Assembly: GCA_022072085.1 (NCBI GenBank) | Contig: JAJVII010000035.1 | Span: 1 to 64,000 of the forward strand | Length of the DNA stretch: 64,000 nucleotides | Source of the DNA: Phycisphaerae bacterium | GTDB taxonomy: Bacteria > Planctomycetota > Phycisphaerae > JAJVII01 | Reading direction: 5' to 3' | Part shown: positions 1 to 64,000 of the stretch, in pieces | Numbering within the stretch: the first letter of the stretch is position 1 | Layout: each line of letters starts with the position of its first letter | Translations under genes and position numbers: made by a program | Notes under the pieces: generated by a model | What the model saw: the letters and a program-made list of their open reading frames with translations, nothing else | The model's database searches: none | Told to the model about the DNA's origin: nothing

Positions 1-836
1 CGGCGGGCGGCGACCTCGACCCGGCCGACGCGGCGGTCCGCGATGCGGTCGAACGCGGGCTGACCTTCGCGTATCCGCAGGCCGACCTGACGCGGCTGGC
101 GGCCAAGATGAGTGTGAGCGAACTTAAACGCCTGTTCGACACGCGGGCCGAAGCTGACGAAGCCGTGCCGCAGGCGATGACGCCGCGGACGTGGCGGCGC
201 GACGAGCGGGCCCCGTGGGACCGGCGCGACGACGCCTCGGCGCTGGCCCGCGGGACCGCGACCCACACGCTGCTTCAGCGTCTTGACTTGTCCGGCCCGC
301 TGGAGCAGGCGGGGGAGATTCGGCGTCAGGCGGAGCGGATGGCAGAGGAGGGGGTGTTCACGCTGCGGCAACCGGGCTCGGCGCCCGGCAAAAAGACTAG
401 CAAGGCCAGCCGGGCCGGCCTGGCGGACCTGGTGGACGTCGAAGCCGTCGCGGCATTCTTCGCGGGGGATGTCGGCCGACTGATCCGCGCCAGCCGCGAT
501 CGCGTGCGGCGGGAGTGGGCCTTCTCGATGGCGATGGACGCAGGCGACGTGCTGCGGCTTACCGGCGGGCCGGGCGCGGCAGCGTCGGCCGACGGCGATT
601 TCGTGCTCGTGCAGGGCATCATCGACCTGCTGTGCGAGTTGGAGGACGGCTCGCTGCTGGTGCTGGACTACAAGACCGACGCGGTGCGGACCGAGGAGCA
701 ACTGGCTGATCGCGTCGCCGGCTATCGCGGCCAGGTCGCGCTCTACGCCCGGGCGGCGGAGCTGATCCTGGCCCGGCCGGTTTCGCGGCGGTGCCTATAC
801 TTCCTGCGTCCGCGGCGGCTGGTCGAACTGGAGTGA
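1..836 (+). CDS. addA: AddA-type helicase-nuclease, C-terminal part (5' end outside window)
   Basis: The reading frame is open from base 3, so the gene begins before the window and only the C-terminal nuclease region of about 277 residues is seen. The segment AAKMSVSELKR is the usual AddA motif at the entry to the C-terminal domain. GTATHTLLQRL follows, and then LLVLDYKTD, which carries the Asp and Lys of a PD-(D/E)XK (RecB-like) nuclease, and YRGQVALYARAAE, the helix that closes this fold. In the family, AddA works with AddB to resect double-strand breaks for RecA repair. The helicase motifs cannot be checked. A RecB-family nuclease attached to another UvrD-like helicase is a less likely alternative. 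Confidence 0.85.
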   Translation, partial: AGGDLDPADAAVRDAVERGLTFAYPQADLTRLAAKMSVSELKRLFDTRAEADEAVPQAMTPRTWRRDERAPWDRRDDASALARGTATHTLLQRLDLSGPLEQAGEIRRQAERMAEEGVFTLRQPGSAPGKKTSKASRAGLADLVDVEAVAAFFAGDVGRLIRASRDRVRREWAFSMAMDAGDVLRLTGGPGAAASADGDFVLVQGIIDLLCELEDGSLLVLDYKTDAVRTEEQLADRVAGYRGQVALYARAAELILARPVSRRCLYFLRPRRLVELE

Positions 837-1034
837 CGTGACCCGATGGGCGACAGGCCGCTTGCGGCTTCGCGGAACGTCGGCTTGCCTGCGACTGTTT
901 CGCGAAACGACAAGTCGCCGGCCGATCGCGGGACAATTCCTCTGCCGGAATCAATAGCCGGGAACCCGGCACGGTCCCCGCGCGTCCAATCTATCCAGAA
1001 GCGGACCCGTAAACCCGAGCCGAGGGAGAATGCC

Positions 1035-2222
1035 ATGACACGCCATATCGCTCTTGCGTTGCTGATCGCCCTGGGCCTGCCGCTGGCAGCGGCCGTGGCG
1101 GCCGACGCCCCGCCGACCACCCAGCCCGAGGCGGCTGCCCGGCACGTCGATCTGGCCATTTGCCTGGACACCTCCGGCAGCATGGACGGGCTGATCGACG
1201 CGGCCCGGGCCAAGCTGTGGGACATCGTCAACACGCTGGCGGCGGCCAGGCCGAGGCCGATCCTCCGCGTCGCGGTCTACGAATACGGCAACGACGGCCT
1301 GAAGCGGGAGACCGGCTGGGTCCGCCAGGTCGTGCCGCTGACCGACGACCTGGACACGGTCTACAAGGAGCTGTTCGCCCTGCGGACCAACGGCGGGACG
1401 GAATACGTCGCCCGCGTCGTGACGGCGGCGACCGACGGGTTGAAGTGGAGCGACGACAAGCGGGCGCTGCGGATCATCTACGTTGCGGGCAACGAACCGG
1501 CGACGCAGGATCCCGAGATCAAGGCCGTGGACGCCGCCAAGAAGGCGATCACCGCGGGCATCATCGTCAACACGATCCACTGCGGCGACGTGAACACGGG
1601 CATCAACACCGGCTGGCAGGCGGTCGCCCAGGCCGGCGAGGGCAAGTACGCGAGCATCGACCAGAACCAGACCTTCGCCGTCGCGACGCCCTACGACAAG
1701 GAACTGGGCGAGTTGAACGCGAAGCTGAACACCACCTACGTCGCCTACGGCGCCGAGGGTCAGGCCGGCCAGGCCAACCAGGTCGCCCAGGACGCCAACG
1801 CCGCCAAGCTGGGGGCCCCGGCCGCGGCGCAGCGGGCGGCCGCCAAGGGCTCGGTGCTCTACAACAACGCCCGGTGGGACCTCGTTGATGCGAGCAAGCA
1901 GAAGGACTTCGACCTGTCCAAGGTGAAGGACGAGGACCTGCCCGAAGAGATGCGCAAGATGAGCCTGGAGGAACGCAAGGCCTACGTCGAGAAGATGGCG
2001 GCTGAACGGGCGGCGATCCAGGACAAGATCAAGGACCTGGCGGCCAAGCAGGCGGCGTTCATCGACAAGGCCCGCAAGGAGCAGTCGGCGACGGCGGCGA
2101 CGAGCTTCGACACCGTGCTGCTCAAGTCCCTGACCGAGCAGGCCGAGGCCAAGGGCTTTACCTTCGAGAAGCCGCAGGAGCAGCCCAAGGAGCAGCCGGC
2201 CCCGCAGAAGGGCGGGAACTGA
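1035..2222 (+). CDS. Exported VWA-domain protein
   Basis: The start at 1035 follows a GAGGGAGA ribosome-binding site and gives 395 residues. A signal peptide is clear: basic MTRH, a hydrophobic stretch, and probable cleavage after AVAA near residue 23. A von Willebrand factor A domain follows, with the MIDAS motif DTSGS at residues 45-49 and a conserved TNGGTEY segment where the family places its second metal-binding Thr. The last third is rich in Lys, Glu and Ala and looks like a long coiled coil, ending in a Gln/Pro-rich tail. VWA domains bind protein partners through a metal ion. The partner here is unknown, and no MoxR ATPase lies beside it. Upstream 837-1034 shows nothing convincing. Confidence 0.85.
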   Translation: MTRHIALALLIALGLPLAAAVAADAPPTTQPEAAARHVDLAICLDTSGSMDGLIDAARAKLWDIVNTLAAARPRPILRVAVYEYGNDGLKRETGWVRQVVPLTDDLDTVYKELFALRTNGGTEYVARVVTAATDGLKWSDDKRALRIIYVAGNEPATQDPEIKAVDAAKKAITAGIIVNTIHCGDVNTGINTGWQAVAQAGEGKYASIDQNQTFAVATPYDKELGELNAKLNTTYVAYGAEGQAGQANQVAQDANAAKLGAPAAAQRAAAKGSVLYNNARWDLVDASKQKDFDLSKVKDEDLPEEMRKMSLEERKAYVEKMAAERAAIQDKIKDLAAKQAAFIDKARKEQSATAATSFDTVLLKSLTEQAEAKGFTFEKPQEQPKEQPAPQKGGN

Positions 2223-2247
2223 GCTGAAGGGGGCAGGGGGAGAGCCG

Positions 2248-2280
2248 CGCCGCCCCGGGCAGCCGATGTCCGGGGCGGCG
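2248..2280. terminator. Strong GC hairpin between convergent genes
   Basis: An 11-bp perfect stem (2248-2258 with 2270-2280) around an 11-nt loop sits between the stops of the VWA gene (2222) and the CYTH gene (2295). There is no T tract on either side, so a role in termination or RNA-end stability is inferred from position and strength only. Confidence 0.4.
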
Positions 2281-2294
2281 GTGCGTACGGGCGG

Positions 2295-2807
2295 TTAGGC
2301 CTGTTCCAGCAGGTCGATGTAGGCGCAGCCGATCAGGTCGGCTGGGGCGATCTGGAGCCGGGCCATGAGGTCGTCGGCTTCGCGGCGGGCGGCCTGGGGG
2401 TCTTCGCCTTCGGCCAGCACGACCTCCAGTTCCATGAAGTCGCCCAGCCCCTGCACGTGGTCGATGTGGATGCGCGTGCGGCCGGCCAGGTAGAGCAGCC
2501 GCGTCTTGCGGACCACGCCGCGGACGCCGAGCGCGGCGGCCAGCGCCCTCCGCAGGGCGGCCGGGTTGGCGACAGCGGCGATGAAGTATTCGGATTGCAT
2601 GGGCCCGTCGTCGTCGGGCCGACGATAGGAAATCAACTCGCCGCGGCCGTCGCCGAAGTCGCGCAGCTTCAGCCGCCCGGCTGGGACGTTGAAGAAGGTG
2701 TCTTCCTGCTCCAGCACAGCCGGCGGGCCGCTAGCGGCCTGCTCGGCCAGCCGTTGCAGCCGGGCGACGTCGCGCACGCGGGCCTTGATCTCGACGTTGG
2801 ATGGCAT
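2295..2807 (-). CDS. CYTH-domain protein, class IV adenylate cyclase-like
   Basis: The protein has 170 residues when started at MPSNVEIKARV, which matches the usual N terminus of the family; longer starts add only low-complexity sequence overlapping the upstream gene. NVEIKARV is the first acidic/basic strand of the CYTH tunnel fold. RDFGDGRGELISYRRPD and the C-terminal FMELEVVL supply further charged strands that bind triphosphate and metal ions. CYTH proteins include class IV (CyaB) adenylate cyclases and tripolyphosphatases, and sequence reading alone cannot choose between them. It follows the aminotransferase gene by 25 bp, so the two are probably co-transcribed. Confidence 0.8.
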   Translation of the reverse strand: MPSNVEIKARVRDVARLQRLAEQAASGPPAVLEQEDTFFNVPAGRLKLRDFGDGRGELISYRRPDDDGPMQSEYFIAAVANPAALRRALAAALGVRGVVRKTRLLYLAGRTRIHIDHVQGLGDFMELEVVLAEGEDPQAARREADDLMARLQIAPADLIGCAYIDLLEQA

Positions 2808-2832
2808 GGTTCCGGTCCGCGGCCGGCCCGAT

Positions 2833-4170
2833 CTACTTCGCGGCCGCCGGCGTCTTGAGCATCTCGCAGGCGAGTTGGCCCAGCCGCTTGATGCCATCGG
2901 CCACCTGCTCGGGGCTCGCGACGCCGAAGCTCAGCCGCATTCCGCTGCGGCAGGCGGGCGAGCCGCTGTCGGGATAGTAGAAGTGCTCGCTGGGCACATA
3001 GAGCACGCCGCGCTCCAGGGCCGCCTTGAAGTACGGCGAGCCCGGGCTGGTGCAGACCGACTCGGGCAGCTCGGCCCAGATGTAGAGCCCGCCGGCCGGG
3101 TCGTGCCACTTCGTCTGCGGCGGGAAGTACCGGCGGATGCCGTCGGCCATCACCTGCTTCTTGGCGGCGTAACCGGCGCGGACCTTGCGGACGTGCTGGT
3201 CGTACGAGCCGCGCTCGATGGCCCGGCTGATGACCATCTGGTTGAGGTTGGCCGACCCGAAGTCGTGGTTGCCCTTCTGCCGCAGCACGGGGTCGAGGAT
3301 CGCGTCGGGCAGGATGCCGAAGCCGGTCTTCATGCCCGCGCTGAACGGCTTGCAGAACGTCCCGGCGAACAGCACCCACTCGTTGGTCGGGTCGAACTTC
3401 TTGATCGGCGGCAGGGCGGGGCTGTCGTCGCTGAATCGCAGTTCCTTGTAGGCGGCGTCTTCGAGCACGAAGATGCGTCGGCCGGCCTTGGCGCTGTACT
3501 TCTTCGCCAGTTCGACGACGTGCGGCCGCCGGTCGGCCGACATGCTCACGCCCATCGGGTTCTGGTAGTAGCTGACGACGTAGATGAGCTTGAGGCGGTC
3601 GAGCTTGCCCTCGGCCTCGATGGCGGCCAGCGTGTCGGCCAGCGCCTCCATGTCCATGCCGTCGCCGTCGACCGGCACGCTGCGGACCACGGCGCCCATG
3701 CTCTGGAGGATGCCCATGTAGACGAAGTAGCTGGGGGCGCCCAGGACGACGATGTCGCCGGGGTCCAGCAGCACGTCGCTGGCCAGGAAGAGCAACTGCT
3801 GCGAGCCGGTGGTGACCATCACGTGATCGGCGTCAAAGCCGTGGCTGGCGGCCGTCATGCCGTCGCTGTCGGCCAACCGCTGCGCGATCTGCCGCCGCAG
3901 GGGGGGGTAGCCGATGGTCGTGCCGTACTGGAGCGCCGCCCGGCCGCTCGCCGGTGAGGCCATCAGCTCGTCCACGCACTCCTTGACGATCTGCACGGGC
4001 AGCGTCGCGGCGTCCACGAAGCCGGCCGCCAGCGAGATGCAGTCGGGGTGATCCAGGGCGTATTTCATCAGCCAACTGATCGGCGGCTCGTGCGTCCGCC
4101 CGGCCCGCTGGGAAAAGCGGACGGCCGGCGTCTGCGTGTTTCGTGAGGCAGTCACTTCCGTATCCTCCAT
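2833..4170 (-). CDS. PLP-dependent aminotransferase, class I/II fold
   Basis: The protein has 445 residues from MEDTEVTASRN; an upstream in-frame ATG at 4212 is possible but less likely. Fold-type I features appear in order: LQYGTTIGYPPLRRQ, the VTTGSQQLL glycine loop, SYYQNPMG with the Asn and Pro that contact PLP, ILEDAAYKEL with the Asp that binds the pyridine nitrogen, and FAGTFCKPFSAGMKTGFG with the Schiff-base lysine. The pattern resembles the PLP domain of 2-aminoadipate or aromatic aminotransferases and MocR-type proteins, but there is no GntR domain. The substrate is not predictable. It is the first gene of a probable pair with the CYTH gene. Confidence 0.88.
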   Translation of the reverse strand: MEDTEVTASRNTQTPAVRFSQRAGRTHEPPISWLMKYALDHPDCISLAAGFVDAATLPVQIVKECVDELMASPASGRAALQYGTTIGYPPLRRQIAQRLADSDGMTAASHGFDADHVMVTTGSQQLLFLASDVLLDPGDIVVLGAPSYFVYMGILQSMGAVVRSVPVDGDGMDMEALADTLAAIEAEGKLDRLKLIYVVSYYQNPMGVSMSADRRPHVVELAKKYSAKAGRRIFVLEDAAYKELRFSDDSPALPPIKKFDPTNEWVLFAGTFCKPFSAGMKTGFGILPDAILDPVLRQKGNHDFGSANLNQMVISRAIERGSYDQHVRKVRAGYAAKKQVMADGIRRYFPPQTKWHDPAGGLYIWAELPESVCTSPGSPYFKAALERGVLYVPSEHFYYPDSGSPACRSGMRLSFGVASPEQVADGIKRLGQLACEMLKTPAAAK

Positions 4171-4283
4171 CGATTCGGCCGAATCGTGCCGAGACCCCGC
4201 ATCATACAGCAATCGGCCAACCGGGCCAAGCTTCTGTTGTCCGGCTGGCTGACCGGCCGCGGGAGGGGCGGCGTGGGGGCCGG

Positions 4284-4625
4284 CGACGGCGTCGACCTGA
4301 ACTCCCGCGAGGGCTGCACCAGCAAGAGGGGGTGGCAGCCGTCCGCTACATCAAGTCCCGCGCCAAGTCGCCCGTTGTCCTCAACCAGGACACCGCAGTT
4401 GAAGGCGAACCTCGCCGGCGCTTCGTCGGCAACCTGGCTGGCTCGCCCGGCCGTGTGGTGCTCTTGGCCAAACTCGGCAAGCTGCCGCAATGGCGGATCG
4501 TTCCCGACTGGACCGTCGGCGAGTTGGGTGGGTTCCACGTGATGCTTGACGACTGCGACGAAGCATGCGATGTACTAGCGCGCCTCGCAATGGACGTTCG
4601 GGTCTTGGCCGAAACTGGAGTTCGG
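4284..4625 (+). pseudogene. Decayed fragment of a HUH Rep gene
   Basis: This stretch matches the 3' half of the intact Rep gene at 8506-9675. The shared peptides are GVDLNSR at the start, then after a frameshift AAVRYIKS, then NQDT, GEPRRRFVGNLAGSPGRVVLL, KLGKLPQW and IVPD, and a shared GFHV segment. The N-terminal half with the Cys cluster and HUH motif is missing. About 190 bp between the tyrosine motif and the C-terminal domain is deleted compared with the intact copy. It is therefore a dead remnant of a related element. It is followed, as in the intact element, by a gene on the opposite strand and then a structured repeat. Confidence 0.8.
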
Positions 4626-4658
4626 CGGAGACATCGCGCCGAGTGCCGTCGGCGGCTT

Positions 4659-5030
4659 TCAATGCCAGTCGTTCCCGCACCAATAGCAATGGCGGGCCTT
4701 GGGCGTCCGGACAATGCGACTGCATTTCGGACACCGGTTGATGTTTGCCTCGGTCGGGTGTTCACGCAGAACTCGTTCACGCACCTTACGTCGGAATAGG
4801 TCAATGCCGTTGCGAAGCTCGGCGGCGATGAGCGGATCCTCGTCACGTCGGCTGAGCTTCGTTAGGGCCTTCTTCATGCCCTCGCTCTTGGCAACGGCAG
4901 CTTGCTCCAGAATCTGGGCCGCGCGACCTACCTCAAGCTCGTTTTTCGTCATTAAGTGCCAGCAGTGACACCAGACGTAGTGGGTGAGTTCGCAATCTTC
5001 GTCGTACGGCTTCTGATAGGGGAACCCCAT
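4659..5030 (-). CDS. Small protein with C-terminal zinc ribbon
   Basis: A 123-residue protein of unrecognised family. It has an N-terminal Cys/His-containing stretch (HYVWCHCWH), a helical, Lys/Glu-rich middle, and a C-terminal zinc-ribbon pair CPKC and CYWC separated by about 12 residues. Base composition is less GC-rich than the neighbours. It is convergent with the Rep remnant and followed, on the far side, by the structured repeat at 5121. This is the same position as the cargo genes of the intact element at 9617-10805. It is therefore probably cargo of a dead element; whether it is still expressed is unknown. Confidence 0.6.
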   Translation of the reverse strand: MGFPYQKPYDEDCELTHYVWCHCWHLMTKNELEVGRAAQILEQAAVAKSEGMKKALTKLSRRDEDPLIAAELRNGIDLFRRKVRERVLREHPTEANINRCPKCSRIVRTPKARHCYWCGNDWH

Positions 5031-5120
5031 TTGAAGTCTCCGGTCAGTTCATGGTAGTGCCAGGGCGGCTGTATGCAAGCGTTGTTGACAGGATGCGATT
5101 TCTGCATCCCCAATGGAGTT

Positions 5121-5247
5121 GCCCCGCCTGCGGAACGCAGGCGTTGGGGCAGTTCGTTGGGGCAAGATGTCTTTGTCCATGAGTGGTTGCCCCGGCAATC
5201 GGGGGGTGCAGAAGGGGCCATCTCTCATGGCACGCAAGACGGCGTGG
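5121..5247. repeat. Structured repeat copy A (two hairpins)
   Basis: The first part is a bulged hairpin: GCCCC, one unpaired base, CCTGCG, loop gaa, CGCAGG, four unpaired bases, GGGGC (5121-5150). About 24 bases later comes a block (5174-5214) almost identical to 10958-10999, containing the palindrome TTGCC-CC-GGCAA. A further shared segment, GACGGCGTGG, ends near 5247. The first hairpin keeps its shape but not its sequence in copy B, as expected if structure is selected. The rest of 5031-5412 shows no gene. Confidence 0.7.
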
Positions 5248-5412
5248 ACGTGGGCGGAATATCGGATGGCCCGGCGGCTCATGGCAGGGGGGCGGGGGCC
5301 TTCGCACGCCTGCGTAGAGCCCCGAGCCCGGGGCGGCTTGAGGGGCCGGGGCGGTGTGGATATGCTGGATGCGACTGCGGACGGGGGCGGGCAACACCGG
5401 GGAGGCCAAACC

Positions 5413-5736
5413 ATGTGGCGAAGAATCCTGACGGCGGCGCTGCTGGCGGCTGCGATCCCGACGGCCGGCGGCTGCGCCCGCGACGCCCGGCGGGTGCTCA
5501 ATGAGGCCCCCGAGCAGTACGTCATCGTCCACTATCCCGATAGCCGCTCGGTCTACGTCGACGGGCGCGAGCACGCCCTGACCAACCGGGTGATCCTGAT
5601 CAGCCCGGGGCACTACGAGTTCTCGCTGGGCTCGCCGGACGACTACCGCCCGAAGACCGTGGTTGCGGACGTGCGGGGCACCTCGCGCACCGCGCCCAAG
5701 GAGATCGTCTTTGAGAAGCTGCCCGCGTCCAACTAA
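5413..5736 (+). CDS. Small lipoprotein with PEGA-like segment
   Basis: A 107-residue protein started at MWRRILTAALLAAA, which follows a GGGGAGG ribosome-binding site. The signal peptide ends in a lipobox with Cys at about residue 21 (TAGGC), so it is probably lipid-anchored. The mature part, HYPDSRSVYVDGREHALTNRVILISPGHYEF, resembles a PEGA-type beta domain, in which a sugar- or surface-associated strand pair precedes a PGxYEF turn. No enzyme motif is seen. It overlaps the patatin gene by 26 bp if that gene uses the TTG start proposed here, so the two are probably translated together. Confidence 0.75.
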   Translation: MWRRILTAALLAAAIPTAGGCARDARRVLNEAPEQYVIVHYPDSRSVYVDGREHALTNRVILISPGHYEFSLGSPDDYRPKTVVADVRGTSRTAPKEIVFEKLPASN

Positions 5737-7129
5737 GGCAGTGGCGGCCGTGCTGGCGGCGATCGCGCTGGGCGTCCTTGCCGGCTGCGCGGCGCCGATG
5801 AACCCGCGGCTCGATCACTTCGATCCCAGGGCCGGCTATCGCTTCGCCAACCTCGACGCCCCGGACAACAGCGATGACCTGTTCGTCATTCTCACCTTCT
5901 CAGGCGGCGGCACGCGGGCGGCGGCGCTGGCCTACGGCGTCATGCAGAAGCTGGCCGACACGCCCATCCAGATCTTCGGCCAGCAGCGCCGGCTGCTGGA
6001 CGAGGTGGACGTGATCTCGGCGGTCAGCGGGGGGAGCTTCACCGCTGCCTACTTCGGCCTGTTCGGCGACGAGCTGTTCACGCGGTTCCAGAAGGACTTC
6101 CTGCGCGCCAACGTGCAGGACGGCCTGGTCCTCAATGCGATGGCGCCCTGGGGCGCCCTGCGGCTGCTGGGGCCCTACTACTCGCGCAGCGACCTGGCCG
6201 GCGACTACTACGACCGCAGCATCTTCCGCGGCCGCACGTTCGCCGACCTGGCGGCGCGGAAGCGGCGACCCTACATCATCATCAACTCGACCGACATGAC
6301 GATCGGCGCGCCGTTCCACTTCACGCAGGACCAGTTCGACCTGCTCTATTCCGACCTGGGCCCGATGTCGGTCGGCCGGGCGGTGGCGGCGTCGTCGGCG
6401 GTGCCGGTGTTGCTGGCCCCGATGACGATGCGGAACTATCCGGCCGGCGACGACTTCCGCGAGCCGACCTGGATCACCCGCGCCCTGGACAGCGACCGGC
6501 CCGGCAGCAACGCGCGCTACCGCAAGGCCGAGCAGTGGCAGTCGTACCGCGACAAGGAGCGGCGGCCCTATATTCACCTGATGGACGGCGCGCTGTCGGA
6601 CAACCTCGGCGTCCGCCCGGTCCTGCACGCCCTGACCACCGACAGCAGTTGGAGCCTCCAGAGCATGGTCAACCTCGACCGCGTGCGCTGCATCGTCGTG
6701 ATCGTGGTCAACGCCGGCACGCAGGGGCTGTCGGAACTGGACCGCTCGCGGGCGACGCCCGACGTCGTCAACGTCGCCCGGGCCACCGGCGGGGCGCTGC
6801 TGACCAACACGGTGCTCGACTCGATCACCCTGCTGCGCGAGCGCATCGGCAGCCTCCAGCAGGCGGCCCATGCCCCCATGCCCACGTCGGCGCCGGACTC
6901 GACGGTGAGCGGGCGGAACTTCCTGGTCATCGAGGTCGGCTTCGACGGGGTACGCGATCCGAAGCGGCGGGCCGACTTCTGGTCGATCCCGACGTCGTTC
7001 AAGCTCAAGGACGCGCAGGTGGACGAACTGATCGCGGTCGGCGGGGAACTGCTGAATGCCGATGAGGGCTTCCAGGCGTTGGTCGAGGCGCTGACGCCGC
7101 CGCCGACCACCCAGCCGCAGGGGAACTAA
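5711..7129 (+). CDS. Patatin-like phospholipase lipoprotein
   Basis: Patatin-family serine hydrolases cleave acyl chains from lipids with a Ser-Asp dyad. The oxyanion motif FSGGGTRAAA, the nucleophile in AVSGGSF (Ser109) and the Asp in LMDGALSDN (Asp292) are all visible, and the protein is 472 residues. The TTG at 5711 is chosen because AAGGAG lies 7 bases upstream and because it supplies the basic residues RSCPRPTK before a hydrophobic segment and the lipobox LAGC (Cys26). A GTG at 5741 would leave the signal peptide without positive charge. It is probably membrane-anchored outside the cytoplasm. It overlaps the preceding lipoprotein gene. Confidence 0.85.
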   Translation: MRSCPRPTKAVAAVLAAIALGVLAGCAAPMNPRLDHFDPRAGYRFANLDAPDNSDDLFVILTFSGGGTRAAALAYGVMQKLADTPIQIFGQQRRLLDEVDVISAVSGGSFTAAYFGLFGDELFTRFQKDFLRANVQDGLVLNAMAPWGALRLLGPYYSRSDLAGDYYDRSIFRGRTFADLAARKRRPYIIINSTDMTIGAPFHFTQDQFDLLYSDLGPMSVGRAVAASSAVPVLLAPMTMRNYPAGDDFREPTWITRALDSDRPGSNARYRKAEQWQSYRDKERRPYIHLMDGALSDNLGVRPVLHALTTDSSWSLQSMVNLDRVRCIVVIVVNAGTQGLSELDRSRATPDVVNVARATGGALLTNTVLDSITLLRERIGSLQQAAHAPMPTSAPDSTVSGRNFLVIEVGFDGVRDPKRRADFWSIPTSFKLKDAQVDELIAVGGELLNADEGFQALVEALTPPPTTQPQGN

Positions 7130-7140
7130 CCCGCCCGGGG

Positions 7141-8079
7141 CTATCGCAGGATCAGCAGGAACACGCCGGCGATCGCCAGGGCGGTTCCGCCGACGGTCCG
7201 CCACGACGGACGCTCGCCGTAGGCGAGGTAGGCGATGGGGATCAGCATCAGCGGCGACGTGTTGATCAGCGCCACGGCGATGCCGGACTTGGCCCCCTCC
7301 AGCGCGACCATCGACATCCAGATTCCCACGACCGGGCCGACGATCGTTCCGGCGACGACGATGGCCATCGCCCGGCGATCGCGAAACGCCGACAGCGTCC
7401 GGCCCAGCCGGCCCATCAGCGGCAGCGCCAGCCAGCTCGCCGCGGTGGCGGAACCCACGCGGATCACGGTTGCCGACAGCGGCTCGATGCCGGTCCGCGG
7501 CCCGCCGGCTGAGAAATATCGCGGGCCGGGGAGCATGCCCATCCGCGACAGGACGTATCCGATCGAGACGACGACCGTCGCGGCGATGCACAGCAGCACG
7601 CCGGTGCGAAAATCGCCCGGCGGGCACTGCCACGCCCGGCGGCCCTCGCGCTCGGCCAGCACCCAGGCGATGCCCCCGACCGTCAGCGTGATGCCCGCGA
7701 CCGCCTGGAGGCCGAGCGTCTCGCGCATCATCGCCAGCGCGAACAGGGCGGCCATGAACGGCGACAGCGACATGATGAGCATGCCCTGGCGCGGGCCCAG
7801 CAACAGCAGGCCGCGGAACAGCAGCAGGTCGGCGACCGTCGCCCCCAGCACGCCGCTGGCGACCATCAGCGCCAGCGACTCGCCGTCGATGCCCGTCGGC
7901 CAGGGGCGGCCGCGGAGAACCCAGTGCGCCGCCATCAGCACGACGGCGGCCAGCGCGATGCGGATGGCCCAGACCGCGACCGAGCCGACGCGTCGGCCGG
8001 CCATGCTCCAGGCCAACGCCGAGAGCGACCAGAGGAACGCCGTGGTCAGCCCAGCCAGGTCCTGTTGAAGGTGGTGCAT
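7141..8079 (-). CDS. EamA/DMT-family transporter
   Basis: A 312-residue, very hydrophobic protein with about ten membrane helices arranged as two EamA repeats. The N-terminal repeat runs from residue 5 to 135 and contains the usual WxxxAFLWSLSAL start. The second begins near residue 155. The family exports or takes up small metabolites in the inner membrane, and the substrate cannot be read from sequence. The gene ends 11 bp from the patatin stop on the other strand. Its upstream region (8080-8203) is shared with the original promoter of the tRNA-Leu locus. Confidence 0.85.
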   Translation of the reverse strand: MHHLQQDLAGLTTAFLWSLSALAWSMAGRRVGSVAVWAIRIALAAVVLMAAHWVLRGRPWPTGIDGESLALMVASGVLGATVADLLLFRGLLLLGPRQGMLIMSLSPFMAALFALAMMRETLGLQAVAGITLTVGGIAWVLAEREGRRAWQCPPGDFRTGVLLCIAATVVVSIGYVLSRMGMLPGPRYFSAGGPRTGIEPLSATVIRVGSATAASWLALPLMGRLGRTLSAFRDRRAMAIVVAGTIVGPVVGIWMSMVALEGAKSGIAVALINTSPLMLIPIAYLAYGERPSWRTVGGTALAIAGVFLLILR

Positions 8080-8162
8080 CGCCCGCTCCGGATGAAGCGA
8101 GCGATTCTACCAGCCGCCATCGCGACGGACCAGCCGCCAGCCCCGGCTGTGATGCCGTGGTC

Positions 8163-8191
8163 TTGGCCGATTGACGGCAATGGATTACACT
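8163..8191 (+). promoter_or_regulatory. Putative original tRNA-Leu promoter
   Basis: TTGGCC, 17 bases, TACACT, ending 12 bases before the first base of the tRNA-Leu 5' fragment at 8204. The -35 is poor but spacing and position fit. After integration this promoter points into the element and towards the rep gene. Confidence 0.35.
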
Positions 8192-8203
8192 TTCCCTGCC
8201 CCC

Positions 8204-8241
8204 GGGCGAGTGGCGGAACGGCAGACGCAGGGGACTTAAAA
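8204..8241 (+). pseudogene. tRNA-Leu 5' fragment = left attachment repeat (attL)
   Basis: These 38 bases are identical to 13146-13183, the 5' half of the intact tRNA-Leu(UAA) gene. Identity starts exactly at the first tRNA base and stops in the anticodon loop; the 3' half is absent here. This is the footprint of site-specific integration. Confidence 0.9.
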
Positions 8242-8367
8242 ACGGTCCAGGCGTCATTGCGTGAAGTTGTGCCATCTCCCGCCGTGATGCGGAAACCCCC
8301 GTCAATCAAGGCGATTCCGCATGTCGCCCGCGAGTGATCGCGAGTGGTCCTTTCTCTCCGCGCGCCG

Positions 8368-8391
8368 TGCGCGCTACCCAATCTCTTCCCA
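8368..8391 (+). repeat. Putative integrase arm-type site, left
   Basis: A 24-base segment matching 13067-13090 at 23 of 24 positions, in the same orientation, inside the left end of the element. The rest of 8242-8505 contains no supported gene. Confidence 0.55.
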
Positions 8392-8505
8392 ATTCCAAGC
8401 GCGGGTTTCGCTGTCGATTCGGCGTCGAGTCGAGCGGGGCCTGTGCGCAGAGAAGCGCCCTGAACGGTCATCTTGGCGGGTGGCGTTCAGGGCGCGGGGA
8501 AGATC

Positions 8506-9675
8506 ATGCACGATCATACCGTTGCGTCTACACCTGTTCAAGCGGGCTTCCTGGGCGATTGGGCGGGCAGGCCGGGGGCCGGGGGCGGTTCATCCGCCCC
8601 GGCCCCGGCCTCCGCCCGGCCCGAAGGGCCGGGCAGTAGACTTGAAGTACAGGGCAATAAGGTTACCGGGGGCATTGAAGGTCGCGCCCTGGTGGTCCGT
8701 CGCCATCGGTGCGGCTGCCGAGTCTGCCCGACGTGCGGGCCGATCCTGGGTTCACGCGTGCGGGGCAATCTGCTCAGCCAGGGCGGCGAGTGGATCAGGC
8801 CGAAGTTGTTCACCCTGACAGTCGATCCCAAGCGATTCGATTCGCCACAAGCTGCGTGGCGGTACGTCACCAATGGAAAGTACCTCCCGCGTCTGTTGCG
8901 TGGCCTGGGCATCAAGCGGTGGGTGTGGGTCCTGGAGTTCCAGAGCCTGGAGCGCGGCGGCTGGCCTCACTGGCATGTCCTCATCGACGTTGGCCGGCTT
9001 CCTCGGGCCTATGTCGATCTCGACCGGGCATGGCGGCTGTGGCGGGATGAGTGGCATATCGGCGGCGTCGATCTGAACAGCCGCAAGCGCGAGGCCTGCA
9101 AAGGCGTCGTGGCCGCCATCCGCTACATCACGAAGTACCTCATCAAGTCACCCAAGGGCGGCTTTCCTGATTGGGTCCTCGCCCTGTCGCGTGTGCGTTT
9201 CATTCAGGGCAGCCAAGCCGTCGGAGCGTTGGTCAGCCGCCGGCGGGCGTCGTCCTCATCCGCCAGCCGGCCGGGCGACGAGAACGGCGAAGATCGAAAG
9301 CGGAAACGCGAGAAGGGCGAGCCGTCGCCCCTCGCCCAGCGTGTCAAGGGCTGCGGCAAGTCCTCCGTCGTCCTCGATCAGGACACCGGCTTCGATGGCG
9401 AACCTCGCCGGCGATTCGTCGGCAACCTAGCTGGCTCACCTGGGCGCGTGGTGCTGCTCTCCAAGCTCGGCAAGCTGCCGCAATGGACAATTGTTCCCGA
9501 TCATTCCGGCGGGGAAATGATCGGGTTTCATGTGGTGCTTGGTGATGGGGAAGATGCAAGAGACGTCTTGTCCCGCCTGCAGGCCAACGTGGAGGACGCA
9601 GCTGTACGCGAAATCCTCATAGGTCGAAATCGTCGAGGCGAAAACTGCAAAGCATGGTCGTATCAACAACCTTGA
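8506..9675 (+). CDS. HUH-type rolling-circle replication initiator (Rep)
   Basis: The protein has 389 residues from the ATG at 8506, which follows GGGGAAG; the first 50 residues are Gly/Ala/Pro-rich. A Cys cluster (C69, C71, C74, C77) precedes the HUH motif GWPHWHVLID (H155 and H157, metal ligands). The helix AAIRYITKYLIK (Y207, Y211) carries the likely nicking tyrosine and lysine. A low-complexity Ser/Arg/Lys linker then leads to a C-terminal domain, GEPRRRFVGNLAG. In the family the enzyme nicks one strand at a plasmid or phage origin and stays joined to the 5' end. It is most like the G2P/ORF2 rolling-circle group. The last 59 bp overlap the convergent cargo gene. Confidence 0.82.
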   Translation: MHDHTVASTPVQAGFLGDWAGRPGAGGGSSAPAPASARPEGPGSRLEVQGNKVTGGIEGRALVVRRHRCGCRVCPTCGPILGSRVRGNLLSQGGEWIRPKLFTLTVDPKRFDSPQAAWRYVTNGKYLPRLLRGLGIKRWVWVLEFQSLERGGWPHWHVLIDVGRLPRAYVDLDRAWRLWRDEWHIGGVDLNSRKREACKGVVAAIRYITKYLIKSPKGGFPDWVLALSRVRFIQGSQAVGALVSRRRASSSSASRPGDENGEDRKRKREKGEPSPLAQRVKGCGKSSVVLDQDTGFDGEPRRRFVGNLAGSPGRVVLLSKLGKLPQWTIVPDHSGGEMIGFHVVLGDGEDARDVLSRLQANVEDAAVREILIGRNRRGENCKAWSYQQP

Positions 9676-10324
9676 TTGTCCCGTTGTCGTCGGCCTCTAC
9701 GTTCCACGGCCAGACTCTGCACCTTGGGTCCTTTGGGTCATCAACCATAGAGACGAACCTTATCGTTTCGAACTCGCCGGGAATGCCAACGCACAAACGT
9801 CCCTGGTAGATACTGCCGGGTAGGTGTGTGCATGATCGCATGTCCTGCCCGCAAATTGAGCACCGGAGCTGTTTGCAGACGATTTCGGGACTGACGTAAG
9901 GTCCGTCCCCAAAGCTCTCCTTTATGTGGTTGATGACCGCGTCAATGCGTTCCAGACACCACTGGGGAAAAGCGTGTGTGCAACCTGCCATAGCGTAAGA
10001 GATTCTTTCCTTGGCATCCCAGAGGACTTGCCAAACCTCTTCAACAACTTTCGGACTTTGGATCCATCCCACACGAGCTGTGACGTGGGCGGCATGGACG
10101 CAATCTGCCAAGCCTCGGAACAGAATTCCCGCGATCAGGGCAATGGTGCGCAAGGCACCATCGCTGCCCATGTCTGATGCAAGCATAGTCGCGCAGTGCT
10201 TAACCGCAGTCTTGCACCTCATGTTTGCGGCGTCGAAATCCGCGTCATGAAAGTCTGTCTCGATTGCATCTAAGCAGTCCGAAGCCCAAGCCTGTATCTC
10301 GTCGTGCGGGGTATCACTTGTCAT
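9617..10324 (-). CDS. Element cargo protein with Cys/His cluster, function unknown
   Basis: A 235-residue soluble protein of no family I can name. Residues 1-140 are mostly helical. Residues 155-178 hold a compact metal-binding-like cluster: C155-x2-C158-x6-C165-x-H167, then Y173 and C178. The C-terminal 50 residues are acidic and beta-rich, with many hydrophobic residues (RCRVWPWNVE). Its start overlaps the stop of the preceding membrane-protein gene by 11 bp, so the two are translationally coupled. Base composition is clearly lower in GC than the chromosome. Its 3' end overlaps rep by 59 bp tail to tail. A defence, anti-defence or superinfection role is possible from context only. Confidence 0.7.
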   Translation of the reverse strand: MTSDTPHDEIQAWASDCLDAIETDFHDADFDAANMRCKTAVKHCATMLASDMGSDGALRTIALIAGILFRGLADCVHAAHVTARVGWIQSPKVVEEVWQVLWDAKERISYAMAGCTHAFPQWCLERIDAVINHIKESFGDGPYVSPEIVCKQLRCSICGQDMRSCTHLPGSIYQGRLCVGIPGEFETIRFVSMVDDPKDPRCRVWPWNVEADDNGTIKVVDTTMLCSFRLDDFDL

Positions 10325-10805
10325 CCGGGTTGTTCTCCGTTGCGGCCAGAAGACGAAGAAGTACCTCGGAATCGCCTTCGTACTTGATGGAACTGAACTC
10401 TCCGTCTTTCCGAAGGAGAATGTTGACTCGTACGGCTAGGGGCTTATCTGGCGGAGTATTTGAACCGCTGGACTTGCCGGTCTTGCGACCGAAGAGCTTT
10501 GTTGCCAGGATGTTGACGAGGAGAGGGACAATGACGGTATTCAATATCCAGATCGTTCCAAGCCAGATCAATGCACCGCGTCTCTCGAGGAACTTGGTTT
10601 CCAGCCCTAGGTCGAGTGAATTGGCGCATCGGATGTTCTCGGCCTTGACCAACTTGCTCAGGGTGATTGAGGAGTCTGAGTCGTAGAGTTGGTCGCCCTG
10701 CGCAGGGCCTTCGATGTTCTCGGGCAGGCAGAGCACGTCGAACTTAAGAATGTCCTCTTCGGCCACACCGAGACGGATCAATGGGGACAATTTGCTATCG
10801 ATCAT
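10314..10805 (-). CDS. Element cargo: single-pass membrane protein, function unknown
   Basis: A 163-residue protein. Residues 1-75 are soluble, with a short DSDSSITLSKLVKAENI stretch that reads like a small regulatory fold. One strong membrane segment follows (about residues 78-103, ALIWLGTIWILNTVIVPLLV), then basic residues, a Ser/Asn/Pro linker and a C-terminal mixed alpha/beta domain (VRVNILLRKDG to LLRLLAATEN). There is no signal peptide, so the membrane segment is internal. It is the first gene of a coupled pair with the Cys/His protein. Low GC compared with the chromosome supports arrival by transfer. I do not recognise the family. Confidence 0.7.
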   Translation of the reverse strand: MIDSKLSPLIRLGVAEEDILKFDVLCLPENIEGPAQGDQLYDSDSSITLSKLVKAENIRCANSLDLGLETKFLERRGALIWLGTIWILNTVIVPLLVNILATKLFGRKTGKSSGSNTPPDKPLAVRVNILLRKDGEFSSIKYEGDSEVLLRLLAATENNPDDK

Positions 10806-10904
10806 TGTTGGGGCTCCCTACTGGAATTCAGTGCGATTATCGCTCGCTGGCCAAGCCGAAGCAAGCATCCTCAATCGTCTTGCTTGGGCCTCCTTGTTGG
10901 AGCG

Positions 10905-11033
10905 AACCTGCCGCACCAGCGGCAACGGGTTCGGTCGATGCAGCCCGGCCCGATGGATGTCCATGAGTGATTGCCTCGGCAATCGGGGAGCAGCAGAAGC
11001 AAGCGGGACAGCGCAGCAGGCGAGACGGCGTGG
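10905..11033. repeat. Structured repeat copy B (two hairpins)
   Basis: A bulged hairpin (AACC, one base, GCCGC, loop acca, GCGGC, three bases, GGTT; 10905-10931) is followed by a block (10958-10999) nearly identical to copy A at 5174-5214. The block contains the palindrome GATTGCC-TC-GGCAATC. A GACGGCGTGG segment ends near 11033. It lies between the cargo operon and the helix-turn-helix gene, in a 377-bp stretch without other genes. It could be a replication origin, a transcriptional boundary or a dispersed genomic repeat. Confidence 0.7.
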
Positions 11034-11145
11034 GCAGGGGCCAAACGGGGACGGCCAGGGGGGCCGGCTTGGCCCCTGGGGACCCACGGCGTTTTGCCTG
11101 CCGCCGGGCTGCCGAAGAAAAGTGCATCCGTCGTCACCTTTTTAG

Positions 11146-11175
11146 TTGACGCGTCGTTCACTTCCTCGATAGGAT
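11146..11175 (+). promoter_or_regulatory. Putative promoter of the HTH-Xis-Int operon
   Basis: TTGACG, 18 bases, TAGGAT. The -10 ends only 7 bases before the ATG at 11183, so the transcript would be leaderless or nearly so. Confidence 0.4.
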
Positions 11176-11182
11176 TCCCGGC

Positions 11183-11668
11183 ATGGGCAAGAAAGACTTT
11201 GAATTCGTGGAGATTCCCGACCGCCTTCGGCCGCTCCTGGGCGAGGTCGATCCTGGCACGCGCCTTTTCCGGCGGTTCGGGAACGATGACGACTACCAGG
11301 AGTGGTGGGACGCGGTCTGCGAAATCTGCGGCGAGGAAAGCAGCCTCTCGCCCGGCGGCGTGTCCATGTATGCCGCCGTCTCGCGGGCCGGCGTTCACAA
11401 GCGGATGAAAGAGGGCCGCATCACGGCGTTCATGTTCCACGTCGTCAAGGGCCAGTCGCGATGGACGCGGCGGGAGCTACTGGAGAACAGCGTACCGTAC
11501 ATCTACATCCCGGGCATCGAAGTTCGCCGGTGGGCCGAGATTCTCGGCGCGATGAATCGCGCCGAGGCAAAGCGGGAGGCGTTCGGCGACGGCGATTTTG
11601 TGGGGCGTTTTCTTGAATCGCGGGGGCGGAAGCTCCCCAAGGGCAGCAAGAGCAAGGAGAAGAAGTGA
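11183..11668 (+). CDS. Helix-turn-helix protein of the integrative element
   Basis: A 161-residue protein. Residues 56-83, LSPGGVSMYAAVSRAGVHKR followed by MKEGRITA, have the form of a short winged or MerR/AlpA-like helix-turn-helix: a helix entry, a recognition helix with VSRAGVHKR, and the GRI turn. The C terminus is Lys/Arg-rich. Proteins with this motif commonly sit beside excisionase and integrase genes in planctomycete elements. The likely role is control of the element or help with Rep or Int. The stop overlaps the next start (TGATG), and the three genes 11183-13059 form an operon. Confidence 0.72.
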   Translation: MGKKDFEFVEIPDRLRPLLGEVDPGTRLFRRFGNDDDYQEWWDAVCEICGEESSLSPGGVSMYAAVSRAGVHKRMKEGRITAFMFHVVKGQSRWTRRELLENSVPYIYIPGIEVRRWAEILGAMNRAEAKREAFGDGDFVGRFLESRGRKLPKGSKSKEKK

Positions 11669-11919
11669 TGGCTACGAGCGTGGGCGAATCGTCTGGAGGC
11701 GATCGCCTGGGGGATTTCGGGCGGCTGCTGTCGGAGGCGGAAGTCATTTCGATTCTGTCTCTGGACCAGCGGAGGAACCCGAAGGGGGCGTTGCGTTGGC
11801 TGATACGAACGGGACGGCTCGCGGTTGTCAGGCTGGCCAAGGGGATAAACGGCTTCAGACGCGAGGACGTGGCTGCGTTCATCGAGTCTTGCCGTGTGCC
11901 GGCTACGGACCGGCGATAA
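11668..11919 (+). CDS. Excisionase-like small HTH protein
   Basis: An 83-residue protein beginning at the ATG that overlaps the preceding stop by one base; AAGGAG lies upstream. LLSEAEVISIL, GALRWLIRTGRLAVVRL, and GFRREDVAAFIES form the helix, turn, wing and closing helix of an AlpA/excisionase-type DNA-binding fold, which usually bends DNA at att sites and steers an integrase to excision. It lies 12 bp upstream of the integrase gene. Its role as Xis is inferred from fold and position. Confidence 0.72.
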   Translation: MATSVGESSGGDRLGDFGRLLSEAEVISILSLDQRRNPKGALRWLIRTGRLAVVRLAKGINGFRREDVAAFIESCRVPATDRR

Positions 11920-11931
11920 GGGGTATCTGGC

Positions 11932-13059
11932 ATGGCAATCAATCGCAACCCAACAGCGGTGTGGATGGTCCGGCGCCGGGGCAAGCGGGGGACAAGCTAC
12001 CAGCTTCGCTGGATCGACCCGCGAACCGGCCAGCAGCGGGCGGAAGCCTGTGGCCGGGACAGCGTGTATGCCAAGACGCGGCGGGCGCAGCTCAAAGAAG
12101 AAATCCGCGAAGGGCTGGCCGGCCGACTGCCCGAGTTGAGCCTGACGGACCTGGCTGGGGCCAAGGGACAACCCGGCAAGCTCGACGCGATGATGGCTGG
12201 TCGAAGCGTGGCCACGGTCAGCAAGACCAAGGACACCCTGCGGCTGTTCAAGGCGCTGTGCGACATCGACAGCGTGGCGGCCATCGACCGACGGGCCGTG
12301 ATGGACTTCAAGGCGAAGCGGCTGGCTGGCGGGGTCCGCCCTGCGACGGTGAACAAGGACCTGCGGCAACTCCGGGCCGTGTTGTCCTACGCGATGGACG
12401 CCGGCTATCTGCGGACCAATCCCCTGCTGCGGTGGCGGGGCCTGATGCTCAAGGAACCCGAGAAGCAAGTCCGCGTCGTCGAGGCCGACGAGTTCGCCAA
12501 GCTGCTCAAGGCGTCGGAGAACCCGGCCTACCGCGCCCTGCTCGTCGTGGGCTACTACCAGGGCCTCCGCAGGACGGAGCTGGTGAACCTGCGATGGTCG
12601 GCCGTCGATCTGGTCAACCTGGTGCTCCACGTGGTCAACGTGGCCGACGCCGGCGAGTTCACCAAGAGCCGCAAGAATCGGTCGCTGCCGATGGACCCGG
12701 CCGTCGTGTCGGTCCTCAGCCAGTTGTGGAAGGACACGCCAAAGCGGGTCGAGGGTGGGACAGCTACGCCGGTCAGTCCCCACGTGTTCACCTGGCCGAC
12801 CGGCGAGCCGTTCAAGAGTGATTGGGCGACGCGGGAGTTTGAGCGTGTCGTGAAGCTGGCGGGCGTGGCCAAGTGCTCGCTGCACGATCTGCGGCGGTCG
12901 TTCAGCACGATTGCCCAGCGGGCCGGCGTTGATAGGTCCGTGGTCAAGGACCTGGGCGGCTGGTCAACGGTGGCCGTGGTCGAGAAGCACTATACCGGCA
13001 ACGTCTCGCCGGCGTATCGGGCGGCGATGGAACGCATCGCTGCCAGTCGGACAGCCTGA
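11932..13059 (+). CDS. int: Tyrosine recombinase / integrase
   Basis: A 375-residue site-specific recombinase. The N-terminal region (GKRGTSYQLRWIDPRTG) resembles an arm-binding domain, and residues about 90-165 a SAM-like core-binding domain. The catalytic domain shows the first Arg in GLRRTELVNLRW (near 212), the Lys in SRKNRSLPM, HDLRRSF with the His and second Arg (near 317), GGW in place of the usual His, and the nucleophile Tyr in KHYTG (near 354). It lies 86 bp from the intact tRNA-Leu, the usual place for an integrase beside its att site. All catalytic residues are present, so it is probably active. Confidence 0.93.
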   Translation: MAINRNPTAVWMVRRRGKRGTSYQLRWIDPRTGQQRAEACGRDSVYAKTRRAQLKEEIREGLAGRLPELSLTDLAGAKGQPGKLDAMMAGRSVATVSKTKDTLRLFKALCDIDSVAAIDRRAVMDFKAKRLAGGVRPATVNKDLRQLRAVLSYAMDAGYLRTNPLLRWRGLMLKEPEKQVRVVEADEFAKLLKASENPAYRALLVVGYYQGLRRTELVNLRWSAVDLVNLVLHVVNVADAGEFTKSRKNRSLPMDPAVVSVLSQLWKDTPKRVEGGTATPVSPHVFTWPTGEPFKSDWATREFERVVKLAGVAKCSLHDLRRSFSTIAQRAGVDRSVVKDLGGWSTVAVVEKHYTGNVSPAYRAAMERIAASRTA

Positions 13060-13066
13060 TATGGGC

Positions 13067-13090
13067 TGCGCGCTACCCGATCTCTTCCCA
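13067..13090 (+). repeat. Putative integrase arm-type site, right
   Basis: Matches 8368-8391 at 23 of 24 bases in direct orientation. It lies between the integrase stop and the tRNA-Leu gene. Confidence 0.55.
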
Positions 13091-13106
13091 AGCGGGAGTG
13101 ACGGGC

Positions 13107-13135
13107 TTGCGACGATCTTTGTAAGATACTACAAG
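13107..13135 (+). promoter_or_regulatory. Putative element-borne promoter of tRNA-Leu
   Basis: TTGCGA, 17 bases, TACAAG, ending 10 bases before the tRNA. It lies inside the element, so it would replace the chromosomal promoter cut off by integration. Confidence 0.35.
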
Positions 13136-13145
13136 GGAAGAGTTT

Positions 13146-13231
13146 GGGCGAGTGGCGGAACGGCAGACGCAGGGGACTTAAAATCCCCTGGCCCCTCTGG
13201 GGCCGTGTGGGTTCGAATCCCACCTCGCCCA
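13146..13231 (+). tRNA. tRNA-Leu (anticodon UAA)
   Basis: An 86-base class II tRNA. The seven-pair acceptor stem GGGCGAG/CTCGCCC is perfect, with discriminator A. The anticodon stem GGGGA/TCCCC encloses the loop CTTAAAA, anticodon TAA. A long variable arm (GGCCCCTCTGGGGCC) and the T arm with GTTCGAATC are present. No CCA is encoded. Its first 38 bases repeat at 8204-8241, so the 5' half was supplied by the integrated element and the 3' half is chromosomal. Confidence 0.97.
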
Positions 13232-13289
13232 TGTGACTCGTGATGGCCGGTGTTGGCAGGTCGTGCTAATCGCCTTTGTCTCCAAGGAC

Positions 13290-13515
13290 TGCTTCAACGC
13301 CTGGCAGGGCCATGCCACTTCGGACTAACGCCCGCTCCTGCACTCGGGCCTGCCGGAGTACGGGCGCAGGATCCGGGCGAGGCTAGGCGCGGCGACAGAC
13401 CCGGCAAGACGCGAGTTCTACGAGACGCTGGCTGTCGTCATGGAGGGGATTCTCACGCTCGTCCAGCGGAGCGCCAATGAATGCGCCCGGCTGGCCAAGG
13501 AGAGCCGGGACGCAG
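13290..13515 (+). pseudogene. Fragment of a glycyl radical enzyme (PFL-like) gene
   Basis: In one frame the bases read FNAWQGHATSD, a TAA stop, then RPLLHSGLPEYGRRIRARL, a DPARREFYETLAVVMEGIL segment and a QRSANECARLAKE end. This matches the region of pyruvate formate-lyase-type enzymes with GH-x-x-PDY-x-x-LL-x-x-GL and the following long helices. The TAA stands where the family has Tyr. No catalytic Cys or glycyl loop is present nearby. It is a short relic just outside the integration site. The remaining bases to 13721 show no gene. Confidence 0.6.
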
Positions 13516-13721
13516 CGACGGGGCGCCGTCTGCGGCGCCCGCGTTCGCCGGGCGCGGCCTTAATGCGACAGTCCGCAAACCGAAGCTTGCAGGTCGGCGT
13601 CCGGTCGGATAACTTCGGTGGCAGATCGTACCGGACCCTGGCGGCCGGGAAGTCATCGGCGCGCCGAGGGACCGCCGGGCGTCGGCTTCGTCGCGGATCC
13701 TGTCTGTGTTCGGGGTTGGCA

Positions 13722-15713
13722 GTGCGTCACGTCGCGGACCTAATTTTGCAGCGCGAGGCGGAAAGCCTCCGACGGGAACCCGGAGGAGCGCGGCCCACCC
13801 TGCGCCGCACGGCTGCCGACGTCGCCGTCATTGCGCTGCTGGTCGCGATCGTCACGGGGATCAGCGCGACGGCCCCGGCTTCGACCTACGCCCACGCTCA
13901 ACGCTACCAGATCGACTGTGTTCTGGATGCCATCCACAACGGCCGCTGGCTGCTGCCGCGCAGTCAGAGCCGGGGCCTGGACCGCAAGCCGCCGCTCTAC
14001 ATCTGGCTGGACGCGCCCATCGTCATGCTGACAGGCGTCTGCGACGACATCGTCTTTCGCGTCCCGACGATGGCTGCGACGCTGCTGACCGGGTTGATGA
14101 TCTACAGCCTGGGCCGGCGGTGGCACGATCGGCGGGTTGGACTGCTGGCGGCTGCGCTGTTCCTGACGGCGGCCCATATGGGCAAGCTCGCCTTCATGGC
14201 TCTGACCGACATGCTGCTGACCTGCACGATCACGGCAGCGGTGCTCTGCGCCGACCGGGTGCTCTACCATCGCGCGGGCGTGCGCCGGCGCGGGCTCTGG
14301 ATCGTCGGTTTCTGGCTGGCGATGATCGTGGGGGCGCTGGCCAAGGGATGGGGGCTGGTCAACGGCTGCCTGGTCGGCGGGACGCTGTTGCTGGCGTCGG
14401 GGCTGCGGAACGGACTTCGGACGCCGCGGCCCCGGGCAGGCTGGCGCCGCCGCCTGGGCGATTGCATTCGGCTTCTCTGGCGGCGATGGCGTCGCGACGC
14501 CGCCGCGATGCGGCTGCCGCTGGGACTGGCGGCCTGCCTTCTGCTGCTGACGCAACTGTATGTCGCGATGGCCCGCGTCGGAGGCGAGAGCTTCCTCCGC
14601 GTCGTCTACGTCGAATTCTGGCAGCGGCTGACAGGGGTCGGCGAGTCGCCGCCGGGGGGAACCTCGGTGCCGCCCATCGTGCAGCTTCTCTACTATGACT
14701 TTCCCGTTTCGGTGTTTGTCATCGGGGCGTTCTTCCTGGTCAGTCCGCGGCTATGGCTGCGAGGCTCCGGACCGATCCTTCTGCCGCTGTGCTGGATCGC
14801 GGCCGTCATGGTCCCGTTTTCCGTGTCGCACGGGTTCCGGCCCGACTACATGGCGCCGTGCTACCCGGCCATGGCGCTGCTGGGCGCCTGGGCGGTGATC
14901 CGTCTGGCCGACGCGCCGGCCGACCGTCGCCGGCGGCTTAGCCCGCTGCGGCACGCCTTCGCGGCGCCGGCGGTCACACTGGCGGTGTTCTGGCTGCTGC
15001 TGCCGTTGAACCTGCTGCTCAAGCCGTACATGTCGCGCGACCTGTACCAAGTGATCCGCGTGCCGGTCGAGATGCCCGAGGCGACGCGGTGGACGATCGT
15101 CGCTCTCATGCCGGCCGGGATACTGCTGCTGCTGCTGATCGTGCGGGCCAGCCTGTCGTGGCGGATCCGACAACTGGCGATGCTGACGGTGGTGGCCATG
15201 CTGGGGATGCTGTTCATGGATCGCCACATGCTCTGCCGCCACGCCTCCACGCTGGACGGGGAGACGATGCGGCAGTTCGCCCGGCAGATCGAGCCGGTCG
15301 TCGGCGCCCAACCCTGCTGCCTGGCCGGCATGGACCACACGACCGTGCCGCTCTACCTGGGCCGATGGGGCGAGCGGATCCTGCCGCCGGCTGACCCGGC
15401 GGTGCAACTGAACGAGTCGTCCGCGCGATGGATCGTCGTCTCTCAGCGCGGGCTGGTCGAGATCGGCGCCGCCCGGGTCGATCCGAAAGGCCGCTACCGC
15501 TTCAAGGTGGGCAAGACGGAGTACGCCTACGCTCCCGACCCGGCTTCGCTGGGGCGCGTGCACCTGACGTCGCCGCGGCCGGTGAAGTTCGCCGAGATTG
15601 GGGAATTCTACCTGATCGAACTGAAGCCGCGGCCGATCGTCCTGCCCGGCCGCCCGGTCGATGTGAAGAGCCTGCTCCGCGGAGAGTCGGACGAGGACCT
15701 CGAGGGCGGGTAA
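13722..15713 (+). CDS. GT39/ArnT-type membrane glycosyltransferase
   Basis: The start is uncertain; the GTG at 13722 gives 663 residues and places the first membrane helix near residue 30. After helix 1, the first periplasmic loop carries the catalytic-type region with DAIHNGRWLLPR and LDRKPPLYIWL, the motif that marks PMT/ArnT-like enzymes. FMALTDMLL is the second conserved acidic segment. About 11 to 12 membrane helices are visible, followed by a C-terminal periplasmic domain from about residue 490. The family transfers a sugar from a polyprenyl-phosphate carrier to lipid or protein on the outer face of the inner membrane. The acceptor is unknown. Confidence 0.8.
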   Translation: MRHVADLILQREAESLRREPGGARPTLRRTAADVAVIALLVAIVTGISATAPASTYAHAQRYQIDCVLDAIHNGRWLLPRSQSRGLDRKPPLYIWLDAPIVMLTGVCDDIVFRVPTMAATLLTGLMIYSLGRRWHDRRVGLLAAALFLTAAHMGKLAFMALTDMLLTCTITAAVLCADRVLYHRAGVRRRGLWIVGFWLAMIVGALAKGWGLVNGCLVGGTLLLASGLRNGLRTPRPRAGWRRRLGDCIRLLWRRWRRDAAAMRLPLGLAACLLLLTQLYVAMARVGGESFLRVVYVEFWQRLTGVGESPPGGTSVPPIVQLLYYDFPVSVFVIGAFFLVSPRLWLRGSGPILLPLCWIAAVMVPFSVSHGFRPDYMAPCYPAMALLGAWAVIRLADAPADRRRRLSPLRHAFAAPAVTLAVFWLLLPLNLLLKPYMSRDLYQVIRVPVEMPEATRWTIVALMPAGILLLLLIVRASLSWRIRQLAMLTVVAMLGMLFMDRHMLCRHASTLDGETMRQFARQIEPVVGAQPCCLAGMDHTTVPLYLGRWGERILPPADPAVQLNESSARWIVVSQRGLVEIGAARVDPKGRYRFKVGKTEYAYAPDPASLGRVHLTSPRPVKFAEIGEFYLIELKPRPIVLPGRPVDVKSLLRGESDEDLEGG

Positions 15714-15747
15714 TGAGCGGCGGGTGAGCAGGGGGTGCACAAAATAT

Positions 15748-15776
15748 TTTGCAAAGGGCGGCCCATCGGTTAGAAT
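15748..15776 (+). promoter_or_regulatory. Putative tRNA-Lys promoter
   Basis: TTTGCA, 17 bases, TAGAAT, ending 31 bases before the tRNA. This is the best sigma-70-like promoter seen in the window. Confidence 0.5.
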
Positions 15777-15807
15777 GCTGGACACAGGCCGCCCGAGTCG
15801 GCCGGGA

Positions 15808-15880
<73 letters not shown>

Positions 15881-15887
15881 TGCAACA

Positions 15888-15926
15888 AAGCCCCCGCAGG
15901 TCGATGACCTGTGGGGGCTTCTTCTT
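15888..15926 (+). terminator. Rho-independent terminator of tRNA-Lys
   Basis: A long stem (AAGCCCCCGCAGGTC with GACCTGTGGGGGCTT, 3-base loop) followed by a T-rich tail, directly after the tRNA. Confidence 0.85.
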
Positions 15927-15999
15927 GCGTCCGTTCTCGGGCCGCGTTGCCCGCAGGGGCGCCATCGTTCGGGGCGTTGCGAAACCGTCGCTTGCGGCT

Positions 16000-18609
16000 T
16001 CAGGGGACAGGAGACGTTTCCTCGGCCTGGGCGTCGAGCCTGACGCGCACCACGCGGTTGCTCACCGTGTCGTTGACGAAGGCGTAGTCGTCGGTCACCG
16101 CCACGTAGGTCGGCCAGGCCAGGGGAATTTCCGATCGGCCGCCTGCGGCGTCCGGGCTGCCGGCGTCCTGGTTACCGTATCGGCCGAACGCGCCGATCCA
16201 GTTGTTCGCGGTGTCCACGACCTCGATCCGGAACTGTCCGAGGTTGGGGTAGAAGACCCGCCCGAACGCGTCCACGTCGAAGCCCACGCCCTCGCACATG
16301 CAGAAGCCCGCGCCGCGCGGCTCGGCCCAGGGGGAGAAACCGAATCGGACCCACTGGGCGCCCTGCACCTCGACAGGCCTGTAGTCGTAGCCGACGTGGC
16401 GATCGAACGTCAGCTTCGGGCTGTCCAGCAGCGCAGCCGGCGGCTCGCCCTCGACGCTCGGCGGCAGTTTCTTCTCGTACCAGATCATCCCGCCGCCGGG
16501 CGGGAACTTCACGATGCTGCCGTACATCGTGCTTTCCCAGAACCGGCCCATGTTCTCCGCGTCGGCGGCGAACTTCTGGCCGGTGACGCCGTCGGGCGTG
16601 GGTTTGTACTTCTTGCCGAGTTTGTCGTCGAAGAACTCGGGATAGCTTCTGCCGACGGGCTTGAGCATGTCGGCGACGTAGATGTTGCCGCGGGCGTCGG
16701 TGCGGAACGTGGCGCCGGCTGTGCATTGCCAGACCAGCGTGCGCTTGGTGGCACCGTCCGGTGCGAGCACGTTGATGGAGGTGTACTTCCCGCCGCCCTC
16801 CTGGCCCTTCGCGGCGCTGCGGTAGTTCGGCGGCAGCATGATGAGCATCTCATCGATGCTCGGGACCGCCAGGCAGCGCTGCTGGAAGGTCATGATCCCG
16901 CCGAACGGAATGACGTTCGTCTCCCGCCCCGGCCAGTTGAGCGGCTTGCCGTCGCGGTCCAAGCGGCGAATTCCGGTCTTGCCCCAGCTCAGGGTGACCA
17001 GGCTGCCGTCCGGGGCGGCTGCCAGTTGCGTGCCGGCCGACGAGAGGTTCCCGGCCACTCGGGTGAGGTCCAGGTCCGCCAGGATCTGACCCGTGCGTAC
17101 ATCCAGGCGGTAGTAGCGCTGGACGCCGTGCTTGACGTAGAGTTCGCCGCGGCGCCGGTCGATGGTCAGGTCGCGCGGGCCGGCGGCCCATGGCGTCTTG
17201 AGCGCTCGCGGATCGCCCTTGGCCTGGAACGCCTGGCCGGCGTCCTCGATGCAGTGAATCTCGCCGCTCTGCCAGCCCAGCGTCGGCAGCCAGATGCGGA
17301 CCGGCTGAGCCGACGCGTCCACGGCGATCCGCTGCGGGCCGGACTCGAACGTCTTGGGCAGCTTCATCCGGCAGACCTCGCGGCCGTCCTGCCAGCCTGA
17401 GAACTTGATCAGTTCGGCTGTCCCCCTGCCGGTGTAGGCGCAGACATAGACGGCGCCGGTGGCCGGGTCGACGCCGATGCTCTGTGGGTTCTTCACGCTG
17501 ATTTCGCCGACGAACGACCGGTCCGCCTGCTTGAAGACCGCGATCCGGTCCGCGCCGCCGTCGGCGACGTAGAGCAGCCCCTTGGCCGACGCCAGCCCGC
17601 GCGGCCGCGTGAAGCGATCTTTCTCCGTCCCGGCCTGTTCCGCGTCGCCGAGGAAGACCTCGGCCTTACGCGTGGTTGTGTCGATCCGCCACACGCAGGG
17701 CAGCCAGCGGGCGTTCTTGCCCCACTGATCGTCGGCCTTGCCGATGCCCGCCGCGTAAAGCGACTTGTCGTCGTCGCTCACGCAGACGGTCGGCTGGCCG
17801 GTGAGGAACCGGACGTCCGCGAACAGCGGGTCGCTGAGGAAGGTGTCGTAGGGCGGGCTGCCGTCGGCGTTGACGGCTTCCAGGCGGCCGCCGGTGATGA
17901 TCCAGTAGGCCCGGCCCTTGCTGTCGACCGCGGGCGCGGCGGAGTCCGACATCGCACTGCCACGCTCGCCGGAGGCTTCGTAGTAGATGCTCAACTGCTG
18001 GAGGTTGTAGACCCGCGGGACCGCGTGGCCGTCGGCGTCGGCGAACGCCCCGAGGACCTTCAGCCGGTCGGCGTCCAGCGTCGCGGGGAAGGGCATGAGC
18101 GTGCGGATGTACCGGCCGTCGCGCGTGAGGACCTTCAACTTGTTCGTGCCCTGGTTGCCGTTGGCGGTGTTGTCGTGGTGCCAGAGGTAGAGCTGCCCCC
18201 CTGGTCCGACGGCAACGGCGTTGACCTTTCCGGTCGCGGCCGGGTTGTCCAGGAGGAATCCGTCGAACTGGGGCTTCATGCCCAGGCGGACGCGGGCCTT
18301 GAACGGCCCGCCCGCTGCCGGTTTGCCCTCGTCGTCCTTGCCGTCCCAGACGAGCGACTGCTCCAGCGAACCGGCCTTCAGCGGCGGCGGCGCGTCGGGG
18401 CCGAGCACGCCGGCAACCAGGTGGCGGATGACGCCGCCCCCGGCGTCGAGGATGCAGACGGCCACGTCCGTCGCGGACGAGGCGGCAAAGCTGACGGCCA
18501 GGCCCTCGCCCGACCTGGCGACCGAGACGCTCCTGCTGAACTGGGGCCCGTCCGCAGCCTGGGCCAGCGAGGCGGCCAACGCGACAGCGACGGCGGCGAC
18601 GTATTTCAT
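16000..18609 (-). CDS. Exported NHL-like beta-propeller protein (paralogue 1)
   Basis: An 869-residue protein with a signal peptide (MKYVAAVAVALAASLAQA) and a GAGGAGG ribosome-binding site. The N-terminal domain contains DVAVCILDAGGGVIRHLVAG and LVWDGKDDEGKP, a FlgD-like Ig fold. From about residue 125 there are repeated propeller blades with VGPGGQLYLW, GLLYVADGGADRIAVF and GSLVTLSW patterns. The C terminus (AFGRVFYPNLGQFRIEVVDT and the final blades) resembles NHL repeats. It is a clear paralogue of the protein at 25365-27902. The role is probably binding or processing of an extracytoplasmic polymer; no catalytic motif is seen. Confidence 0.82.
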   Translation of the reverse strand: MKYVAAVAVALAASLAQAADGPQFSRSVSVARSGEGLAVSFAASSATDVAVCILDAGGGVIRHLVAGVLGPDAPPPLKAGSLEQSLVWDGKDDEGKPAAGGPFKARVRLGMKPQFDGFLLDNPAATGKVNAVAVGPGGQLYLWHHDNTANGNQGTNKLKVLTRDGRYIRTLMPFPATLDADRLKVLGAFADADGHAVPRVYNLQQLSIYYEASGERGSAMSDSAAPAVDSKGRAYWIITGGRLEAVNADGSPPYDTFLSDPLFADVRFLTGQPTVCVSDDDKSLYAAGIGKADDQWGKNARWLPCVWRIDTTTRKAEVFLGDAEQAGTEKDRFTRPRGLASAKGLLYVADGGADRIAVFKQADRSFVGEISVKNPQSIGVDPATGAVYVCAYTGRGTAELIKFSGWQDGREVCRMKLPKTFESGPQRIAVDASAQPVRIWLPTLGWQSGEIHCIEDAGQAFQAKGDPRALKTPWAAGPRDLTIDRRRGELYVKHGVQRYYRLDVRTGQILADLDLTRVAGNLSSAGTQLAAAPDGSLVTLSWGKTGIRRLDRDGKPLNWPGRETNVIPFGGIMTFQQRCLAVPSIDEMLIMLPPNYRSAAKGQEGGGKYTSINVLAPDGATKRTLVWQCTAGATFRTDARGNIYVADMLKPVGRSYPEFFDDKLGKKYKPTPDGVTGQKFAADAENMGRFWESTMYGSIVKFPPGGGMIWYEKKLPPSVEGEPPAALLDSPKLTFDRHVGYDYRPVEVQGAQWVRFGFSPWAEPRGAGFCMCEGVGFDVDAFGRVFYPNLGQFRIEVVDTANNWIGAFGRYGNQDAGSPDAAGGRSEIPLAWPTYVAVTDDYAFVNDTVSNRVVRVRLDAQAEETSPVP

Positions 18610-18779
18610 GGGGGCCTCCTCAGCAAGTGGCGGCCCTCAGTGTACTGCGGGGGGCTCGAAAATGCCATCGGCCCCGTATGTTCGGAATTCGTCATTCTTC
18701 CGTCATTCCCCCTTCACCCCTTACCTCCGTTGCCGCTGACCGATACAATGGCCTCGCAACTCGCCGTTCGAGGTCAGCC

Positions 18780-20429
18780 ATGGATGCGCCTCAGCAGACC
18801 GCTTCGCGTCACGGACGATTCATCTCCGCCGCCCGCGTCTTCGCCGGCCTGACGCTGGTCAGCCGACTGCTCGGCCTGGTCCGCGACAAGGTCTGCGCCC
18901 TGATCTTCGGCAACGGCGAAATCTGGTCGGCCTACACCATCGCCTTCATGATCCCCAACCTCTTCCGCAGACTCTTCGGCGAGGGGGCGCTCTCCTCGGC
19001 CCTGGTGCCCGTGCTCACCGACTACGAGACCGGCGACGCCCCCGAGGTCCGCGAGGCCGGCCGCCGGCTCGTCAGCGCCGTCGTCACGCTGCTGACGATG
19101 CTGCTGGCCGCCATCACGCTGGGCGTCGAGGCGATCCTGCTGACGGCCTGGACCGCCGGCGGTCTCTCGCCGCACAACGTCCTGGTCGTCACGCTCACCG
19201 CGGTCATGCTGCCCTACATGATCCTGATCTGCCTGGTCGCCGTCGGCAGCGCGGTGCTCAACGTCCGCGGCCGGTTCGCCGAGGGGGCGGCTGCCCCGAT
19301 CGTGCTGAACGTCTGCATCATCGTCGCCGCTGCCTGGATGGCGCCGCGGCTGGCCGACAGCCCCTCGCGTCAGATATTCACCGTTGCCTGGGCCGTGCTG
19401 GTTGCCGGCGTGCTGCAACTGCTGCTGATCTGGCGGGCGATGCGCGTCCGCGGCATCCGCCTCAGCTTCCTGGCCGACTGGCATCATCCCGGCGTCCGCA
19501 AGGTCGCGCTGCTGATGGCCCCAATGGTCGCGGGCCTGGCTGTCGTGCAGCTCAACACGCTGGCCGATCGGCTGATCGCCTGGATACTCACCGAGCGCGT
19601 CGGCCACACCGCCTGGCACGTCCTGGGCGTGACGATCCCGCGGATGCTCGACGAGGGGGCGGTCGCGACGCTGGAGCGGGCGACGCGGCTATACGAATTC
19701 CCCCTGGGCCTGTTCGCCGTCGCGGTGGCCACGGCCATCTTCCCCGCGTTCAGCCGACACGCCGCCGAGAACGACCTGCCCGGCCTGGCCGACACGCTCC
19801 GCCGCGGCATCGAGATCAAGCTGCTGGTCGCGATCCCCGCGACGGTTGGCCTGGTGATGATCCGCCGCGAGCTGACGCAGCTCATCTTCGAGGGCGGGCG
19901 ATTCCGCGCCGCCGACACCCGCCGCGTCGCCTGGGTGATGAGCTTCTACGTGCTGGGCCTGGCGGCGTTCAGCGTGCAGCAGCTCCTGACGCGGGCGTTC
20001 TACGCCCTCAAGCGCGTGCGGCTGCCGGTCCGCGTCGCCGCCTGGATGGTCGCCCTGAACCTGCCGCTGAATCTCGTCCTGGTTCTGAGCATGCGCGACG
20101 AGGCTGGGCTGGCGCTCTCGACAACGATCTGCGCGTTCATCCAGGCTGTCTGGCTGGCCGTCGCGTTGCGGCGGCTGCTTGGCCGAATGGGCGGGCGGCG
20201 GATGCTTGACGCGACGCTGCGAATCTGCGCCGCCTCCGCGGTGATGGCCTCCGCGGTCTGGCTCGTGCGCGACTGGGCGGTAGGATACTGGGGCAGCGGG
20301 CTGGGCGGCTGGGACGCCCGGAGCGGCCGCGTGCTGATCCCGGTCGTCGTCGGCGGCGCGGTCTTCTACCTCGCAGCCCGGGCCCTGCGGATTCAGGCGC
20401 TGCGCGAGCTGCTGTCGCGCGAGGCGTAG
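18780..20429 (+). CDS. murJ: Lipid II flippase MurJ
   Basis: A 549-residue membrane protein of the MOP/MviN family. The start at 18780 is preceded by GAGGT. The N-terminal AARVFAGLTLVSRLLGLVRD and the next loop FMIPNLFRRLFGEGALSSALVPV are the family signature, including the Arg residues that line the lipid II cavity. Fourteen membrane helices are expected and fit the hydrophobic pattern. ALKRVRLPVRVA in the C-terminal half is also conserved. It moves peptidoglycan precursor across the inner membrane. It stands alone here, and the gene ends in TAG. Confidence 0.92.
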   Translation: MDAPQQTASRHGRFISAARVFAGLTLVSRLLGLVRDKVCALIFGNGEIWSAYTIAFMIPNLFRRLFGEGALSSALVPVLTDYETGDAPEVREAGRRLVSAVVTLLTMLLAAITLGVEAILLTAWTAGGLSPHNVLVVTLTAVMLPYMILICLVAVGSAVLNVRGRFAEGAAAPIVLNVCIIVAAAWMAPRLADSPSRQIFTVAWAVLVAGVLQLLLIWRAMRVRGIRLSFLADWHHPGVRKVALLMAPMVAGLAVVQLNTLADRLIAWILTERVGHTAWHVLGVTIPRMLDEGAVATLERATRLYEFPLGLFAVAVATAIFPAFSRHAAENDLPGLADTLRRGIEIKLLVAIPATVGLVMIRRELTQLIFEGGRFRAADTRRVAWVMSFYVLGLAAFSVQQLLTRAFYALKRVRLPVRVAAWMVALNLPLNLVLVLSMRDEAGLALSTTICAFIQAVWLAVALRRLLGRMGGRRMLDATLRICAASAVMASAVWLVRDWAVGYWGSGLGGWDARSGRVLIPVVVGGAVFYLAARALRIQALRELLSREA

Positions 20430-20506
20430 TGCGCCCCGCTGCCTCGCGAGACGAAGTATCCGCGCCCCTCGCTCTCGTTTATTGAGACCTGCAAGAGAAA
20501 TCTTTA

Positions 20507-20620
20507 TTCACCACAGAGGACACCGAGATCACAAAGGAGGTCAGAAGCGTCAAGAAACGCCTGAAATCAAGAATTTCTTGATACTCCCGACTCTGTGCTC
20601 TCTGTGTTCTCTGTGGTGAA
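20507..20620. repeat. Imperfect inverted repeat a
   Basis: Arms TTCACCACAGAG... (20507-20537) and ...CTCTGTGGTGAA (20590-20620) pair over about 31 bases with few mismatches. Inside is a small perfect hairpin, ATCAAGAA/TTCTTGAT. It ends 73 bases before the isomerase gene. Similar in design to repeats at 40952 and 60420. Confidence 0.75.
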
Positions 20621-20693
20621 GATTGCTTCTACAGGATTCAGTAGTTGCGACCGCAAGGGAGCGCGATCCGAACGCTTTCTGGAGTTCTCATCG

Positions 20694-21473
20694 ATGAAGA
20701 TCGGCGTGCTGCTGGATCATTACTTCCTGCCGGTGCGAAAGGCCGTGGTCGAGGCCGCCAAGGCCGGCTTCGAGGGCGTGCAACTCTACACCACCGCCGG
20801 CGACCTGGCCCCCGAGAACCTGTCGCGTTCGGGCGAGCGCGACCTGGCCCGCCTGATCGCCGGGCACGGGCTGACGCTCTCGGCGCTGTGCGGCGACCTG
20901 GGCGGCCCGCGGTTCGCCGACCCGGCGACCGTCGACGCCCGCGTCCACAGAACCTGCCGCATCCTCGAACTGGCGGGGCGCCTGGGCGTGCCGGTGGTCA
21001 CCGCCCACGTGGGCACGATACCGGCCGACCGCGATGCCCCGGCCCGCAAGCTCATCCGCGAGGCCCTGGACGCCGTCGGCGCGATGGCCGACCGCACCGG
21101 CGTGGTCTTCGCCGTCGAGACCGGCCAGGAGCCGGCCGACGTGCTGGGCGGACTTCTGAGCGAGTTCAACAACCCGGCGCTGGGGGTGAACTACGACCCG
21201 GCCAACCTGCTGATGAACGGGTTCGACCCGATCGGCGGCGTGGCGGAGGTCTGCGATCGCATCGTCTACGTCCACGCCAAGGACGCCCGCCGCGGCCCGC
21301 CGGGACGCGAGGCGCCACTGGGCGAGGGCGAGGTCGACTATCGCGCCTTCGTTGCCGCGCTGGTCGGCGCCGGATATCATGGCTGGCACACCGTGGAGCG
21401 GAAATACAGCGTGAACGCCGTGGCCGAACTGGCGGCGGCGGGTTCCTATCTTCGCAAGGTCCGTTCGAGCTGA
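20694..21473 (+). CDS. Sugar phosphate isomerase/epimerase-like TIM-barrel protein
   Basis: A 259-residue xylose-isomerase-like TIM barrel. MKIGVLLDHYFLP begins strand 1, AGFEGVQLYT strand 2, TLSALCGDLGG strand 3, and VVTAHVGTIP strand 4. VVFAVETGQE, LGVNYDPANLLMNG, IVYVHAKDARRG and GWHTVERKY supply the Glu, Asp, His and Glu metal ligands on strands 5 to 8. The family isomerises or epimerises sugars and related polyols. It precedes the GH4 gene by 15 bp, so the two probably form an operon for breakdown of a glycan. No sugar specificity can be given. Confidence 0.85.
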   Translation: MKIGVLLDHYFLPVRKAVVEAAKAGFEGVQLYTTAGDLAPENLSRSGERDLARLIAGHGLTLSALCGDLGGPRFADPATVDARVHRTCRILELAGRLGVPVVTAHVGTIPADRDAPARKLIREALDAVGAMADRTGVVFAVETGQEPADVLGGLLSEFNNPALGVNYDPANLLMNGFDPIGGVAEVCDRIVYVHAKDARRGPPGREAPLGEGEVDYRAFVAALVGAGYHGWHTVERKYSVNAVAELAAAGSYLRKVRSS

Positions 21474-21488
21474 ACAAGGAGCCGCAGA

Positions 21489-22874
21489 ATGAAGAAGGGC
21501 CCCAAGGTAGTCGTGGTCGGCGCCGGCAGCATGTTTTTCGGGCGACAGGCCCTTTGGCAGATGCTGCACTCGGAGGTGCTGCGGACCGGGACGCTGACGC
21601 TGGTGGACACAGACGAGAGCCGGCTGAAGCGGCTGCTGGCGCTGGGCCGCCTGCTGATCGACCACCTCGACAGCCCGCTGACGCTCGAGGGCTCGGTCGA
21701 CCGGCGCGACGTGCTGGAGGGCGCGGACTTCGTCGTGCTCAGCTTCGCCGACCGCGGCGTGCACTTCCGAGGCGTGGATGTCGCGGTCTCCGCGAAGCAC
21801 GGCGTGCGGATGTGCTCCGGCGACACGATCGGGCCCGGCGGCATTTTCCGCACGCTGCGCGAGCTGCCGGAGATCCTCAACGTCGCCCGCGACGTGGAGC
21901 GGCTCTGCCCATCGGCGTGGGTTATCAACTACATCAACCCGACCGCTGCCAACGGCATCGGCCTGATGCGGCACGCCCCCAACCTCAAGAGCTTCGCCCT
22001 GTGCGACGGGCTGCACATGCCGCACGTGAAGCGGCGCTACCTGGCGCGGGCGGGCGTCGTCGCCGAGGCGAAGGACGCGACGCCGCAGATGGAGGCCGAC
22101 TTCGACCTGCGCATCACCGGCGTGAACCACTTCACCTGGCTGCTCGGGGCGACCTACAAAGGCCGCGACGTGCTGGACGACATTCGCGCGTCGGTCGCGG
22201 CCGAGGCGGCCAAGGAGACCGACACCGGCCACGCCAAGGCCCGCTATAACCAGTCCTATGCCCTGGCGCTGTGGGACATCTTCGGCTGCTACCCGGCCTG
22301 CATCGCCCACACCAAGGAGTACGTCCCCTACTGGCAGGGCCACACGACCGGCCGCGACCGGCTTCCGGCGCTCTCGCTGTTCGACGCCGCCGAGCGCCAG
22401 CTCAAGCACGACGCGATGTGGGAGGAGATCGACGCCTTCATCGCAGGCCGAAAGCCGCTGGACGATTTCGTCGCCAACTTCGGACCCGACCACGCGACCG
22501 ACATCATCGAGTCGATGTGGAGCGGCGCAGGCAAGCGGTTCTACGTCAACACGGCCAACCGCGGCGCGGTCGGCGACCTGCCCGACGACGCATTCCTGGA
22601 AATGCTCTGCGACCTGGACATGGGCGGCCCGCGGCCGCTGCCCTGCGGCCGGTTTCCCGACGGGTTGCGCTCGCTCCAGCAGCAGGTGCTGGACACCCAC
22701 GAACTGACCGTCGAGGCCGCGGTGACCTGCGACCGCGGCGTCCTCCGCCGGGCGATGCTGACCGATCCCATCGTCAACAGCGTCGCCGACGCCGATGCGA
22801 TCATCGACGAACTGCTGCTCGCCGAGCGCGACGCGCTGCCCGAAGCGTGGACCGAAGGGGTGGCGGTGGCGTGA
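21489..22874 (+). CDS. Glycoside hydrolase family 4-like, NAD-dependent
   Basis: A 461-residue protein of the GH4 group, which breaks glycosidic bonds by a redox mechanism using NAD and a metal. VVVGAGSMFFGRQ is the N-terminal Rossmann loop. DFVVLSFADRG, VINYINPTAANGIGLM and GVNHFTWLL are the family motifs, and the His of GVNHF is a metal ligand. The Cys-His pair usually found in the CHS segment reads Cys-Asp (ALCDGLHMPH), so metal binding may differ. The C terminus has AVTCDRGVLRRAML as in other members. It is the second gene after the TIM-barrel isomerase. Confidence 0.82.
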   Translation: MKKGPKVVVVGAGSMFFGRQALWQMLHSEVLRTGTLTLVDTDESRLKRLLALGRLLIDHLDSPLTLEGSVDRRDVLEGADFVVLSFADRGVHFRGVDVAVSAKHGVRMCSGDTIGPGGIFRTLRELPEILNVARDVERLCPSAWVINYINPTAANGIGLMRHAPNLKSFALCDGLHMPHVKRRYLARAGVVAEAKDATPQMEADFDLRITGVNHFTWLLGATYKGRDVLDDIRASVAAEAAKETDTGHAKARYNQSYALALWDIFGCYPACIAHTKEYVPYWQGHTTGRDRLPALSLFDAAERQLKHDAMWEEIDAFIAGRKPLDDFVANFGPDHATDIIESMWSGAGKRFYVNTANRGAVGDLPDDAFLEMLCDLDMGGPRPLPCGRFPDGLRSLQQQVLDTHELTVEAAVTCDRGVLRRAMLTDPIVNSVADADAIIDELLLAERDALPEAWTEGVAVA

Positions 22875-22892
22875 CCGCCGGGGCGGCGGGCG

Positions 22893-25277
22893 TCATTCCG
22901 CCTTGTCCCTGGCCGTCGCGGGGTCGTAGCGGAACAGCAGCGTCTGCATCGGGCCGCTGAACCGCGACGGGACCAGGGCGACGACCACGTCGTGCACCGG
23001 GTCGTACCTCATCGCGGACTCGGTGCCGTAAGCGCCCTTGGGCAGGGCCACGTCGAGGTGTCGCCACTTGTTCGTCGTGCAGTCCACGGCGTAGACCTTG
23101 TCCTGGCTGGACATCATCAGCAGAGCGTCCTGCCGGGGCAGGTAGACGACCTCGCGGCAGATGGCCGCCGGCCCGGTCGTCGTCAGCGCCTCCCACCTGC
23201 CGTCGCCGTCGGCCGACATCGCCCGCGCGTGCACCTCGACCTTCTGGGCGTCGCCCATCAGGTGGATCAGCCGGTCGCGCTTGGAGTCGTAGACAACCGG
23301 CTGCCATTCGAAGTGGTAGCCCTTCTTCCCGGCGCTGGTCGGGCCCTTGCGGTCGATGGCCGACCAGGTCACCCGGTCGTCCCTGACGGTCGCCTTGTAG
23401 AGCGTGCCTTCGTTCATCGCGCAGAGGCCCGCCGGCGTCGTGCACAACGCCAGGTGCCACGTGTTGTCGAACGGGCGACCGAGGCTCGGCAGCGACATCT
23501 TCTTCGTGGCCGGATCGAAGACCCAGGTCCAGCGGCCCATCTTCTTCGAGTCGTAGGCGACGGCGCTGTCCGGGTCGGACGGGTCCCAGGCCAGTTGCAC
23601 GCCGTCGCGGATCGTCATCCGCGGGCAGTAGACCACCCGCTTGCTGACCGGGTCGTAGCCGTACCAGAGATAGGTGTGCTGGCTCCAGGGTCGGCAGTGA
23701 TAGGCATAGCCCCACGGTGAGGCGTTGCCGCCCTCGATATACGGCGGAAAACTCGGCGGGTAGGCCTGCGACCAGCGATTGATGGCCACGTCGTAGATCG
23801 CCCAGTCGTTGCCGCTGTATCCGGAGTGCCCGCCGCCGGTGTAGATCACGCGTCCGGCGTTGGTGTCCATGATCGCGCCAGACCAGGTCTTGCTGATCAA
23901 CAGGCCGGGCGGCTTGGCGTCGACGAAGATGTTGGCCGGCAGGGCGGCGAGCATCTTCGCGGTCGCCGCCGGATCGGGTGGCGGGGCGTCGGCCAGCGAG
24001 TTGCGCTGATCGGGATACTTCCATGCGACGGTCCCGGGCGGGCTGCCCTTGAGTTTGGACGTTACGCCGGCCGACGCGTCGTAACGCAGGGCGTAGGTTC
24101 TCCTCTGCGAGCCGACGGCGACCATCAGCGCGACGCCCGGCGTGCCGCAGCCGGCGGCCGTCATCCATCCGCTCGCGACCGTCAGCTTGTCCTCGACCGG
24201 GCTCCAGCGGTCGGCGGCCACGTCGTAGGCCCACGTCTGCTTCGGCTCGCGCGTCGCCGAGTGCGTCCGGTCCTCGCCCAGGGCGTTGTATTCGCACGCA
24301 ATGACGTGCCCGCCGCCGACGGCCGCGACCGCGGGCGCGAACATCGGCGGCGGCGAAGGATCGGGACGCCGCTGCTCCCAGCGGCGATCCTTGCAGCGAT
24401 AGACCCACGTGTCGTTGAGGGCGGCCGTCTGGTCGTAGCCGCCGAACAGGACCATCGTCTGCGTCGCCGGGTCGTATACGATCGGCGCGGTGCAGCGCAG
24501 CGGCGGCTCGATCTGGCCGCCCAGCCGCCGCCAGGTGTTGTTCGCGCAGTCGTAGAGCCACGTGTGGGCCCCGCCGTCGAGGTTCAGGGCGTCGCCGCCG
24601 CCGAACAGAAGGGCCTCGTCGTTGACCGGGTCGTAGCAGAGGCCGGCCCAGGCGAGTTGCTCGCAGGCGGCCGGCTGCCGCTGCGGGGCGAGGTCCGTCC
24701 ATGTGTTGTCGGTGGGGTTCAGCGCGAAGGTATGCCCGCCGGCGTAGAAGAGGACGCGCTTGCGTTTAGAGTCATAGCAGGCCTGGTTGAACAGGCATAG
24801 CGGGCTGGGCCGCTGCACGCCGTCGAAGTCGTGGAACTCGACCTGGTTGCACGCGGTGTTGCCGACCGATCGCAGCGGCGGGCCCTTGGCGTCGCCGTTC
24901 TGGCCGTACAGCGTGAACGGCGGAAACTTTCCATCGGCCCATGCGTCGCGCTTCGAGATGGGCAGGGCCTCGGCCCATGCGAATCGGCCGGGCTTGGGCT
25001 CGAAGCTCTCCAGTTCGTATCGCAGGTAGCGGTTGCGGGTCGGCATCGCCCCGCCGATGCCCCAGAGATAGAGCCGCCCTGCGTCGGCGGCGAAGACCGC
25101 TCCCGACAACGCCTTGCCCCCGGCGCCGTCTTCCACGGCGATCAGCGTCCACGTGTTCGCGGGCAGCCCGGCCAGGTCCTCGACCTGCGCGGCCTCCGGG
25201 AGCTTCGCGTTGTCGGCGGCCAGCGCGGGCAGACCCGCCGACAGCAGCGACGCGGCGAACAGCATGCAGCGGTTCAT
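22893..25277 (-). CDS. Exported kelch-like beta-propeller protein
   Basis: A 794-residue protein with signal peptide MNRCMLFAASLLSAGLPALAA after a GGAGG site. Repeated blades are seen: RVLFYAGGHTFALNPTDNTW, EALLFGGGDALNLDGG, QTMVLFGGYDQTAALNDTW, and GRVIYTGGGHSGYSGNDW. The Gly-Gly pairs followed by an aromatic residue are the kelch signature. The repeats divide into two possible propellers, residues about 140-400 and 460-780. No catalytic site of galactose oxidase type was recognised. It is the last gene of a minus-strand cluster running from 32856 and may bind a glycan outside the cell. Confidence 0.8.
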   Translation of the reverse strand: MNRCMLFAASLLSAGLPALAADNAKLPEAAQVEDLAGLPANTWTLIAVEDGAGGKALSGAVFAADAGRLYLWGIGGAMPTRNRYLRYELESFEPKPGRFAWAEALPISKRDAWADGKFPPFTLYGQNGDAKGPPLRSVGNTACNQVEFHDFDGVQRPSPLCLFNQACYDSKRKRVLFYAGGHTFALNPTDNTWTDLAPQRQPAACEQLAWAGLCYDPVNDEALLFGGGDALNLDGGAHTWLYDCANNTWRRLGGQIEPPLRCTAPIVYDPATQTMVLFGGYDQTAALNDTWVYRCKDRRWEQRRPDPSPPPMFAPAVAAVGGGHVIACEYNALGEDRTHSATREPKQTWAYDVAADRWSPVEDKLTVASGWMTAAGCGTPGVALMVAVGSQRRTYALRYDASAGVTSKLKGSPPGTVAWKYPDQRNSLADAPPPDPAATAKMLAALPANIFVDAKPPGLLISKTWSGAIMDTNAGRVIYTGGGHSGYSGNDWAIYDVAINRWSQAYPPSFPPYIEGGNASPWGYAYHCRPWSQHTYLWYGYDPVSKRVVYCPRMTIRDGVQLAWDPSDPDSAVAYDSKKMGRWTWVFDPATKKMSLPSLGRPFDNTWHLALCTTPAGLCAMNEGTLYKATVRDDRVTWSAIDRKGPTSAGKKGYHFEWQPVVYDSKRDRLIHLMGDAQKVEVHARAMSADGDGRWEALTTTGPAAICREVVYLPRQDALLMMSSQDKVYAVDCTTNKWRHLDVALPKGAYGTESAMRYDPVHDVVVALVPSRFSGPMQTLLFRYDPATARDKAE

Positions 25278-25364
25278 CTTGCCTCCATCGGCCGGTCACT
25301 GTCCGGCCAGTTTGCAGCTTGCCTCAGCCGACCACGTCCGGGCCAGCCGCCGCCGACGAGGCGG

Positions 25365-27902
25365 TCACCTTGTCTCGCAGGTCGCCTCGGCCGAGGGGAC
25401 CAGGTCGACGCGGAGAATGCGGCGGTTGATGAAATCGGTGACGTAGACGCCGCCGCGCCCGACGCTGACGGCGTAGGGCCAGGCCATCGGGATCCCCGGC
25501 GTGGCGATGCGGCTGCCCGCGCCGGCTGAGTCTTCGTTGCCGTAATCGCCGAAACGCAGAATCGGATTGTTGGCCGCATCCACCACGGCGACCTCGAACG
25601 CCCCGGTGTCGGGGATGAACACCCGGCCGAAGCGATCGACCGTGAACCGGTCGGTGTAGCAGCCGCAGCCGTGACCGGCCGGCACGACGGCAAACCCCGG
25701 GTGGACCCATGTCGCCCCGGCGATGAACGCGTCGACCAGGGGGTTGCGCATCTTCGTCATCGCGTCGGCGCCGGCCGGGGGCCAGCCCTCGCGGACGGGC
25801 GCGCCGCTGCGCCGCTGCTGATAGATCAGTCGCCCGCCGGCCGCGGGGAACTTGACGACGCTGCCGTAGAAATTCGCATAGCCCAGACTGGAAACCTTGG
25901 CGTCCATCTGGCCCGGGAATGTCCATCCCGGCGGCATCATGCCGACGCCCAGGTAGATGTTGCCCGCCGCGTCGAGCACCGGCGAGCCGTCGGACTTCTG
26001 CGTGCCGGTCACGATCAGGCGGCTCCTGATTGTGCCGTCGGGCGCGTAGACCGTCAGGCCGGAACCCGAGTCATCCTCGCCGCGGTCCTCGATCATGATT
26101 TCACCGCGGGGCGAGACGGCAAAGCCCTTGCTCGCGGTCGTGCCGTGACCGCTTACGCCCATCGGCAGTTTGGCCAGTTCATTGGTTGTCAGGCCGGGCA
26201 TCGGCAGCGGCTGGCCTTCGCGGTCGAAGCGGTCGATGGCGATCTCGCCCGGCGAGTAGCGCGTGCTGCGGAGCACGTAGAGCGAGCCGTCTGGGCCGAC
26301 GCCCACGTCGTGGCCGCGAATCTTGTCCAACAGCTTTGTCTCGCCTGTGCGGCCGTCAACCCGGGCGAACTGGTGCTCGCTGTAGCTGTGGATGAAGACG
26401 TCGTCGTTGACAGGCGAAGCGGCGATCTGGAAGACGTCCGGCAGTTGGCGGTGGCGGATCACCTCGACCGGCTCTGACAGCGTGCCGCCGTCGTCGACGA
26501 CCTTCTCCACGCCGCGGCGGGGCTGGGGGTTCTCCCAGGTGTCGAAGAACGTGCGGGCCAGCCAGATCACCGGCGACTCGCCGGCCGTGTCCAGGGCCAT
26601 GGCCGGGTAGCTGCCGTCCAGGTCGATGCTCGTCGACGCCGGCTTGCCGATGCCCGGGAACCGCACGAGCCGGCACTCGCGCTTGCGGTAGTCGAGCACC
26701 TTGTAGGTGACGACGTAGATGACCCCGCTCCGCGAATCGACAGCCACCTGCTCAGCCGCCGGGCAGTCCACCTGGCCGGCCCATTTGCCTTCGGCGTCGA
26801 AGACGGCCACCCGCCCGTTGTCGTAGTCGCAGACGTAGACCCGGCCGGCTGCGTCGGTTGCCAGGCCTCGGGGCCGCGACAGGTGGGCATGGTCGTCGCC
26901 GGCCTTGTAGAGTTCGCCGATGAACGGCTTGGCCAGTTCCTTGTCGTCCAGGCCGACGCGGTAGACGACATGATGCGGCGGGGTGCTCTTGGCGTCCCAG
27001 CTCATGCGGTCATCGTTGCCGTTGCCTTTGCGCTGACCGGCAGTGTATATGCACTTGCCGTCAGGGCTCAGCGCGACGAAGCAGAGGCCGTGGGCGATCT
27101 TCTCGCCGCCGGCGAAGGGCCCGACGTAACCGGACGCCGGCACCGATCCGTCGGTGTTCACATAGAGGATGTGCTGATCTCGCAGCCCGCCGTTGTGGGT
27201 CTTGCTCGCGTTGACCAGCACGATGCGTCCGTCGCGGGTAATCGGCATGGTCTGCGGCCGCATGCCGGTCGAGAGCGGATAGAGGTCTCGGTGCGTGTGC
27301 AGGTAGATTTGCGGGACGATTCGCCCGTCGGGCAATTTGGCGCGGGGCAGGCCGGCCAGCCCGTCGGCCGCCAGGTTCGCGGGATAGGGCATTACCGTGC
27401 GGACGTACTTGCCTTCCTTCGTGAACGCCTGGAGCAAGAAGGTGCTCTTGGTCTGGCCATGCTCCATCAGCACGTAGAGCAGACCGTCGGGCCCGACGTT
27501 CACCGCCCGCGGGGCGAAACTGATGCCCGGCTCGTCAAACAGCACGCGGCCGAGTTTCGCCGTTGTGCCCAGCCCGACGCGGACGCGGAAAGGTCCGCGG
27601 TCGGCCGGCACGGGCGCCCCGATATCGTCAGCGCCGTCCCATGCCAGCGACTGGTCGAGCGAGTCGGGCTTCAGCGGCGCGGGGGCGTTGGGGCCCAGCA
27701 CGCCCGCAGCTACGTGGCGGACGATGCTGCCGGCCTTGTCGAGTATCGCGACCTCGACGTCGGTCGGCTCCGAAGCCGCGAAGCGGATGAGGGTCCGGTC
27801 GCCATTGCGCTCGGCAACGGGGGGCGAGGCGAACTTCACCTGTCCGCCCCGCGCAGACGTGACGGCCAACAGCAGAGCCGCGATTGCCGTCGAGCCCTTC
27901 AT
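25365..27902 (-). CDS. Exported NHL-like beta-propeller protein (paralogue 2)
   Basis: An 845-residue protein with signal peptide MKGSTAIAALLLAVTSARGG. It shares with 16000-18609 the order of a FlgD-like N domain (DVEVAILDKAGSIVRHVAAG, then a VLGPNAPAPLKPDSLDQSL segment), the NVGPDGLLYVL blade, YVRTVMPYPANL and the RPRGLATD blade, and the end RVFIPDTGAFEVAVVDAANN. The final blade GGVYVTDFINRRILRVDL is typical of NHL repeats. It lies 26 bp from the preceding six-hairpin gene, in the same minus-strand cluster. Binding of an extracellular ligand is inferred. Confidence 0.82.
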   Translation of the reverse strand: MKGSTAIAALLLAVTSARGGQVKFASPPVAERNGDRTLIRFAASEPTDVEVAILDKAGSIVRHVAAGVLGPNAPAPLKPDSLDQSLAWDGADDIGAPVPADRGPFRVRVGLGTTAKLGRVLFDEPGISFAPRAVNVGPDGLLYVLMEHGQTKSTFLLQAFTKEGKYVRTVMPYPANLAADGLAGLPRAKLPDGRIVPQIYLHTHRDLYPLSTGMRPQTMPITRDGRIVLVNASKTHNGGLRDQHILYVNTDGSVPASGYVGPFAGGEKIAHGLCFVALSPDGKCIYTAGQRKGNGNDDRMSWDAKSTPPHHVVYRVGLDDKELAKPFIGELYKAGDDHAHLSRPRGLATDAAGRVYVCDYDNGRVAVFDAEGKWAGQVDCPAAEQVAVDSRSGVIYVVTYKVLDYRKRECRLVRFPGIGKPASTSIDLDGSYPAMALDTAGESPVIWLARTFFDTWENPQPRRGVEKVVDDGGTLSEPVEVIRHRQLPDVFQIAASPVNDDVFIHSYSEHQFARVDGRTGETKLLDKIRGHDVGVGPDGSLYVLRSTRYSPGEIAIDRFDREGQPLPMPGLTTNELAKLPMGVSGHGTTASKGFAVSPRGEIMIEDRGEDDSGSGLTVYAPDGTIRSRLIVTGTQKSDGSPVLDAAGNIYLGVGMMPPGWTFPGQMDAKVSSLGYANFYGSVVKFPAAGGRLIYQQRRSGAPVREGWPPAGADAMTKMRNPLVDAFIAGATWVHPGFAVVPAGHGCGCYTDRFTVDRFGRVFIPDTGAFEVAVVDAANNPILRFGDYGNEDSAGAGSRIATPGIPMAWPYAVSVGRGGVYVTDFINRRILRVDLVPSAEATCETR

Positions 27903-27927
27903 GGGCGTTCTCCTCTTCGGTGTGCCG

Positions 27928-29262
27928 TCAGTCGCCCAGGCCCCAGGCGCTGAAGCCCGCGCCCGTGCCGCGTCCGCTGAGGCGATAGAGCGTCCCGGCG
28001 GCGTAGGCGGTGACCCGCGTGACGACGTAGTCCATGCTCTTGCCGCCGAAGACGCCGCCTTCGCCTTGCTCGTCCTCGCCGCGGAATCCGCCGTCCGCGA
28101 GCGGGTTGCCCGTGCCGGCCACCTGGAGGGCGAGCAGCCTGGGCAGGTTCGCCAGGACCCAGTCGATATGGTCCTCGCCGCCGGCGGCGGCGACGTCCAG
28201 CACGTTGTTGGCCTGGATCGGGAAGACGCAGTAGGGCGGCTGGATGGCCGGGGCGCTTACCGTCCAGCGGACGTAGGCGTTGGCCGAGTCGAGATACTTG
28301 CGGTCGCCGGTTTCCAGCCAGGCGGCCAGCACGACGGTGAGGATGCTGTCGTCGTTGCGGAGCAGGAACTTGTCCCGTCCCTCGCCGATGCCGTGGTGGT
28401 GGTTGGGTGACGGTGGCTTGGCCTTGTCCAGCGCGGCCACCGGCAGGGTCGCCAGGGCGCCGTTCTCGAGCTGGTAGTTCTCGACCACCTGGTCGGCGGC
28501 CCAGAGCACGGGCGTGAGGTACTTCTTCTCGCCGGTGCGGCGGTAGAGGTGCCACAGCGGGATAATCGTGCAGTAGTGGATGCAACTGCGGGCGAAGTCG
28601 CCGAACTCGATCTTCTGCTGCGGCCAGAGGATCGCCTTGGAGGGCAGGCCCCGCTCGGGCGTCCAGTGGCGGAGGAGGAAGTCGCAGAACATGCGGCCGA
28701 GCCGCAGCCAGTTCGACTGGCCGGTGAGCTTCTCCAGCAGGATCAGGGCGCTGGCGGCCTGGGCGGCGTCGAGCATGCCGCTGACGATGCCCTGGGGGAT
28801 CAGTTCGCGGATCGCGCCCAGGCACTGGTCGTAGTGCGGGTCGGTGACGACCAGCGACTCGATGTACTTCGCGCCGAATTCGGCGCTCTGGCGGTATTTC
28901 TCGTCGCCTGTGATCTTGTAGGCGTCGCTCAGGACGAACAGGGCCCGGCCCATGGTCCAGTTCAGCCCGGGCACGAATCGGCCGTCGGGCAGATAGTAGT
29001 AATAGAGGAACCGCCCGCGGTTGGTGTTGAAGGCGATGCCGCGGCTGTCGCTCCAGCTCTTGGACTTGTCGCGGTGACCCTCGAAGGTTTCGGAGGTGAA
29101 GTAGTGATCGTCCCAGACCAGGCGGTCGTCCTCGTAGGGCCGCCACTGGCCCTGCTGGGTGTGGACGAACCAGTCGGCCGCCGCCAGGGCCCGGCCCAGG
29201 TGGGCCTTGCGATCGGTCTCGCTGATCTTCCCGGTCACGACGTCCAGGCGCGTCTTGCTCAT
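27928..29262 (-). CDS. Six-hairpin glycosidase-like protein
   Basis: A 444-residue protein without a signal peptide; GAGGAA precedes the start. It is built of regularly spaced helix pairs: HLGRALAAADWFV, MGRALFVLSDAYKITGDEKYR, AAQAASALILLEKLTGQSNWLRLGRMFCDFL, FARSCIHYCTIIPLWHLYRRTGEKKYL, and ILTVVLAAWLETGDRKYL. This is the (alpha/alpha)6-barrel pattern of six-hairpin glycosidases and lyases. The catalytic residues cannot be assigned by eye. It sits 46 bp after the DUF4091 gene, and cytoplasmic action on an imported oligosaccharide is plausible. Confidence 0.7.
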   Translation of the reverse strand: MSKTRLDVVTGKISETDRKAHLGRALAAADWFVHTQQGQWRPYEDDRLVWDDHYFTSETFEGHRDKSKSWSDSRGIAFNTNRGRFLYYYYLPDGRFVPGLNWTMGRALFVLSDAYKITGDEKYRQSAEFGAKYIESLVVTDPHYDQCLGAIRELIPQGIVSGMLDAAQAASALILLEKLTGQSNWLRLGRMFCDFLLRHWTPERGLPSKAILWPQQKIEFGDFARSCIHYCTIIPLWHLYRRTGEKKYLTPVLWAADQVVENYQLENGALATLPVAALDKAKPPSPNHHHGIGEGRDKFLLRNDDSILTVVLAAWLETGDRKYLDSANAYVRWTVSAPAIQPPYCVFPIQANNVLDVAAAGGEDHIDWVLANLPRLLALQVAGTGNPLADGGFRGEDEQGEGGVFGGKSMDYVVTRVTAYAAGTLYRLSGRGTGAGFSAWGLGD

Positions 29263-29308
29263 TCGACAGGTTCCTCAGGGTTGGATGTTCGCAAACCGCC
29301 CGCGGCGG

Positions 29309-31909
29309 TCACTTCGAGTTCAGTTTCGCGCTTACCTCGGCGGCGCAGTCCAGCAACCGCCGGCTCAGCTCCTGCCACCCGGCATGGTTCACGTGCACGT
29401 ACGAATGGGCCCACTGCATCTGGTCGCGCGAGCCGTCGTAGCGGAGTCGGTCGGCCAGCACGTCGTGGCAGCGCCTGGCCAACTCCGGGCCGATGGCGTC
29501 GGCGTGCTCGTTCATCGCCTCGCTGAGAACGATGCCGGCCTCGGCTTCCTGGAGGCCTTCGATGAAGGCTTCCAGCCGGACGGTGGTTTCGGCGCCGGAC
29601 GGTCCGGGCCAGGTCATCTTCTGGAGGCTCGGGGCCCGCTGGGCGCAGGAGCTGAACGGGTAGCGGTTGTAGATCCAGTCGCGATGCCCGTTGGGCAGCT
29701 TGAGCACGTTCCAGAAGTCCAGGCAGATACGCCCGACGCCGCGCGTGCCGAAGAACAGGCTGATCTCGGGAAAGTTGCGATACCAGATCAGCGTGGCGGC
29801 GCTCTCGTGTCCGCTGATGCGGTGGTAGGCCGCCGCCGGCTTGCCGCGCTGCGCGTGGATCTTCGGCAGCGGGCCGTCGGGGTTGGGCAGGTTCAACCCG
29901 TAGCAGTGCTCGTGCAGCACGACGACCCCGCCGCCGCGGCTGGCGCGGTAGGGCTTGGGGCTGCCGTTCTGACTGTGCAGGCCGCGCATCCACCGGGCCG
30001 GCCCGCCGCCGGGCCAGACCTCGTCGAACATGCGGAAGACCTCCTCCGGCGCCGTGCCGTCGGAGAGGATGCCCATGATCATCGTGTCGGCCAGTCCGAG
30101 CTTGTCCAGCCGATCGCGAAACGCCGCCAGCGCGGGCTTCCACAGCTTCTTGCTCTCTTCACTGCCGAAGACGGGGACCTGCACGTGCTCATGTTTGCCG
30201 GTCTTGGGGTCGGCGACGGTGATGGTGTTGTGCTCGTCGGCCTTGCGGGTTTCCCAGCCGCCGCTGTGCCATATCTGGAAGGCGACGAACTCGGGCTTGG
30301 GGCAGTATTTCAACGCCAGTTTCATATAGCGGTCGAAGATCGAAAAGTCGTAGTCGTATCCGCCGCCCTCTTTGGGGATGAACCGGATCATCCCCTCGGG
30401 GTTGCCGAATTGCGTTTGATCGACCACGTTGACCAGGATCAGCTTGTTGCCCGCGCGGCTGAGAAGCTCCCAGCTCTTCTCCAGCAGCTTGAAGTGCTCG
30501 TTGCTCCACTCCGGCACGCCGTACTGCATCGCCACCGAGGTCGGCGACTGGTAGATGCCCACGTAGGTGCGGTAGTCCGACGGGTCGGGCACGCTCCACG
30601 CCGCGACGTGCAGCTCGACCGGGACCGCCGTCGGCGGCAGGCCGGCCGCCGATAGCGTGACCGTTCCGCGATAGTCGCCCGCAGCCGCGTCGGCCGGGAC
30701 GCGCACCTCGATGCGGATCGGAAGCACCGCGCCCATCGGCAGCGGCGTCTGCTGCCAGCGCGTCTGCATGTAGACCGGAACCTCGGCCGGCAGGGCCGCG
30801 GTCAACGCGTCGCACCAGGCGATATAACTCTGCGACGGCCAGTCCATGCGGCCATACAGCAGCCGCACGGCCGACGCGGGGATCTTCGCCCCGCCGTCGG
30901 CGGCCAGGTCGCTTGCCTGGGCCTTGAGGTCCTTGATCGCGTCCGGGCTGCCGACGGCCACCTGGGCCGACCAGGTTCCGTTGCGGGCCGCGACGATCCG
31001 GGCCGGCCCCAGCGGCTCGCACGGGTCGCCGTAGTCCATCGCGGTTACGCGGTCGTTGACGTCCTGGTTCCAGACCTGCACGCCGGCAGGCCGGCCCACG
31101 TTGGGCTGCACGCCGGACCCCTCGGCGGTCATTTCGATCGCCCCGACGTCCAGCCCGTGCCAACTCGGCACGAATCGCGACAGGACGTTCGCATTCAGTT
31201 TGCTGCGATGGATTTCGATCGCCAGCACGTTGACACCCTTGCGGAGTTCGGAGACCGGCAGCTTCAAGGCCGTCAGCCGACGCGTGCGCGACGCGACGCG
31301 GGCGTTCAGTTCGGTCTTCAGGTCGCCGGCCTCTAACTGGCCGCGGTGGTAGTCGTCCGGCATCTCCCTGCCGTTGGGCTGGACGAAGGCCGTGTCGGGA
31401 TACATTTCGCCGAGCGTCCCGGGCGTCAGGTCGCCGGCCGGCAGGTTCGCGCGGGCGACCTCGCGGCCGTTCAGGTAGACCGCCGCCCCGCCGCGGTAGG
31501 CCAGCGACAGCGTCAGCGCCCGGACAGCCGCCGGGTCGGTCACGTTGAACCGCCCGCGCAGGCAGAGCACATTGCCCGACCAGTACATCGACACCAACTC
31601 GTCCAGCCACGCCGGCCGCGACCGGGGCCATGCCCGGTCGTCGAAGTCGGCCGACCGCCAGCCGTCCGGCGGCGGCGGGCTGCTCAGGCGGTCCAGGTTC
31701 TTCACGCCGGTGGCGGCCGGGTCGGAGCTCATCGGGGGGCTCAGGTGCAGATACCAGCGGAAGTAGCTCTGGCCGGTCAGGATCGTGGTGCCGGCGTCGG
31801 CTGGCGGGGCCGAGGCGTCGTCCGCCGCCGGCGCCGCCGCGAGAAGGCAGGAGATTGTCGCCAGCAGCAGCGCCGCCGATCCGATCCGCAGCAGGGGTCC
31901 GAACGTCAT
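29309..31909 (-). CDS. Exported DUF4091-type glycan-associated protein
   Basis: An 866-residue protein when started at MTFGPLLRIGSAALLLATIS, a good signal peptide; the frame extends further upstream but into the PHP gene region. Residues about 50-230 form a jelly-roll-like domain with the AVYLNGREVAR turn seen in carbohydrate-binding domains. A middle region contains beta-sandwich sequence (WSAQVAVGSPD, YRGTVTLSA). The C-terminal TIM-barrel-like region has FVAFQIWHSGG and the final WPGPSGAETTVRLEAFIEGLQ helix typical of DUF4091. Function in the family is not established; glycoside hydrolysis is likely. Confidence 0.75.
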   Translation of the reverse strand: MTFGPLLRIGSAALLLATISCLLAAAPAADDASAPPADAGTTILTGQSYFRWYLHLSPPMSSDPAATGVKNLDRLSSPPPPDGWRSADFDDRAWPRSRPAWLDELVSMYWSGNVLCLRGRFNVTDPAAVRALTLSLAYRGGAAVYLNGREVARANLPAGDLTPGTLGEMYPDTAFVQPNGREMPDDYHRGQLEAGDLKTELNARVASRTRRLTALKLPVSELRKGVNVLAIEIHRSKLNANVLSRFVPSWHGLDVGAIEMTAEGSGVQPNVGRPAGVQVWNQDVNDRVTAMDYGDPCEPLGPARIVAARNGTWSAQVAVGSPDAIKDLKAQASDLAADGGAKIPASAVRLLYGRMDWPSQSYIAWCDALTAALPAEVPVYMQTRWQQTPLPMGAVLPIRIEVRVPADAAAGDYRGTVTLSAAGLPPTAVPVELHVAAWSVPDPSDYRTYVGIYQSPTSVAMQYGVPEWSNEHFKLLEKSWELLSRAGNKLILVNVVDQTQFGNPEGMIRFIPKEGGGYDYDFSIFDRYMKLALKYCPKPEFVAFQIWHSGGWETRKADEHNTITVADPKTGKHEHVQVPVFGSEESKKLWKPALAAFRDRLDKLGLADTMIMGILSDGTAPEEVFRMFDEVWPGGGPARWMRGLHSQNGSPKPYRASRGGGVVVLHEHCYGLNLPNPDGPLPKIHAQRGKPAAAYHRISGHESAATLIWYRNFPEISLFFGTRGVGRICLDFWNVLKLPNGHRDWIYNRYPFSSCAQRAPSLQKMTWPGPSGAETTVRLEAFIEGLQEAEAGIVLSEAMNEHADAIGPELARRCHDVLADRLRYDGSRDQMQWAHSYVHVNHAGWQELSRRLLDCAAEVSAKLNSK

Positions 31910-31962
31910 TGCCCGCAGCCTTTCAGTCGGGTGTTCGCCGGCCGAGTTCGCACCGGCGCGAT

Positions 31963-32856
31963 TCACACGAACAGCTTGTTGGTCCAGGCCCGTCGGCCGT
32001 CCAGGGCGCGGACTTCCAGCCGAAGAAACGGGATGTCCTTCTGCGTGCCCTCGCGCAGGAAGGCGATGTCGAACTCGTGCCGCTCGACCGCGCAGCCGGG
32101 CGGGCAGTTGATCCGCCGATTGAACCAGCCCGGACCCAGCAGCCAGATGTGCTGCGCCGGCGTGCACTCGACGATCAGCCGGTCGCCATCGACCGTCAGC
32201 GAGCGGAACTGCGGGCCGGTCGTGCTGTAAAACCGCCCGCCGCGGATGGCCGACAGGATCGACTCGCGCTCCAGGCGGTCGGCCGCCACCATGATCCAAC
32301 CCAGATCGTGCGTGGGCAGATCGGCTGGCCGGCCGTGATTGTCATCGGCGGCGAAGCCCAGCACGTCGATCCGGTCGCGGAGCAGTTCGTCCCAGAAGTA
32401 GAGCCCGACGTCCTTGTGGTTGTGGTAGAACGTGACGCCGTTGAATATCTCCACGCCGTCCAGCCCGGTCGCCCGCCACTGCTCCAGCGTGTTGCTCGAC
32501 CAGTGCGGATGGGCCAGATAGGTGATCGCCCCGCACGCGCGGGCCGCCTCGAGCATCGTGTCGAACTCGTTCCGCTCGGGGAAGTCGTCCCCGACGCCGA
32601 GGCAGACAACGTGCCGCGTGCGGTAGTCGGCCGCCTCGTCGTTGATCTCCGTCGAGTCGATCAGGCAGAAGCTGTCGGTCGAGCGGCCAGCCAGGCGCGT
32701 GACGACGTTGTGGTCGGTGGGGCAGAGGAAGTCGTAACCGGCGGCCTGGTAGCGTTCGATTGTTTCGTCGACGCTCCACAGACCGTCGCTCCCGGTCGTG
32801 TGCAGGTGCGTGTTGCCCTTGTAGAAGCGGGTAGCGCCGTCGTATCGGAACCGCAT
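31963..32856 (-). CDS. PHP-domain metallohydrolase (CehA/McbA-like)
   Basis: A 297-residue protein. GNTHLHTTGSDG (His17, His19) and FLCPTDHN give the first PHP metal ligands, and TYLAHPHW and GFAADDNHG supply later His and Asp ligands. The size and the TxGSDG form match the CehA/McbA branch rather than DNA polymerase PHP domains. The family cleaves phosphate or carbamate ester bonds. It is the first gene of the five-gene minus-strand cluster (gaps 53, 46, 25 and 87 bp). The natural substrate is unknown. Confidence 0.82.
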   Translation of the reverse strand: MRFRYDGATRFYKGNTHLHTTGSDGLWSVDETIERYQAAGYDFLCPTDHNVVTRLAGRSTDSFCLIDSTEINDEAADYRTRHVVCLGVGDDFPERNEFDTMLEAARACGAITYLAHPHWSSNTLEQWRATGLDGVEIFNGVTFYHNHKDVGLYFWDELLRDRIDVLGFAADDNHGRPADLPTHDLGWIMVAADRLERESILSAIRGGRFYSTTGPQFRSLTVDGDRLIVECTPAQHIWLLGPGWFNRRINCPPGCAVERHEFDIAFLREGTQKDIPFLRLEVRALDGRRAWTNKLFV

Positions 32857-32976
32857 GGTACAACCTCTTATGCCGGGCGCCCGAAGGCGCGTGTGGGCCG
32901 CGGGTGGACGAGGCGGTATTTTGCGTCAGGAACGCCCCGGGAGCAAGCCCGGAAACCGCGGTATGCGGCATTCTGC

Positions 32977-34737
32977 CTACTTGAACCGGAGGTCACGGAT
33001 CTGCATCTCGACGGTCACGCGGCCGGCCCACTCGTTGATCACCGGCTCGAACGCCACGTCGAACGCCCGGGCCGACCGCAGCGGCTGTTCCCAGGCGGCG
33101 CCTTTGAAGGCGATGGCCTTGAAGATGCGGTCGCCCAGGGCGACGTGCAACTGGAGGTGGGCCCCGTCGCGGCCGACACGGCGCGGCTGGCCGCTCAGCC
33201 GGCAGCCCTCGCACGCGAGCACCGGATGCGGGTTGCCCATGCCGAACGGCGCCAGCGCCCGCACCTGGCGGATCACCGCGAGGTCCAGGTCCGCCGAGGT
33301 GGCCAGCGCATCGATCCGCAGCACCGGCGTCAGGTCGTCTGGCGTGAGGCAGCGGCGGGCGTAGGCCTCGAACGCCTCGGCGAACGCGGCCACCTTGTCT
33401 GGTTCGACCTTCACCCCGCCGGCCATCGCGTGCCCGCCGTGGCTGACCAGCAGGTGGCCGCAGGCTTCCAGGGCGTCGTGCATGTTGAATCGCCCCGCGC
33501 CGCTCTTGAGCGACCGGCCCGACCCCTGGCAGACGCCGTTGCCCGAGCCGATCAGCACCGTCGGGCGGTTGTAGCGGTCCACCAGGCGGCTGGCGACGAT
33601 GCCGATCACGCCGGGGTGCCAGCCCTCGTCAGCCAGCACGATGCTGTAGCGGTCCTCGCCCAGCTCGTCGCCGCCTCCGAGCTTCTGGATCGCCTCGTGC
33701 AGGATGCTCCGCTCGGTCGCCTGCCGCTGGCGGTTGTGGGTCTCCAGGTAGTCGGCGATTTCGCGGGCCCGGGCGGCGTCGGCGGCCGTGAACAGCTCGA
33801 CCGCCTGGTGGGCGGCGTCCATTCGGCCGGCTGCGTTCAGCCTCGGCGCCAGGGAAAAGCCGACGTGGTAGCTGTCCACCTTCTCGTCGCGCAGGTTGGC
33901 CGAGTCGATTAGCGCGTCCAGCCCGGCCAACTGCGTCTTCTTGATCGATCGCAGCCCAAACGCAGTGATGATCCGGTTCTCGCCCAGCAGGGGCACGACA
34001 TCGGCGACGGTCCCCAGCGCCGCCAGCGTGACGGCCTGCATGAGGAACTGGCGGAATTCCGGCGTCACCCGCGTGTTGGGCGAAAGCTGCTGGCCGATCG
34101 CCCAGGCCAGCTTGAACGCCACGCCTGACCCGCACAGGTCGCCGTTGGGATAGACGCTGCCCGGCAGCCTCGGGTGGACGATGGCCGCCGCGTCGGGCAG
34201 GGCGCCCCCGGCTGCCGGCTCGTGGTGGTCGGTGATGATCAGTTCGATTCCCAGCTTGCGGGCGACCTGGGCCTCGTCGATCGCGGTAATGCCGCAGTCG
34301 ACGGTGACGACCTGTGACGCACCGTCGCGGGCCAGGCCGGCCAGCGCCTCGGCGTTCAGGCCGTAGCCTTCCTCCACGCGGTGCGGCACGTAGTAGCCGA
34401 CGTTGCCGTCGCGGTCGCGTCCGCCGGTGCGGGCGGCCAGCCGGATCGCGTGCCACAGGATGGCCACGCCGGTGATGCCGTCCACGTCGTAGTCGCCGTA
34501 GAGGACGATGCGGCGGTTCTCGCGGACCGCGGACAGGATAAGTTTCGCGGCGTCAGCGGCCCCGGGCAGCAGTTCGGGCTCGGGCAGGTCAGCCAGCTTG
34601 GGGTCCAGGAACGACTCGGCGTCGGCCGGGTCGCTCAGCCCGCGGGCCGCCAGCAGTGTCGCGACCAGCGGCGCAACCGCTCCGCTGTCGGCGGCCGGTG
34701 GGGGAGGGGTGACGATCCATCGCTTGGGCGTGTTCAC
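32977..34737 (-). CDS. recJ: Single-stranded-DNA exonuclease RecJ
   Basis: A 586-residue protein from a GTG start at 34737 (NTPKRWIV); an ATG at 34767 is also in frame. Members usually begin close to a KKW motif, which favours the GTG. The DHH-family motifs are present: VLYGDYDVDGITG, VDCGITA, and ITDHHEP with the DHH core; LNAAGRMDAA and SHGGHAMAGG (DHHA1 domain) follow. RecJ degrades 5' ends of single-stranded DNA in recombination and mismatch repair. It may work in the same pathway as the AddA-type protein at the left end of the window. Confidence 0.92.
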   Translation of the reverse strand: MNTPKRWIVTPPPPAADSGAVAPLVATLLAARGLSDPADAESFLDPKLADLPEPELLPGAADAAKLILSAVRENRRIVLYGDYDVDGITGVAILWHAIRLAARTGGRDRDGNVGYYVPHRVEEGYGLNAEALAGLARDGASQVVTVDCGITAIDEAQVARKLGIELIITDHHEPAAGGALPDAAAIVHPRLPGSVYPNGDLCGSGVAFKLAWAIGQQLSPNTRVTPEFRQFLMQAVTLAALGTVADVVPLLGENRIITAFGLRSIKKTQLAGLDALIDSANLRDEKVDSYHVGFSLAPRLNAAGRMDAAHQAVELFTAADAARAREIADYLETHNRQRQATERSILHEAIQKLGGGDELGEDRYSIVLADEGWHPGVIGIVASRLVDRYNRPTVLIGSGNGVCQGSGRSLKSGAGRFNMHDALEACGHLLVSHGGHAMAGGVKVEPDKVAAFAEAFEAYARRCLTPDDLTPVLRIDALATSADLDLAVIRQVRALAPFGMGNPHPVLACEGCRLSGQPRRVGRDGAHLQLHVALGDRIFKAIAFKGAAWEQPLRSARAFDVAFEPVINEWAGRVTVEMQIRDLRFK

Positions 34738-34875
34738 GGCGCATCCCTGCCGTTGCTGGGGGTCCATCGGAACGGTCGGCGCCGATTATAGACGCGGGCC
34801 AGAGGGGTCGCAAGGAAGAGTGCCGGGACGCATCTCCGTGACGGGCGACGGGGCTTGGCTGAAGATCAACGGCGA

Positions 34876-35055
34876 TCAGGGGTGAGTGAAGAGAGACAGT
34901 TGCGATTGCCCGCCTGCGGGCGGCGGGGCGACGTGAACCGGCGTCGCCGGCTGGGGGTGGACCTCGCCGGCGACGGCCGTCCCGTGTCGCCAGGTGATGA
35001 ACCCGGAACTGAGCATTCCCAGAAGCACCAGCCGCGTGAGACCTTTGCGAAACAT
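34876..35055 (-). CDS. Small single-pass or exported peptide
   Basis: A 59-residue frame from MFRKGLTRLVLLGML after a GAGGT site 7 bases upstream. A basic start and a hydrophobic stretch of about 17 residues suggest a signal peptide or anchor, followed by a short Pro-rich tail (PQPATPVHVAPPPAGG). It lies 138 bp from the RecJ start. The ribosome-binding site and signal-like N terminus support it, but no homologue is recognised. Confidence 0.45.
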   Translation of the reverse strand: MFRKGLTRLVLLGMLSSGFITWRHGTAVAGEVHPQPATPVHVAPPPAGGQSQLSLFTHP

Positions 35056-35271
35056 GATCGACCTCGCCTTAACTCGCCTCTCTTGCACCTGTCCGCCTGG
35101 CCGGACCCGCACAGTTGGCCGGGTAGAGAGCAAACGCCGTGCCAGCGGCGGCGCGCGGCCGGGCCGCAGGGGCTAAGGCGTTTCGACGGACAGGGTTGCA
35201 GCTTTCGGCGGCTGCCACCGCCGGGAGTTATCGCCCCCTGCCGATGTACTCCGGCAGCAACACGCCCGTAC

Positions 35272-35583
35272 TCACCGCCCGACAGGGGCGACACGCGAAT
35301 CGCCCGTTGCGGGAGAGTTCTCATCAGGCACTTGGACTTGCGCCGCGGGCCAGCTCGTGGCGACGCACGAGTACCCCTCCAGGTAGGCGCGTCGGACCCC
35401 GGCGCGATACGTCTGGCGCGTCCGGCGGTCGGGCAGGGGGGGTGGGGGCTGAGGCGGGGGCCTTATTGAGAATCGCGGCGCCGCCTGTGACGATGTTCTG
35501 CGTTTCGCCCGGCGATGTTCCGCGTCCGCTGAACGATACTGCTCGTTTGTCGCCTGTCCGCGCGCAACGGTGGCGACGCACAC
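35272..35583 (-). CDS. Possible small hypothetical protein
   Basis: A 103-residue frame on the minus strand containing a Pro-rich run and TRQTYRAGVRRAYLEGYSC, which could be an amphipathic helix. No clear ribosome-binding site or family is seen, and other frames here are open too because of the GC content. Given as a weak candidate. The rest of 35056-35639 shows nothing supported. Confidence 0.2.
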   Translation of the reverse strand: MCVATVARGQATNEQYRSADAEHRRAKRRTSSQAAPRFSIRPPPQPPPPLPDRRTRQTYRAGVRRAYLEGYSCVATSWPAAQVQVPDENSPATGDSRVAPVGR

Positions 35584-35639
35584 GCTGAACTTACAACCCT
35601 ATTGATAAGCTTGCGGCGTGCCCGGCTCGGGCCGTCGGC

Positions 35640-36815
35640 CTACTTGGGGGCCGGGGCGGTTTCGCTGTTGCCGGGGACCAGCGGCGGGCGATAACCGCCC
35701 GGCTCCAGGGCCCGGTCCACGCGCGTCGCGTTGCGGATCCGCTCCTCGTCGTCTGGCTGCGTCGTCGGCGGCTGGGCGTCCGCGGGGGGCGGGTAGACGG
35801 CGCTGTTGCCCGAGTTGTCCTCGACCGGCGCCTGCGGCGGGCGAACGACGGAGGTCGGCGGAACGGCCGGCGTGGCCGGCTGGCTCGGCGTCGGTTCGGT
35901 GGTCGGCGGGACCATTGGCGTCGGCAGTTCGGACTTGGCCGGCTCGTCGGCGGGCTGCTGGGCAGCGGGCGGCTCGGCCGGGTGCAGGATGGCCGGGCTG
36001 GTCTGCGGCAGCGACGGCGGCGAGGTCGGCGTACGGACCCAGAAGCTGAACCCGCGGCCGATGTTGCCGGACTTGTCGGCGGCCTCGACGGCGAACTGCA
36101 TGCCGCCGTCGCGGGCCATCTCGCTGACCGACACGGCGATCGAGCCGGACAGCGGGAAGTGATCGCCCAGCACGCGGACCGTGGCCGGGTAAGTCACGCT
36201 GTAGATCGTCACCTTCGCGTCCGGGCTGATCCAGGCGTCGCTGACCGACCAGGAAACCGTCAGGTCTTCGCCGACGCGGTAGAAGTCCTTGGTCGGCTGC
36301 ACCTGCACCGTGATCGCCGGCGGCGTCAGATCGACGTGATAGATCCGCTGCGGCGGCACGTTCGGATCGACGCGGCTGGGCTCGATGCCCGGCCCGAAGA
36401 ACCGCACGCCGTAGTCGCCCTCGCCGGGGGCGGCGAACGAGAAGAACGGCTGGTTCACGCCGAAGTAGCCGGCCTTGTGCCACGAGCGCCCGCGGTCGTT
36501 GCTCCAGTAGATGCCCAGCCGCGGCGTGATCGAGCCGTCCGAAACGTCCGGCCGCTTGATCAGCACGACCGGGTCGCGGAGGTAGTAGTGCAGGATGCGT
36601 CCGTCCAACCCCACGTCGGTGGCTTGCGGATCGGCGGCGGCCGACGGCTGGTAGTAGTAGGGCGCGTCGTAGGCCCACTCCGGCAGTTCCTCGCCGGCGG
36701 CGTCCCACTGCTTAGGCTCGTTGTAGCACCCGCCCAGGACGGCTGAAACGGCCGGCAGGCAGATCGCGATTGCCGCCAGTGACAGCCAGACACGATGTCC
36801 GCAGCGCATTGACAT
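35640..36815 (-). CDS. Lipoprotein with Ig-like segment and Pro-rich tail
   Basis: A 391-residue protein. AGGAG lies 8 bases before the ATG at 36815. The signal peptide ends in the lipobox VLGGC (Cys30). Residues 60-140 (LRDPVVLIKRPDVSDG and IYWSNDRGRSWHKAGYF) look like a strand-rich domain resembling BNR/sialidase-type repeats. Residues 165-260 resemble an Ig-like domain (PAITVQVQPTKDFYRVGEDLTVSWSVSD). The last 120 residues are Pro/Thr/Ala-rich and probably unstructured. A surface role is inferred. No enzyme motif is visible. Confidence 0.75.
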   Translation of the reverse strand: MSMRCGHRVWLSLAAIAICLPAVSAVLGGCYNEPKQWDAAGEELPEWAYDAPYYYQPSAAADPQATDVGLDGRILHYYLRDPVVLIKRPDVSDGSITPRLGIYWSNDRGRSWHKAGYFGVNQPFFSFAAPGEGDYGVRFFGPGIEPSRVDPNVPPQRIYHVDLTPPAITVQVQPTKDFYRVGEDLTVSWSVSDAWISPDAKVTIYSVTYPATVRVLGDHFPLSGSIAVSVSEMARDGGMQFAVEAADKSGNIGRGFSFWVRTPTSPPSLPQTSPAILHPAEPPAAQQPADEPAKSELPTPMVPPTTEPTPSQPATPAVPPTSVVRPPQAPVEDNSGNSAVYPPPADAQPPTTQPDDEERIRNATRVDRALEPGGYRPPLVPGNSETAPAPK

Positions 36816-36947
36816 CAGACAGACTCCTGCGAAGGCATGCCCCGCACTGAAGATATGGTCAGTTTATCGGCCAGACCGTCACATGCAATGCAGAAACTAA
36901 TGGCCTCTCATCGGCGGCGCGAAGGGCTGAGCCGCGTCGGATGACGC

Positions 36948-37781
36948 CTAGCTCCGCCGCAGGAACTGCACGCCGTTGGTGAAGACGGCCAGGCCGTCGG
37001 CGGGCTTGAGGCCGCGGCGGGTCCACTGCGGATGCTGCGTGGGGATGCTGTGCCGCTCGGGGTGCGGCATCAGGCCGAATATCTGCCCGGTCGGATCGCA
37101 CAGCCCGGCGATGTCGTCCACCGCGCCGTTGGGGTTGAGCGGGAACACGCCGCCGGCCGCCGACCCGTCGGCCGACGCGTAGCGGACGGCCACCAGGTCG
37201 TTCTCTTGCAGCGCCGTCAGCACGGCGGCGTCGCGGACGGCCAGCTTGCCCTCGCCGTGGGCGATGGGAAGGTAGATCGGCGGCCCGCCGGCCGGCAGGA
37301 ACACGTTGCGCCGGCTGGCCGGTGTCAGGTGAACCCAGCGGTCCTCGAAGCGGCCGCGGTCGTTGGCGGTGATGGTGAGCAGGGCGTTTGCCCCGGCGGT
37401 TGCCTGGCCGTTGCCGCCGGCCGTGGGGCCTGCGGGCATCGGGGGCAGCCCGGGCAGCAGGCCGGCCTTGACCAGCACTTGAAAACCGTTGCAGATGCCC
37501 AGCACGAGCTTGCCCGCCGAGACGAACCGCCGCAGGGCGTCGCCCAGGTGCAGTTCGAGCTGCTTGGCCAGGATTCGCCCAGCCGAGATGTCGTCGCCGT
37601 AGCTGAACCCGCCGGGCACAACCAGGAAGTTGAAGCGGTCCAGGGCGTCGGGCTTCTCGATCAGCCGATTGACGTGAAGCTGCTCGACGCAGTCCGCGCC
37701 GCCCAGCGTCAGGGCGTAGGCCGTCTCTTCGTTGCAGTTGACCCCGGCCGCCCGCAGCACCAGTGCATTGACCTTGCTCAT
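36948..37781 (-). CDS. purQ: Phosphoribosylformylglycinamidine synthase, glutaminase subunit PurQ
   Basis: A 277-residue class I glutamine amidotransferase. MSKVNALVLRAAGVNCNEE is the usual start and sets the start codon. VPGGFSYGDD, KLVLGICNGFQ with the nucleophile Cys97, and LMPHPERH with the catalytic His and Glu near the C terminus identify PurQ. It releases ammonia from glutamine for the FGAM synthase step of purine synthesis. The partner PurL and PurS genes are not in the window, so the pathway is scattered in this genome. Confidence 0.95.
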   Translation of the reverse strand: MSKVNALVLRAAGVNCNEETAYALTLGGADCVEQLHVNRLIEKPDALDRFNFLVVPGGFSYGDDISAGRILAKQLELHLGDALRRFVSAGKLVLGICNGFQVLVKAGLLPGLPPMPAGPTAGGNGQATAGANALLTITANDRGRFEDRWVHLTPASRRNVFLPAGGPPIYLPIAHGEGKLAVRDAAVLTALQENDLVAVRYASADGSAAGGVFPLNPNGAVDDIAGLCDPTGQIFGLMPHPERHSIPTQHPQWTRRGLKPADGLAVFTNGVQFLRRS

Positions 37782-38113
37782 AGGCGGACCAGCATACAGG
37801 ACGCGGCGGCGATGAGCAACGATCAACGGGCTTCGACGCCGGTCGGCCTCGCCGCCGGCCCGCCCGGCGGCGTCAGGGTCGAGGTTCTGCCCAAGGCATC
37901 GCAAGACTCCGCGCCTCGACGGACATGTCGTTGGTCAGCAGCAGGACGATGCGATCTGGGGATGACTGCGACAAGTAAGACTCGACCTGGCCGGCACAGT
38001 AGCGCGCCGGCCGTGGACTGCACGCGGGCGGGTTACACCATACGACGACTTGCGGGCCATGGCGGAGTTGTTGCCCGCTGAGGATCGTGCGGGTAGGTTC
38101 CTCAGATTGGCAA
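37782..38113. other. Intergenic region without a supported gene
   Basis: A minus-strand frame reads RYCAGQVESYLSQSSPDRIV then LLLTNDMSVEARSLA, which looks partly coding, but it lacks a start, a ribosome-binding site and a recognisable family. It could be a relic. No hairpin terminator was found. Confidence 0.4.
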
Positions 38114-39181
38114 TCACTTGTTGAGGTACACCGATTCCGGGCCTTGTTTCCAACCATCAGCCGTATGCACCCAGGGTACCACGATGGTGAAACGCTTGCC
38201 GTTGCTTTCGACAACACCAACAACTCGCGCCGACTTCGCGCTGTCCTGAGCAGGGAATCGCGCCTGTTCAGACCAGCCGAATTTGCTGGGGAACGCTTCG
38301 ATAGTTGGGTGAACAGTTTGCCGAACACCGTCAACGTCGAGTTCGGCATGTAAGATTCGGGGACGCCGGTCCTCGCTCATTGCCGGAGAACGACTGACGA
38401 CCCATAAGCGAACCGAATCGGGCAGGAGTCCCAGGTCCTCGACGCAAACAGCATGTTGAACGGCGGACGAAGAGAATGAAGTCGCTTCTTCCGGTTGTGT
38501 GCTTGTGGTTAGCGCGGGAGCGGCTGTCAGTTCTATTGGCCACGGGTAGGTTAGGCAATAGGGCCGCACCGACAGGGGGCCATCGACCTTTTCCAGCCTG
38601 CGAACCAGGCGCGGCATCGCTCCTGGCAGGATTCCCTGTCGCCAATACGAAACGTCAAAGCGATCCTCACTACTGACAAACCCTCTTGATTCCAAGTACG
38701 TCCCACCGTCAGTCCTGATTCGTGTCACATATCCTACCTCATCCGCCGATAGCCAACTGAAACCGGCCATGTCCTCATTCCGGCCGGCCACCCCCCATGT
38801 CTTGCCGGTGGCTAGGTCGACGATCACGACGTTCATCTGGACGACAACCGCAAGGTGTTTGGAGTCGGGGGAAAAGAAGAGGGCGGCCTCGGCATCGGCC
38901 GACACGATACTGTACGGCAGGCTCTGCGTTGGGATTTGCGTCTTTGTCTCAGACCACAGGGAATCGCCCGGCCCCCAACGGACCGATAAGCGTTCGGCCA
39001 CAACCTTGCCCAACATCATTGAGTTGGGAATGCCGAGCCATAGGCGGTCAATCCACGGATACGCTTTCATGGAGCCGTTTGGCGAGATGACCGTTCTGCC
39101 CTTGTCGGTTTCTGGCACTATGCAGCCCGCAAGGCCAGCAGTGACGGTAGCTATGACAGCGATCACGGCGGTTCGGTTCAT
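38114..39181 (-). CDS. Lipoprotein, possible WD40-like propeller
   Basis: A 355-residue protein starting MNRTAVIAVIATVTAGLAGC, with a lipobox Cys at residue 20. LFFSPDSKHLAVVVQMNVVI and VDLATGKTWGV resemble a PD40/WD40-like blade, and a second blade-like piece is FSWLSADEVGYVTRI. GC content is lower than that of the neighbours, which suggests a different origin. The C-terminal half has no recognisable motif. Its role is unknown. Confidence 0.7.
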   Translation of the reverse strand: MNRTAVIAVIATVTAGLAGCIVPETDKGRTVISPNGSMKAYPWIDRLWLGIPNSMMLGKVVAERLSVRWGPGDSLWSETKTQIPTQSLPYSIVSADAEAALFFSPDSKHLAVVVQMNVVIVDLATGKTWGVAGRNEDMAGFSWLSADEVGYVTRIRTDGGTYLESRGFVSSEDRFDVSYWRQGILPGAMPRLVRRLEKVDGPLSVRPYCLTYPWPIELTAAPALTTSTQPEEATSFSSSAVQHAVCVEDLGLLPDSVRLWVVSRSPAMSEDRRPRILHAELDVDGVRQTVHPTIEAFPSKFGWSEQARFPAQDSAKSARVVGVVESNGKRFTIVVPWVHTADGWKQGPESVYLNK

Positions 39182-39377
39182 GACTTACCTTCCGCGACTG
39201 TCAGCAGTATAGGTAATCGACAGGCCTTGAACGCGGGCTGAAGTCAGCAAGGATAGATACCGGTCTCTCGTAAGATCTTTCGGCAGCCGCCATTGGGCGG
39301 ATGCTTGGACTTCGGGCCCTCGGCCTTCTCCTGGCAGACATCCAGGACCGACCGCGTCAGCCGCGGCCGGCGGGCGC

Positions 39378-40808
39378 TCAGGTGTACACGAAGCTGGCGG
39401 TCGCGACGCAGTCGGCGTCGCTGGTCACGCGGGCCCAGTGGGCCGACAGGCCGTCGGGCAGGACGATCGCCTTGTATCCGCCGGCCGGCAGCTTCACGGT
39501 CTCGTAGGTCCGCCACGAGCCGTCGCCGAGGAAATCGAGCTCGACGGTGAACGCGGCGGCTGGGCCCTCGTCGATCGCCAGGTGCAGGCACTTGTGCTCG
39601 AAGCCGGTCATCAGGAACGGGTCGCTGGGCACGCCGGCCTTGACGAGGTCCTTCCACCACACCGCGCCCCAGCCCGAGGGCTTGCCCCAGCTCCAGAGGT
39701 CGTCGCTCTTGCCGAACCAGAGCCCGGCCTGCGGCTGGCCGACTACGGCGTTCGCGTCGCCGATGGGCGTGGTCTGGTTGCCGGCCATGACGAGCAGGCC
39801 GTTCCACGAGCAGTAGTCGGGGATGATCCGCAGGTGGCGGCAGACCGGCAGCACACCGAAGACCCGGCCGCCCCACGGCACGGGCGTCAGCTCGTAGAAC
39901 ATGCCGCAGACGTCGAGCATGTAGCGTTCGGTCTCGATCTCGCGGATGCGCGGCCACTCGGTCTGCCAGCCGTGCTCCCAGGTGATCGAGGCCTTGGGCA
40001 GGCGGTAGACCTGCCACTGGCCGTCGATGCAGGCCCGCAGGATGGCCGAGCGGCGGTCCCAGCCGTTGGCGAAGATGGACCGGCCGAAGTTCCGGCGACC
40101 GGCCACGTCCAGGTAGGCGCCGGTGTCCAGCACGCGCCACTCGTTGCCGTCCCACTCGCCGAGCCGGCCGGTGAAGTGCGTGCGGTTCCAGTCGCACTGG
40201 AAGAAGCTGTTGTTGGAGACGACCAGGCGGTTGCCGATGCAGTAGCCGCCCTTGAAGTGCGACTGCGGCTCGCCGGGAAACTCCGGCCGCTTCTCGCTCT
40301 GGGGGTAGGTGATGCCGAGCTTGTCGTTCACGTTGAACAGCTTGGTGACGGCCAGCGAGTGAACGTCGCACTCGTAGAACTCGCCCTCCATGCCCAGGAA
40401 GTAGACCTTGTTGTCCGGGTCGGTCAGGTGGGCGATGGTCGCGGTGATGCGGATTTCGTTCAGTTCGGGGATCACCCGCACGTGGCCGGCGGCGTCGATG
40501 GCGTAGCAGCCGATGAAGAGCTGGTCGCTGGCCGGGTGGACCAGCCGATTGGCGTGCGTGCCGACCAGGCTCTCAGGCCGCTTGGTGATCGAGAAGTCGT
40601 CGCGGATTTCGTAGAGCCCCATGCCGTGGCCGCTGCGGGCCTTGCTGGAGGGGTACGAAATCATCCAGAGCCGGTCGGCCCAGGGCATGAGGGCGCCGAT
40701 GCCGATCTCGGTGCGCGGGGTCTTCATCTCGGCCTTGACGGTGAGCGAGGGCACGACGCCGGAAATGCTGAACGGGCCGGCCGGGGAAGCGGTGACGCTC
40801 ATGTGCAT
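39378..40808 (-). CDS. Hypothetical protein, possible beta-propeller
   Basis: A 476-residue protein without a signal peptide; AAGGA precedes the ATG at 40808. Recurrent strand segments such as DRLWMISYPSS, GHGMGLYEIRDDF, NKVYFLGMEGEFYECDV, NRLVVSNNSFFQCDW and GLLVMAGNQTT suggest propeller blades. The sequence is rich in Trp and Tyr, which fits sugar binding. No catalytic motif is evident and I do not recognise the family. Context is a region of secreted and sugar-related genes, so a glycan role is a guess. Confidence 0.7.
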   Translation of the reverse strand: MHMSVTASPAGPFSISGVVPSLTVKAEMKTPRTEIGIGALMPWADRLWMISYPSSKARSGHGMGLYEIRDDFSITKRPESLVGTHANRLVHPASDQLFIGCYAIDAAGHVRVIPELNEIRITATIAHLTDPDNKVYFLGMEGEFYECDVHSLAVTKLFNVNDKLGITYPQSEKRPEFPGEPQSHFKGGYCIGNRLVVSNNSFFQCDWNRTHFTGRLGEWDGNEWRVLDTGAYLDVAGRRNFGRSIFANGWDRRSAILRACIDGQWQVYRLPKASITWEHGWQTEWPRIREIETERYMLDVCGMFYELTPVPWGGRVFGVLPVCRHLRIIPDYCSWNGLLVMAGNQTTPIGDANAVVGQPQAGLWFGKSDDLWSWGKPSGWGAVWWKDLVKAGVPSDPFLMTGFEHKCLHLAIDEGPAAAFTVELDFLGDGSWRTYETVKLPAGGYKAIVLPDGLSAHWARVTSDADCVATASFVYT

Positions 40809-40951
40809 CGAATCCTTGTTCAGGTGAAGCGGTTAAACGGTTCGGGGGCGCATTGTAAGAAGACCGGCGGTCGATGAAAAGCCCCGGCCGACGATGGTGC
40901 AAATCGAATCGTCGCTTACAATCAGGTCGAGCGTTTCTCCTGATTCGGTTC

Positions 40952-41078
40952 GCCGCTGAGACGCAGAGGCGCTGAGGGAAAGGACTTGGATGAAGACGGG
41001 CATCGGAAGCAGCCGAAACAGTCCGGCGCAGCGTCTTCCACAAGCCGTTGTCCCTCTGCGACTCAGCGCCTCAGCGGC
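40952..41078. repeat. Imperfect inverted repeat b
   Basis: Arms at 40952-40979 and 41051-41078 pair at 24 of 28 positions (GCCGCTGAG.. with ..CTCAGCGGC). It ends 64 bases before the GTG of the next gene. The rest of 40809-41142 shows nothing else. Confidence 0.75.
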
Positions 41079-41142
41079 CAATTGCGGAAGATCCTGGGAC
41101 CCTGTAACGCCGCCCGCCACGCCTGATGCAAAGGAGCGATTC

Positions 41143-42801
41143 GTGATCCGATCGGCTGCCCTCCAGATCGCCGCGCTCTGCCTCGCCGCCCTGTCGGCTG
41201 CCCGGGCCGACGTCATCGCCCCGCGCGTGACCACCGACCGCTCGGTCGACACCTACAGCCTGCCGGGCATCGTGCGCGACGTGATCGCCCAGGCCGACGC
41301 GAAGACCGACGAGCAGAAGGCGATCGCTCTCTACGAATACGTCCGCCGGGTGATCTTCCACTACGAGCAGCGCGGCGAGAAGCGGGACCAGGTTTACGAC
41401 CTGGACGCCCTGCGGCAGATCAACACCTACGGCTACAGCTTCTGCACCCAGCAGATGCTCGTGCTGACGCACCTGTGGAACACGGCCGGCATCGAGGGGA
41501 AATACTGGAGCGTGCCCGGCCACTCGACCGCCCAGGCGTTCTACGGCGGCACGCTGCACTGGTTCGATCCGCTGATCGGGGCCTACGTCTACAGCCGCGA
41601 CAAGACCAACGGCATCGCCAGCCTCCAGGAGATCGCCAAGGACCCGACCGTGCTGACGAAGGCGGCTGAGGAAGGCCGCGCCTCGCCCACGTTCATGCCC
41701 TGCGGCAAGGTGCTCTACGAGGACGCCGCCCGGCTGTCCGGCAGCGCCGAGTACGCGGCCTTCTGCAAGGGCTTCGGCGACGACGTCGGCTACATGGCCG
41801 CCAACGCCGCCAAGGCCAAGAAGGGCGGCGGGCCCCGCCGCTCGCTCTACAGCCCCGACATGACCCTGCGCCCCGGCGAGACGGTGACCTACCTGTGGGA
41901 CTGCCTGCCCGGCGAGTTCAACGTGAAGGCCGACGCCCCCAAGGACCAACTCCCGCCCAACCACTTCTGCGGCGTCGAAGCCGACAGCCGCGACAAGGTG
42001 AACTGGCCCTACTGGCGCAACTACGTCAAGGAGATCAACGGCGTCAAGACCGCCCGCTACTACGCCAACGGCACGCAGACGTTCCGGCCGGCGTTCAACA
42101 ACGAGCACTTCAAGCAGGGCGTCGAGTCCAACAGCTTCGCGTGGTTCGGCTGGAGCGGCGCCGGGGCGCCCAGCCTCCGGCCGGCCGCGGTGGGGCAGGC
42201 CGCCGACATTGTCTACAAGATGAGCACGCCCTACGTCTACACCAGCGGCACGCTCAGCGCCGAGTTCCACCGGGCCGCCGACGCCGATGTCAGCCGGCTC
42301 TACGTCTCCGCCGACGCCGGGGCCCACTGGACGAAGGTCTGGGACGCCGCCGAGGAGAAGGCCGGCGCAGGGGTCGTCAAGGCGACGGCCAACATCGGCC
42401 CGCATGTGCACGGCCTGCACGAGTTCTGGGTCCGGGCCGAGTGCTCCACCGACGCGACGCGGACCGTCAAGGACAAGGAGGGCAAGGAGAAGATAGAGAT
42501 GGTCCCGGCCGGTTTGCAGTCGATGGCCGTCACGGCCGTCTTCCAGCACAACATGTATGCCCGGCCGCAACTGATGGCCGGCGACAACAAGGTGACCGTG
42601 ACCGCCGCCAACCCGGCGGTGCTGGAGTTCCAGAACTTCCACGTCAAGTACGTCTGGGAGGAGTCCGCCGCCGACGGCGGGCCGGCGGTTGAGAAGACCA
42701 GCGACGAACGCGTGACCAGCTCTCCGCAGACCTGGACGATCCCCGTCGCCGGCGAGGCCATGCCGAAGATGAAATCCCTGACGCTCTCGGTCACGCCGTG
42801 A
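41143..42801 (+). CDS. Exported transglutaminase-like protein
   Basis: A 552-residue protein from a GTG at 41143, chosen because AAGGAG lies six bases upstream and because it starts a signal peptide (VIRSAALQIAALCLAALSAARA). Residues 45-160 carry the transglutaminase-like core: EQKAIALYEYVRRVIFHY, then GYSFCTQQMLVLTHLWNTAG with the candidate Cys, PGHSTAQAFYGGTLHWFDP with His and Asp. The C-terminal half is beta-rich and may be two Ig-like domains. The family includes proteases and amidases. Whether this one cleaves or cross-links protein is unknown. Confidence 0.75.
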   Translation: MIRSAALQIAALCLAALSAARADVIAPRVTTDRSVDTYSLPGIVRDVIAQADAKTDEQKAIALYEYVRRVIFHYEQRGEKRDQVYDLDALRQINTYGYSFCTQQMLVLTHLWNTAGIEGKYWSVPGHSTAQAFYGGTLHWFDPLIGAYVYSRDKTNGIASLQEIAKDPTVLTKAAEEGRASPTFMPCGKVLYEDAARLSGSAEYAAFCKGFGDDVGYMAANAAKAKKGGGPRRSLYSPDMTLRPGETVTYLWDCLPGEFNVKADAPKDQLPPNHFCGVEADSRDKVNWPYWRNYVKEINGVKTARYYANGTQTFRPAFNNEHFKQGVESNSFAWFGWSGAGAPSLRPAAVGQAADIVYKMSTPYVYTSGTLSAEFHRAADADVSRLYVSADAGAHWTKVWDAAEEKAGAGVVKATANIGPHVHGLHEFWVRAECSTDATRTVKDKEGKEKIEMVPAGLQSMAVTAVFQHNMYARPQLMAGDNKVTVTAANPAVLEFQNFHVKYVWEESAADGGPAVEKTSDERVTSSPQTWTIPVAGEAMPKMKSLTLSVTP

Positions 42802-43840
42802 GGTGGAAGTAGATGCAGTTGAACGGCGCGGCCGGCAACGTTAGCGCCGGCACGAGAAACGCCCCGCATGCCGATGGGCATGCAGGGTCGTTCCTGGGCG
42901 GACCTGCCTGTGGTTGCAGAAGGCGCCGTCTTCGGTTCGATCAGCTACACAATCACTTCAACTTAAACTTCCTCACGCACCTCAACGGCGCGCTCCACGA
43001 CGCGTTGCACGAACTGGCCGAATGGCCGCCGCTTCGCCGCGCCCGGCTGCTCCTGCCCCGCGGCAGGAGGATCCGGTCGCTCCACGGCCGGCCCCACGGC
43101 CTGCGGCGCGATGTCCCGCGCCGGTTCCGCGGAGGTCCCTGACCGGACAGGGTTGGGTGTCCGCGGCCGCGTCGCCTTTCATGGGCCACAGTGACTGAGG
43201 CGCTCACCTCGGCCCGGGTCGATGGCGTTACATCCTGCCCGTTTCCGAGAGCTGCCGCCCGCAAGGCCGCTGAAAGTAAGGTTGTGTCGTTGCCGCTTGG
43301 TCGCCCGGCGGCCGCCGGTGCGACGATCCCGCCAGCGCTGACGGGGGAGGGGACGCGGGCTCTAGAATCGCGCGACCCCTCCATAGATAGGCTCGCGGCC
43401 GGTCGAAAACGGGACTTACGAAAGCCGTGAAAACCGGGCCGATTCCGGCCGCCGGCCCATCCGTCGGCCCGGCCGGCGCTTGGCCCGGCGAAAGATTTTC
43501 GGAATTTCGGACGGATTTTCGCAGGCAGTTCAACACGAAGGGAGGAGTTCGTCTACGACCACGATTACGGTGAAGAGAGGGAGGGTCTAAGAGAGGTACC
43601 GGGGATGGCAGCCGGGGTGGCGTTGGTCTGGTGGATCGGCCACGGGCCCACAGGCTGTCAGCCTGGTACCGCTCGATCAGCGTGGCGTCGGTGTCGCCGG
43701 AGTCACGTCCCGCGCAGCAGAAGGGCCGGGACGTCCCCCGACGGTTTCCCGGCCCGGGCCGAGCGACGCTGCCTGCATGGCGGCGGCGACCGGCCTCTTT
43801 GGACCCCCGACGCCCCCCAACGGGAACGCCGGGGAATCGG
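42802..43840. other. Long region without a supported gene
   Basis: About 1 kb with several frames open only by GC bias. Short perfect hairpins occur (GCATGCC-gat-GGGCATGC near 42873; CTCCTGCC-ccgc-GGCAGGAG near 43050), neither followed by T tracts. No tRNA, RNase P or tmRNA pattern was seen. Confidence 0.5.
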
Positions 43841-44056
43841 TTACGAGTTGTCTCCGTCTCCGCCGGCGACCAGGCGGACGACCTCCAGCAACTTCTCCTG
43901 CATCAGCGGCGGCAGGCTGCGATACGCGGCCAGCAAGTCACGCTCCCGCGCGGTCAGGGGTCGGCCACCCGGCGGCGGGGGCGAACCGGAAACTTCGGAC
44001 TGCCTGCCCGAAGATTCCCGCACGGATTGTTCGCCTCTTGCAGGCCGTTCCGACAT
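43841..44056 (-). CDS. Small helical protein, divergent from S24 repressor
   Basis: A 71-residue frame. The first 30 residues are polar and Pro/Gly-rich. LTARERDLLAAYRSLPPLMQ and EKLLEVVRLVAGG form an amphipathic helical pair like those that follow the DNA-binding domain in XRE regulators. It is transcribed away from the S24-type repressor together with the next frame. Composition and position support it, but no family is named. Confidence 0.45.
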   Translation of the reverse strand: MSERPARGEQSVRESSGRQSEVSGSPPPPGGRPLTARERDLLAAYRSLPPLMQEKLLEVVRLVAGGDGDNS

Positions 44057-44088
44057 GCCCGCCCCCGTGATCCTCGATGCCTACCCGG

Positions 44089-44376
44089 TCACCGCGTCCC
44101 GCCGGCCGACCCGGTCGGCAGGCGGTTCAACTCGCCCCTGAGCCGCTCGATCAGATTCCACTGCCAGCGGCAGACCTCGACCAACCCGTCGAAGTCCCTG
44201 CGGATCGCCCGGTACAACTCGCCGGACGGATCGGCTGCGGGGCTTGCGGCCCCGCGACCGCCAGGTCCGGCTTCCTTCCCGCTCGCACTCCCGTCTGTCG
44301 GTTCCATCCGCTCACCCCCGGTCGATCCAACTGCGGATTTCCCTTGGTCGATCCCTGCGTTCGGTGTAATATCCAT
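44089..44376 (-). CDS. Small protein divergent from S24 repressor
   Basis: A frame of up to 95 residues. A start at 44307 (MEPTDGSAS, 72 residues) has a better ribosome-binding site (GGTGAG) than the ATG at 44376. The N-terminal part is Gly/Ser/Ala-rich. The C-terminal SGELYRAIRRDFDGLVEVCR and QWNLIERLRGELNRL look like a coiled helix. It could be an adaptor or target of the neighbouring repressor. No homologue is recognised. Confidence 0.4.
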   Translation of the reverse strand: MDITPNAGIDQGKSAVGSTGGERMEPTDGSASGKEAGPGGRGAASPAADPSGELYRAIRRDFDGLVEVCRWQWNLIERLRGELNRLPTGSAGGTR

Positions 44377-44473
44377 GATTGTGTAAATCGAGCGGCCGGC
44401 ACTCCCCGCCGATCGGCCCGAAAACGCAGTCGGGCTATCCGTTCACAGACATCGGTTACAAATATACACAAAT
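44363..44473. promoter_or_regulatory. Divergent control region with repeated half-sites
   Basis: AT-rich segments in a GC-rich region contain GTGTAATAT (44363-44371), TGTGTAAAT (44380-44388) and, inverted, ATATACACA (44462-44470), immediately before the S24 repressor start. The shared core GTGTA-A/T-AT suggests operator half-sites for autoregulation. Confidence 0.45.
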
Positions 44474-45613
44474 ATGAAAAAATCGTCAACAAAGAAAACT
44501 CGTCGTGCTGAAGAATCTGCGGCGGGGCAGGCTGGGCCGGAAGACTTCGGCAGGGGCATCGCCGAACGGCTGACGCAGTTGCGGGTGGAATATGCCGGCG
44601 ATCGCGGCCGGGCCCGCTTCGCCGAGAAACTCGGCCTGACGCCCTCGACCTACGGCAACTACGAGAAAGGCCGCACGCCGCCGCCGCTGGTGCTGGTCAA
44701 GGCGGCCGACCTCACCGGGGCCGACCTGCGATGGCTGATCACCGGCCGGCCGCGCGAGGAGGGCGGGGCGGGGCAATCGGCGGCCGACCCGCGCCACCGC
44801 GCGGTTCTGGAGCGGGCGGCGGCGCTGCTGGCGGACCGGCCGGCCAACCTCGCGGCCCTGGTCGCGTTCCTGGACCTGCTGGAGCAGAAGACGCTGCTGG
44901 AGCGGTCGGTGGGGATCGTCCAGGGGCAGGGGGGCGCGGCGGCGGGTGAACCGGTCGGCGAGACGGCGGAACCCGCGGCGCCCGCGCGCGAGGGGGCCTC
45001 GCCGTTCGGCCGATGGGTTCCGGTCTTCGGCCGGGCGGCGGCGGGGCTGGCGCGATTCTGGGCCGAGCTGCGCGAGGGGTCGCCCGATGTGCCCGAGGCG
45101 TCGGCCCTGGACCGCATGATCGCCGAGGCGGCGGCCGAGAGCGACCCGGACAGCCAACTGGCTGTGCTGGAGCTGCCGCCCGTCGGCCCGACGCCGGGCC
45201 GGTCGCGTTCGCCCAAGGGCCGGCCGAGCGACGCGGACGACATCACCGTGCGGCTGGTGCAGCTGACTCGGCCGATCACTGATTTCCAGCTCACCGAATT
45301 TCTGGAAGCGCCGCGGCTGGCTGAGCGGCTGAAGTGCGGGCCGCTGCTCGGCCTGCGGATCGACGGCGACTCGATGGCGCCGATGATGGAGGAGGGCGAC
45401 ATCGTGCTGCTGAGCCCGGGCGAGCCGGCCCGGCCGGGGCGGGCGGCGGTCGTGCGGCTGGCCGGTCAGATCGGGATGACCTGCAAGCTCTACCGGCCTC
45501 GCGGGGAGATGGTCCGCCTGGTCCCGGCCAACGACCGCTACGAGTCGCAGGAGTTCCCGGCCCGCCAACTCGAGTGGGCCCTGGCGGTGCTGGGCCGCGT
45601 GCGGCTGGGGTGA
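44474..45613 (+). CDS. XRE-S24 phage-type repressor
   Basis: A 379-residue protein. The N-terminal helix-turn-helix covers residues about 30-85 (RARFAEKLGLTPSTYGNYEKG). A long Ala/Gly/Pro-rich middle follows. The C-terminal S24 peptidase domain has the serine in GDSMAPMMEEGDIVLL (Ser300) and the lysine in GMTCKLYR (Lys338), 38 residues apart, as in LexA and CI. Such repressors cleave themselves after RecA activation by DNA damage and then release their operators. No classic Ala-Gly cleavage site could be assigned. It may control the two divergent small genes. No prophage structural gene is nearby. Confidence 0.85.
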   Translation: MKKSSTKKTRRAEESAAGQAGPEDFGRGIAERLTQLRVEYAGDRGRARFAEKLGLTPSTYGNYEKGRTPPPLVLVKAADLTGADLRWLITGRPREEGGAGQSAADPRHRAVLERAAALLADRPANLAALVAFLDLLEQKTLLERSVGIVQGQGGAAAGEPVGETAEPAAPAREGASPFGRWVPVFGRAAAGLARFWAELREGSPDVPEASALDRMIAEAAAESDPDSQLAVLELPPVGPTPGRSRSPKGRPSDADDITVRLVQLTRPITDFQLTEFLEAPRLAERLKCGPLLGLRIDGDSMAPMMEEGDIVLLSPGEPARPGRAAVVRLAGQIGMTCKLYRPRGEMVRLVPANDRYESQEFPARQLEWALAVLGRVRLG

Positions 45614-45806
45614 GAGCAAGGGCCTGCGACAGAGGGAGTTTCCCACCTGGCCGGGTCCGGCGGCCGCAGGTCACCAGGAACGATGAGTCCGCCTGGCGTG
45701 CGCCGGGCGATCGGCCCTCCATTGTTTTCTTGATTCCCGCGTCAACTTTGCTACCGTCATACCGTCACGGAAGAGCGGCATTGCGAGCAGTTAGGGACGG
45801 ACTACC

Positions 45807-46712
45807 TTGCACTTTACCATCCTTCAGTTAGCAGTCCTGGCGGCACTGGGTCTGGTGGCGGGCGTCTTCGGCGGCATGCTGGGCGTCGGCGGGAGCATCA
45901 TCCTCATCCCCGGGATGCACTTCATGCTGCGGCAGAGCCAGCACCTCTACCAGGCGGCCGCGATGGTCGTCAACGTCTTCGTTGCGGCCCCGTCGGCCTG
46001 GGGACACTACCGCAAGGGCGTGGTCATTCCTCGCGTCATCCGGTGGCTGGTTCCTTCGTCGGCGGTGGCTGTGCTGCTGGGCGTGTGGGCGTCCAACCAT
46101 CCGGTCTTCCGCAACGAGGGCACGCTCTACCTCGGCCGGATCTTCGCGGTGTTCCTGGTCTACGTCATCGCGTATAACATCTTCCGCCTGACGCTGGCCC
46201 GCGACCGGCTGCCGCAGATGGACGCGGCCCGCATCAACGCGATGCCGCGCTGGCGGATTTCTCTGGTCGGCGTTCTGATGGGGTTTACGGCCGGGTTGCT
46301 GGGCATCGGCGGCGGGGCGCTGGCGGTGCCCATGCAGCAGATCATCCTGAAGATGCCGCTGAAGAACGCCATTGGCAATAGCGCCTGCACGATCGTCTTC
46401 TCGGCCCTGGTCGGGGCGATCGTCAAGAACTGGACGCTTGGCTCGCAGGGCCTCTACGTCAGCCAGAGCCTGATCATCGCCGCGACGCTGATCCCGTCGG
46501 CGTTCATCGGCGGATGGCTGGGGTCCGTCCTGACGCACGTCCTGCCGCGCACCCCCGTGCGGGTGCTCTTCCTGCTCATGCTCGTCGTCGCCGCGTGGAA
46601 GATGTGGAACGTCAAGACGCCCGGCCGGAAGCAGGCCGACCCCGCCCGTCCGTCCGCGGTGCAGGCCGCCACTCCCCAGCCGGCTTCGCCCACGACCGCG
46701 CCGGCGCCCTAA
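45807..46712 (+). CDS. TSUP-family permease (TauE/SafE-like)
   Basis: A 301-residue membrane protein from a TTG start, which is needed to include the first helix (MHFTILQLAVLAALGLVAGVFGGMLGVGGS). LGVGGSIILIP and, in the second half, LLGIGGGALAVPM are the two Gly-rich motifs of the TSUP repeat. Eight helices are visible. Members export sulfite, sulfoacetate or related anions. The following BFD-like and MBL genes, 61 bp downstream, hint at sulfur handling. The last 25 residues are Ala/Pro/Thr-rich. Confidence 0.82.
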   Translation: MHFTILQLAVLAALGLVAGVFGGMLGVGGSIILIPGMHFMLRQSQHLYQAAAMVVNVFVAAPSAWGHYRKGVVIPRVIRWLVPSSAVAVLLGVWASNHPVFRNEGTLYLGRIFAVFLVYVIAYNIFRLTLARDRLPQMDAARINAMPRWRISLVGVLMGFTAGLLGIGGGALAVPMQQIILKMPLKNAIGNSACTIVFSALVGAIVKNWTLGSQGLYVSQSLIIAATLIPSAFIGGWLGSVLTHVLPRTPVRVLFLLMLVVAAWKMWNVKTPGRKQADPARPSAVQAATPQPASPTTAPAP

Positions 46713-46773
46713 CCGCCGATTGCCTGTCCCCGGGCCGAAGCTAGAATTGACCGGTCCATCCCGGAGACGCCGC

Positions 46774-47103
46774 ATGAAGCCCGACGACACGGTCTGCTAC
46801 TGCTATCACGTCCCGCTTCGCAAGATCGTCAACTACATCGAGCGGGAGAATCCACCCGTCGCCAGCCTGATCAGCCAATGCCTGTCGGCCGGCACCGGCT
46901 GCGGGTGGTGCGTGCCATTCCTGCGAAAGCTGCACCGCGACATGCAGGCCGGACGGCCCGGCGGGCTGACTCGGCTGACCGCCGATGAATACGAGAAGAT
47001 GCGCAGCGGCTGGCTGGACGAGAAGAAGCCCGGCCGCGACCTGGACCGCTTCGCCGACGACGTGCTTTCCGGCGACGCCGAGGACGAGGGATGCGATGAG
47101 TGA
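46774..47103 (+). CDS. BFD-like [2Fe-2S]-binding protein
   Basis: A 109-residue protein. Cys8, Cys10 (VCYCYHV), Cys43 and Cys46 (TGCGWCVP) have the C-x-C...C-x2-C pattern of bacterioferritin-associated ferredoxin-type domains, which carry a [2Fe-2S] cluster and pass electrons. A C-terminal extension of about 50 charged residues is unusual for the family. Its stop overlaps the MBL gene start by 8 bp, so the two are translated together. Confidence 0.82.
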   Translation: MKPDDTVCYCYHVPLRKIVNYIERENPPVASLISQCLSAGTGCGWCVPFLRKLHRDMQAGRPGGLTRLTADEYEKMRSGWLDEKKPGRDLDRFADDVLSGDAEDEGCDE

Positions 47104-47821
47104 CACGCCCGCCGGCAGGCTGACGATCGAGCGATTCACCTGTAGCGGAAGCTTCCATGAGAACTGCTACTTGCTCTACCCGTCCGCCGGCGGGGCGGGG
47201 CGGACCTGCTGGATCGTCGACCCCGGCGCGGGCCAGGGGGCAGTGATCTCGCGGATAGACGCCCTGGGCCTGTCGCCCGAGGCGATCGTGCTGACGCACG
47301 GCCACGTGGACCACATCGCGGGCGTGCCGGAATTGCGGGCGCGGTTCGCGGACGTCGGCATCTGGATCGGCGAACTGGAGGCCGACGCCCTCCAGTCGCC
47401 CCGGATCAACATGTCCGAGGCGTTCGGCCTGTCGTTCGCTCTGGAGCAGACGCCGACGCGACTGCTCAAGGACGGCGAGCGGCTGTTGCTGGGAGCGGTC
47501 GAGTTCGAGGTCATCCTGGCCAGCGGGCACTCGCCGGGCGGCATCTGCCTCTACTGCCCGACGGAGGGCGAACTACTGGTCGGCGACGTGATCCTGATGG
47601 ACAGCATCGGCCGCACGGACACCGTCGGGGGCGACCTGACGGTGCTGCTGGGCAGCATCCGCGACAAGCTGATGGTCCTGCCGCCGCAGACGCGGATATG
47701 GTCCGGCCACGGCCCGCTGTCCACGTTGGCTCGGCAGGCAGCGGTCAACGAGGCCCTTGTCGCTCACGGCATCGGGTTGCACCGGGAGGCGGAGGGGTGG
47801 ACAGGAACAGGAAAACATTGA
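47096..47821 (+). CDS. MBL-fold metallo-hydrolase (glyoxalase II-like)
   Basis: A 241-residue protein. FHENCYLLY begins the fold. LTHGHVDHIAG (His68, His70, Asp72, His73) gives the metal site, LASGHSPGG the next His, GDVILMDSIGRTD the Asp, and IWSGHGPLS the last His. The family includes hydroxyacylglutathione hydrolase and persulfide dioxygenase. The full set of ligands suggests two metals, as in glyoxalase II. Coupling to a BFD-like protein and a TSUP permease favours a thiol or sulfur substrate, but this is inference. Confidence 0.85.
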   Translation: MSDTPAGRLTIERFTCSGSFHENCYLLYPSAGGAGRTCWIVDPGAGQGAVISRIDALGLSPEAIVLTHGHVDHIAGVPELRARFADVGIWIGELEADALQSPRINMSEAFGLSFALEQTPTRLLKDGERLLLGAVEFEVILASGHSPGGICLYCPTEGELLVGDVILMDSIGRTDTVGGDLTVLLGSIRDKLMVLPPQTRIWSGHGPLSTLARQAAVNEALVAHGIGLHREAEGWTGTGKH

Positions 47822-48298
47822 ACATTTATGGAGGGAAGCGCATAGTAGTAGGGAATCCCGTTCGCGGCTGGGGTTCATCCCGGCCTGGAATCCGTCAGAA
47901 GAGCAAGTTCAAGCAGGCGTTCAAGTTCAAATACAAATGCATGCTCGGGCTTGAGTTCAGGTTTCCGAAGCGGCGGCTGTTTGACCGGGGACAGGCCGAT
48001 ATTGTCCTAATCCATCTCTCATAACGGGTTTGTCCCCCGTTGCCGTCCGTCGCCTCCGACAGCGCTGGGAAAGTACAGATCGAGGACGTTCGAGGTTGCG
48101 TCTGGCTCCGCGGCCAGGGGTCTATGCGGACACGCCATGCCCCGGGCCAAGGGTGCGTGACACCCCTGGAGTCTGCGCGGAGACGCCGGCTGCGGTCTGC
48201 TTGAACGCGGACATCGCGGCCGGTGGGCGTCGCACGCGGCGGGCGGCGGTGCGCCGCCTTGGCCGGCAGATGCAGCAGCCTCGACAGGCAGCGTGAAA
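47822..48298. other. Region without a supported gene
   Basis: No protein or RNA gene is supported. Bases 47890-47940 hold a loose repeat of TTCAAG-like hexamers on an AT-rich stretch. Confidence 0.5.
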
Positions 48299-50023
48299 AT
48301 GGCTGATACGACAACAGCCCGGCTGGTGGTCATCCAGGGCCCCGACAAGGGACGCACCTTCGAGGCCGGCGCTCCCGGTGTGCAGATCGGCCGAAGCACC
48401 GGCGAGATCGACATCAACGACAACACGGTTTCCCGCCTGCATGCCCGCGTCTACGCCGAGAACGGTACCTGGATTCTGCGGGACCTGGACTCGGCGAACG
48501 GGACCTACATCAACGGCGTGAAAATATCCCGCCCGCTGCCGCTGAAGCAGGGCGACCAGATCCGCATCGGCTCGACGCTGCTGGTCTTCGGCGGCACGGA
48601 GGTCAGCGCCGGCATCACCGTCCGGCCGGACGGACGCAATGAGGACCTGGTCAGTCTCGACAGCGGCAAGCTGGTCGACTCGGCGATCCTGGCGGCACTG
48701 CCCAGCAACGAGGACAGCGTGATCATGGCCTCGCCGGAGTCGGCTGAGGCCATGGGCAATCTCCGCGTGCTCTACCAGCTCACCTCGGCGATCGGGTCGA
48801 TCTTCGACACCGAGCAGCTCCTGGAGCGCGTGGTGGACCTGATCTTCGACAAGGTCCGCTTCGAGCGAGGCTTCGTGCTGATGCGCGAGGACCTCGGCCA
48901 CAACGGCGCGTCGGACAAGGACCACAGCGATACGAGCATCGGCCGCCTGACCCCCAAGGTGATCCGCTACGCCCACGCCAACGCCGCCAACAAGATCACG
49001 ATCAGCCGAACGATCGTCAACCACGTGCTGCGCCGCCGCGAGGGCGTGCTCTGCTCCAACGCGATGACCGACCAGCGGTTCACCAAGGGCAAGAGCGTGC
49101 ACAACTACGGTATCCGGTCGGCCATCTGCGTGCCGATCCAGGCCCGCGACCGCATCCTGGGCGTGATCCACATCGACTCGGCGGTGGCGACCGGGACGTA
49201 TTCGCCGGACCAGTTGCGGCTGATGACCGCGATCGGCTACCAGACGGGACTGGCGATCGAGAACGCCATGCTCTACCAGGCCGGCGTGCGGGCCGAGCGC
49301 CTGGCGGCCGTCGGCGAAACGGTGGCCACGCTGTCGCACGCGATCAAGAACATCCTCCAGGGCCTGCGCAGCGGCGCGGACGTCGTCGAGGCGGCGCTCA
49401 AGTCCGGCGCCCTGACCAAGGCTCGCACCGGCTGGCCCATCGTCGAGCGCAACCTCGAGCGCATCTACCAGCTCGTGATGAACATGCTCGCCTACTCCAA
49501 GCAGCGCGAGCCGCGCACCGAGCCGGTGAACCTCAACCACATCATCCGCGAGGTGCTCGAACTGATCGAGCCCCAGGCCGACGAGAAGGGCGTCATGGTC
49601 GTCACCGACCTGGACTCGCTGCCCGCGATGCCGCTGGACGCCGAGGGCGTTCACCAGGTCGTCCTCAACCTGCTGACCAACGCACTGGACGCGGTCTCGG
49701 CGCCCAACGGGACGATCCAGGTCCAGACCCGTTACGACTCGATGGTCCGCGAGGCACGCGTCGTCGTCGAGGACAACGGCGTGGGCATCAAGCCTGATCG
49801 CATGGAAAGCCTGTTCGAGCCCTTCGAGTCGACCAAGGGCCAGTCGGGCACCGGCCTGGGCCTGGCCGTCGCCCGCAAGATCGTCCAGGAGCATCACGGG
49901 CGGATCGAGGTTCGCTCCACTCCCGGCGAGGGCACGGCCTTCACCATCATCTTCTCGGGCCTGCCCGCGACCGGCCGCGAGGAGATGGAACGCACCCACG
50001 GCCCAGCCTCCCCGCGCCGCTGA
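48299..50023 (+). CDS. FHA-GAF sensor histidine kinase
   Basis: A 574-residue soluble protein. Residues 10-105 form an FHA domain (GVQIGRSTGEIDI, SRLHARVYAENG and DSANGTYINGVKI), which binds phosphothreonine peptides. Residues about 155-325 are a GAF domain (ERVVDLIFDKVRFERGFVL, SAICVPIQARDRILGVIHID). The kinase follows: LSHAIKNILQGL with the His to be phosphorylated, then VVLNLLTNALDA, VVEDNGVGIKPDRM and GTGLGLAVARKIV. No membrane segment or linked response regulator is seen. It may sense a small molecule and a phosphorylated partner together. Confidence 0.88.
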   Translation: MADTTTARLVVIQGPDKGRTFEAGAPGVQIGRSTGEIDINDNTVSRLHARVYAENGTWILRDLDSANGTYINGVKISRPLPLKQGDQIRIGSTLLVFGGTEVSAGITVRPDGRNEDLVSLDSGKLVDSAILAALPSNEDSVIMASPESAEAMGNLRVLYQLTSAIGSIFDTEQLLERVVDLIFDKVRFERGFVLMREDLGHNGASDKDHSDTSIGRLTPKVIRYAHANAANKITISRTIVNHVLRRREGVLCSNAMTDQRFTKGKSVHNYGIRSAICVPIQARDRILGVIHIDSAVATGTYSPDQLRLMTAIGYQTGLAIENAMLYQAGVRAERLAAVGETVATLSHAIKNILQGLRSGADVVEAALKSGALTKARTGWPIVERNLERIYQLVMNMLAYSKQREPRTEPVNLNHIIREVLELIEPQADEKGVMVVTDLDSLPAMPLDAEGVHQVVLNLLTNALDAVSAPNGTIQVQTRYDSMVREARVVVEDNGVGIKPDRMESLFEPFESTKGQSGTGLGLAVARKIVQEHHGRIEVRSTPGEGTAFTIIFSGLPATGREEMERTHGPASPRR

Positions 50024-50165
50024 ACGCCCGCGAATTCGTCGATCGACATGAAGGTTGACCCGGCGTTTTCGGCGGGCTATATGGACGATCATTCTCGGCG
50101 GCAGATGTGGGCGTTCGCCGACTGACAGGTCCCGGATCGGGGGGGGGCAGGGGCTGGGTTGACTT

Positions 50166-50957
50166 TCACTTGTTGGCTTCGGGCGCGACCTCGCTGGGGG
50201 CCCAGATGAAGCGGATCTTCTCTTTCGTGTCGGTTCGTTCCCAGATGGTCCGCCAGCGGCGTTTGAGGTCGTCGACGTCTGGCGTTGCGTCCTCGGGGAC
50301 GATCCAGTGCACGCTGCCGTCGAAGTAGAGGATGTTCTGTCCGATGGGGTCCGTACTGCCGCTTACCCCGTGGTTGACGATCTGCGAGCCGTTCTTCCGG
50401 ACCATATTGATGTCGCCGACGATCGGTCCGTTGACCGACGCCCAGCGGCTGCCCAGGTAAGGCCGCTCGTAGACCAGCGTGTCCACCCAGGTCGAGCCGT
50501 TATAGGTCGGCCGGTTCGACTTGCTCGACCAGACGTACTTGCCGCCGGTGGGCCCCGGGTCCATGGGATCGGTCGGTCCCGGCTGGCCGTCGAGGACCAC
50601 GTAGCTGAGTTGCTTGGTCTTGGCGCTGTCCCAGGTCGCCGGCGGGGTCATGCTCGCGTTGTTATCGGGGCAGTAGAAGATTCGCGGATCCTTGATGAAC
50701 TGGTTGAGCACCTGGTCTTTCCACGCGTCGTCCCACTCGTTGGGGTAGCCGACCGTGCTGGCCCGCCTCGGCCACTGCTGATAGGCCGTGAAGTATGCGT
50801 GGAACCCCTTGCCGATGTCGTTGAGCTGCGTCTGGCACTTGGTGCGGATCGCGTACCGCCGGGCCGCCGCCAGCCCGGGCACCAGCAGCGTCAGCAGCAG
50901 CATGATCAGCAGGATGACGATGAGCAGCTCGATGATTGTGAAGGCCGTCTTTCGCAT
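50166..50957 (-). CDS. Type II secretion-like pseudopilin with N-terminal methylation motif
   Basis: A 263-residue protein starting MRKTAFTIIELLIVILLIML, chosen because it gives the short basic leader and prepilin cleavage motif (FTIIELL). The long N-terminal helix is followed by a globular domain with conserved Cys residues (TKCQTQ, FYCPD). A C-terminal LYFDGSVHWI segment is common in planctomycete pseudopilins. It may assemble with the type II or IV pilus machinery and the PilT-like ATPases at 54884 and 56008. It follows the TPR gene by 114 bp on the same strand. Confidence 0.82.
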   Translation of the reverse strand: MRKTAFTIIELLIVILLIMLLLTLLVPGLAAARRYAIRTKCQTQLNDIGKGFHAYFTAYQQWPRRASTVGYPNEWDDAWKDQVLNQFIKDPRIFYCPDNNASMTPPATWDSAKTKQLSYVVLDGQPGPTDPMDPGPTGGKYVWSSKSNRPTYNGSTWVDTLVYERPYLGSRWASVNGPIVGDINMVRKNGSQIVNHGVSGSTDPIGQNILYFDGSVHWIVPEDATPDVDDLKRRWRTIWERTDTKEKIRFIWAPSEVAPEANK

Positions 50958-51071
50958 CCCGCGTCCTCGCGCAAGGTCCATGGCACGCCCCAATTCATTG
51001 TAAGGCGCTGACCAGGCTCAAACCAGAGCCATTCGTTGTGATGATGCGGGGCGGGCGGCTGTTCGGCTGCG

Positions 51072-52736
51072 TCATCGGCCCGCCGGCGCCCCGGTCGTGG
51101 GCGCCTTGACGGGGGGCGACTTGGCCTGTTCCAGCACGAACCGGGCCAGCCGCGTGCCGTTACGGGTCGGTTCGACCTTCCCTTTGTCCAGCAGGAAGCG
51201 GGCCGTGTCGGCTGCCTGGTCCTGCCGCCCGGCGGCGTACTGGAGGTAGCACAGCAGCGTGAACAGTCGCGGGTCGGGCCTGACCCCGGCCAGGGCCAGC
51301 CGCTTAAGCTGCGCGAGCCGGTCGGCGAAGCTTTCTCCCTCGCTGCCCAGGGCGGCCACCAGGTCGGTCCGGATCGACGCGACCGAGGGGAAGATGTCCA
51401 TTGCCCGGTCGAGGTTGAGCGCCGCCGAGAAGAACTCGCCCGCTCCCACGTAGGCGTGGCTCATGCGCAGGAAGATCAGCGGGTTGGCTGGGTCCATGCC
51501 GCGGGCGCCTTCCAGGCAGTCGATGGCCTTGTAGTACCTGCCCTGGCGGATCAACTGCTCGGCCTGTTCGATCTGGGCGTTGGCTGCCCCGGGCTTCCGC
51601 GAGGCGAAGCTGTTGTATTGAAGCCCCAGGTTGAGCAATTCCTCGGCCGTCTTCACCGTGATCTCCGGCGGCTGCGGGTTCCCATCATCGCCGGGCTCGG
51701 CCTGCGGGTCAGGGACTTGAGCCGCAGGGCTTGTCGGGTCGGCGGGCGTCGGGTTGGGCTGCTGGGGCGGCGTCGGCTGCTCCTTGGCCAGCAGCGACTG
51801 TGCCTGGCGGATCAGGTCGGTGTAGATATCCTCGCCGGGGGTGACCTGCGGTTGCGGTTGTTGAGCCGCAGGCGTCTGGGCGGCTGGCGGCGGCTGCTGC
51901 GCCAGCGGCGAAGGGGCGAGGCCGCCCGGCTGCTGATCGGCCGGGGCGGTCATCCGATACTGGTCGCGTTGAATCTGCGCCTGCACGAGAGCGTCAGCCC
52001 ACGGGCCTTCCTGGATGCGCGTCTGGGCGGCCAAGGAATCTTCAGGCCGAGGCGGCAGCGTCCGGGCGTTGAAAGAGTGTGTCGCGTTGGCCTGCGCGGT
52101 GGCCGACTCGCCGGCCGTCGCGTTGTAGATCTGGTTCTCCCACTCCTGCTGGAGTTGGAGATTGCGCTGCCGCAATACTTGCAGGTCCGACAGGCCCAGT
52201 TCTTCGGGCGCGACGTTGGTGCGGCTTGTCGGCAGCCAGCGATCGGCCGCCGTCGCAGCCGGCGTCGTGATGTATCGTGGCTGGGCGAAGGGGTTGACGA
52301 CCGACTGGCTCGTGCGGTACGTGTCGCCGCTCCAGGCGGACGTGTGGAGACCCTGGGCCCCGAAGACCGTGCGGCTGTTGAACTGGTAGGTGGGCGCCGG
52401 GTTGGCGAAGTTGTACCCGCCGGGACGGTTCACCTCCGGCAGGCCGACCGAGTCGCGGGTGAAGTCGTACAGGCTGGACGATCCGAGACTGCCCTGGTAT
52501 TGGTTCAGGGCGGAGTAGGGGACGTATCCGCGGAAGCTCTGCCCGCCGCCCACCTGGCCGGTGACCAGCAGGTTGCCGCGGTTGAAGTCGTACCGGCTCA
52601 CCGGGGAGTTCACGCGGCTGCCGCTGGCGTTGGGATTGGCGTCCAGCGCGTGTCCGTCCTGGACCTGCCCGACCTGCCCCCAGGCCGACGCCGCGGCCAG
52701 CAGGAAGGACAAGGCGGTTGCCGTCAGGGTCTTCAT
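51072..52736 (-). CDS. Exported TPR protein with Gln/Pro-rich middle
   Basis: A 554-residue protein with signal peptide MKTLTATALSFLLAAASAWG. Residues 20-170 contain SRYDFNRGNLLVTGQVGGGQSF, RGYVPY and YDFTRDS segments seen in planctomycete secreted proteins. Residues 240-350 are Gln/Pro-rich. The C-terminal third has TPR units (QAEQLIRQGRYYKAIDCLEGA, PLIFLRMSHAYVGAGEFFSA), which usually bind proteins. Function is unknown. It is divergent from the glycogen synthase-like gene, with about 200 bp between. Confidence 0.75.
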   Translation of the reverse strand: MKTLTATALSFLLAAASAWGQVGQVQDGHALDANPNASGSRVNSPVSRYDFNRGNLLVTGQVGGGQSFRGYVPYSALNQYQGSLGSSSLYDFTRDSVGLPEVNRPGGYNFANPAPTYQFNSRTVFGAQGLHTSAWSGDTYRTSQSVVNPFAQPRYITTPAATAADRWLPTSRTNVAPEELGLSDLQVLRQRNLQLQQEWENQIYNATAGESATAQANATHSFNARTLPPRPEDSLAAQTRIQEGPWADALVQAQIQRDQYRMTAPADQQPGGLAPSPLAQQPPPAAQTPAAQQPQPQVTPGEDIYTDLIRQAQSLLAKEQPTPPQQPNPTPADPTSPAAQVPDPQAEPGDDGNPQPPEITVKTAEELLNLGLQYNSFASRKPGAANAQIEQAEQLIRQGRYYKAIDCLEGARGMDPANPLIFLRMSHAYVGAGEFFSAALNLDRAMDIFPSVASIRTDLVAALGSEGESFADRLAQLKRLALAGVRPDPRLFTLLCYLQYAAGRQDQAADTARFLLDKGKVEPTRNGTRLARFVLEQAKSPPVKAPTTGAPAGR

Positions 52737-52933
52737 GGCCTCTCTCCTTATTCCGACCTCATTCGATATTCTATCGGCTACACCGGAGGCCGACCACTGC
52801 TATGCTTTGGACGGCGGGCTCCCGTGCAGGTTCCGCCGGACTGCAAATTCACAGCAAGCGCACGGACCGAAGAGCCGATGATAGGCTTGTCCGTGTTGCC
52901 CTGGGTCTTATGTGCCGGTCGAGGCCGATTCGT

Positions 52934-54796
52934 ATGATCAACACCGTGGTTCACGTCACACACGAGGCCGTCGAGAAGATCGGCGGCATCGGTGCGGTTC
53001 TCGAAGGCCTGCTCACTTCCGGCCACTATCAGAAGTCGGTCGCCCGGACCATCCTGATCCAGCCGCTGTTCAACCGCAGCGGCGGCGCCGACGACCGCCT
53101 CGGGCCCGACGGCGAAGTGCTCTACAGTTCGCTGGACGGCCGGCTGGGCCACCAGTACGGGCCCGCCTTCGCCCGCATCGAGGCCGAGTGGAACACCGAC
53201 ATCGTCTACGGCCACCGCACCTTCGGCTACCCCGGCGCCGAGCTGACCACGCAGGCCGAGGTGGTCCTCATCGACGTCAGCCGCATGGACGTGCACCGCA
53301 TCAACCACATCAAGCGGCTGCTGTGGGACCACTACCAGCTCCAGTCCGACCGCTACGAGCACAGTTGGGAGTTCGACCAGTACGTCAAGCTGGCCGGCCC
53401 GGCGCTGGCCTGCCTCCAGGCGGTCGGCGCCGCCCCGCGCCGCTCGGCCGCGGCCGAGCCGGGGCCGGGAGGTTCCGGTTCGCCGGCCAAGCTCAAGCTC
53501 CACAAGGGGACCGGCGACCACTGCGTCGTCATCAGCCACGAGTTCATGGGCATGCCGACGGCCCTGCTTGCGGCGGCCGACCCCGAGCACGATTACCGCA
53601 CCGCCTTCTATGCCCACGAGGTCGCCACGATGCGCCGGCTGGTCGAGACCAGCGCCGGCTACGACACGATGTTCTACAACGTGCTCGGCCGGGCCATCGA
53701 GCAGGACCGCTACGTCGAGGGCGTGTTCGGCGATCAGCACCCCTACTTCAAGCACCCGCTGGTGGCGCGGGCCCGGCTGCTGGACAACGTCCTGGCCGTC
53801 GGCGACTACGTCATCAAGGAACTTCGCTTCATGGGGTCCAACTGGTCCGACGTGCAGGTGGACCTCAGCTACAACGGCATCCCGGCTGAGCGGGTCTCCA
53901 TGGAACGAAAGCTCGCCAGCCGAGGCATGATCCGCGAGTACTGCCGCAACCTCCTCGGCCACGAGCCGGACTACATCTTCACGCACGTCACGCGGATGGC
54001 GGTCAGCAAGGGCCTGTGGCGCGACCTGAGCGTTCTGGAGCACATGGACCGGCAGTTCGAGAAGCGCGGCTGGCGCGGCGTGCTGCTGGTGCTCAGTTGC
54101 GGCGCCGCCCCGCGGAGGCCGGGCGACGTGCGACAGATGGAGGCCGACTACGGCTGGCCGGCGGCCCACCGCTTCGGCCTGCCCGACCTGTCCGACCCCG
54201 AGGCCGACTACTACGCCTGGGTGCAACTGTTCAACGCCCGGGCCCGCAACATCAAGGCCATCTTCATCAATCAGTTCGGCTTCAGCCGCGACCTGGTCGG
54301 CCAGGCCGTCCCCGAAGGCACGACCTTCCACGACCTCCGCATCGGCACGGACGTGGAGTTCGGCCAGTCGATTTACGAGCCGTTCGGGATCGCCATGCTC
54401 GAGCCGCTGACCTACGGCGGGCTGTGCGTCATCAGCAGCGTCTGCGGCTGCCGCGGCTTCGTGGACAACGTCACCGGCGGCGCCGACTCGCCGAACGTCA
54501 TCGTCGCGGACTACACGGACCTGAACGGCCGATCGGCGGCCGGCCTGAGCCTCGAAGACCTGCTGGCGATGAACCGCGACTTCCGCCGCCAGGTCGAGCG
54601 GAAGGTGAGCGCCCGCGTCGCTGAGACGCTGGTCGGCCGACTGCCGGTCGACGACGCCGCCCGCGAGGCGCTGCTGGCGTCGGGCTACGAGTTGGCCCGC
54701 CAGATGAGTTGGGACGTTGTCGCCCGCGACTACTTCCTGCCCGCCCTGGACCGCGCCTGCCGCCGCGAGCGCACCCGCCAGATGTCCGCGGGGTAG
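52934..54796 (+). CDS. Glycogen synthase-like GT-B glycosyltransferase
   Basis: A 620-residue protein. The start at MINTVVHVTHEAVEKIGGIGAV gives the K-x-G-G nucleotide-sugar loop at the N terminus, as in glycogen and starch synthases. VVISHEFMGMPTALLA and FYAHEVATMRRLVE are loop and His-containing segments of the first Rossmann domain. EPFGIAMLEPLTYGGLCVIS is the E-x7-E motif of GT-B retaining transferases. It most likely extends an alpha-glucan from ADP- or UDP-glucose. Length is greater than most bacterial GlgA proteins (about 480), nearer to eukaryotic-type GT3 enzymes. It ends in TAG. Confidence 0.75.
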   Translation: MINTVVHVTHEAVEKIGGIGAVLEGLLTSGHYQKSVARTILIQPLFNRSGGADDRLGPDGEVLYSSLDGRLGHQYGPAFARIEAEWNTDIVYGHRTFGYPGAELTTQAEVVLIDVSRMDVHRINHIKRLLWDHYQLQSDRYEHSWEFDQYVKLAGPALACLQAVGAAPRRSAAAEPGPGGSGSPAKLKLHKGTGDHCVVISHEFMGMPTALLAAADPEHDYRTAFYAHEVATMRRLVETSAGYDTMFYNVLGRAIEQDRYVEGVFGDQHPYFKHPLVARARLLDNVLAVGDYVIKELRFMGSNWSDVQVDLSYNGIPAERVSMERKLASRGMIREYCRNLLGHEPDYIFTHVTRMAVSKGLWRDLSVLEHMDRQFEKRGWRGVLLVLSCGAAPRRPGDVRQMEADYGWPAAHRFGLPDLSDPEADYYAWVQLFNARARNIKAIFINQFGFSRDLVGQAVPEGTTFHDLRIGTDVEFGQSIYEPFGIAMLEPLTYGGLCVISSVCGCRGFVDNVTGGADSPNVIVADYTDLNGRSAAGLSLEDLLAMNRDFRRQVERKVSARVAETLVGRLPVDDAAREALLASGYELARQMSWDVVARDYFLPALDRACRRERTRQMSAG

Positions 54797-54883
54797 TGGG
54801 GCGACCCGGATGGGCGCCTCCGACGGGGGCTCCTCTGGAAACGCCCATTCCCTCCTCGTCCGCGCGGTGTTATAAGGGTCTGC

Positions 54884-56011
54884 ATGGCCTCCGAAATCCT
54901 CAACGTCTACCTGCACGGCATGGTCGAACTGGGCGCGTCGGACCTGTTCCTGATGGCCGGCGCGGAGCCCGCGTTCCGTGTGGATGGGGCGCTCACCCGC
55001 GGCCGCCTGCCGCTGCTGACCGACGCCCAGATGGCCGAGTGCTTCGACGAACTGCTTACGCCGATGGCGGCCGAGCGGTTCGCCGCCTCGCCCGACGTGG
55101 ACCTGGCCTACACGCTGCCCGGCGTGGGACGCTACCGCGTGAACCTGTTCATGACCCAGGGCCGGCGGGCCCTCGTCGCCCGGGCCATCCCCCTGGGGGC
55201 GGTCGAATTCGGCCGACTGAACCTGCCGGCGTCGATCCTGCGGATGGCCGAGAAGCAGAGCGGCATCATCCTCGTGGTCGGCCCGACCGGCTGCGGCAAG
55301 AGCACCACGCTGGCCGCGATGATCCACCACCTCAACGTCACCGCGGCCGAGCACATCGTGACCATCGAGGACCCCATCGAGTTCGTGCACGAGGACATCA
55401 AGAGCCTGGTCCACCAGCGGCAGGTGGGCTTCGACACGAAAGACTTCGCGACGGCGCTGCGGCATGTCGTGCGGCAGGACCCCGACACGATCCTCATCGG
55501 CGAGATGCGCGACCGCGACACGATGGAGACGGCGATCAACGCGGCGTTGACCGGGCACCTCGTGCTTTCAACGCTGCACACCGCCAGCGTGGCCCAGTCC
55601 ATCGACCGGATGCTGAACTACTTCGACCCCGGCGCCCGGCCGCAGGTGCAGGCCGACCTGGCCGTCACGCTGGTGGGCATCGCGGCGATGCGTCTGCTGC
55701 CGCGCAAGGACGGCGGCGGGCGCGTGCCGGCGGTTGAGGTGCTGACCGCGACGCCGACGGTGCGGCGGATCCTCGCCGAAGGGGCCTGGGCGGAACTCTA
55801 CGACGTGATGAAGCGCGGCAAGGCCGACGGCATGCAGACGATGAACCAGTCGCTGCTGGGCCTGGCCAACGCGGGCCTGGTGGACCCGGCCGTCGCGCTG
55901 CGCGAGTCGCCCAACCGCGAGGAACTGAAGCTGAACCTCCAGGGCATGTTCACCGGCATCGACTCGATCGACCTGCGGACGGAGAAGCGAAAGGAGGATG
56001 AGCGGAAATGA
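54884..56011 (+). CDS. PilT-like retraction ATPase (first copy)
   Basis: A 375-residue secretion ATPase. The N-terminal PAS-like domain ends with YRVNLFMTQGRRA. Walker A is GPTGCGKST, the Asp box TIEDPIEFVHED, Walker B DTILIGEMRD, and the His box LSTLHTA. These are the GspE/PilT motifs and the size is that of PilT. PilT-type ATPases depolymerise pilin fibres from the cytoplasmic face. Its stop overlaps the next start by 4 bp (ATGA), so the pair is coupled. Confidence 0.88.
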   Translation: MASEILNVYLHGMVELGASDLFLMAGAEPAFRVDGALTRGRLPLLTDAQMAECFDELLTPMAAERFAASPDVDLAYTLPGVGRYRVNLFMTQGRRALVARAIPLGAVEFGRLNLPASILRMAEKQSGIILVVGPTGCGKSTTLAAMIHHLNVTAAEHIVTIEDPIEFVHEDIKSLVHQRQVGFDTKDFATALRHVVRQDPDTILIGEMRDRDTMETAINAALTGHLVLSTLHTASVAQSIDRMLNYFDPGARPQVQADLAVTLVGIAAMRLLPRKDGGGRVPAVEVLTATPTVRRILAEGAWAELYDVMKRGKADGMQTMNQSLLGLANAGLVDPAVALRESPNREELKLNLQGMFTGIDSIDLRTEKRKEDERK

Positions 56012-57126
56012 GCGCCGCCAAGTCCAAGCAGCCTCCGAACCTCCCGCGCCGCGCCCTGCCCAAGCTGTCGGCTGACCGGATCGGCATGAAGGATCTGTTC
56101 GAGTACACGCGGCTGGCGCGGGCGTCGGACCTGCTGCTCACCGCGGGGGCGCCGCCCATCGTCCGCGTCGACGGCGATCTCTACCCCGTCGCCGAGGTCG
56201 CCCTCAACGGCGAGCAGACGCGGATGCTGGTCTGGTCGCTGCTGAACGAGACCCAGCAGGAGGTCTTCGAGCGGAAGAAGGAACTGGATTTCTCGCTCGC
56301 CGTCGGCGCGGAGATGCGCTTCCGCACCAACGTCTACTACCAGAAGGGCAGCGTCGCGGCGGCGTTTCGGCTGATCCCCAACGAAGTCCCCGACATGGCC
56401 GGACTCGGCCTGCCCGACGTGCTTCGCGAGATGACCCTTCGGCCGAACGGGCTGATCCTCATCACCGGGCCCACCGGCAGCGGCAAGAGCACGACGATGG
56501 CCAGCATGATCGACCTGATCAATCATACTCGCCGCTGCCACATCATCACCGTCGAGGACCCCATCGAGTTCGTCCACTTCAACAAGCAGGCGGTGATCGA
56601 TCAGCGCGAGGTCTACGCCGACACGCTCAGCTTCGCCAACGCGTTGAAATACGTCCTGCGCCAGGACCCCGACGTCATCCTCGTCGGCGAGATGCGCGAC
56701 ATGGAGACGATTGCCGCCGCCCTGACAGCGGCCGAGACCGGCCATCTCGTCATTGCCACGTTGCACACCAACGACGCGGTGCAGTCGATCGACCGCATCG
56801 TCGATGTCTTCCCGCCGCACCAGCACGACCAGATCCGCGTGCAGCTCTCGTTCGCGCTCCAGGCGATCGTGAGCCAGCAGCTTATCCCGCGAGTCAACGG
56901 CCAGGGCCGCGTGCTGGCGACCGAAGTGCTCATTAAGAACAGCGCCGTCGCCAACCACATCCGCGAGGGCAAGACGCACCAGACCCGCTCGGTGATGGAA
57001 GCGGCCCGCCGCGAGGGCATGGTCACGATGGATCACCGGCTCAAGGAACTATACCGAGCCGGCCTGATCGCCTGGGAGGAGGTGGTGCACCGCATCAGCA
57101 ATCCTACCCAGCTCAAGGACATGTGA
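56008..57126 (+). CDS. PilT-like retraction ATPase (second copy)
   Basis: A 372-residue paralogue of the preceding gene. MRFRTNVYYQKGSV ends the N domain; Walker A is GPTGSGKST, the Asp box TVEDPIEFVH, Walker B DVILVGEMRD, and the His box IATLHTNDAVQSIDR. Differences from copy 1 lie in the N-terminal 60 residues, which include a basic extension (RRALPKLSADRI). The tandem pair resembles PilT-PilU, in which the second ATPase assists the first. No pilus core gene (PilB, PilC or PilQ) is present in the window. Confidence 0.88.
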   Translation: MSAAKSKQPPNLPRRALPKLSADRIGMKDLFEYTRLARASDLLLTAGAPPIVRVDGDLYPVAEVALNGEQTRMLVWSLLNETQQEVFERKKELDFSLAVGAEMRFRTNVYYQKGSVAAAFRLIPNEVPDMAGLGLPDVLREMTLRPNGLILITGPTGSGKSTTMASMIDLINHTRRCHIITVEDPIEFVHFNKQAVIDQREVYADTLSFANALKYVLRQDPDVILVGEMRDMETIAAALTAAETGHLVIATLHTNDAVQSIDRIVDVFPPHQHDQIRVQLSFALQAIVSQQLIPRVNGQGRVLATEVLIKNSAVANHIREGKTHQTRSVMEAARREGMVTMDHRLKELYRAGLIAWEEVVHRISNPTQLKDM

Positions 57127-57231
57127 GGGCCCGGCCGTCCACCCGGCGACCGGACCGAAGTTTTTCCGTGCAGTTGGTCGATGTACCGACTGCGGCACAG
57201 ACACAGCTTGGACGCTTGCAGGGAGTCATGG

Positions 57232-58506
57232 ATGGCCACCAAGAAGAAGGCAGCCTGCGTAAGCACGCCGACGTTCTGGGACAATGCCAAGGCGCAGTTC
57301 GATGCGGCAGCCGACCTGATCGACCTGCCCGCGTCCTGTAGAGCAATGCTCGGCAACTGCAAGCGCGTCGTGCGCGTCAGCCTGCCTGTGCGGATGCGCG
57401 ACGGATCGATCCACACGTTCACCGGCTTCCGGGCCCAGCACTCCAACCTGCGCGGGCCTTTCAAAGGCGGCATCCGCTACCACCCGGACGTGACGATGGA
57501 AGAGGTGATGGCGCTGGCGATGCTGATGAGCTGGAAGTGCGCCGTGGTCAACGTCCCCTTCGGCGGCGGCAAGGGCGGCATCGTCTGCGACCCGCGCCAG
57601 ATGACCCCCGGCGAGTTGGAAGGCGTCACTCGCCGCTATACCAAGGAACTGCTGCCCATCATCGGTCCGGAGGTCGACATCCCCGCGCCCGACGTGAACA
57701 CCAACGCGCAGATCATGGCCTAGATCCACGACACCTACTCCATCGAGGTCGGGCAGACCAGCCTGGGCGTGGTCACGGGCAAGCCGGTCAGCCTGGGCGG
57801 CTCGGTCGGGCGCGAAGACGCCACCAGCCGCGGCTGCTTCTACACCGTGCTCAAGACCCTGCCGATGTTTAAGAAGAAGGTCGAGGGCGCCACGCTCGTG
57901 GTCCAGGGATTCGGCAACGCGGGATACCACATGGCCCGTCTATGGGGCGAGGCCGGCGGCAAGGTGCTGGCCGTTTCCACCAGCAAGGGCGGCGTCCACA
58001 ACGCGAAGGGCCTGGACATCGCGGCTGCCCAGGAGCACTACCGCAAGCACGGCAACCTTGTCGCCTTCAAGGGCGGCGACCAGATCGCCAACGAGGAACT
58101 GCTGGGCCTCAAGTGCGACGTGCTCTGCCCGGCGGCCCTGGAGGGCGCGATCACGGCCGACAACGCCGGCTCGATCAAGGCCGGCATCATCGCCGAAGCC
58201 GCCAACGGGCCGGTCACGCCCGACGGCGACGCGGTGCTTCAGGCCAACGGCGTCTTCGTCATCCCCGACATCCTGGCCAATGCCGGCGGCGTCACCGTCA
58301 GCTATTTCGAGTGGGTCCAGGGGCTGATGAGCTTCTTCTGGAAGGTCAGCGAGGTCCACGCCCGGCTCAAGGAGATCATGGACGACGCCTTCGACGCCGT
58401 CCACGCCCAGAGCCTGAGGCTGAACATCTCGATGCGGTCGGCGGCTGCCACGCTGGCGATCCAGCGCGTCGCCGACGCCTTCATCCAGCGCGGCCTGTGG
58501 CCGTGA
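57232..58506 (+). pseudogene. gdhA: Glutamate dehydrogenase gene with one amber codon
   Basis: The full reading is 424 residues, started at [19 protein letters not shown] after a GGGAG site. [23 protein letters not shown] and [16 protein letters not shown] hold the substrate and catalytic Lys regions, followed by [10 protein letters not shown]. Codon 164 is TAG where the family has Trp (MAWIHDTYS). The frame then goes on without gaps through VQGFGNAGYHMARL (NAD site) to a normal end. The enzyme converts 2-oxoglutarate and ammonia to glutamate or the reverse. TAG ends other genes here, so this is probably a point nonsense mutation or a sequencing error. Confidence 0.85.
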
Positions 58507-58580
58507 TCGGACGTTCGATCGCGGAATGAGTCTGCGGTCGGCGGCGGGAACCCTTGCGGTCCCGCGCAAGGTGTGTCATT

Positions 58581-59069
58581 ATGGGAGCCATGCCCCCGAC
58601 GAGCGAATCAACGCGCGTGCAGTATCGCATCCGGCCGCTGGAACCGGCGGACCTCGAGCACCTCTGGACCATGGAGTGGGACCCGCTGCCTCGGCAGATT
58701 TCGACCTTCTATCTGCTCTGCACGATCGCCCATCCCGAGTTCTGCTCGGTGGCCATCGACGGGCAGCACAAGATCGTCGGCGTGCTGCTGGCGACGCCCA
58801 GCCAGAACGGCCAGTGGATCTACCTCAACCACCTGCGGATCGAGCCGCATCTCCGCGGCCAGGGCGTCGGTGGGGCGATGGTCCGCCACCTTGAGTCGCA
58901 GTGCCGGGCTGCCGGCATCGGGCGGATCTGGCTGCTGACCAGCAGCGACGTCGAGCCGTTCTACCTGCCGCTGGGCTACGCCCGCGACGACTCGTTCATG
59001 CCCCCGGTCACCCGCCGCCTGATGAAGGAACACCGCGCCGCCGCCCTGATTCTGTCCAAGGAACTGTAA
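58581..59069 (+). CDS. GNAT-family N-acetyltransferase
   Basis: A 162-residue protein from the ATG at 58581, preceded by AAGGTG at 7 bases; an ATG at 58590 is also possible. YRIRPLEPADLEHLW begins the GNAT fold. IYLNHLRIEPHLRGQGVGGAMVRHLE contains the acetyl-CoA pyrophosphate loop R/Q-x-x-G-x-G/A (RGQGVGG), and IWLLTSSDVEPFYLPLGYA ends it. The acceptor is unknown. It lies 75 bp after the glutamate dehydrogenase gene. Confidence 0.85.
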   Translation: MGAMPPTSESTRVQYRIRPLEPADLEHLWTMEWDPLPRQISTFYLLCTIAHPEFCSVAIDGQHKIVGVLLATPSQNGQWIYLNHLRIEPHLRGQGVGGAMVRHLESQCRAAGIGRIWLLTSSDVEPFYLPLGYARDDSFMPPVTRRLMKEHRAAALILSKEL

Positions 59070-59157
59070 CCGCGTCCCGGCCCGGGAAGACATCTCTGCC
59101 TTGCAGTGTCGGCCGATTCCAGTAAAATGTCGCGGTTTTTGGAAAGGGAACACCGCG

Positions 59158-60405
59158 ATGGCCAATCTGCCTGATGTCGTCGTTGTCGGCGGCGGGATGA
59201 TCACCCAGATTCAGCTCCTCCCGACGCTCTATCACCTTCAGCGGACCGGCGTGCTGGGCAAGCTGAGCGTCTGCGCCCTGGACGCCGGACCGATCCGGGC
59301 CTTGCAGAACGACCCCGTGCTGGCCAGGGGGTTTCCCGGCCGGTCGTTCACGCCCTATCCCGACCCCGCGAAGGTGGACGCGAAGGCGAAGTTTCCCGAC
59401 CTCTATAAGGAAGTGATCGCCAAGCTGCCGCCGCAGAACATCGTGCTGGTGGCGCTGCCCGACCAGCTCCACTACGGCACGATCAAGTTCGCCCTCGAGC
59501 ACGGCCAGCACGTCATCACCGTCAAGCCGCTGGTGCTCAAGCACGCCCAGGCGGTCGAACTGGAGGAACTGGCAGCCGAGCGCGGCCTGATGATCGGCGC
59601 CGAGTATCACAAGCGGGCCGACTACCGCGCCCTGATGGCCCGCCGCGATTACCGGGCCGGTCGGTTCGGCGAGTTCCGCGCCGGCCAGGCCAACCTGGTC
59701 GAGTGCTACTACTACCGCAACAGCAACTTCCAGAACTGGTGCACCTGCGAGAACAGCGACATGTTCACCTACATCGGGTGCCACTACGTGGACCTGGTGC
59801 ACTTCATCACCGGCCTGCTGCCGGCGTCGGTCTCGCTCTACGGCGTGAAGGACAAGTATCCCAACGGCAACGAGGGCTACCTCTGGACCGACGGGCGGGT
59901 GACCTGGGAGAACGGGGCGTTCCTCAGCGTGCTCAACGGGCTGGGCTATCCCGACGCGGCCCCGGGCGGCAACAGCCAGGGCATGACGATGTTCTGCGTC
60001 GGGCCCAGGGACGGCTGCCTGATCCGCCACAACGATCAGCACCGCGGCGTGGACCACAGCTATACCGCCGCCGGCGGCGACCCGGGCGACACCGTCTACG
60101 CCGAGCCCAACCCCGACTACTTCCGCCTGCTGGACTACGGCGACGGCGGACTGACGCCTGTCGGCTACGGCCATCGCTCGGTCGAACTGATCGTGCAGGC
60201 GGTGCGGCGGGTGCGGGCCGCCGGCGACGACGTGGCGGCGCGGCGGCGGCTGCTGGCCGAGATCGACGACGCCGGCATCATCGCGACGCCCAGGAACAGC
60301 AGTTACAATGAACTGGTGATCGAGGCCGGCCGACTCTCGCTGGCCAACGGTGGCCGCGAAGCCGCCATCGAATACGGAGACAACCCGCGGGTGTTCCTCA
60401 AGTGA
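59158..60405 (+). CDS. Gfo/Idh/MocA-family oxidoreductase
   Basis: A 415-residue NAD(P)-dependent dehydrogenase. VVVVGGGMITQ is the Rossmann loop, and HVITVKPLVL stands where the family has the EKP motif (here VKP), with Lys retained. AEYHKRADYRALMARRDYRAG and the GCHYVDLVHFITG segment supply the second-domain His. An unusually long C-terminal region with GHRSVELIVQAVRRVRA follows. Members oxidise sugar hydroxyls or act on inositols. The neighbouring class III aminotransferase, 229 bp downstream, may use its product, as in amino-sugar pathways. Confidence 0.8.
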   Translation: MANLPDVVVVGGGMITQIQLLPTLYHLQRTGVLGKLSVCALDAGPIRALQNDPVLARGFPGRSFTPYPDPAKVDAKAKFPDLYKEVIAKLPPQNIVLVALPDQLHYGTIKFALEHGQHVITVKPLVLKHAQAVELEELAAERGLMIGAEYHKRADYRALMARRDYRAGRFGEFRAGQANLVECYYYRNSNFQNWCTCENSDMFTYIGCHYVDLVHFITGLLPASVSLYGVKDKYPNGNEGYLWTDGRVTWENGAFLSVLNGLGYPDAAPGGNSQGMTMFCVGPRDGCLIRHNDQHRGVDHSYTAAGGDPGDTVYAEPNPDYFRLLDYGDGGLTPVGYGHRSVELIVQAVRRVRAAGDDVAARRRLLAEIDDAGIIATPRNSSYNELVIEAGRLSLANGGREAAIEYGDNPRVFLK

Positions 60406-60419
60406 CCGCCCCGGAAAGC

Positions 60420-60525
60420 GGAACACGGATGACACCGAGGAGACGGATTTCACGGACCGAGGACGGGAAAGCGAAACGCTCTCTCCGTGCAATCCGTGTC
60501 AATCGGTGTAATCCGTGTTCCTCCG
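60420..60525. repeat. Imperfect inverted repeat c
   Basis: Arms GGAACACGGATGACACCGA... (60420) and the inverted copy ending ...TCGGTGTAATCCGTGTTCC (to 60521) pair over about 40 bases with mismatches. It begins 15 bases after a stop codon and lies 110 bases before the next gene. Confidence 0.75.
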
Positions 60526-60634
60526 TCGGGTCGGTCATGGGCATGGAAAACCGCCGCGATTGCGGATACATTGTTGGGGCTCCATGTTTCGCAACTTTGA
60601 CGTCACGCAGTGACCGTCCAGGAAAGGAAGCAGT

Positions 60635-62029
60635 ATGGGCAAGGAATTCTCTCTGACGCCGCGCAAGGTCGCCAAGGTCCAGACCCGGTGGCGGAAGATC
60701 GTGACCGATTTCCCCGTGCCGCAGTCGGTGACGCTGCTCGAGAAGCTGCGGGCCAACGAGGCCCGCTCGATGCGAGGCCAGCCGCCGGTCATCTGGGACC
60801 GCGCCCAGGGCGTCAATGTCTTCGACCCCTACGGCAACATGTGGCTGGACTTCTCCAGCGGCGTGCTGATCACCAACGCCGGCCACGGGCATCCCGACGT
60901 GGTCGCGGCCATCACCGAGACGGCCAAGGGGCCGCTGGCGGCGACCTACTGCTTCCCCAACCGCCATCGCGCGGAGCTGGCAGCCAAGCTGATCGAGATC
61001 AGCCCGCCGGAGATGGAGAAGGTCTTCATCCTCTCCACCGGCGCCGAGGCGACCGAGTGCTGCATGAAGCTGGCGTTGACGCACGGGCAGAGGATCAGCC
61101 CGGACAAGAACGTCGTGATCAGCTTCGCCGACGGCTTCCACGGCCGCACGCTGGGCGCCCAGCTCATGGGCGGCAGCGACGCGCTGAAGTCGTGGATTCC
61201 CGCGCCGATCCGCAACAGCGGCTGCTACGTGCAGGTTCCGTTCCCCGACGGCTTCCGCCAGGAGGACACGAGCTTCGCGGTGTTCGAGAAGACCGTTGCC
61301 GACGCTGGCGTCAAGCCCGGCCGCGTGGCCATGGTCATCGTCGAGACCTATCCCGGCGGGTCGGCCCAGTTCCTGCCGGTCGAATACGCCAAGGCCATGC
61401 GGGCCTGGTGCGACAAGAACAAGGCCATTCTGGTCTTCGACGAGGTGCAGGCCGGTTTCGGCCGATGCGGCAAGTGGTTCGGCTACCAGCACTACGGCGT
61501 GCAAGCCGACCTGATCGCCTGCGGCAAGGGCATCAGCAGCTCGCTGCCGCTGAGCTGCGTCATGGGACGGGCCGCCCTGCTGGACCAGTATGAGCCCGGC
61601 AGCATGACCAGCACGCACAGCGGCTCGCCGATCTGCTGCGCGGCTGCGCTGGCCAGCATTGCCGTGATCCAGAAGGAGAACCTGGTCGAGAACGCCGCGA
61701 AGGTCGGCAAGGTTCTCGGCGAGGGCATGTGCAAACTGATGGGCAAGTATCCCGACCACATCGGGGCGGCGGCCGGCAAGGGTCTGGTTGCGGCTGTCCA
61801 GGTCGTACAGCCCGGCACGAAGGAGCCCGACCCGGAGGTCGCCTTCGACGTGATCCTCAACTGCGTCGAACAGGGCCTGCTGTTCTTCGCCCCCGTGGGC
61901 AAGGGCGGCGGCACGGTCAAGATCAGCCCGCCGCTGTGCATCACCGAGCAGGCCATCCGCGAAGGCCTGGAGGTGCTGGACGGCGCGTTCGCCAAGGTCC
62001 TGGGCGCCCTGCCGGCTGCGGCCAAGTAG
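60635..62029 (+). CDS. Class III PLP aminotransferase
   Basis: A 464-residue aminotransferase of the 4-aminobutyrate/ornithine group. GNMWLDFSSGVLITNAGHGHP starts the domain. FILSTGAEATECCMKLA binds the cofactor phosphate. FADGFHGRT, ILVFDEVQAGFGR with the Asp, and CGKGISSSLPLSCV with the Schiff-base Lys follow, then MTSTHSGSPICCAAALA. Substrate is unknown; omega-amino acids or amino sugars are usual. The final Ala/Lys-rich residues are followed by a strong terminator. Confidence 0.9.
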   Translation: MGKEFSLTPRKVAKVQTRWRKIVTDFPVPQSVTLLEKLRANEARSMRGQPPVIWDRAQGVNVFDPYGNMWLDFSSGVLITNAGHGHPDVVAAITETAKGPLAATYCFPNRHRAELAAKLIEISPPEMEKVFILSTGAEATECCMKLALTHGQRISPDKNVVISFADGFHGRTLGAQLMGGSDALKSWIPAPIRNSGCYVQVPFPDGFRQEDTSFAVFEKTVADAGVKPGRVAMVIVETYPGGSAQFLPVEYAKAMRAWCDKNKAILVFDEVQAGFGRCGKWFGYQHYGVQADLIACGKGISSSLPLSCVMGRAALLDQYEPGSMTSTHSGSPICCAAALASIAVIQKENLVENAAKVGKVLGEGMCKLMGKYPDHIGAAAGKGLVAAVQVVQPGTKEPDPEVAFDVILNCVEQGLLFFAPVGKGGGTVKISPPLCITEQAIREGLEVLDGAFAKVLGALPAAAK

Positions 62030-62048
62030 AGTCGATCCCGAAAAGTGC

Positions 62049-62085
62049 AAAGCCCACGGCCAGTCGGCCGTGGGCTTTTTCTTTT
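62049..62085 (+). terminator. Rho-independent terminator of the aminotransferase gene
   Basis: AAAGCCCACGGCC and GGCCGTGGGCTTT form a 13-bp stem with a 4-base loop, followed by a run of T with one C. It may act for the convergent gene as well. Confidence 0.85.
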
Positions 62086-62114
62086 CTTGGCGTCAATTCG
62101 GCGGAGGCCCTCGC

Positions 62115-63632
62115 TCACCTCGCGCGGCGCCGCCTGCGGGTGGCGGTCAGGATTGCACCGGCGGCAGTCAGCAGCAGCAGCGTGCCGGGTTCGGGGACCT
62201 CGCCCACCGCGAACGGCGAGAGGCTGTCTACATTCACCGAAATGGTGTGGTTGAAGATGTCCACCGTGCCGCCCAGTGGCACCCAGGCGCCGCCGTCGAA
62301 GTGGTAGATGTCCAGCAGGCTCTCGTCGGTTCCGGGCGGCAGGGCGCTGGGATCATAGGCGAAGACCAGGTGGATGGCGCCGTCGTACGACCCGGAGAAC
62401 TCCAGATCCCAGAGCTGAAGTTGGCCGGGGATCAGGAAGTCTGGCGTGGTGAATTCGCCTTCGGCCACGTGCTCGGCGATCTCGGAGGTGTCGGCCAGCG
62501 AGTACTTCGCATAGAAATTGCCGTCATCGCCCAGGTTGTCGAACGAGAAATCGACGCCGCCGGGGCAGTAGCTGCCGCCGTTGGCGCTGCCGCTTCCTCC
62601 GCCGGAGGAAGTCACCCGCGTCCCGGTCAAGATCGACAGCACGACGCTGAAACTCACCGACTCCCCCGACGCCAGCGAGCCCAGGTCCCATCGCTGCGCC
62701 CCGGCCACCCACAGCAGGGCCGGTGCGAACGAATCGGTCCCCTCGCGGCCGGCGTAGGGTGCGGTCAGCCAGTTGTCCTCGACCGAGAGGTGCACGCCGT
62801 CGCTGGGCTTGCCGGTGAGGTGGTCGTCCGTTCCGTCGTCGATGCCGTAGCGCCCGATCTCCAGGGCGGTCGGAGCGGTCGTTGCGTGGAACCCGATGTA
62901 GTCTTCCAGACCGTCGGCGGAACTGCCCGCGCCCGAGGAATAGGGGTCGACGCCCCGAAGAGTGACATCGTAGCGGTAGCTGCTCATCGGGCCGGCATAG
63001 AGGCGGTCGTCGTAGACGCCGCTCTGGGCGTTCAGCCCGTGCAGCAACTGGAAGAACTGGACGCCGGTCATGTCCTCGCCGGACGTGTTCTTGAGCGTGT
63101 AGGTCTGAAGCAGCACGTAGCGGTTGCTGCGGATCGAACTGCCCGCGCCGCCCGCGGAGGCCGGGGACGTCCCCATCGGCGTGCCCACGACGGTGTCGAC
63201 CATCTCGTAGTCCTGGGTGATCTGAAGGGCGCCGTTGCTGATGATCGACCTGGCGACCGGCAGGCCCTGGGCGTTCGTGCCTGCGGCCGCGATGGGGCTC
63301 ACCACGCTGAAATTCGAATTGGTTGTCCAGTCCGGGTAGATGAAGTTCGGCTCAAGCCATTTCGGCGAGACCGTGCCGCTGCTGACCTGGGTATACCCGA
63401 CGGCCGCGCCCCACTCGCCAGACAGATATTCCCGGCCTTCGAATCCCGGGGTCAGGTCGCCCAGGTAGTCCGAGTAACCGAAATCCGTCAGATCGATTTC
63501 CCAGTTAGGGTTGACCAGAGTGTAGATGGTCTCGGCTCGCGCTCCGTTGGCCAGCAGCGTCAATGCCGCGACCAACGCGACCCCGGCGACCTTGCCCCGA
63601 ACGTTCGCACCACCGAATGTTGTTTTGCTCAT
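62115..63632 (-). CDS. PEP-CTERM exported protein
   Basis: A 505-residue protein with signal peptide (KVAGVALVAALTLLANGARA) and a C-terminal PEP-CTERM sorting tag: VPEPGTLLLLTAAGAILTA followed by RRRRR. In such proteins an EpsH/XrtA-type exosortase removes the tag and places the protein at the surface. The body is beta-rich, Gly/Ser-rich and contains many Asp residues (DDGTDDHLTG). No catalytic motif is seen. The probable function is structural or adhesive. Confidence 0.85.
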   Translation of the reverse strand: MSKTTFGGANVRGKVAGVALVAALTLLANGARAETIYTLVNPNWEIDLTDFGYSDYLGDLTPGFEGREYLSGEWGAAVGYTQVSSGTVSPKWLEPNFIYPDWTTNSNFSVVSPIAAAGTNAQGLPVARSIISNGALQITQDYEMVDTVVGTPMGTSPASAGGAGSSIRSNRYVLLQTYTLKNTSGEDMTGVQFFQLLHGLNAQSGVYDDRLYAGPMSSYRYDVTLRGVDPYSSGAGSSADGLEDYIGFHATTAPTALEIGRYGIDDGTDDHLTGKPSDGVHLSVEDNWLTAPYAGREGTDSFAPALLWVAGAQRWDLGSLASGESVSFSVVLSILTGTRVTSSGGGSGSANGGSYCPGGVDFSFDNLGDDGNFYAKYSLADTSEIAEHVAEGEFTTPDFLIPGQLQLWDLEFSGSYDGAIHLVFAYDPSALPPGTDESLLDIYHFDGGAWVPLGGTVDIFNHTISVNVDSLSPFAVGEVPEPGTLLLLTAAGAILTATRRRRRAR

Positions 63633-63963
63633 GGATTCCTGCCTCGCGGTTGGTTGACCTGATCGACACGAACGCCCACGCCTGGGACGAACGAACCGAC
63701 TCTCCCGCTGGCAGGTATTGAAGAAGCTATTGGAAGTATGCCTGCAAGACGCGTGCCAGGAACGATTGGCGGCGAGGAGGGCTGAATGTCAAATCTATAA
63801 GTCTTTCCAGACAGATAACCTGCAATCTGCAAGAGGCGTCTGGGATCATCTTCACGTGTGGCGGACTCTTATCCAACTGTTGCTTTTTGGAAACATCACG
63901 GTGACCGGAAGCAACACGACCTCGTGCTGCAACGCCATTCAGCCGCTGGCCGCCTGGCGGCCT
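63633..63963. other. Region upstream of the PEP-CTERM gene
   Basis: This 331-base stretch is lower in GC than the genes and probably holds the promoter of the minus-strand PEP-CTERM gene. I could not choose a -35/-10 pair with confidence. No gene is supported. Confidence 0.4.
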
Positions 63964-64000
63964 TCACTCCTCGTGCGCGTACAACGCGTCGTCGATGTGG
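63964..64000 (-). CDS. 3' end of a gene entering the window (low confidence)
   Basis: On the minus strand the last 37 bases read HIDDALYAHEE and a TGA stop. Codon use looks coding, but too little is seen to say more. Confidence 0.3.
   Translation of the reverse strand, partial: HIDDALYAHEE

What the first reader, a model, noticed from the sequence alone, without database searches (positions are those of the whole stretch)
8204..13183. Compact Rep-plus-integrase element inserted in tRNA-Leu
Seen: 38-bp direct repeats of the tRNA-Leu 5' half 4,942 bp apart, an intact HUH Rep, two opposite-strand cargo genes, two small HTH genes and an intact tyrosine integrase next to the whole tRNA. Known: actinomycete integrative elements use a Rep-Xis-Int core and tRNA sites. 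Inferred: this is a minimal planctomycete counterpart, possibly needing a helper for transfer. All key frames are open, so it may be active.
Basis: partly seen in the sequence, partly recalled or inferred. Interest (0 to 1): 0.8.

Follow-up and report, generated by a model that had tools for sequence, protein, structure and literature searches.

The report
Small tRNA-integrated replicon carrying defence-like cargo
A 4.9-kb mobile element sits in a leucine tRNA gene of a planctomycete; it belongs to a little-known family of replicase-plus-integrase elements that often carry anti-phage genes, and its own cargo is an undescribed gene pair also found on archaeal virus and bacterial plasmid DNA, with a domain shared with phage capsid-building proteases.

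Summary
An exact 38-bp repeat (8204-8241, 13146-13183), spanning tRNA-Leu(UAA) nt 1 to the end of the anticodon loop, brackets a 4,942-bp element. It holds an intact two-tyrosine HUH Rep, an opposite-strand gene pair, two small regulator-like genes and an intact tyrosine integrase. The element replaces the tRNA's 5' half, which is rare in bacteria.

Rep homologues occur in 21 of 298 class genomes, window included. At 10 homologous loci the Rep is likewise bracketed by direct repeats of a tRNA fragment (Pro, SeC, Met, Ser, Thr). A cargo slot, usually beside Rep, holds defence genes in five of them: CRISPR-Cas9, type III R-M-like, a DISARM-type helicase fragment, a caspase-domain gene. A related Rep lies on an inovirus contig. 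The element has no Tra/FtsK, relaxase or capsid gene, so it is not an AICE or an inovirus. Transfer probably needs a helper.

The window's cargo is a conserved, unnamed pair (B-A), also on a haloarchaeal pleolipovirus, a haloarchaeal plasmid and >200 bacterial plasmids. A carries a zinc-hairpin domain homologous to phage head-maturation proteases (hhalign 99%). It is a candidate antiviral module. Mobility and function are inferred, not shown.

The parts
8204..8241 (+). attL: orphan 5' half of tRNA-Leu (38-bp direct repeat)
   Evidence: the repeat finder; only other exact copy in the genome
8368..8392 (+). 25-bp internal direct repeat, left copy (possible integrase arm site or Rep-binding site)
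   Evidence: 0 expected by chance in shuffles
8473..9675 (+). Rep, two-Tyr HUH replication initiator (probable start ATG 8506)
   Evidence: PF23343; invariant C80 C85 C88 H166 H168 D172 Y218 Y222 in alignment A1
9617..10324 (-). Cargo gene A (235 aa): helical N-terminus plus zinc-hairpin domain related to phage head-maturation proteases
10314..10805 (-). Cargo gene B (163 aa): one strongly hydrophobic segment, conserved C-terminal strand domain; overlaps A by 11 bp, B upstream
10969..10984 (.). GATTGCC-TC-GGCAATC hairpin in an intergenic stretch conserved with the decayed copy (candidate origin or regulatory site)
   Evidence: function inferred only
11183..11668 (+). 161-aa element-specific gene, conserved near Rep in other elements (regulator-like, inferred)
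11665..11919 (+). 84-aa Xis-like HTH_17 gene (weak match)
11932..13059 (+). Tyrosine integrase, single copy in this genome
   Evidence: PF00589
13067..13091 (+). 25-bp internal direct repeat, right copy
13146..13183 (+). attR: 38-bp repeat = 5' half of the restored tRNA gene
13146..13232 (+). Whole tRNA-Leu(UAA); 5' half supplied by the element, 3' half chromosomal
   Evidence: ARAGORN (reported as 13145-13232)
4284..5255 (+). Decayed related element: Rep fragment with internal deletion, a different opposite-strand cargo ORF (4659-5030) and the same intergenic stretch; no Int or att

Best explanation
The block is an integrated, probably excisable replicon. The tyrosine integrase crosses over in the anticodon loop of tRNA-Leu(UAA), between attP on a circle and the tRNA gene, and the element supplies a replacement 5' half (with its own upstream sequence as promoter). 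On excision, with the small HTH gene as likely Xis, Rep nicks a double-strand origin and replicates the circle by rolling circle, giving ssDNA. Having no transfer or capsid genes, it would move by borrowing a helper (conjugative apparatus, or a filamentous or other phage). It persists partly because its cargo slot carries genes useful to the host, often anti-phage systems. The cargo here, pair B-A, is most likely such a module: A has a domain taken from, or shared with, phage head-maturation proteases and B has a likely membrane segment, so a capsid-assembly sensor or interferer (A) acting through a membrane effector (B) is my working model. Shown: anatomy, repeat, tRNA restoration, homologous elements with tRNA-fragment repeats, cargo exchange, B-A conservation, A-domain homology. 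Inferred: excision, replication, helper transfer, defence function, A-B mechanism.
For: 38-bp repeat equal to the tRNA 5' half. Rep catalytic residues conserved. Int intact. Rep homologues in 21 of 298 class genomes, window included; seven of those loci and three further loci have the Rep bracketed by direct repeats of a tRNA fragment at Pro, SeC, Met, Ser and Thr genes. Tyrosine integrases in most; serine recombinase at tRNA-Pro in L023. Cargo in these elements: Cas9 and Cas1 with a 13-repeat array, DNA methylase, DrmD-like SNF2 fragment, caspase-domain gene. A related Rep sits on an inovirus contig with Zot and a weak secretin match. The B-A pair is on a pleolipovirus, haloarchaeal and rhizobial plasmids, gammaproteobacterial replicons and in three other Phycisphaerae; A homologues are on 212 plasmids and the enterobacterial form is in 24 of 5,426 E. 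coli genomes. Four B-A contexts have PADLOC matches nearby: PDC-S15/AbiJ, RT/DRT, PDC-M68B, PDC-S35. A-domain versus viral proteins between portal and capsid genes: hhalign 99.0%, E 2.8e-18; phrog_16951 hit by all six A proteins scanned; the viral protein's best structural match is HCMV capsid protease.
Against: No circular form, reads or transfer data. No close relative with an empty site: only one other genome of the family was held and it lacks the flanking gene. No background rate of defence genes in comparable islands was measured, and six of the eleven bracketed elements, the window included, carry cargo of unknown function. B and A have no PADLOC match and no Pfam match except a SEC-C tail in some A homologues. 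Not every B homologue has a convincing hydrophobic segment. A's AlphaFold model is weak outside the zinc hairpin (mean pLDDT 62.6), and its structure search gave no significant match.
Confidence: 0.68

Rival explanations
1. A streamlined or decayed filamentous phage (inovirus) prophage: a Pf-like provirus that kept Rep, Xis and Int and lost its coat and export genes, so it is a dead end.
For: A related Rep is on a Zot-bearing inovirus contig. Pf phages also use tyrosine integrases at tRNA-Gly, -Met and -SeC and carry accessory genes (PMC7549136).
Against: The same architecture without recognised capsid genes recurs in at least ten other loci with open Rep and Int frames, as expected of a maintained family rather than repeated decay. 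No structural gene or remnant was recognised in the window element.
Confidence: 0.15
2. A helper-dependent satellite of filamentous or other phages, packaged as ssDNA or dsDNA by a helper; the cargo mainly interferes with competing phages. (This is one specific form of the helper step in the best explanation, not exclusive of it.)
For: Inovirus-type Rep, no transfer genes, defence cargo, and an A domain shared with capsid-maturation proteases. Islands at tmRNA without transfer genes but with defence cargo are carried by a jumbo phage in Pseudomonas (PMC12595487).
Against: No packaging signal or helper identified; no planctomycete helper inovirus shown (the host of L059 is unknown).
Confidence: 0.3
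3. The B-A pair is not defence but plasmid or virus maintenance (toxin-antitoxin, exclusion or stress function).
For: Two short overlapping genes on mobile replicons; one small hydrophobic protein, typical of many toxin-antitoxin pairs.
Against: A is 235-330 aa with a zinc hairpin homologous to a head protease, unusual for an antitoxin; several defence-candidate neighbours.
Confidence: 0.3

Closest known systems
Actinomycete integrative and conjugative elements (AICEs, e.g. pSAM2)
   Same: Rep + Xis + Int core, tRNA site, rolling-circle-type Rep, similar gene order
   Different: No FtsK/SpoIIIE Tra protein; Rep is ORF2/G2P-type, not shown to be RepSA; planctomycete host; defence-rich cargo slot; 5'-half tRNA replacement (AICE features from PMC3218068)
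Pf-type filamentous phages (Inoviridae)
   Same: Tyrosine integrase at tRNA genes, Xis, accessory cargo; Rep family shared with a Zot-bearing inovirus contig
   Different: No coat, Zot or secretin gene; smaller; the Pf replication initiation protein differs (PMC7549136)
I55-type tmRNA islands and other defence-carrying islands
   Same: Integrase plus defence cargo at a tRNA or tmRNA gene, no autonomous transfer genes (PMC12595487)
   Different: This family encodes its own replication initiator and is far smaller
pTN3-type integrases (archaea)
   Same: attB is the 5' half of a tRNA gene, so the restored gene uses a promoter brought by the element (PMC8371274)
   Different: The integrase gene here is not split by integration; bacterial element

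Membership tests
Integrative element at a tRNA gene (generic) | Direct repeat of a tRNA segment at both ends with the tRNA restored at one end | tested here: met
   38-bp repeat, whole tRNA-Leu at right end
Integrative element at a tRNA gene (generic) | Site-specific recombinase inside the bracket | tested here: met
   PF00589 E 3e-23
Integrative element at a tRNA gene (generic) | Empty site in a close relative | tested here: inconclusive
   Only one other genome of the family held; it lacks the flank gene
HUH Rep (REP_ORF2-G2P) | HUH motif and catalytic tyrosine(s) in a family-level match | tested here: met
   PF23343 28.4 bits vs cut-off 27.8; H166-x-H168, Y218, Y222 invariant in 14 homologues
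AICE | Int + Rep at a tRNA gene | tested here: met
AICE | FtsK/SpoIIIE-type Tra protein | tested here: not met
   No such match in any element ORF scanned
Inoviridae | Zot/pI morphogenesis ATPase and small coat protein | tested here: not met
   No match in the element; Zot present on the related contig L059
Known anti-phage defence system (cargo B-A) | Match to a described system | tested here: not met
   No PADLOC match at E 0.1
Known anti-phage defence system (cargo B-A) | Measured protection from phage | not testable with these tools
   Needs experiment
Phage head-maturation protease (A domain) | Conserved Ser strand plus CSICG...CxH zinc hairpin | tested here: met
   hhalign 99.0%, E 2.8e-18 over 82 columns; S145 and Zn ligands invariant
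Phage head-maturation protease (A domain) | The invariant His of the viral family (H76 of L098; catalytic role inferred from the protease fold) | tested here: not met
   Invariant in the viral set; no invariant counterpart in the A family

The most novel reading that the evidence does not exclude
B-A is an undescribed antiviral system spread across Archaea and several bacterial phyla, in which A uses a captured capsid-maturation-protease domain to sense or block virus head assembly and B acts at the membrane; it is ferried by a planctomycete family of ssDNA-phage-like Rep-Int elements whose cargo slot exchanges whole immune systems, including CRISPR-Cas9.
Probability: 0.27. Interest if true: 0.88.

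Novelty: new variant of a known kind. Interest (0 to 1): 0.63.

Why it matters
It points to a family of very small (about 4-10 kb) self-replicating integrative elements in Planctomycetota and a Lentisphaeria genome that act as vehicles for immune systems, which I did not find described in the papers searched, and supplies a testable, widely distributed candidate immune module whose protein A may link host defence to viral head assembly.

Tried and rejected
AICE membership (no Tra). Inovirus membership (no coat or Zot). Rep in named phages or plasmids: none by tblastn. Empty-site test in the same family: only two genomes. Phylum search with the Rep profile failed twice at n=400 and was rerun at n=200. 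Viral-contig searches with single A proteins found nothing and the full A alignment was too diverse to search with. Alignment of A's N-terminus with the viral H76 region was rejected as forced, since that residue is not conserved in the A family. Structure search of A's model gave no significant match, the model being weak. Literature searches found no description of the family or of B-A. Rep and Int trees disagree in places, but long branches make module swapping only suggestive. The idea that the two 5'-half users (window and L057) share an integrase subfamily is unsupported (nearest to each other at 27% identity, no branch support).

Full report
OBSERVATION. The 38-bp direct repeats are exact and 4,942 bp apart; shuffled sequence of the same length gives at most 15 bp. 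The right copy is nt 1-38 of an intact tRNA-Leu(UAA), ending with the last base of the anticodon loop (sequence read). The left copy is an orphan; the rest of the genome holds only one weaker match to this tRNA region. So the element has replaced the 5' half of the gene, and the tRNA should now be transcribed from element DNA. Review literature says that bacterial tRNA genes hit by integrases keep their original promoter with very few exceptions (PMC8371274). A second 5'-half case appeared here, L057, a Planctomycetaceae contig with a 38-bp repeat of tRNA-Ser(GGA), 4,328 bp apart.

ANATOMY. Left to right: attL, Rep (+), genes A and B (-), ORF161 (+), Xis-like (+), Int (+), attR/tRNA. Rep passes Pfam's cut-off for REP_ORF2-G2P and keeps every invariant residue of a 14-member alignment, among them C80, C85, C88, H166-x-H168, D172, Y218 and Y222, with K225 nearly invariant, i.e. 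a two-tyrosine HUH initiator. The cargo pair is 54% GC against 64-70% around it, as expected of an exchanged insert. A 25-bp repeat lies near each end (8368-8392, 13067-13091, none expected by chance) and would flank the att site in the circle. A decayed relative lies about 3 kb upstream (about 4284-5255): a Rep fragment, a different opposite-strand cargo gene and the same intergenic stretch with its small hairpin. This shows an older relative with other cargo in the same neighbourhood.

FAMILY. Rep homologues occur in 21 of 298 genomes of the class, the window's included, and in few of the other classes sampled. Wider flanks and named contigs show direct repeats of a tRNA fragment bracketing Rep at tRNA-Pro (L023, L027), SeC (L031), Met (L032, L035, L039, L056), Ser (L038, L057) and Thr (L053). 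Most have a tyrosine integrase; L023 has a serine recombinase beside the tRNA (by inspection). Small RHH or HTH-like genes recur, and the 161-aa gene recurs near Rep in L025 and L056.

CARGO SLOT. The cargo, often on the opposite strand, usually lies between Rep and Int. L031 holds Cas9 and Cas1 (Pfam), a Cas2-like ORF (by inspection) and a 13-repeat array within a 10-kb element in tRNA-SeC. L039 has a DNA methylase beside a large helicase-like ORF, and L032 looks similar by inspection. L035 has a DrmD-like SNF2 fragment. L023 has a caspase-domain gene with a hydrophobic partner. L027, L038, L053, L056 and L057 carry genes without a family. I did not measure a background rate, so 'defence-rich' is suggestive.

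REP AFFINITY. One IMG/VR contig (L059) encodes a related Rep (REP_ORF2-G2P E 3e-9) together with Zot (PF05707 E 3e-6) and a weak secretin match, i.e. an inovirus. Pf filamentous phages likewise use tyrosine integrases at tRNA genes (PMC7549136). No coat, Zot, relaxase, FtsK or T4SS gene was recognised in the window element. It works like a replicating integrative element that depends on a helper; it is neither an AICE (PMC3218068) nor an inovirus by the tested features. tmRNA islands without transfer genes but with defence cargo, moved by a jumbo phage, are a known precedent for helper transfer (PMC12595487).

THE PAIR B-A. Searching with A led to a conserved overlapping or abutting pair with B upstream in a Haloterrigena plasmid, a Rhizobium plasmid, the Halorubrum pleolipovirus Humcor2 (there, too, on the opposite strand and next to the Rep gene), Acinetobacter, Pseudoalteromonas and three other Phycisphaerae (alignments). 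A homologues are on 212 plasmids, mostly conjugative Enterobacteriaceae plasmids, and the enterobacterial pair is in 24 of 5,426 E. coli genomes. Nearby genes include an FRG-domain gene (PDC-S15), AbiJ, a reverse transcriptase, a PDC-M68B gene and a PDC-S35-like gene. Neither B nor the A core has a Pfam or PADLOC match; some A homologues end in a SEC-C motif.

A's CSICG...CxH...YxG...C hairpin is shared with viral proteins encoded between portal and major capsid genes. All six A proteins scanned hit phrog_16951, and two of the viral proteins also hit a 'head maturation protease' family. Profile comparison: 99.0%, E 2.8e-18 over 82 columns. The viral protein's model (pLDDT 81.7) has the human cytomegalovirus capsid protease as its top solved match (prob 0.99 but E 0.013). 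A keeps the invariant Ser (S145) and the zinc ligands but has no conserved counterpart of the viral invariant His, so it is probably not an active protease. B's hydrophobic segment is strong in the window copy and several others, and weak in the two haloarchaeal, the rhizobial and one planctomycete homologue. My model, a head-protease-like sensor or decoy with a membrane effector, is inference.

NOVELTY. Rep-Int elements at tRNA genes and defence-carrying islands are each known. The combination (very small, inovirus-type Rep, swappable immune cargo, 5'-half integration) and the B-A module were not found in the literature searched, which covers only open-licence papers. Phage and plasmid collections hold no relative of this Rep detectable by tblastn.

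Noticed in passing
window 4284-5255: Decayed second Rep element with a different cargo ORF and the same intergenic hairpin stretch, no integrase or att repeat.
   Followed up: partly
L031 7892-17995: A 10-kb Rep-Int element in tRNA-SeC of a Phycisphaerae genome carrying Cas9, Cas1, a Cas2-like ORF and a 13-repeat array: a compact, apparently mobile CRISPR-Cas9.
   Followed up: partly
L059: IMG/VR inovirus contig (Zot, secretin-like gene, duplicated small coat-like ORFs) with a related Rep; no relative of its Rep in the phage collection.
   Followed up: partly
L083 3864-8864: Enterobacterial plasmids carry ISLad2, a hypothetical gene, an FRG-domain gene (PDC-S15) and the B-A pair together; the pair is also on some E. 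coli chromosomes.
   Followed up: partly
L087-L102, L085: Viral proteins, mostly between portal and capsid genes, carry a CSICG zinc hairpin next to the invariant Ser strand: an uncharacterised head-protease variety (phrog_16951).
   Followed up: partly
window 8368-8392 and 13067-13091: 25-bp direct repeats just inside both ends of the element, function unknown.
   Followed up: partly
L025 3690-7850: Cas1-like gene and a long CRISPR-like repeat array beside a Rep and a homologue of the window's 161-aa gene; no integrase or tRNA seen nearby.
   Followed up: no
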